Shown piece by piece: positions 1 to 20,886 of a stretch of DNA of 20,886 nt. Position numbers and translations under genes: made by a program. This DNA is from a virus. How positions within the stretch are numbered: position 1 is the stretch's first letter; every line of letters begins with the position of its first letter. Where the stretch lies: IMG/VR virus record IMGVR_UViG_3300037628_000234, positions 1 to 20,886 of that record. One strand, given 5' to 3'. The notes below the pieces were generated by a model, which was given only the letters and a program-made list of their open reading frames with translations, was not told where the DNA came from and searched no databases.

Positions 1-30
1 TAGTTTCTAGCGAGGAATTAAGGCGACAGT
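1..30 (+). CDS. Tail tape measure protein, end of exon 1 (partial, 5' part outside window)
   Basis: The frame that opens at base 3 reads V-S-S-E-E-L-R-R-Q and then the first base (T30) of a split codon. Read on without splicing, it stops at 42-44. Joined to base 354, the split codon becomes TTA (Leu) and the protein continues GERLPGAMEVAAQSMG. The pattern EEL-R-x-QL-x-x-x-LPGA followed by A-x-x-MG is typical of lambda/TP901-type tape measure proteins, which set tail length and fill the tail tube. The upstream bulk of the gene lies outside the window. The frame and junction are seen directly; the family comes from recognising the motif. Confidence 0.85.
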
Positions 31-353
31 GGAATTTCATCTAGCTGTCTAGTCTTAGTAATAAGACTTAAGTAAAGACATTTAATTGCGGGGAACTCCT
101 GTAAAACTCAACATAGGATACTGGGCAGTGATGCACCAGCGAACCCTAAAAACTGTTGAGGTAGGGACAATCCGCAGCCAAGCCAAAGGTTTCCTTTGGA
201 AGGTTCAACGACCAGTGCTTTGCACGTACACCCAAGTGGGTGGAAATGGTGTCCTCCCCTTACGGGGATGAAGATATGGTCTAATCTTGTACGAGAGTAT
301 AAGCTGCACATAGTGGTGCGGGGATAGCCTAACGAACTATCTTGAATATTGAG
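31..353 (+). ncRNA. Group I self-splicing intron (IA2-like, no ORF) in the tape measure gene
   Basis: A 323-base ribozyme with all core elements. P1: exon GACAGT 25-30 pairs with GCTGTC 44-49, with the required U30:G44 wobble at the 5' splice site. P10: 39-43 pairs with exon 2 bases 354-358. P2: perfect 7-bp stem 51-57/62-68 with GTAA loop. P3: 77-81/249-253. P4: 87-92/171-176. P6: 183-189/193-199. P7: 210-214/277-281, preceded by a typical R element (GTTCAACGACCA). P7.1: 215-218/222-225. P7.2: 230-233/238-241. P8: 255-259/264-268 with TTAC loop. P9-region hairpins: 304-309/316-321 and 323-327/337-341. The last intron base is G353 (omega G). P7.1 and P7.2 place it in subgroup IA. A P5 extension is paired by 107-112/155-160. 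No homing endonuclease is encoded: the open frame at 86-271 lacks homology and only overlaps the core. Confidence 0.94.
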
Positions 354-1225
354 TAGGTGAAAGATTGCCAGGCGCAATGGAAGTTGCCGCCCAATCAATG
401 GGCCTCAACACCCTAGAGTTATCCAACATGCTTCGCAAAGGAGAAGTAGTAACTAAAGATTTTCTTCCCAAGTTTTTAGACCTCTATGAGAAGAACGTAG
501 TCAAGGCTGGTGCATTTGCCAAGTCATTAAAAACAATCACTGTTGCACAACAGAACATGGTTAGCCAATGGCAGCTAATGATCAAGAGTGTTAGTGAGAA
601 AGGTGGTAAGAATGTCCTTATAAGAGTGTTTGAAAGTCTCAGGGATATAATAACAAACATCACCCCAGGCCTCCAACTAATAACAAGTGCCGTTGGAGGC
701 ATAGCACTTGCCTTGGCAGGGCTAGTCACAGGCTTTACAGCTGTTACAGCACCAATTGTCAAAGCTATAAATTTCATCATGGGAACTCTGATTAGCCTCA
801 CTGGGGTTATCCTAGACCCAAATGATGGCCTAGTCACAGCATTTGAACTCCTTGGATTTACAATGGCTACAGTGTTTATAGCCACAGGGGGATCTGCTAT
901 TGCAGGCATGGTGGCTGGGCTAGTCGCCATGATTAAAAACTCCAAGATCTTGGTTAACATCCTCAAGGTGATAAGGCAAGAGATGCAACTAACAGCATTC
1001 TTTGCCAGCTTATCCACTGGAGGTGTTAGCGCCTTAGCTGGGGCTGCTGCATTTACAGCTGCAACACTGGGTGCACATGCACTATTAACCAGAGGTTCTG
1101 GAGAGACTAACACCACTAATACCACCACCACTAGTATTAATATTGAGAAAGCAGAAGCCAGTGTGGATGACATTAGAAGGATGGTTGAAGAGCAGAATGC
1201 TAATAACATAAGGCAAGGCAGATAA
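354..1225 (+). CDS. Tail tape measure protein, exon 2 (C-terminal part)
   Basis: Exon 2 supplies the last two bases of the split Leu codon and then 289 residues to TAA at 1223-1225. It begins GERLPGAMEVAAQSMG and continues with a DFLPKF motif, both characteristic of phage tape measure proteins near the middle or C-terminal third. The rest has several long hydrophobic stretches rich in Gly, Ala and Val (roughly residues 105-165 and 175-260 from exon 2 start), as in tape measure segments thought to interact with the host membrane. A Thr/Asn-rich linker and a charged C-terminal helix follow. An ATG could open the frame at 377, but that would start inside the conserved motif, so translation through the splice junction is far more likely. 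The next gene follows after 12 bases with its own AGGAGG. CpG is commoner in the first 150 bases than later. Confidence 0.88.
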
Positions 1226-1237
1226 ACAGGAGGCTGT

Positions 1238-1816
1238 GTGAGCCAGTACTATTTACAGTTCAATGAAATAACTATATTTACGCTGGATGCCACTACACAG
1301 ATGAGCTACACAATGTCTGGGAAAACAACAGACTCCCCAATAGAATCTGGAGAGTCTGTCTCTGACCATTATGTAAACCTCCCAGAGGTGATCACCCTCT
1401 CAGGTGTAATAACAGATATGGTGAGCCTGGGGCAATCCCCTGAGCACAGAACTCCAGCAGACTTTATCAAAGAGCTGAGGTTTTTAAAGACAACAGGCAC
1501 ACCCTTCTCTGTTTGGATAGGCACAAAGTTGGAGAATATTCCAAACTGTGTCTTCACCTCACTCAGGGTTTCCCAATCAGACCAGCAAGGTAGCAGAGTG
1601 TTTGGTGAGGAAGAAGTTCTTAGTGCCTATAAGGTGGATATGTCCTTCAAGCAGATCAGGTTTGGTGGAGCTGCCACACTGGAGAAGATTCCAAAGCAGT
1701 CTATAAAGGATGACGCCAGTGGAAAGATAAGTAGCCCAGAGACCACAAAGAAGGTGGAGCCTCTTGAGCAGATAACAATACGGGAGAGGATTGGTCTCTT
1801 CGAGGGAGACCTGTAA
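1238..1816 (+). CDS. Dit-like baseplate/tail tube initiator protein
   Basis: A GTG start is preceded by AGGAGG at a good distance, giving 192 residues. The N-terminal two thirds (residues about 5-150) contain SPIESGESVSDHYV, LPEVITLSGVI and later PFSVWIG and a CVFTSLRVSQS segment. This layout matches the N-terminal domain of Dit-like phage tail proteins: a beta-rich fold, self-association and a loop with a Ser/Asp/His run. In myoviruses of this type it sits directly after the tape measure gene and joins tube to baseplate. The C-terminal 40 residues are charged and probably flexible. The stop overlaps the next start (TAATG), implying coupled translation. Family assignment is by eye and moderately firm. 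Confidence 0.7.
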   Translation: MSQYYLQFNEITIFTLDATTQMSYTMSGKTTDSPIESGESVSDHYVNLPEVITLSGVITDMVSLGQSPEHRTPADFIKELRFLKTTGTPFSVWIGTKLENIPNCVFTSLRVSQSDQQGSRVFGEEEVLSAYKVDMSFKQIRFGGAATLEKIPKQSIKDDASGKISSPETTKKVEPLEQITIRERIGLFEGDL

Positions 1817-2142
1817 TGCCTTTTAAAATCCCTGTACCTGAGTCACCTTGGGTGGATGAATTTCTAACCCTAGGTGGACAAGAATATAAATTTACATTTA
1901 GGTTTAACACTGAAGATGAAAGATGGAGGTTTGATCTCTTCCTCAATGAAGAGCCAGTGATACTTGGTGTAAAGGTAATGGAGAATCAATCCCTCTTATC
2001 CCAGTATGCCCTCCCAGATTTTTCTCATGGTGACATCTTCTGTGTAGAAACACAAAATACAGATGCAGAAGCTGGGAGGAGTAATGTAGGCATAGGCCTT
2101 CCCTATGAACTGGTGTACTTCAGTAACCAAGAGTTGGCTTAA
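1816..2142 (+). CDS. Small baseplate protein, Pam3 gp18 plug-like
   Basis: A 108-residue protein whose ATG overlaps the TAA of the upstream gene by one base. It shows alternating beta-strand patterns (WVDEFLTLGGQEYKFTFRFN, then RWRFDLFLNEEPVILGVKV) and ends with an aromatic strand, LPYELVYF. This resembles the small beta-barrel plug protein described for the cyanophage Pam3 baseplate (gp18-like) and its relatives. These lie between the Dit-like protein and the hub and are thought to close the central channel. The order here fits. The similarity is recalled, not computed, so the plug role is an inference from family and position. Confidence 0.55.
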   Translation: MPFKIPVPESPWVDEFLTLGGQEYKFTFRFNTEDERWRFDLFLNEEPVILGVKVMENQSLLSQYALPDFSHGDIFCVETQNTDAEAGRSNVGIGLPYELVYFSNQELA

Positions 2143-2144
2143 TC

Positions 2145-3257
2145 ATGGCAGTGACATCATATGGGAGAGTTTACAGCCTAGCCATAGCTAGGTATCAAGA
2201 CTATGGACCTACACTGGTTGACAACCTAACCCCAAGTACAGTGTCCCCCACTCCAGGGGTGACAACCACTGCCACAGGTGGCAGCTTCTTCCCTGACCCA
2301 GCAAGGCTTGATCTCCCTGCCTTGGAAGAACCACCAATAGACCTCACCTCCATCCCTGCTGTGGCATTGACTATCACTGATCTAAGGATTACAGCTGATA
2401 TCAAATGGGGGAAAGAAGGCTCTGCTGGCTCCAACAGCCAAGAAGCTGTTATAGAAATATATAATCTAGACAAGAGAGATAGGGTGTTGGGCACCTCTGG
2501 TATCTCCTTCTCCATCGATGAGCTCTTACGCTCTGATAATACAGTTGTGTTGAAAGCAGGGTATGAACAAACTCAAGGGGAGCTTCCAACCATAGTCACT
2601 GGCCAGATACGCTGGGTGGAGACAATCAAACGTGGTGTTGACACAATAATAAAGATCCTGATAAAGGATGCTTCCCTCATTACAGATAACTTGAGGGTGT
2701 CAAGGTTTTACAACCCCACAGACACTTACAGGTTTATCATAGAAGACTTGATGAGCTTTGCTGCACAGAATGGTGTACCAAGAGGGACCTTACTTACTTC
2801 AATATTTAATGACACCCAAGGCCTACACTCAAAGATAACAGATATAGACTCCCAAGTTGGTGAACAAGGCTATTATGTCATAGGATATGTTATTAAGCAT
2901 CTTCAAACCCTGTGTGAAGACTTGGGGTACAGGGCATACACCTCCCTTGGTAAACTCTATGTTGAGCCCATCTACTCTGTTGAATACCTAGAGCAAGTGG
3001 TTATCACTAAGGACAATCTCAAGGAAACAATAAGACCTATTGATCCCTCTGGAAATAAAAATCTCCAGCAGACAGACTCTAAGGATGGATTAAAGATATC
3101 CATGTTCCTCAATGGGGACATAACCTTGGACAAAAGACTGAAGGTTGACATAGAAGGGTTTCAGGGTACATACAAGATAACTTCCATAAATCACAAGATG
3201 GATTTGGAAGACACCAACTGGAATACCATCATTGAGTGCATAAAGGAAGTGGTGTAG
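2145..3257 (+). CDS. Baseplate hub protein (gp27/gpD-like)
   Basis: 370 residues. The N-terminal 75 residues are Pro/Thr-rich and low in complexity. From about residue 75 the chain reads ITDLRITADIKW, then VIEIYNLDK, LKAGYE and a VTGQI-RWVET segment. This is the first barrel of hub proteins of the T4 gp27/P2 gpD fold, where a tail-tube-like domain carries 'I.NL' and 'AGY' strands. The middle (about 180-280) is helical with YRFIIEDLMSFAA and VIKHLQTLCEDLGYRAY. The C-terminus returns to beta strands ending in YKITSINHKMDLEDTNWNT, typical of hubs. It precedes the spike gene, as expected. The amber stop at 3255-3257 is followed at once by ATG (see the short reading frame at 3258). Fold assignment is by pattern. 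Confidence 0.72.
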   Translation: MAVTSYGRVYSLAIARYQDYGPTLVDNLTPSTVSPTPGVTTTATGGSFFPDPARLDLPALEEPPIDLTSIPAVALTITDLRITADIKWGKEGSAGSNSQEAVIEIYNLDKRDRVLGTSGISFSIDELLRSDNTVVLKAGYEQTQGELPTIVTGQIRWVETIKRGVDTIIKILIKDASLITDNLRVSRFYNPTDTYRFIIEDLMSFAAQNGVPRGTLLTSIFNDTQGLHSKITDIDSQVGEQGYYVIGYVIKHLQTLCEDLGYRAYTSLGKLYVEPIYSVEYLEQVVITKDNLKETIRPIDPSGNKNLQQTDSKDGLKISMFLNGDITLDKRLKVDIEGFQGTYKITSINHKMDLEDTNWNTIIECIKEVV

Positions 3258-3284
3258 ATGCGTGGCATAAACGGAGTGGCATAA
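3258..3284 (+). other. 8-codon mini reading frame and 9-bp direct repeat between hub and spike genes
   Basis: Directly after the amber stop of the hub gene comes ATG-CGT-GGC-ATA-AAC-GGA-GTG-GCA-TAA (MRGINGVA). It contains GTGGCATAA twice (3262-3270 and 3276-3284). The second copy ends three bases before the ATG of the spike gene. It could be a coupling mini-cistron, an in-frame readthrough tail of the hub, or a duplication by slippage. There is no evidence that a peptide is made. Confidence 0.3.
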
Positions 3285-3287
3285 GGC

Positions 3288-3983
3288 ATGACCCTACAGA
3301 GTGTCATCATAGGCAATATCCAAGACTGGGTGATAGAGAATGTAAAAACCTCCCTCCCAGCAAAAGTCTTGAAGGTATCAGACTTTGAAGATCATCAAAG
3401 AGTAACTGTGCAGCCCACCCTAGATTACACATACAAGGATGGGGTGGTGTTGGAGTTTCCAGCTATCTCAGGTGTACCTGTTCAATACCCCAGTGGTGGT
3501 GGTGGTGTAATGACCTTCCCCATTGCTGTAGGTGACTTTGTTACACTACAGTTTTCTATGCTCTCTATGAAAGAGTGGTTAGCTGGGGTGGGTGATAACG
3601 TCACCCCTGAAGATTCAAGATCCTATAACTATGCTGATGCTGTGGCAATCCCAGGCCTCACCACCTACCAGACCAACTTCTCCCCTAATCCTCTGGATGT
3701 TGAGATAAAGTTCAATGGCAGTAGCTTCAAGCTAAACTCAGATGGTAGCGGGAAGGGTGTAACCCTGACCACTGATGCTAACGTAGAGGTGAATTGTGTA
3801 CAGGCTAATGTGAATGCCTCTGAGAGTGTCAATGTAGACTCACCGGCTATAAACTTGGGTGTTGGTGGACCAGAGATTGCTCGTAAGGGTGATGCTGTGG
3901 AAGTTACTGTAGTTGGTGGAAGTAGTTCTGGAACACACTCAGGGACTATAACTGGGGGTTCTTCCCAAAACACTTCAGCATAA
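3288..3983 (+). CDS. Baseplate central spike protein, Gp138 N-terminal OB-fold type (gpV-like)
   Basis: 231 residues. The first 120 contain VKTSLPAKVLKV, HQRVTVQPTLDYTYKDG, PAISGVPVQYPSGGGGVMTFPIAVGDFVTLQFS and the segment MKEWLAGVG. This is the clear signature of the Gp138 N-terminal OB-fold domain of short myoviral membrane-piercing spikes: a P-x-I-x-x-VP strand, a GGG turn and 'P...GD.V.L.FS'. Residues about 140-195 form a repeated short-strand pattern (FKLNSDGSGKGVTLTTDANV, INLGVGG), the expected triple-stranded beta-helix needle. The C-terminus (IARKGDAVEV, then Ser/Gly/Thr-rich) resembles a spike tip. Such trimers pierce the outer membrane. GGAG at 3273-3276 could act as ribosome binding site, 11 bases before ATG. 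Confidence 0.82.
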   Translation: MTLQSVIIGNIQDWVIENVKTSLPAKVLKVSDFEDHQRVTVQPTLDYTYKDGVVLEFPAISGVPVQYPSGGGGVMTFPIAVGDFVTLQFSMLSMKEWLAGVGDNVTPEDSRSYNYADAVAIPGLTTYQTNFSPNPLDVEIKFNGSSFKLNSDGSGKGVTLTTDANVEVNCVQANVNASESVNVDSPAINLGVGGPEIARKGDAVEVTVVGGSSSGTHSGTITGGSSQNTSA

Positions 3984-3992
3984 GGAACAACA

Positions 3993-4382
3993 ATGGCATT
4001 AATTGATCTTCGTGTAGATCCTGTGACAGGTGACCTGGCCTTGGTCAATAATACCTTCAGGCTCACTGTAAACATACAAGAGGCTGTAAGGCAGAAGGTA
4101 GAGATCACTCTGTCAGGATTCCGTGGGGAATATTTTGCTAATATTTTAGCATTTGTTCCCTACCTAGAGAATGAGGACAACTCACTACAGCTGCTTGGAA
4201 AAACTTCCAAGCCTCTCTTTGATACAACCATAAAGGCAGCTATTCTAGAAGTTCAGGGGATTGTTAGCCTCACAACATACACTTCTTTTCTGGACACCCC
4301 CACAGGAGTACTCACCATAGATTTCTCTGCTGTTACAGAGAGTGGTGATTTACTCTCTGACATCTTAAACATAACACTATAA
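3993..4382 (+). CDS. Baseplate wedge protein, gp25-like (lysozyme-like/DUF2634 family)
   Basis: 129 residues. It begins MALIDLRVDPVTGDLALVNNTFRL, has a central segment of the type V-x-Q-x-V-E-I-T-L-x-x-FRGEYF, and ends in LTIDF strands. That is the usual build of small gp25/W-like wedge proteins (often annotated DUF2634): a beta hairpin, the long helix with 'I...L.T..GE.F' and a C-terminal sheet. In contractile tails this protein links sheath and baseplate wedge. Its place between spike and gpJ-like gene agrees. The core EPR-type motif of gp25 proper is not seen, so the exact family remains open. Confidence 0.68.
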   Translation: MALIDLRVDPVTGDLALVNNTFRLTVNIQEAVRQKVEITLSGFRGEYFANILAFVPYLENEDNSLQLLGKTSKPLFDTTIKAAILEVQGIVSLTTYTSFLDTPTGVLTIDFSAVTESGDLLSDILNITL

Positions 4383-4398
4383 AAGAACTGGAGGAAAG

Positions 4399-5844
4399 AT
4401 GGCAGGGTTAAGCTCAACTGGATTTGAAGCTAAACGCTTACCAGAAGTATTAGATGATATAGAGACTTCTGAAAGAGCTAATATCGATAGTAATATTTCT
4501 AGTGAAGATGACGAGGTTTTAGGACAACTTAATAATACATATGGTACTCCACTTGCCACCTTGTGGGCTCAGCTAGAAGCTGTCTATGATAACTTTAATC
4601 TGGACAAAGCTGAAGGCAAGAACCTAGATGACCTAGCAGCCATCACTGGCATAACCAGAATAGCTGCTGCTGCGAGTAACACAGATTCACAAAGATTCAC
4701 AGGAGATGATGGCACCCTAATCCCTTTAGGCTCCCTCCTCCAGAGCAATATTAATACCAACAGATTTCAAACTATAGCAGCCATAAATCTAGACTCCACA
4801 GTTTGTTTTGCAGTTAACTTGTCCATCCCTGTAGTTAGTGACACCACGCTGTACGGCTTCTCAGTGAACAGTACAGTGTACTCCTTCCTCTCAGATGGTT
4901 CAGCCACTGAGAGTGAGATACTAGTAGGATTAAAGGCTGATGTTGATGCTGATGGATTGGCTACTTGGACAGCCACTATCAATGGCTCTCAGCTGCTCAT
5001 ACAGAGTGATAGCGCCAATATACAGGTGGACACCTTGGTCTTAGTGGCCATTGATGATGTCACTGCTGTAGGCTCTGTACAGGCCTCTGTGACAGGGACA
5101 ATAGTAGCTGTTGCTGGAACAGTAACTGTCATAGTCAATGCCCTCTCAGGGTTCAATTCCACCACCAACACAGACACTTACAATGTTGGTAGGGATAGAG
5201 AAACTGATGAAGAGCTAAGGGCCAGAACAAAAATCTCCCAGCAGGCTTCTGGTGGTGCAACAGTACCAGCATTGGAAGATGCCCTTAACAACACCACTGG
5301 AGTTACTTCGGCCAGGATTATAGAGAACAGAACCTTAGTCACTGATGGTGATGGTAGGCCTGGGAAGAGCTTTGAGAGTGTTGTAGTTGGTGGTACGGAT
5401 GCTGATGTGGCCCAGACTATTTGGGACTCCAAAGCATTAGGTATTGAGACCTTTGGAAATACTGCTGAGTCTGTAGACGATAGCCAAGGCTTCCCACAAA
5501 CTATAAACTTTACAAGACCTCTAGCAGTTAACCTAGCCTTCAGGGTGACATACTCCCTCTATGATGAGGAAGTGTTCCCTACAGATGGTGAAACTGTAAT
5601 GGTGAGCACCGTTGTGGACTACACAACAGATCAGGGGGTGGATGTGGATGTTATTCCTTCCAGATACTTTGGTCCTATCTATAGTGATGTATCAGGTATT
5701 GACACACTTGTTGTAGAGGTTCAGCAAATTACTAATCCTGGGGATGCACCTCTGGGGGGTAGCTGGCAAACAACCAAGTTGGATATAGACTTTGATCAGT
5801 TTGGTGCCACTACAAATATTGATATAGAAATAGTGAGTGTGTAG
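4399..5844 (+). CDS. Baseplate J-like wedge protein (gpJ/T4 gp6-like)
   Basis: 481 residues with a strong GGAGGAA before ATG. The N-terminal part (about 40-100) has the typical helix TYGTPLATLWAQLEAVYDNFNLDKAEGKNLDDLAAITGITR, which matches the start of baseplate J domains ('G..LD..A...G..R'). The middle (about 100-250) is an inserted Ser/Thr/Val-rich beta domain. The core resumes with NVGRDRETDEELRARTK, then GGATVPALEDALNNTTGVTSARIIENRT and a VVVGGTDADVAQTIWDSKALGIETFGN segment. These are hallmark pieces of the Baseplate_J family. In myoviruses it forms the wedge ring around the hub. Neighbours are the gp25-like and DUF2612 genes, in the standard order. Confidence 0.9.
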   Translation: MAGLSSTGFEAKRLPEVLDDIETSERANIDSNISSEDDEVLGQLNNTYGTPLATLWAQLEAVYDNFNLDKAEGKNLDDLAAITGITRIAAAASNTDSQRFTGDDGTLIPLGSLLQSNINTNRFQTIAAINLDSTVCFAVNLSIPVVSDTTLYGFSVNSTVYSFLSDGSATESEILVGLKADVDADGLATWTATINGSQLLIQSDSANIQVDTLVLVAIDDVTAVGSVQASVTGTIVAVAGTVTVIVNALSGFNSTTNTDTYNVGRDRETDEELRARTKISQQASGGATVPALEDALNNTTGVTSARIIENRTLVTDGDGRPGKSFESVVVGGTDADVAQTIWDSKALGIETFGNTAESVDDSQGFPQTINFTRPLAVNLAFRVTYSLYDEEVFPTDGETVMVSTVVDYTTDQGVDVDVIPSRYFGPIYSDVSGIDTLVVEVQQITNPGDAPLGGSWQTTKLDIDFDQFGATTNIDIEIVSV

Positions 5845-5846
5845 CC

Positions 5847-6413
5847 ATGGCTGTAATTGACTTCATAGATATCACCCAGCAGGGCTTGGACAGAATGCTG
5901 TCCCAGTGGAGTGGAAAGCCCAACATAACAGGGCTGTTCCAATCCTACCTGGATAATATACAACCTGTAGAGGATGCCTTACAGCAGCTTCTCGATGAGC
6001 GGGGGATAGACACAGCAATAGGTGTGCAGCTTGATGTTCTAGGACTAATCATAGGTGTTGAGAGGTTAGGAAGGAACGATACAGAGTACAGGGCTGCTTT
6101 AAAAGTACAAATAGCCATCAACAATGCTGATGGCACAGAGCCAAACATTACAGGTGTACTGTTACTCCTCACTGGACTAAGTGACTTCTCCTATCAAGAG
6201 GTCTTTCCAGCAGCATATACTGTCTCCTTTGGTGAGGGCCTAGAGGAAAGTGAGCTTGCAGCCCTACAGGCTGTCCTAGTGCAAATCTCTGGAGAGACAA
6301 TAGTTCCCTCCCTTAATGCTGAGTTTGTTTTCATCTTTGATGATGGGAACAACTTAGGTGTTTCACAGGATGCAGCAGACAGATTTGTAGCTATCACCTC
6401 AATAACGGGATAA
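5847..6413 (+). CDS. DUF2612 baseplate/tail protein (Mu gp48/gpI-like position)
   Basis: 188 residues, starting two bases after the gpJ-like stop. It contains QPVEDALQQLLDERGIDTAIGVQLDVLGLIIGVERLGRNDTEYRAALKVQIAINN; the pattern 'LD.LG.IIG..R.G..D..YR..L...I..N' is the DUF2612/YmfQ signature. These proteins follow gpJ and bridge wedge to tail fibers. The C-terminal third has VFPAAYTVSF and an EFVFIFDDGNN strand typical of the family's closing domain. Spacing implies translation coupled to the upstream gene. Confidence 0.82.
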   Translation: MAVIDFIDITQQGLDRMLSQWSGKPNITGLFQSYLDNIQPVEDALQQLLDERGIDTAIGVQLDVLGLIIGVERLGRNDTEYRAALKVQIAINNADGTEPNITGVLLLLTGLSDFSYQEVFPAAYTVSFGEGLEESELAALQAVLVQISGETIVPSLNAEFVFIFDDGNNLGVSQDAADRFVAITSITG

Positions 6414-6422
6414 TAATTTCAT

Positions 6423-6884
6423 ATGGCAAATGTAAGACTAAGTACTAGGCCTGCTGCACCTACAGGAATAGGTCCCACCACCATAGTTTGGGTGGAGAGG
6501 GACTCTGGAGGTGGGATATATGTAACAGAGCAAACCACTGTGGGGAATTTGATAGCCTTTAGCTTCACCTCTCAGGTGGACACATATACAGCTATACCTG
6601 GGGACAGGATTCTTCCAGATAACTCTTCAGCAATCTTAACTATAAATCTTCCTGCTACACCTTCTACAGATGAGACTGTTGTGTTTAAGCAAGTGGTGGG
6701 TCAGTTATACTCTGTTTTTGCCCTCACTGTTGGGAGGAATGGTTCTACTATCATGGGGGCAGCAGAGGACACCATCATAGGAGAGAATGGCAGGACCAAG
6801 TTAGATGATACAATTATAGAGTTTAGGTACAACGGAACAACTTGGGTACCTAGTGTACTGGGCTCAATAGGGGCTACACCTTAA
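6423..6884 (+). CDS. Putative fiber-associated beta-structured tail protein
   Basis: 153 residues, entirely beta-like: ILTINLPATPSTDETVVFKQV, FALTVGRNGSTIMGAAEDTIIGE and a final TIIEFRYNGTTWVPS. This block ('LP..P...D.V.F.....L.V.RNG..I.G..ED......F.Y....W') recurs in phage fiber and adhesin proteins, often near the baseplate end. It lies between the DUF2612 gene and the adhesin gene, so a role as fiber base or adaptor is likely. No strong Shine-Dalgarno precedes the ATG; the upstream stop is 10 bases away. Its composition is CpG-poor like the baseplate genes, unlike the next gene. Confidence 0.5.
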   Translation: MANVRLSTRPAAPTGIGPTTIVWVERDSGGGIYVTEQTTVGNLIAFSFTSQVDTYTAIPGDRILPDNSSAILTINLPATPSTDETVVFKQVVGQLYSVFALTVGRNGSTIMGAAEDTIIGENGRTKLDDTIIEFRYNGTTWVPSVLGSIGATP

Positions 6885-6897
6885 TGGAGGGATGTAA

Positions 6898-7938
6898 GTG
6901 AGTAATTTAGAAAGTTTTTTTGGTGGTGGGTCAAGTGGTACACCCGATGGTTTTCCTCCTACACCAGCAGGCAACAGCCTAGAATCAACAGGACACACAA
7001 GGTTCTACCCTATAGCAAGCTCTGTTGATTCTATACGTGTACCTCAATCCCCTTTTAGCGCGGGAACTGCTACGCTAGGCTATCGTCGTGAAGACGCTAC
7101 TGGGTCTGGTGGAGCGTCAGAGTGGCTGATCGACTGGACTGCCATAGCTGCATTTACCGGATGGACCTTAACCACCCTTGATGATGCAAAATTCCACACT
7201 TCTTGTATTCGTTCTGGCAAAATATATATAGGATTTTATGATGCAGCTAATGCTGGGAGTGGGGGTGCTGTTAGTTATATATGCAGGGCAGACCTTACCA
7301 CTGGTGCAATAGAGGCGGTGACACTGATAGATAGTGCAGCCATAAGCACGTCTGTTATCCCCGCTGCAAGCGTAGCAATAGCTATGGATGGTACGGTAGA
7401 TGATTGTGTGTTCTGGGATATCTCAAGCACAGGTAATCTCCGTATGGCTTTTAAAACATCAGGCAGTGCATTGACAAGTAAAGGAATTTCATTTGTAGAG
7501 CTACAAAGTGATTTCGCAACAGTCGTTACGGAGGTGGTTTATTTCGACTATGCCTCGACTTTTGGGTTCAGTGTTCCAAGCAATAAAAACGTGGCGTATT
7601 TTGCAGATGATTTATCATTCTTCCTTACCGGAGACACTACCGACATAAAGCTGGTGGTGCCCAGTCACGGCGTCATATCTATAGCATCGTCCACCAATGA
7701 GTCATTCATCATGCAGGGACAAAGCATGTTTGCTGCAATGGTGTCAACTGAGTTTAGCGCGACAGTGAACGTATTTCACCATGTCACTGATACTGCTATT
7801 GAGATACGTAGACATATGACCTCGGTAACATCAGAAACTAATGGAGAGCGAGCAGTGACACGTATGGAGGTCAACCGAGCAGAGATAGATAACTATGGCA
7901 GGGAACTTGCTGAAAAATATGCGGGGATAATCTTATGA
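6898..7938 (+). CDS. Putative tail fiber/adhesin with foreign base composition
   Basis: 346 residues from a GTG start preceded by GGAGGG. The first 45 residues are Gly/Ser/Pro-rich (FFGGGSSGTPDGFPPTPAG), a likely flexible anchor. The rest is a Ser/Thr/Ala/Val-rich beta protein with repeated short strands (KIYIGFYDAANAGSGGAVSYICRADLTTGAIE, then TDIKLVVPSHGVISIASS) and a short charged helical C-terminus ending YGRELAEKYAGIIL. No enzymatic motif is recognised. The position after the baseplate genes and the variable style suggest the receptor-binding protein. From about base 7030 the gene holds about 38 CpG in 0.92 kb, against almost none in surrounding genes, and uses CGT/CGA arginine codons. 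This points to recent import of the distal part. Confidence 0.6.
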   Translation: MSNLESFFGGGSSGTPDGFPPTPAGNSLESTGHTRFYPIASSVDSIRVPQSPFSAGTATLGYRREDATGSGGASEWLIDWTAIAAFTGWTLTTLDDAKFHTSCIRSGKIYIGFYDAANAGSGGAVSYICRADLTTGAIEAVTLIDSAAISTSVIPAASVAIAMDGTVDDCVFWDISSTGNLRMAFKTSGSALTSKGISFVELQSDFATVVTEVVYFDYASTFGFSVPSNKNVAYFADDLSFFLTGDTTDIKLVVPSHGVISIASSTNESFIMQGQSMFAAMVSTEFSATVNVFHHVTDTAIEIRRHMTSVTSETNGERAVTRMEVNRAEIDNYGRELAEKYAGIIL

Positions 7939-8402
7939 GTGTATTAGTTAGCTGGACAGCCCAAACAGCTGGGCCGCTAGTAAGAGGCCTCTACCCTGCT
8001 GGACTTAGCCACTTAGACTTTGACAGCTCCCCAGATAATGAGGCTGTAGGTGGCCTACTAGTAGCCTTGTATAATGGAGATCCTTCCCCAGCAGCTATGG
8101 CTGTCTTTGGTATGACTGAGTACACTGACCCATATCCCCCAATACCAGTTATTGTACACAGAACCAGAGTAACTGGTAGAGAGCTGATTGCCCTATTTGA
8201 TTCTAGGGATGAAGAGATTTGGGACAGGGTTGAAGAGTCTGGAGCTCAAGCGGCTAAAGATTTTAGAGAAGCTGTAGCTAGAAACTTAGATAGACGAGTA
8301 AGCTTGACAGCTTCATTTATTACTGATGCCTTTGCTTTAATGGTTCCTAATATATGCAGCCAGGATGACCTTGACTTTGTTTCCTTGGGGGTTGAGGTAT
8401 GA
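7935..8402 (+). CDS. Unknown protein downstream of adhesin (possible fiber partner)
   Basis: 155 residues; ATG overlaps the adhesin stop (ATGA). It has a Trp/Gly/Pro-rich N-terminal half (VSWTAQTAGPLVRGLYPAGL; GDPSPAAMAVFG; EYTDPYPPIPVIVHRTRVTG) and a helical C-terminal half (ELIALFDSRDEEIWDRVEESGAQAAKDFREAV). I do not recognise the family. The overlap with the adhesin gene suggests a linked job such as chaperone or adaptor, which is inference only. Its composition returns to the CpG-poor background, so it was probably not brought in together with the adhesin segment. Confidence 0.65.
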   Translation: MSVLVSWTAQTAGPLVRGLYPAGLSHLDFDSSPDNEAVGGLLVALYNGDPSPAAMAVFGMTEYTDPYPPIPVIVHRTRVTGRELIALFDSRDEEIWDRVEESGAQAAKDFREAVARNLDRRVSLTASFITDAFALMVPNICSQDDLDFVSLGVEV

Positions 8403-8641
8403 GATATTTAATACTCTTATCAATCTTATTGTTAGCTTCCTGTGGAGCCACTCCACTATCAAAGGATAGTGGTACACAATATATGATGGTCTCACAAGCT
8501 TGTGCCAGCTTTGTTCAAGCTTTAATAACTGGTGATGCCTGTATTTGGAAAATGACTAACACAGATTCTAAAGTAAAATGGGATTTTACAGCAACAGGTA
8601 AGGATGAGTGGACAGTAATAAGTACACCTAGTGAGGAATAG
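8399..8641 (+). CDS. Small lipoprotein (o-spanin-like candidate)
   Basis: 80 residues; ATG overlaps the previous stop (ATGA). The N-terminus MRYLILLSILLLASCGA is a lipoprotein signal: one Arg, a hydrophobic core, and lipobox L-A-S-C with Cys15 as the lipidated residue. The +2 residue is Gly, so the mature protein should go to the outer membrane of a Gram-negative host. The mature part of about 66 residues is short, with one further Cys pair (SQACAS...GDACIW) and no Pro-rich stretch. It could be an outer-membrane spanin subunit (Rz1-like), a superinfection-exclusion lipoprotein, or a host-surface modifier. Position next to lipase and a membrane coiled-coil protein favours a lysis or envelope role. 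Confidence 0.75.
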   Translation: MRYLILLSILLLASCGATPLSKDSGTQYMMVSQACASFVQALITGDACIWKMTNTDSKVKWDFTATGKDEWTVISTPSEE

Positions 8642-8643
8642 CA

Positions 8644-9309
8644 ATGCATGGGGCCTACTTAGATTCTCTAAGGCTAGATGAACTGCCCATCCCTATCTCA
8701 GATGCTTTACATTTTGCAGATGACAGCTACACAGAAGTAACCTATTGTGAGAAAGAAGTAGAGTGTTGGGTTGAGGAATTTGATAGTCACACTATTGTAG
8801 CTTATAGGGGTACAGAAGGAAGTGGTATCTTCAGCAAAGGGGGATGGAGAGACTTAACCAGAGATATTAGGGCTTTCCCTTGGAAGGATAAAAGAATTGG
8901 CTGGTGCCATGCGGGATTCCTCAAAGGAGCCCGTAGAGTTGTAGACAAACATCTGATGACTATGGTGAGTAGAGCCAAGCCTGTTATCTTTATAGGCCAT
9001 AGCTTAGGGGGTGCCCTCTCTGTCATCTCTGCAATACTAATGAAGCTGGCAGGGTTTAATGTCACAGGCCTCATTACATTCGGCGCTCCCAGAGCACTCT
9101 ACAAGAGTGCCTATAGAGTGGCCAAGTCCCTGAAAATCCCCACTTGGCAATTCTCTAACCCTGGAGATCCAGTGGCAGATATGCCTGCCAAGTTTCTAGG
9201 GTGTTACCACCTCTTGGAGATTGAAACAGATAGAGAGGCCAGAGGCTACTCCATTGGCAACAATCATATGATGAACAGATACTATGAGGCTTTTGAATGG
9301 GCAATGTAG
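8644..9309 (+). CDS. Class 3 lipase (alpha/beta hydrolase)
   Basis: 221 residues with a full lipase class 3 layout. An oxyanion strand reads IVAYRGTE (51-58), and WRDLTRDI (68-75) and HAGFLKG (89-95) follow. The nucleophile elbow is IGHSLGGA (117-124) with Ser120. ITFGAPR (144-150) comes next, then NPGDPVADMP with Asp175, and His208 in NNHMM. The catalytic triad Ser120-Asp175-His208 is thus intact. No signal peptide or membrane segment is visible, so it acts in the cytoplasm, is released with the help of a holin-like pore, or is a virion part. Substrate cannot be told; phospholipid or other acyl esters are typical. It lies between the lipoprotein and a gene overlapping its end by 13 bases, so all are probably co-expressed late. 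Confidence 0.9.
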   Translation: MHGAYLDSLRLDELPIPISDALHFADDSYTEVTYCEKEVECWVEEFDSHTIVAYRGTEGSGIFSKGGWRDLTRDIRAFPWKDKRIGWCHAGFLKGARRVVDKHLMTMVSRAKPVIFIGHSLGGALSVISAILMKLAGFNVTGLITFGAPRALYKSAYRVAKSLKIPTWQFSNPGDPVADMPAKFLGCYHLLEIETDREARGYSIGNNHMMNRYYEAFEWAM

Positions 9310-9842
9310 ATAAAGCCTTAGCAGGCCCTTGGGTGACGGATTCACTTGAGGATAACTTAACACAAGAGAGTGAGCAGGGAAGAATGATAGAGACTGAGCG
9401 AGAAGACATTGTAAGAAACTACGCTAGAAACCTGGACAAGGAACCTAGTGAGTTTATCAACATGCTCTCAAGTGAGACACAGAGAGCTGTGTGGCTTCTC
9501 ACAGAGGATTTGGAGGTGGTTTGGTATTCAGACTACACCTACACCCTGACAGACTGCCTAGCAGGCTTCAGGGGCTTTGACTACAACCTCCAGATGCCAA
9601 ACATGACTGAATTCCTCAGGGAGCTTGCCTCCACAGGAGCACCCACCTCATCTGTCTACCATAGTAAGGATGGGGACTATGATGTTATGTGCTACCCTAT
9701 GTCTAAAGATGATGGGCCTGTGGGATATACAGTTACACTTTCCAAAGGGATAAAGTCAAAACTATCTCGATTATACAACTCCTCAAAAGGACGTAAAGAG
9801 AAGCTATGCTCATTGAACTTATCAGTGTTGGAAACGTCCTAA
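9297..9842 (+). CDS. Unknown protein, weakly PAS-like
   Basis: 181 residues; the ATG lies inside the last codons of the lipase gene. The N-terminal 60 residues are acidic and helical (LEDNLTQESEQGRMIETEREDIVRNYA). The centre reads RAVWLLTEDLEVVWYSDYTYTLTDCLAGFRG, and a later strand pair is DYDVMCYPMSKDDGPVGYTVTLSKG. The order 'VWLLTEDLEVVWYS...' and the closing sheet recall a PAS fold, but the likeness is weak and no ligand residues can be named. The C-terminus is basic. Its overlap with the lipase implies shared expression. Function unknown. Confidence 0.6.
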   Translation: MGNVDKALAGPWVTDSLEDNLTQESEQGRMIETEREDIVRNYARNLDKEPSEFINMLSSETQRAVWLLTEDLEVVWYSDYTYTLTDCLAGFRGFDYNLQMPNMTEFLRELASTGAPTSSVYHSKDGDYDVMCYPMSKDDGPVGYTVTLSKGIKSKLSRLYNSSKGRKEKLCSLNLSVLETS

Positions 9843-10138
9843 AATTAGGAGTTACTTTAGTAGGTGCCTTGGGTGTTTATATTGGAGTTTGGAAAAGATA
9901 TGTAAAGAAGAAAGAGGATAGTGCTGTACAGGCTGCTGAGTTAAAAAAGCAGTTGGAAGAGATAGAAGAGAAGATAAAGGGAGCTTTGGAGTCTGATAAA
10001 GAGTTGGTGGAACACATGCACCTAGAGGATCTACGGTACATAGAGGTGTCCACCACCCAGAAGGTTCATACCGAGGCCCTTAAAGACCTCGACAGGGATT
10101 TCCAAGAATTGATTAAAATTATTATTGAGAAGGCTTAA
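9806..10138 (+). CDS. Membrane-anchored coiled-coil protein (i-spanin/holin-like candidate)
   Basis: 110 residues; the start overlaps the previous gene by 37 bases and has GAGAAG upstream. One transmembrane segment lies at about residues 10-28 (VLKLGVTLVGALGVYIGVW), followed by RYVKKK. A long charged coiled coil runs from about 36 to 108 (ELKKQLEEIEEKIKGALES and onwards). The topology (short N-terminus, one membrane helix, coiled coil) fits an inner-membrane spanin or a small XhlA-like lysis accessory. If the coiled coil is periplasmic it could pair with the lipoprotein at 8399-8641. The basic stretch after the helix argues for a cytoplasmic C-terminus by the positive-inside rule, which weakens the spanin idea. 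It is the last gene of the + strand operon. Confidence 0.6.
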   Translation: MLIELISVGNVLKLGVTLVGALGVYIGVWKRYVKKKEDSAVQAAELKKQLEEIEEKIKGALESDKELVEHMHLEDLRYIEVSTTQKVHTEALKDLDRDFQELIKIIIEKA

Positions 10139-10143
10139 AGCTC

Positions 10144-10653
10144 CTACAGCCAAGTCTTCTTGTGATGCTTCAGCTGCCACATCCTGTCTTTTATCCCATC
10201 ACTGGCAACTCCGTTGCCATTGTCATCCAGTTGGCTAAGCCAAGCTTTGTCACTCCTCTCCTCGCTAGTAATAAACTTAGCATTCACTATTTTGTTTCCC
10301 TCCCTAACAGGGCCTATCTCCTCCCACCATCCTGCCCTGTGGACACTGCACCCCAGTTGATATAAGATGCTATTCTTATTAAACACTGAGAGGTTATTCC
10401 ATCCCCCAGCTACCATGCTCTCATCCAAGGTCTCCAAATCCTCCAGCATGATAGTCTTCCTGACTTTAATCAAATCTGGGGAGTTGTATTCTCCCAAGAA
10501 ATAATTTAACTCTTCATACTTGGAGAGTGCCCTCTTTTGAGCCTCAGCTTTAGCTTCCTTGTAGTCCATTCCCTCGTCTATCAACTCCCCTAAGTACTGC
10601 GTATAGTCATATTGTACATCCCTTACATTATCTTTTGTGATTGGTGGTGCCAT
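10144..10653 (-). CDS. Unknown protein, last gene of the - strand operon
   Basis: 169 residues with GAGGAG at good spacing before ATG. The N-terminal half is helical and charged (YTQYLGELIDEGMDYKEAKAEAQKRALSKYEEL). The C-terminal half has conserved-looking aromatic residues (MVAGGWNNLSVFNKNSILYQLGCSVHRAGWWEEIGPVREGNKIVNAKFITSEER) and ends with a basic tail KHHKKTWL. I do not recognise the family. It ends five bases from the end of the opposing + strand operon. No hairpin with a U run is visible in the gap, so transcription from both sides may overlap here. Confidence 0.7.
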   Translation of the reverse strand: MAPPITKDNVRDVQYDYTQYLGELIDEGMDYKEAKAEAQKRALSKYEELNYFLGEYNSPDLIKVRKTIMLEDLETLDESMVAGGWNNLSVFNKNSILYQLGCSVHRAGWWEEIGPVREGNKIVNAKFITSEERSDKAWLSQLDDNGNGVASDGIKDRMWQLKHHKKTWL

Positions 10654-10668
10654 TATTGTTTCTCCTCC

Positions 10669-10884
10669 TCAGGAATTCACCCAAACCCTAGCTTCATTCA
10701 TGCTTTCCTGTAACTCATCAAGCTTTGCCTTGGCCCTCATCTTGAGGTGTGCCACTTCCTCTTCATTACATTGCTCTATTGAAGAGGCCAGTTCATCAGC
10801 TTGCCACTTGAGGCTTCCACTCTCCTCAAACCCATTGGCCCCAAGGCAGTTGGCTACAATTAAATAGAAGTATTTTGATTTCAA
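10669..10884 (-). CDS. Small unknown protein
   Basis: 71 residues from a TTG start nine bases after GGAGG; the start overlaps the MazG-like gene stop. Residues 1-15 are hydrophobic with KSKYFYLIVANCLGANG; the rest is acidic and helical (ELASSIEQCNEEEVAHLKMRAKAKLDELQESMNEA). It could be a small soluble helical protein. The N-terminus is too short and broken to call a membrane helix with confidence. Function unknown. Confidence 0.55.
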   Translation of the reverse strand: MKSKYFYLIVANCLGANGFEESGSLKWQADELASSIEQCNEEEVAHLKMRAKAKLDELQESMNEARVWVNS

Positions 10885-11381
10885 AATTTCTTACCTCCTT
10901 CAGCAGCCCTAGCTTCTGGGGAATGATCCCCATCAATAGCCCTCTGCTGGTTATATCTGAGCTTGTCAATTAAAGCCCCTCCCAAGTCTAGCTTATACCT
11001 CCCCGCATAGTCAAACACTCTGATTAATACATCAGCCAGTTCCACTTCTTCCATGGGCCTCTCTGGGAGGTGGTCATCTGGTATATCTTTCCTAACTCCT
11101 TCCATAGCTTCAGATACTTCTGAGTGGATTAGGCAGAGTTTGGTGGCTTTGGTAGTGTCCTCTAGTCTACTTAACACTGACTTTAGGTGTGTCTCCCAAA
11201 GCCCTTCCTCATCTCCTGATGAGGGGGAAATTATCTCCTCTAGGAAGAGTACATCTTCTTCATCCCACCACCCAGAGTCCTTGGACAGAGTGTGGCATAG
11301 TTCTGAGAAGTAGTTAATCTCCACACCATTCAATTCTTTTAGGTTAAATAAGGCTGTGTTACCATCTTGCATTACACTCAT
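10881..11381 (-). CDS. MazG-like nucleotide pyrophosphohydrolase
   Basis: 166 residues with GGAGG before ATG. The key segment is KATKLCLIHSEVSEAMEGVRK, followed by ERPMEEVELADVLIRVFDYAGRYKLDLGGALIDKLRYNQQR. The 'E.SE..E' helix and the 'EE.ELAD..IR..D' helix provide the four acidic Mg-binding positions of the all-alpha NTP pyrophosphatase (MazG) fold. Members convert (d)NTPs to monophosphates; in phages they are thought to adjust nucleotide pools or lower ppGpp effects. An acidic N-terminal extension of about 75 residues has no known motif. It overlaps both neighbours by about 4 bases, as part of the long - strand operon. Confidence 0.82.
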   Translation of the reverse strand: MSVMQDGNTALFNLKELNGVEINYFSELCHTLSKDSGWWDEEDVLFLEEIISPSSGDEEGLWETHLKSVLSRLEDTTKATKLCLIHSEVSEAMEGVRKDIPDDHLPERPMEEVELADVLIRVFDYAGRYKLDLGGALIDKLRYNQQRAIDGDHSPEARAAEGGKKF

Positions 11382-11647
11382 TCTGCCTCCTGTATTTTAT
11401 CTATTGTGGAGACAATCTCCAGGAGCCTCTCCTTGAAAGCCACTAGCTCTTCAGTAACCTCTATGTGTCTAACACCATTTGGTGAACAACTATTCATTTC
11501 AATATAGTTGTCCATAGCCTCCTTCAAGATTCCTTTCAAGCTAAACTCTTCAGTGTCCCTCTCATCAAAGAAACAACTCACCTCTAAGTCTCCCTTGTCT
11601 CCCACATAAGGGTAAAAATCTACTTCTACCTCAATTGTCTTTTTCAT
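11378..11647 (-). CDS. Small unknown acidic protein
   Basis: 89 residues. It starts MKKTIEVEVDFYPYVGDKGDLEVSCFF with two likely beta strands. A middle helix follows (LKGILKEAMDNYIEM), then a C-terminal helix (EELVAFKERLLEIVSTIDKIQEAE). The beta-beta-alpha-alpha order gives no firm family. Its start lies within the end of the DUF3310 gene and its stop overlaps the MazG-like gene, so it is translated as part of that set. Function unknown. Confidence 0.65.
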   Translation of the reverse strand: MKKTIEVEVDFYPYVGDKGDLEVSCFFDERDTEEFSLKGILKEAMDNYIEMNSCSPNGVRHIEVTEELVAFKERLLEIVSTIDKIQEAE

Positions 11648-12344
11648 GATTCATCTCATCCAAGTTGCTCAGGGCCATTAGCCCATAGTGTAAAATCTTG
11701 AGTATATCTTTCCTGTTATGTCCAGCCTTTATCCCAAATCTGTCAGCATACTTCTGTATGTTTGTAGTACAGAAGATAAGGCCCCTCTCTGGGATCTTTG
11801 ATATCAGCTGGGTGGTTTGTATCTTCCCCCTGTTGGCTGCATAGTGCTGGGAGTAGGTGCTGTCCACATAGTCTTTCACCTCTTGGAGATACACATCCTC
11901 ATTGAAGATGTAGTCTATGTCTTCACCCTTAGTGGAACAATCCCCAAAGATGTCAGATAAGTCATCTGCCAGCACCCTGGGTGTGTTGTCAAGGTCCCCC
12001 TCCTCTATATCCTCATCAACAGGAACAGCCCCCTTGCAATCCCTTAGATATATCCCTGTGGCATCTGGGTAAAGCTCCCAGAACATTCCAGACACTAGTA
12101 GCTTTTTGTAAGCACCCGCTGTCATCGTGCAGAGTGGTTGTTTGATTAGGGTGTAACACTCTGGGTGTTTTGTGTTAAAATCAAAGTACATAGTAAGATT
12201 TCTATTACAGCGCTCTCCCTCCAGTGTATAGTCTATTGCCTCCCACCCTTCTTCTGGGGCAAAAACCTTATCCACTATCTTGATGTAGCATCCCCCATGA
12301 TCATCCAAGTATGACCACCACTGCCCAACTTTAACCTCATTCAT
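11631..12344 (-). CDS. DUF3310-domain protein with N-terminal extension
   Basis: 237 residues. Residues about 166-226 read QHYAANRGKIQTTQLIS, then IFCTTNIQKYADRFGIKAG and DILKILHYGLMAL. This matches the phage DUF3310 pattern ('HY....IQ..DLI...F..GN..KY..R...K.....DL.KA..Y'). The domain is common in phage nucleotide or DNA metabolism regions and is of unknown biochemistry. The first 130 residues are a separate beta-rich part (VGQWWSYLDDHGGCYIKIVDKVFAPEEGW) that I cannot place, then an acidic linker. The ATG overlaps the stop of the HAD-like gene. It sits with MazG-like and HAD-like genes, in line with a nucleotide-pool role, which is inference. Confidence 0.7.
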   Translation of the reverse strand: MNEVKVGQWWSYLDDHGGCYIKIVDKVFAPEEGWEAIDYTLEGERCNRNLTMYFDFNTKHPECYTLIKQPLCTMTAGAYKKLLVSGMFWELYPDATGIYLRDCKGAVPVDEDIEEGDLDNTPRVLADDLSDIFGDCSTKGEDIDYIFNEDVYLQEVKDYVDSTYSQHYAANRGKIQTTQLISKIPERGLIFCTTNIQKYADRFGIKAGHNRKDILKILHYGLMALSNLDEMNHEKDN

Positions 12345-12919
12345 TTAAACCACCCCATATATCCATCCTCCCAGCCAGTTAACCTTCTAGTGGTGAGCCA
12401 CTCAGGTTCATCCTGTGTGTAAGGAGTGTCAATCCTAATCCTCACTACCTCCTCAGGAAACTTGTTCAATACAGCATTCCTGTCATCTATCACCCAATCT
12501 GCCTTGAGGTAGTGCTTCTCCTGTAAGGCAGCAAAACCCCCATTATCTCCAAACCTGACAAAGGGAAACCACTCCTTGCACCACTTAACCTTACTTGAGA
12601 AATGCCCTTTCTTGGTGTGGGAAGCAAAGACTATGTGTATCCCTTCTCTAGCCACCTCCTCTAAGGCTCTCACAGCCCCTGAGAAGGGTTCTAGCTCAGA
12701 GTAGAGCGTTGGTATAGACCAGTACATCATTAGGGCGTCACGGTCTACACAGGACCTCTCAGCTAGGTCCTCAGCATATAGGTCCCTTAAGTCATAGGGA
12801 CACCCCTCCACTATGGGCTTTTCTTCCACTTGGAGCTGCTCAGCTATCCAAGAGTTCCAAGAAGCCCCAGTGTCTACGAGGGTGCAGTCTATGTCTATGA
12901 CTAAGACCTTGGGATTCAC
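12341..12919 (-). CDS. HAD-superfamily phosphatase, 5'(3')-deoxyribonucleotidase-like
   Basis: 192 residues from GTG at 12919, which overlaps the upstream TGA (GTGA) and has GAGGAG eight bases before. A longer open frame to 12979 would run well into the upstream gene and is less likely. HAD motif I is VLVIDIDCTLVD (Asp9 nucleophile, Asp11, Thr13). Motif II is the strand IHIVFASHTKK. Motif IV is HYLKADWVIDDRNAVL with the acidic pair in DDR, and a lysine precedes it. Such enzymes dephosphorylate small molecules, often (d)NMPs, and phage versions lie in nucleotide operons. The MazG-like neighbour would produce dNMPs, so the pair could act in sequence. Confidence 0.8.
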   Translation of the reverse strand: MNPKVLVIDIDCTLVDTGASWNSWIAEQLQVEEKPIVEGCPYDLRDLYAEDLAERSCVDRDALMMYWSIPTLYSELEPFSGAVRALEEVAREGIHIVFASHTKKGHFSSKVKWCKEWFPFVRFGDNGGFAALQEKHYLKADWVIDDRNAVLNKFPEEVVRIRIDTPYTQDEPEWLTTRRLTGWEDGYMGWFK

Positions 12920-13272
12920 TCTTTCATCTCCTCTAATACTCCAGCATCGTTCATTGCTTGTATTCCACTTGTGGTCCAATTGTCCTTTATAAGGTCCACT
13001 ACCCAGTCAACAGGGATGGTAAACTTATGTCCACCTCTGTTGGGATTAGAGAGTTCCTTGCAGAAATCCCCTATGAGTTCTGCCCACACTGCATCAGGGT
13101 TAAGGACCATATTAACCACTTGTTCCCCCTCTTCACCAGACTCAAGATCAATGCACTTTCTAATGAGGGAGTTAAACCCAAGAGAGAGTATAGCTTCCTT
13201 CTCTTCTGGGGAGAGGTCCAACTCACAGTTTGCACTCCCATCTTCATTCTCTGTTAACTCTAATACTTTCAT
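12916..13272 (-). CDS. Unknown acidic protein
   Basis: 118 residues with AGGAG before ATG. It begins with a strand MKVLELTENEDGSANCELDLS, then PEEKEAILSLGFNSLIRKCIDLESG, a turn pattern often seen in small phage proteins. It ends with helices (WVVDLIKDNWTTSGIQAMNDAGVLEEMKE). No family is recognised. The stop overlaps the GTG of the HAD-like gene, so the two are translationally coupled, but this alone does not give a function. Confidence 0.7.
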   Translation of the reverse strand: MKVLELTENEDGSANCELDLSPEEKEAILSLGFNSLIRKCIDLESGEEGEQVVNMVLNPDAVWAELIGDFCKELSNPNRGGHKFTIPVDWVVDLIKDNWTTSGIQAMNDAGVLEEMKE

Positions 13273-13273
13273 G

Positions 13274-14209
13274 TTATGCTCCTATCCACCTTCCTTTACT
13301 ATTTAACATCATTGGTACTGTGTATGGTACACCATCTAGGATAACTCCACAACCTAAAATTGGCCTTTTAACAATATTATTTTTATCATACCTAAATGCT
13401 GGGGCTCTGGGGTCTATCAAACACCCCACACTCATGCTCCATCTAAGAAGGTCTGTATCTGATGTGTAAGCTACACAAAATTCACTGTGGTGATGACCTT
13501 GTACAGAACAATAGCTATACTTGGTTGCATTATTCCTGGTGTTGGCACTCACAGAATGTACTAATAAGCATTTATTATCTCCCACCTTAAAGTAGTGATG
13601 ACTCCCCCACTCCCAGCCTCCCTTAAGCCCATAAATGTTATTAGGGTGTGCCACCCAATCCAAGGGGATGTCAGCTGATTGAGCTTTCCTCTTTGGGAGT
13701 AGGTCATGATTGCCTGTGCTTATTAACAACTCTGGGAAGATTTCCTCCAACTCTTTACAAGCCTCCCTGGAGTATTTGATCTCATCCTTACCAGAATAGC
13801 AGTCCCACTCTTTCTCGTGGTAGCTCGGGAAATGGTTATCATTCATATCCCCAACAGATACAGCTCCGTCTATGCCCCAGTAACCCTTAACCCAGCTTAG
13901 GAACTTGAATGTATCCTCATGGTGATAAGGAAAGTGTGTATCACTAATGACTAATATTCTGTTGCCTATACTCCAAACTCCATCTTCACCTTGCTTATAG
14001 GCTTTATGAACTGTTGGGGTGTGGTCAAAGTTACTAGTGATTTGTAGTCTCTGTTGGTGCCACCCTACAAAGGTTTCCCCTCTTAGCAGGTCCCCAATTG
14101 TGGAACTGGGGATGTCTAGTTTACACCCTATCTCCTTTTGTGTTAGTCCTTCTTGGTCCAGTGAGAAGACCAGTTCTTTGGTTTTATCATCTTTTAAACT
14201 ATATGTCAT
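13274..14209 (-). CDS. Calcineurin-like metallophosphoesterase with N-terminal helix-turn-helix
   Basis: 311 residues. Residues about 18-44 (GLTQKEIGCKLDIPSSTIGDLL) form a clear helix-turn-helix of the resolvase/MerR-like kind. The catalytic domain has all five metallophosphoesterase blocks: ISDTH with Asp90 and His92, GDMND with Asp121 and Asp124, GNHD (166-169), LLVHS with His218 and GHHH (238-241). These bind two metal ions and hydrolyse phosphomono- or diesters, including nucleic acids or nucleotides. Phage proteins with this architecture lie in replication operons; their substrate is not established to my knowledge. The ATG overlaps the upstream stop (ATGA). It could partner the Rad50-like ATPase at 18481 in gp46/gp47 fashion, but the HTH and lack of a capping domain speak against it. 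Confidence 0.88.
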   Translation of the reverse strand: MTYSLKDDKTKELVFSLDQEGLTQKEIGCKLDIPSSTIGDLLRGETFVGWHQQRLQITSNFDHTPTVHKAYKQGEDGVWSIGNRILVISDTHFPYHHEDTFKFLSWVKGYWGIDGAVSVGDMNDNHFPSYHEKEWDCYSGKDEIKYSREACKELEEIFPELLISTGNHDLLPKRKAQSADIPLDWVAHPNNIYGLKGGWEWGSHHYFKVGDNKCLLVHSVSANTRNNATKYSYCSVQGHHHSEFCVAYTSDTDLLRWSMSVGCLIDPRAPAFRYDKNNIVKRPILGCGVILDGVPYTVPMMLNSKGRWIGA

Positions 14210-14649
14210 TTAAACTCCTTAACGAAAGCTGCTTGGGCAGGATTCAACCAAGCTGTTTTAACTTTGGGGTATACCAATCCTCCCAACCCTTCAGGTAGCC
14301 TTCCCTCTACTACAGAGTAGTCACCAAGGAACTCGTATACATAGAAACACTTAAGGTACGGAGGGAGTGAACCACCTCCCTCTAACCTAATTCTTAGTGC
14401 CACCTCTATCTTGTTGGAATTGTCAGGAGGGTAAGGGACAGTATACCTACTACAGAAAGTTTCCTCCCTATCCACGTAATGTGTTGTGAACCACCCTACT
14501 TTTTCACCCCTAGGTTCATAGCCCAGGTGTTCATAATAAATATCTAGGAGTTGCTTAACTTCAGATTCACGTACAGCCTTGAAACCTTCAATAGACTTCT
14601 CTATGTCCACTATGGGGACTTCCACAGCCCCACTAAAAGATTCACTCAC
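14206..14649 (-). CDS. Unknown protein
   Basis: 147 residues from a GTG preceded by GGAG. The N-terminal part is helical (IEKSIEGFKAVRESEVKQLLDIYYEHLGYEPRG). The middle has strands (KVGWFTTHYVDREETFCSRYTV; KIEVALRIRLEGGGSLPPYLKCFYVYEFLG). The C-terminus reads AWLNPAQAAFVKEFK. No family is recognised. It overlaps the HNH gene upstream and the phosphoesterase gene downstream by four bases each, so it belongs firmly to the operon. Confidence 0.65.
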   Translation of the reverse strand: MSESFSGAVEVPIVDIEKSIEGFKAVRESEVKQLLDIYYEHLGYEPRGEKVGWFTTHYVDREETFCSRYTVPYPPDNSNKIEVALRIRLEGGGSLPPYLKCFYVYEFLGDYSVVEGRLPEGLGGLVYPKVKTAWLNPAQAAFVKEFK

Positions 14650-15212
14650 TTAATCACTCCCAACTTGACAAGCTCCCGAACAGCCCCCTTCCTCTTCTCC
14701 TCATTTGACACTTGCTTCTCTGTGTAGTCAAAGTCAGTCATGAGGATATGCTTGATTTGTTTATCTTTCATAATGGCTATCACCAGTTTCTCCCTCTCAG
14801 CCTCCTCAAAGCTTAAATTGTGACGTTCCGAGTAGGTTTTTACAGCATGACACTCTTTGCATAGTAGTGCCAAATCCTCAAAAGAAATAAACACTAAATC
14901 TAATACAAACCTCTGTATATCCTCTACACAGTTTAGTTTCATTTCACCTTGTCTGTGGTCCACTTGGCAGTCTGATTGCTTTTTCTCCTCCCCACACTGC
15001 TCGCACTTACACCCCCACACTACAGCCCTGATACCCTCTTTATTTCTCTTGCCTAGAGGGACCCTAACCCTCTTAGACTTAATGAACTCTGTTTTTGTGG
15101 GGTTATGTGACCACAGAGATTTTCTTAAGCCTCCTCTTAGGTAAGTGTAGAACTTCGCCCTTGTGTTCCAAGGTGTGTAAGGGAGTTCCCATGGGTCCCT
15201 AAGTTCCCTCAT
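14646..15212 (-). CDS. HNH-type endonuclease, freestanding
   Basis: 188 residues with AGGAG before ATG. The zinc/HNH core runs from about 66 to 122. It has WGCKCEQCGEEKKQSDCQVDHRQG with Cys70-x2-Cys73 and the catalytic-type DH at 85-86, and later LALLCKECHAVKTYSERH with Cys118-x2-Cys121-His122. A basic N-terminal region (KSLWSHNPTKTEFIKSKRVRVPLGKRNKEG) probably contacts DNA. It may be a homing-type nuclease or a replication/recombination HNH nuclease fixed in the phage. It directly follows the broken HNH-AP2 gene. CpG is a little commoner here than in the neighbours, consistent with more recent arrival. Confidence 0.82.
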   Translation of the reverse strand: MRELRDPWELPYTPWNTRAKFYTYLRGGLRKSLWSHNPTKTEFIKSKRVRVPLGKRNKEGIRAVVWGCKCEQCGEEKKQSDCQVDHRQGEMKLNCVEDIQRFVLDLVFISFEDLALLCKECHAVKTYSERHNLSFEEAEREKLVIAIMKDKQIKHILMTDFDYTEKQVSNEEKRKGAVRELVKLGVIK

Positions 15213-15394
15213 TTATTTATCTCCTCATTAGTTTTAGCATACTCACCGTGTAGGCTAACAATGTACTTGTCGTAAGAGCGACTAGCCTCCAAGGGACATT
15301 TAAATGACCCTAAGTGTACTTTATTGAACTGAGCTTGCCACCTGACAACTTTCCCCTTCTTATTCCTCCTTGGATAGACCCCCCTTAAAGCCAC
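15209..15394 (-). pseudogene. AP2 DNA-binding domain, detached 3' part of an HNH-AP2 endonuclease
   Basis: The frame reads RGVYPRRNKKG, WQAQF, LGSFKCPLEASRSYDKYIV and HGEYAKTN, an AP2/ERF-type DNA-binding domain. In phages it usually forms the C-terminus of HNH_3 homing endonucleases. The HNH frame upstream ends in SGFKG, the standard lead into RGVY. The two overlap at a run of six G (- strand; 15379-15384 on the + strand), and one G fewer would fuse them. The only start in this frame before the domain is GTG at 15394, inside the HNH end and without its own Shine-Dalgarno. Thus it is most likely a frameshift, a sequencing slip in the homopolymer, or a rare +1 slippage site. Confidence 0.8.
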
Positions 15395-15755
15395 TCAAGC
15401 TGTTAATTTTCCATATATTCGCTTGGTTTTGGGAGCTGGTTGCTTCTCTGAGATTATTTATCCTATTATTCTTACTATCCCCATCAATATGGTCTAACAT
15501 ACCTTCTGGGAGTACTCCATAGGTATACAACCAAGCCATTCTGTGGGCTTTATATTTTCTTCCTAAAAGGGAGAAGTGGATATACCCTCTGCCATCAGTG
15601 TAGCCTAGCTCCTCCCCTAATTTTCTCGTGTTATCTCTTGTGTGTGTCTTCTTAATAAATATGAAAACACCTGTCTCTGGGTTGTACTCCACGTACTCCT
15701 TAAGTAACTCTTGAGTAAGTGTTAGAGGACCCTCACCCCATATGCTACTCCTCAC
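15360..15755 (-). CDS. HNH_3 homing endonuclease, 5' part, truncated by frameshift
   Basis: 131 residues from GTG. The pattern is EYNPETGVFIFIKK, GYIHFSLLGRKYKAHRMAWLYTYG and LDHIDGDSKNNRINNLREATSSQNQAN. This is the standard HNH_3 homing endonuclease domain, with His71, Asp88-His89 and the N-x-x-x-NLR block (96-103). After NSLSGFKG the frame runs into GLSKEE and stops, where intact relatives go on into an AP2 domain. The G6 run on the - strand explains the shift. The start overlaps the 54-residue gene upstream by 11 bases and has only a weak ribosome binding site, so this is probably an insertion into the operon. The HNH part could still cut DNA but without its AP2 targeting domain. Confidence 0.85.
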   Translation of the reverse strand: MRSSIWGEGPLTLTQELLKEYVEYNPETGVFIFIKKTHTRDNTRKLGEELGYTDGRGYIHFSLLGRKYKAHRMAWLYTYGVLPEGMLDHIDGDSKNNRINNLREATSSQNQANIWKINSLSGFKGGLSKEE

Positions 15756-15909
15756 CTTTCACCCAGTCATTGTCTTCAGCCCATTCTTCTAATACCTCTT
15801 CCCCAAATACCTCATCCGGTTCACAGTTAGCTGCTATCCAGTCAATGGCCTCCCCTAGGGCATCACCAAACAAGTCAGATAAAAACCTTCTATTGTCATC
15901 CCAGTTCAT
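15745..15909 (-). CDS. Small acidic unknown protein (54 residues)
   Basis: A short gene between the exonuclease and the HNH gene. ATG at 15909 lies one base after the exonuclease stop and about 8 bases after GGTGAGG. It reads MNWDDNRRFLSDLFGDALGE, then AIDWIAANCEPDEVFGEEVL, and ends DNDWVKGEE with TAG at 15745-15747. It carries 19 Asp/Glu in 54 residues and is clearly helical. The coding-like composition, good start context and tight packing support a real gene. Its acidic character could suit a DNA-mimic or nuclease regulator, but there is no direct evidence for that. Confidence 0.7.
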   Translation of the reverse strand: MNWDDNRRFLSDLFGDALGEAIDWIAANCEPDEVFGEEVLEEWAEDNDWVKGEE

Positions 15910-15910
15910 T

Positions 15911-16981
15911 TTAGTGCCTCACCTTTAGTTTCTTGAATGTGTCCTCAAAGATGTCATACTCCTTGGAATCATCCCTATACATCCAGAGGAGGGAGGCCCT
16001 TCCTTTAAGAAAATCCTTCCAAGTCCACTCCAAGTGTTCATCCCTGAAGTTTGTAAAGGCATAGGTGTCATCCTCCCCGTAATGATCCTTGTAGGCTTCA
16101 CACACCCTCTCGAACAATTCCTTAGGGGTTTCACAGCTGGCCAAGAGTCCATCTGCTGTAGCTTTGCCCACTCCCTTGGCTTTCCTCACTCCATACTTCT
16201 CCCTGAGCTCTGTTGACACATCAGGGAGCCCTGGGATATTGTCTACAGACTTATCTCCTGTGAGGAGCTGTGAGGCATAGCACCTTGCAGCCTCCAGAGG
16301 ACTATTGAACTGCACACCTTCCTCAAGCTTGTCTGGATTGATGTGGGGAGACATAATCATCTTCAGGTCTTTATCAATGTATGATAAGAGATACTTCCAC
16401 TCACCTGTATCCTTGTAGTGTAAGTAGTTCTCCTTACCCAGCTTGGACATCTCATCATCAGCCTCTGTTCCCCTGGTGACAACCATCCTGCTGCGATACT
16501 TCTTGATCACCCTCTTCCTGAGTTTTGCAAAGAGGATGGGCTTTTCTTTACGCTCCCCTTTATAGGGGAGCTCTTGGGCTATGTCATACCTGAAGTTATC
16601 CCCTCCCCCTATTATTAGCAGATAATCATCTGCCAACTCTGTCTTCTTCAATGCCCCCACTGAGATATCAAAGTTTCTCTCAGCCTCTTCCATGTGATCC
16701 TCAATCTCTGGGAGAAGCCTACAAAGACTCTCTATCTCAAATTCCTCTGGGGGATATGGAGGAAGCTCATTCTCTTCCCTCTCAGCATTATGCTCCCCCA
16801 GCCATCCACCTTCTTTCTTTCCATGATGTCCCCAGAACTCTGTTTTATTCCTAAGCTCCATGGGGGAATCAAAGCTGTAGTGAGAGATTATTACATAATC
16901 CTCTTGTACAAATTTAGCTGCCCTGAACAGGGCTGTGTCATGGTCTGACACTAATACATCAAAGTGTTTCTGTTCTGTCAT
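15911..16981 (-). CDS. 5'-3' exonuclease, FEN/T5 D15-like
   Basis: 356 residues from ATG at 16981, five bases after AAGGAG; a GTG two codons upstream is less well placed. The N-terminus VLVSDHDTALFRAA holds the first metal-binding Asp pair (13, 15). The core has RGTEADDEMSKLG (Glu173, Asp175, Asp176) and YIDKDLKM (Asp203, Asp205). The helix-3-turn-helix region reads LLTGDKSVDNIPGLP, then GVGKATADGLL, with two more acidic ligands. This is the full active-site set of the flap endonuclease/5'-3' exonuclease family, used in phages for RNA-primer removal and recombination. An acidic insert (about 60-110) sits between the N-terminal Asp and the core. It stands near the ssDNA-binding protein and the ATPase. 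Confidence 0.9.
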   Translation of the reverse strand: MTEQKHFDVLVSDHDTALFRAAKFVQEDYVIISHYSFDSPMELRNKTEFWGHHGKKEGGWLGEHNAEREENELPPYPPEEFEIESLCRLLPEIEDHMEEAERNFDISVGALKKTELADDYLLIIGGGDNFRYDIAQELPYKGERKEKPILFAKLRKRVIKKYRSRMVVTRGTEADDEMSKLGKENYLHYKDTGEWKYLLSYIDKDLKMIMSPHINPDKLEEGVQFNSPLEAARCYASQLLTGDKSVDNIPGLPDVSTELREKYGVRKAKGVGKATADGLLASCETPKELFERVCEAYKDHYGEDDTYAFTNFRDEHLEWTWKDFLKGRASLLWMYRDDSKEYDIFEDTFKKLKVRH

Positions 16982-17189
16982 AGTCACTCCTTATCCAGCC
17001 CTCTTCGAGGGCTTTCTCCTCCATCTGTTTCACCTGATTTGCATCCATGAAGTTAATCTCTGGGTGTTCAGCCAAGTACAGATGATTCCCATAGGAACAA
17101 TCCATCTTGTGTCCTACACTTCCTTTAACATTGGAAGTGCATTGTGTGCACACTCCAATGAGCTTTGGATTAAGCATAGCTTTACTCAT
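16959..17189 (-). CDS. Small Cys/His protein, putative zinc-binding
   Basis: 76 residues with AAGGAG before ATG. The N-terminal half has Cys14-x2-Cys17, His27, Cys31 and His36 (VCTQCTSNVKGSVGHKMDCSYGNH), which could bind one zinc ion. The C-terminal half is a charged helix (ANQVKQMEEKALEEGWIRSDYDRTETL). It overlaps the exonuclease start by about 23 bases. It is the first gene after the putative terminator. A nucleic-acid or protein-adaptor role is possible but unproven. Confidence 0.65.
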   Translation of the reverse strand: MSKAMLNPKLIGVCTQCTSNVKGSVGHKMDCSYGNHLYLAEHPEINFMDANQVKQMEEKALEEGWIRSDYDRTETL

Positions 17190-17218
17190 AGCTTTTCTCC
17201 TTCAAGATTTACATCCCC

Positions 17219-17243
17219 AAAATAAGTGGAAATCCCTCTCCAC
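17219..17243 (-). terminator. Putative intrinsic terminator after the ssDNA-binding protein gene
   Basis: Between the SSB stop (17290) and the next gene (17189), the - strand reads GTGGAGA-GGGA-TTTCCAC followed by TTATTTT. This is a 7-bp stem (one G:T pair) with a 4-base loop and a U-rich tail, stem at 17226-17243. The stem is modest and the tail has one A, so it may only attenuate. The rest of this 100-base gap is AT-rich (TTAATTTAATAATTTTTG) and could hold a promoter, but no convincing -35/-10 pair is seen. Confidence 0.35.
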
Positions 17244-17289
17244 AAAAATTATTAAATTAAGAGATTCATCCCACCCCTTAGCTTAAGTG

Positions 17290-18303
17290 TTAAAAGGGAA
17301 TGTCATCATCCATGTCATCATCGTCATCGTCCACATCCTCTGGGGGTGTATCCTTAGGGGGTGCATCCTTGGTGGATGACTCCTTATTTGCTACGTTTGT
17401 AGCTTTATCTGCTACACCTTCCTTGGGGGTGTCCTTGACAGGAGCATCTTTAGAGGCACCCTTAGCAGGGGTGCCCCCAACAGCCTCCAGCTGCTTCTGT
17501 AGGACACTTCCCTGGTAGTCCTCGGCTGTCTCAATCTTCTTCTTGAGTTTATTATTAAGCTGTTTCAATGCCTCAACAGAGTTTTCCTCATCCAAGCTGA
17601 TACCAAAACCCTCCAGGGCATACTCAGGCACAGGGATCTTCTCATGCTTCTTAGTAGGGGCTCCCACCCTGATGTTTAAGAAGCCTGTGTTCTCAGCCTT
17701 ACTAAACTTGGCAGCTAGGTCACAACAGAACACACCTCCCAGCAGCTCCCCAACATCCATATCCTTGGTACACACTTGATCTGTCAAACTACAGGCCTTG
17801 GCAATCTTGGAGATATAGCTCTTGGTACTAAATGTCCACACCCCACCTTTCTCTGCTGGAGGAGATGACATAAGATCAATTCCCTTGAGCTCACCATCCC
17901 ACTCCCCATTCATAATGTGGCGATAGGGCCTGATCTCATCAGCTCCATCATCACTGAAGTGTTTCCCATAGTTGATTTCAATCTCAGGGAAGTCTGCCAT
18001 GATGGCTATCTGCTGGCGAGGTTTCTGGGGCCACCTCTTGTAGCGTTTCCCTTTGATATCTTCAAAGTAGGTGTTAGGCTTATCTGCTATGGCAGCTTCC
18101 TCCTCCTCTGGAGTACCATCCCACAGGAACTCAGCATCCTCTGGGGTGTGCATTCCCAGGTCGATAATTCCACAGATAATACCTATCCTGTTTTCATCAC
18201 CAATCTTTTCAAAGCAATGGGCATTCCATTCCTTCCAGTCAATGTTACTCTCTGTGTTGCTCTCGGAACGAGAGCCTTTCTTTGGCTTTAAGCTAAATCC
18301 CAT
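17290..18303 (-). CDS. Single-stranded DNA-binding protein with bacterial-type DDDIPF tip
   Basis: 337 residues from ATG at 18303, 7 bases after AGGAG; an upstream TTG overlaps that site and is unlikely. Residues 1-220 form a folded core: IDWKEWNAHCFEKIGDENRIGIICGIIDLG, PRQQIAIMADFPEIEINYG, WTFSTKSYISKIAKAC and KAENTGFLNIRVG. The strand FLNIRVG and the QQIAIMADF pair recall OB-fold ssDNA-binding proteins of phages. A helix with LNNKLKKKIE follows, then a Lys/Pro/Thr/Ala-rich linker and an acidic tail DVDDDDDDMDDDIPF. The last six residues equal the protein-interaction tip of bacterial SSB (DDDIPF). The core is not a classic bacterial SSB, so the likeness of the tip is notable. It coats ssDNA during replication and recombination. 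Confidence 0.78.
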   Translation of the reverse strand: MGFSLKPKKGSRSESNTESNIDWKEWNAHCFEKIGDENRIGIICGIIDLGMHTPEDAEFLWDGTPEEEEAAIADKPNTYFEDIKGKRYKRWPQKPRQQIAIMADFPEIEINYGKHFSDDGADEIRPYRHIMNGEWDGELKGIDLMSSPPAEKGGVWTFSTKSYISKIAKACSLTDQVCTKDMDVGELLGGVFCCDLAAKFSKAENTGFLNIRVGAPTKKHEKIPVPEYALEGFGISLDEENSVEALKQLNNKLKKKIETAEDYQGSVLQKQLEAVGGTPAKGASKDAPVKDTPKEGVADKATNVANKESSTKDAPPKDTPPEDVDDDDDDMDDDIPF

Positions 18304-18484
18304 TTCTCTTCTCCTCTTCAAATGTTAAAACTAATGATTTCATCTTGGCTGTTATGACAGGTTCCACTTCTTCCCAGTCCAGCTCATACTCTTCCAACAA
18401 GTCATCCCAAGAACCAAGTTCATAGGCCCAAGATTCTAGAATTTGACCTATTCCATATTCTACTACATTCTCTATTTGACTCAT
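18293..18484 (-). CDS. Small unknown acidic protein
   Basis: 63 residues, nearly all helical and acidic with four Trp (SWAYELGSWDDLLEEYELDWEEVEPVITAKMKSL). Its ATG overlaps the stop of the ATPase gene upstream (ATGA) and its end overlaps the SSB start by 11 bases. Tight coupling between the ATPase and SSB genes suggests a helper for one of them. No family is recognised. Confidence 0.65.
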   Translation of the reverse strand: MSQIENVVEYGIGQILESWAYELGSWDDLLEEYELDWEEVEPVITAKMKSLVLTFEEEKRNGI

Positions 18485-19734
18485 CCTTCATACACCCCCT
18501 CTACAATTTCAATTTCATTCTCCTCAACCTCTCCCCTTGACACCCTGGTGGACAACACTTGAATACCATTATCATTAAACAGCCCTTGGAGTTGTAGGAA
18601 GTCCTCCTTACTCATGCTCTCTACACCATCCATCCTCACCACCTTCAGGGGGTGGTTCTTGATATCTTCAACAGCCAAGGCTGCACACACCAACATCTGT
18701 TTACTTTCCCCCAGATTGGACAAGAGGCATTCCTCATAGAGGATTTCTCCATCTTCGATGGTGAGCCCTTCCAGGGGCCACTTGGCATTATCCAGAGCCT
18801 CTTCCTTTGACTCCCTGAGCTTCTTCACTGTGTCAACAGCCTTCTGGTGATCCTTCTGGGAGGCTTTCCACTTGGTGGAGTTCTCTTCCCAAGCTGAGTA
18901 AGCTACAGCCTTCTCATTGATCTCTTCAATAGAGGAGATCTTCTCTGAGATGGGGTCTACAGGAATGTCCTCTAGCTTACTACAATACTTCTTGCCCTTC
19001 ACAACCCTGGCAGCCACTGTAGACAATTCTTCTTTCTTAGCTGAGACAGTTTCAGTGAGCTCATCTATCTGTGTCTGCAACTCCCCTATATAAGATTCAA
19101 GTGTTACCTCATCATCCCTCAGACTTGTAAGGTCATCCTTAAACTTCTTGTTTTTACTATTCACCTCCATGGCTTTATCAAGATCAGCTAATAGCTCAGT
19201 GACAGACACCTTCTCCACCTTCTCAGGGGCCTCTCCCACCTTCAACATCTCGGAAGTTCTGTGAGAGTCAAGCCTGTCACTTTCAGCATCAGCTATCTGT
19301 GAGTCAACCTCAGCTAGGTCAAACCCCTCCATGTTAGCAGCCCTGAGAAGTGTATTCACTTGCTCCTTGGGCTTCATGTCCATTATCTTATGGGGGTTAA
19401 CAGACAAGCTGGATAGCATCTTCTTGAAGTCACCAATGGAGAATGCTTCACCATCCTGATCCTTCATAGTAATGGTGGAAGTCTTTTTAGTAGTCTTCCT
19501 GGAGGCAATAATCCACTTGTCCCCATCTCCCACCTTGACTTTAACTTCACTCTTCTTGGTGCCATGCCTGAGGGAGTCTGGGTGTTTCTCTATGATCTCC
19601 CACAGGGCAGAGATGGCTGTGGTTTTACCAGTGCCTGTGGTGCCAGCCACCTCTATATTCCCTCCATCAGAGGTGGTGAGGTTGAAACATTCAAGCCTCT
19701 TGTTGTTGGCTATTTCTATACTAAGAATCTTCAT
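18481..19734 (-). CDS. RecF/Rad50-like coiled-coil ATPase
   Basis: 417 residues. Walker A is GTTGTGKTT (31-39). An N-terminal strand MKILSIEIANNKRLECFNL matches the start of RecF/Rad50/SMC heads. A coiled coil spans about 190-330 (SYIGELQTQIDELTETVSAKKEEL). The C-terminal head has an ABC-type signature CLLSNLGESKQMLVCAALA and a Walker B-like strand LKVVRMDGVESM, then a D-loop-like region and VLSTRVSRG as the switch strand. At Walker B the Asp is followed by Gly instead of the usual Glu, so the general base may be elsewhere. Phage members act in recombination or replication-fork handling, often with a nuclease or SSB; here SSB and a FEN nuclease are near. The length is small for Rad50, so no zinc hook is expected, and none is seen. 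Confidence 0.85.
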   Translation of the reverse strand: MKILSIEIANNKRLECFNLTTSDGGNIEVAGTTGTGKTTAISALWEIIEKHPDSLRHGTKKSEVKVKVGDGDKWIIASRKTTKKTSTITMKDQDGEAFSIGDFKKMLSSLSVNPHKIMDMKPKEQVNTLLRAANMEGFDLAEVDSQIADAESDRLDSHRTSEMLKVGEAPEKVEKVSVTELLADLDKAMEVNSKNKKFKDDLTSLRDDEVTLESYIGELQTQIDELTETVSAKKEELSTVAARVVKGKKYCSKLEDIPVDPISEKISSIEEINEKAVAYSAWEENSTKWKASQKDHQKAVDTVKKLRESKEEALDNAKWPLEGLTIEDGEILYEECLLSNLGESKQMLVCAALAVEDIKNHPLKVVRMDGVESMSKEDFLQLQGLFNDNGIQVLSTRVSRGEVEENEIEIVEGVYEG

Positions 19735-19947
19735 TTATGATATTCTCCTTGCTACATTAATTCCCTGGTGTGTTTGTCCCACTGAGGAGATACGCCTCCC
19801 CACTTTAGTCACAGCGTCTGCCTCGTCAGAGGCAGCTATCCAGGAGTACTCCTCTGTGTGGAAACGTCTACGCCTTGGGTCTATAAGCCTGTCATTCCTG
19901 TCATACAGGTCAGCCACTCTGGCTGTTCCTTTAAACAGTTTAACCAT
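19735..19947 (-). CDS. Small basic unknown protein
   Basis: 70 residues from ATG at 19947, six bases after GAGGAGG. It is Arg-rich (ARVADLYDRNDRLIDPRRRRFHTEEYSWIAAS, then VTKVGRRISSVGQTHQGINVARRIS) and probably binds nucleic acid or protein acids. The gene stops right before the ATPase start. It holds about five CpG in 213 bases, more than its neighbours, and uses CGx arginine codons. No family is recognised. Confidence 0.65.
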   Translation of the reverse strand: MVKLFKGTARVADLYDRNDRLIDPRRRRFHTEEYSWIAASDEADAVTKVGRRISSVGQTHQGINVARRIS

Positions 19948-20152
19948 GATCTTCCTCCTCAAACACCAGGGCCACCCCTGTGCTGTTAATGTTAACTTGA
20001 ATTAGGGAACAGTCTGGGTGGAGGGTCTTAACATTATTCCTCACCACTTCTTCCAGTTGTTCAAAGTTGAGCTGGTACTCTGTGCCCCCGTGGAGAACCT
20101 CTCGATCAGAGAGGGACATCCTCAGGGGGAGGTGTTCTGATTTAACTTCCAT
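19940..20152 (-). CDS. Small unknown protein
   Basis: 70 residues from ATG at 20152, six bases after GAGGAGG; an upstream TTG is possible but unlikely. It has MSLSDREVLHGGTEYQLNFEQLEEVVRNNV and a C-terminal strand pair (SLIQVNINSTGVALVFEEEDHG). The alpha/beta pattern gives no family. Its stop overlaps the next gene's start region by eight bases, and its own start overlaps the gene upstream, so it belongs to a translationally coupled string of small genes. Confidence 0.65.
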   Translation of the reverse strand: MEVKSEHLPLRMSLSDREVLHGGTEYQLNFEQLEEVVRNNVKTLHPDCSLIQVNINSTGVALVFEEEDHG

Positions 20153-20420
20153 CTGGGGCCTCCTCAGAGTCAATTATCTCTTTTAGTGTTTGTCTAATCC
20201 ACTTCATAAATGTAGAGGCTGGCTCCACAGCATTCACTGTTGCACCTTGCAGCTCCTCAATAGGTATCTCAAACTCAAAGAGTTCTTTGTCAGGGGTCTT
20301 TGGAATAAAAGGATTATTCACAGGTTCAACTACACAGTAGACAAGACTACCAGCCCTGTATCTGACAAACCTAGCTTTATTCCCTCTAATCAAATCCTTT
20401 AATGTATAGTTACTAGCCAT
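20142..20420 (-). CDS. Small unknown protein
   Basis: 92 residues from ATG at 20420 (MASNYTLK), nine bases after AGGA; another ATG two codons earlier sits too close to that site. It reads LKDLIRGNKARFVRYRAGSLVYCVVEP, then a Pro-rich turn, FEFEIPIEELQGATVNAVEPASTFMKWIRQTLKEI. The fold looks like a small beta barrel plus C-terminal helix. The GATV-A-EPAS-FMKWIR part is common at the C-terminus of small phage proteins of unknown role. Function unknown. Confidence 0.65.
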   Translation of the reverse strand: MASNYTLKDLIRGNKARFVRYRAGSLVYCVVEPVNNPFIPKTPDKELFEFEIPIEELQGATVNAVEPASTFMKWIRQTLKEIIDSEEAPDGS

Positions 20421-20676
20421 TGCCATATTTCCTATCGTAGTTAATAACACTCGCGGAGTAAAACCTCTTCCTCTGCTTGGTCCTTTCCCTTAAGCTGAAC
20501 ACTACATGGTTTCCAAGCTCAGCAACAGGAAAGTCCTTCTCCTGCTTCTTCCTCAGGGCATCAAGGAACTTCTCCCTGTGGTTGTACCTCTGTTCCCACT
20601 CCACTCTGGCTATTTTCTGTTGATCAGGGTCAATCCTGACAATCTTTAATAACTCATGCTTTAATTTTCTGTTCAT
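20413..20676 (-). CDS. Small basic helical unknown protein
   Basis: 87 residues with GAGGAG before ATG. It is strongly basic and helical (MNRKLKHELLKIVRIDPDQQKIARVEWEQRYNHREKFLDALRKKQEKDF), then a strand GNHVVFSLRERTKQRKRFYSASVINYD. It overlaps the next gene's start by eight bases. The Arg/Lys pattern suggests nucleic-acid binding, but no motif is recognised. Confidence 0.65.
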   Translation of the reverse strand: MNRKLKHELLKIVRIDPDQQKIARVEWEQRYNHREKFLDALRKKQEKDFPVAELGNHVVFSLRERTKQRKRFYSASVINYDRKYGNG

Positions 20677-20694
20677 TAGTACTCCTCTCTTGGG

Positions 20695-20886
20695 TTATAA
20701 GTCACTGTAACTTAGGATATGTGAAATAACATCCACTGTCCATCCGTTACCTAGCATCTTATATCTTTGTGTGTTACTTACATTATCAGTATAGTCATCA
20801 GGTACTGTCTGAAGCCTCTCACACTCCACAGGTGTAAGTTTTCTATACACCAAATATTCTTTGTTGACAATCTCTCCATATAGCCC
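20695..20886 (-). CDS. C5-cytosine DNA methyltransferase, C-terminal fragment (gene continues beyond window)
   Basis: The last 63 residues of a gene whose start lies outside the window: GLYGEIV, VYRKLTPVECERLQTVPDDYTD, NTQRYKMLGNGWTVDVISHIL and a stop at 20695-20697. 'R-K-L-T-P-x-E-x-x-R-L-Q-x-x-P-D' is motif IX and 'T-Q-R-Y-K-x-L-G-N-G' motif X of C5-cytosine methyltransferases. The catalytic PC and ENV motifs would be upstream, so activity cannot be judged. LGNGW in place of the usual LGNAV/S is a form I recall from phage enzymes. The role is likely anti-restriction modification. The target sequence cannot be read from this part. Confidence 0.9.
   Translation of the reverse strand, partial: GLYGEIVNKEYLVYRKLTPVECERLQTVPDDYTDNVSNTQRYKMLGNGWTVDVISHILSYSDL

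Follow-up and report, generated by a model that had tools for sequence, protein, structure and literature searches.

Positions 31-353 of the virus DNA analyzed here (the window: 20,886 bases, the record IMGVR_UViG_3300037628_000234 taken whole, probably a fragment) are an ORF-less group I intron of the IA type. Judging from the sequence, we put the probability at about 0.93 that this intron lies in the conserved motif EELRRQ^LGERLPGA of a tape measure gene and is spliced out to give the full tape measure protein; the 323-base RNA would very probably excise itself. At the level of sequence, the anatomy, the borders, the reading frame, an empty site in a relative and the likeness to a phage with proven splicing are all established. 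Group I introns in tape measure genes, which determine tail length, are already known, and what is added here is the clustering of six insertion sites in one short motif.

The record opens inside exon 1 of the tape measure gene, the upstream part of which lies outside the record. The 3' end of this exon (1-30, plus strand), recognized by translation and by PHROG and Pfam matches that run over the junction, is read from base 3 as VSSEELRRQ plus the first base of a Leu codon. Exon 2 (354-1225, plus strand; translation and PHROG match) continues with L-GERLPGAM to the stop codon at 1223-1225 and is an open frame of 286 codons. Downstream of the tape measure gene are genes for a baseplate hub, a spike-like protein, a wedge protein and Baseplate_J, and these tail genes are open as well. 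Both parts of the original description, a tape measure host gene and a myovirus, agree with this arrangement: tape measure families match over the junction within a tail gene cluster, and the baseplate hub, Baseplate_J and wedge genes fit the myoviral label. The spliced protein matches phrog_18891 (1.7e-22) and eight further PHROGs; its match to Pfam TMP_3 (2.9e-8, 34.1 bits) is below the cut-off of 41. Further along the window, a small protein (8399-8641, plus strand) weakly resembles T4 Spackle (21.9 bits, less than the Pfam cut-off) and adjoins an esterase/lipase-like gene (8644-9309).

The intron has the complete architecture of its class. A search with the group I Rfam models over the intron region, proposed with the original prediction, gives a match to RF00028 over 27-303 on the plus strand (cmscan: 69.3 bits; gathering score 50) that covers the whole model, positions 1-253. 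The core helices, P1 and the terminal G can be followed base by base, as had been claimed; all lie on the plus strand. P1 (25-30/44-49) joins the exon bases GACAGU to the internal guide GCUGUC with 6 of 6 pairs, including a U30.G44 wobble at the 5' splice site. P2 (51-57/62-68) has 7 of 7 pairs. The catalytic core (77-253) is bounded by P3 (77-82/248-253, 6 of 6 pairs) and contains P4 (87-91/172-176, 5 of 5 pairs in the cmscan alignment and the helix check) and P6 with its P6a hairpin (183-189/193-199, coordinates read by eye from the sequence). P7, the guanosine-binding helix (210-214/277-281, 5 of 5 pairs), encloses P7.1 (215-218/222-225, 4 of 4 pairs), P7.2 (229-233/238-242, 5 of 5 pairs), the 3' strand of P3 and P8 (255-259/264-268, 5 of 5 pairs). 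It is followed by P9 (286-292/297-303, 7 of 7 pairs, with a GAGA loop) and, by the helix check, P9.1 (306-309/316-319) and P9.2 (323-327/337-341). The final base of the intron is the omega-G at 353. P10, between intron bases 35-43 and bases 354-362 of the 3' exon, is present as predicted, but with nine pairs instead of five. The RF00028 core, the U.G pair of P1 together with P10, the omega-G and the P7 helix place the element among the group I introns. P7.1 and P7.2 hairpins are a mark of subgroup IA; here the extra hairpins at 215-225 and 229-242, between P7 and P3', support IA as a whole and do not tell IA1, IA2 and IA3 apart. Two ORFs overlap the intron (86-271 on the plus strand, 108-398 on the minus strand), and neither has a Pfam match, so the description as ORF-less holds. 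For want of a family match, the frame from TTG 86 and the one on the minus strand were dropped as genes; matches to CRISPR repeat models inside the intron were likewise dropped, being far below cut-off.

For the borders, we joined every 5' site from 10 to 80 with every 3' site from 305 to 371; 215 joins keep the frame open. Only two of these, 30/354 and 30/357, have an exon 1 that ends in U, an intron that ends in G and a P1 of at least 4 bp, and of the two only 30/354 forms P10. The borders 31-353 are thus the sole frame-open solution with all four features. Translation confirms that the unspliced frame ends at the TAG at 42-44. Excising 31-353 restores both the frame and the conserved motif VSSEELRRQ-L-GERLPGAM, as the original prediction had it, and the tape measure match improves: the phrog_18891 score rises from 50.4 to 80.2 bits and that of Pfam TMP_3 from 27.9 to 34.1 bits, and nine PHROG families are matched instead of five. 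Six residues of the motif (E4, E5, L6, Q9, L10 and E12) are invariant in eight diverse tape measure proteins. The insertion point splits the Leu codon of L10 behind its first base, with Q9 encoded in exon 1 and the remainder of the L10 codon in exon 2. If the RNA behaves like established group I introns, its guide would pair with exon 1 in P1 and with exon 2 in P10, an exogenous guanosine bound in P7 would attack after U30, and the freed U30 would attack after omega-G353. The exons would then be joined as GACAGU|UAGGUGAA, from which the full tape measure protein could be made.

Relatives of the phage carry the same site empty. With the spliced protein as query, tblastn matches 613 phage records; each of the 60 matches listed starts at residue 1 and continues without a break across the junction, and therefore none of those 60 is interrupted here. 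The comparison with intron-less relatives proposed with the original prediction thus gives a continuous alignment, among the 60 listed of 613. A pattern search of IMG/VR for EEL[RK]xQL[GA]E yields at least 600 stretches, of which at least 525 are confirmed relatives with an uninterrupted motif; with exon 2 alone as query, no close relatives were found in IMG/VR. The closest tail relative among the matches listed is on a 93.8 kb contig (L018), where the empty site reads GACAGTTAGGTGAA, 14 nucleotides identical to the joined exons of the window. This contig and the window have six more tail proteins in common, at 28-53% identity. Six of 80 empty sites examined could make all six P1 and five P10 pairs with the guide of the window intron. 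Elsewhere on the L018 contig, group I matches occur near a ribonucleotide reductase gene that seems to have an intein, and also among LAGLIDADG-like and GIY-YIG-like ORFs beside a terminase-like gene; these gene names come from reading the translations.

The empty sites bear on what the intron is for. A spliced intron might be retained to regulate late gene expression, as a GTP- or translation-coupled switch, and not as a near-neutral parasite, as has been proposed for other phage introns (PMC11878797). This reading concerns the role of the intron and is compatible with splicing as we describe it. At least 525 IMG/VR relatives have the motif uninterrupted, including the closest among the matches listed, so the intron is dispensable in the family, and we consider a switch improbable. 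Slightly less probable still is a decayed group I intron that has lost splicing and left a broken tape measure gene in a defective phage. In favor of this reading, the contig is probably a fragment, in a single record; against it, no core helix is broken, P1, P10 and omega-G are preserved, and exon 2 is open over its 286 codons with open tail genes downstream, which would be unexpected for a dead gene.

A functional intron in the tape measure gene also has precedents. The original prediction held such a host gene to be unusual, and this does not stand: the Vibrio phage ICP1 has three introns there, KLEP7, 5P1c, H101 and four IMG/VR contigs have them too, and two of these introns occupy the exact site of the window. 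Barth et al. (2023, PMC10448857) used RNA-seq, RT-PCR and Sanger sequencing to show that three introns separate the four exons of the ICP1 tape measure gene, and they term the tape measure gene "frequently interrupted"; its interruption had been mentioned before in a 2021 review (PMC9040626). Like the window, ICP1 (HQ641347) has group I introns in this very motif, and its first intron shares 77% identity with the window intron across 102 nucleotides. Unlike the window, ICP1 has three introns, none of them at the exact site of the window, and its middle intron carries an HNH endonuclease. Splicing is proven experimentally for ICP1, and we infer it for the window. Cluster J mycobacteriophages offer a more distant parallel: group I introns proven by RT-PCR lie in their capsid and tail genes, the BAKA intron (28,186-28,450) being similar in size to that of the window (PMC3706429). 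As in the window, virion genes are the hosts, but these are the major capsid gene and a tail gene other than the tape measure gene. A 2025 study of Bastillevirinae (PMC11878797) names genes of nucleotide and DNA metabolism as the usual intron hosts. The window intron is a clear addition to the few self-splicing introns described in virion genes, and runs against the usual view that phage introns favor genes for nucleotide metabolism, DNA polymerase and terminase.

The further tape measure introns were found in two ways. Four IMG/VR contigs (L002, L008, L009 and L017) were recovered by a pattern that combines the J8/7-P7 signature with GE-x-x-P codons downstream; KLEP7, 5P1c and H101 were recovered by tblastn with an intact relative, which pointed to split tape measure genes. 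A pattern aimed at introns directly preceding the EEL codons had no matches. Rfam confirms the introns in ICP1, L008, KLEP7, 5P1c and H101, two of the five in H101 being below the gathering score, as is the match in L002. The Rfam matches in L017 and L009 are weak (15.8 and 27.9 bits), and the assignment is therefore based on the exon join in L017 and on exon and HNH likeness to L008 in L009. Wherever the junction is resolved, joining the exons as U^...G^ brings back the motif, and each of the 14 tape measure introns examined follows a U, closes P1 with a U.G pair and ends in omega-G. In the contig L008 (IMGVR_UViG_3300025655_001428), four group I matches follow one another (1529-3305), the last with an HNH endonuclease; three of its four introns lie upstream of the EEL motif and are placed approximately.

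The two introns at the site of the window are instructive. In the Pseudaeromonas phage KLEP7 (OM654377, L101 1859-2165), an ORF-less intron of 307 nucleotides occupies the same site (CAAT^TAGGTGAA) with the same guide arrangement. Its P1 is GUCAAU/GUUGAC where that of the window is GACAGU/GCUGUC; two P1 pairs have therefore changed on both strands. The two introns are not sisters in a rough tree, and that of KLEP7 is not annotated as an intron. In the Pseudoalteromonas phage H101 (NC_029094, L103), intron 4 is at this site; unlike the window, H101 has five introns in one gene, one of them with an HNH endonuclease, and its intron 4 has a P10 of only 2 pairs where the window has 9. The H101 tape measure gene (L103 1466-3955) includes exons of 8, 11 and 20 nucleotides, and that of ICP1 exons of 8 and 16. 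Among the papers available to the search, none on introns in KLEP7 or H101 was found. As anticipated for annotation without RNA models, several public phage genomes have the tape measure gene annotated as two genes: KLEP7, 5P1c and H101 each list it as two CDS. Such annotations, and an ORF call in the window that begins at TTG 365, are what one would see if splicing were dispensable and the two halves were translated separately, with exon 2 initiated at or near TTG 365; yet the best-conserved residues of the motif flank the junction and are joined by splicing only, and ICP1 splices exactly such a gene (PMC10448857), which makes this the least credible of the readings considered.

In the motif MAEELxxQLGExxPGA, six insertion sites fall within about 13 codons, with up to five introns per gene: MA^EE (ICP1 intron 1, H101 intron 2); EEL^, after the second base of the Leu codon (ICP1 intron 2, L008 intron 4, L017, 5P1c, H101 intron 3, and L009, assigned by its 3' side); G^Q (L002); Q-T^TA (window, KLEP7, H101 intron 4); LG^E (ICP1 intron 3); and PG^A (H101 intron 5). 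The pattern searches could see introns just upstream of GE only, so L002, L008 intron 4, L009 and L017 are biased evidence for a hotspot. The introns of the window, ICP1, KLEP7, 5P1c and H101 and the further L008 introns were not selected by position in the gene. With introns placed at random along a gene of about 700 codons, and with rounded values for gene lengths and spans, the clustering has a p-value of about 0.001 for the three ICP1 introns and about 3e-6 for the five of H101. We think it likely that the motif serves group I introns of myophages as a general hotspot, with several intron lineages occupying six or more sites over about 13 codons, the site of the window used in at least three phages, and some genes carrying four or five introns and micro-exons of 8-20 nucleotides that must all be spliced correctly. 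Repeated insertion into one short motif bears on how homing endonucleases choose their targets, and genes with five introns and 8-nucleotide exons would lend themselves well to experiments on the order in which phage introns splice themselves out and on how faithfully they do so. When the core pattern was used without a tape measure reference, the intron matches, read by us, were in ribonucleotide reductase, terminase and psbA genes, which are usual hosts of such introns. One contig (IMGVR_UViG_3300044825_001873, L005 3585-5986) has four group I matches around a psbA-like ORF (photosystem II D1), together with a LAGLIDADG-like ORF, both named from translations.

In a tree of the motif introns (MAFFT/FastTree), those at EEL^ form two tight pairs (ICP1 with 5P1c, L008 with L017), while the three at the site of the window (window, KLEP7 and H101 intron 4) do not group; most deep branches are weakly supported. 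As far as such a tree can indicate, the pattern agrees better with repeated invasion than with simple inheritance. We looked for common ancestry of the three introns that occupy the site of the window and found no sign of it: they are ungrouped in the tree, and by BLAST score the closest relative of the window intron is an nrdA intron (L004). The 323-nucleotide intron has no homing endonuclease gene in its two overlapping ORFs as judged by Pfam. Most probably it arrived by endonuclease-driven homing, or by reverse splicing into a conserved target, and either lost an endonuclease of its own or lacked one from the start. We asked whether two HNH genes elsewhere in the window (14646-15212 and 15209-15755) could provide mobility in trans and found no tie to the intron, since the HNH_3 similarity is short and weak (33.5 and 32.0 bits to the intron endonucleases of L002 and ICP1). 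The gene at 15209-15755 (minus strand) encodes an HNH_3-type homing endonuclease (phrog_99); at a run of six Gs its reading frame breaks into two overlapping ones, owing either to decay of the gene or to a sequencing or assembly error. The other (14646-15212, minus strand; phrog_1985, 6.9e-57) adjoins it within a block of minus-strand genes.
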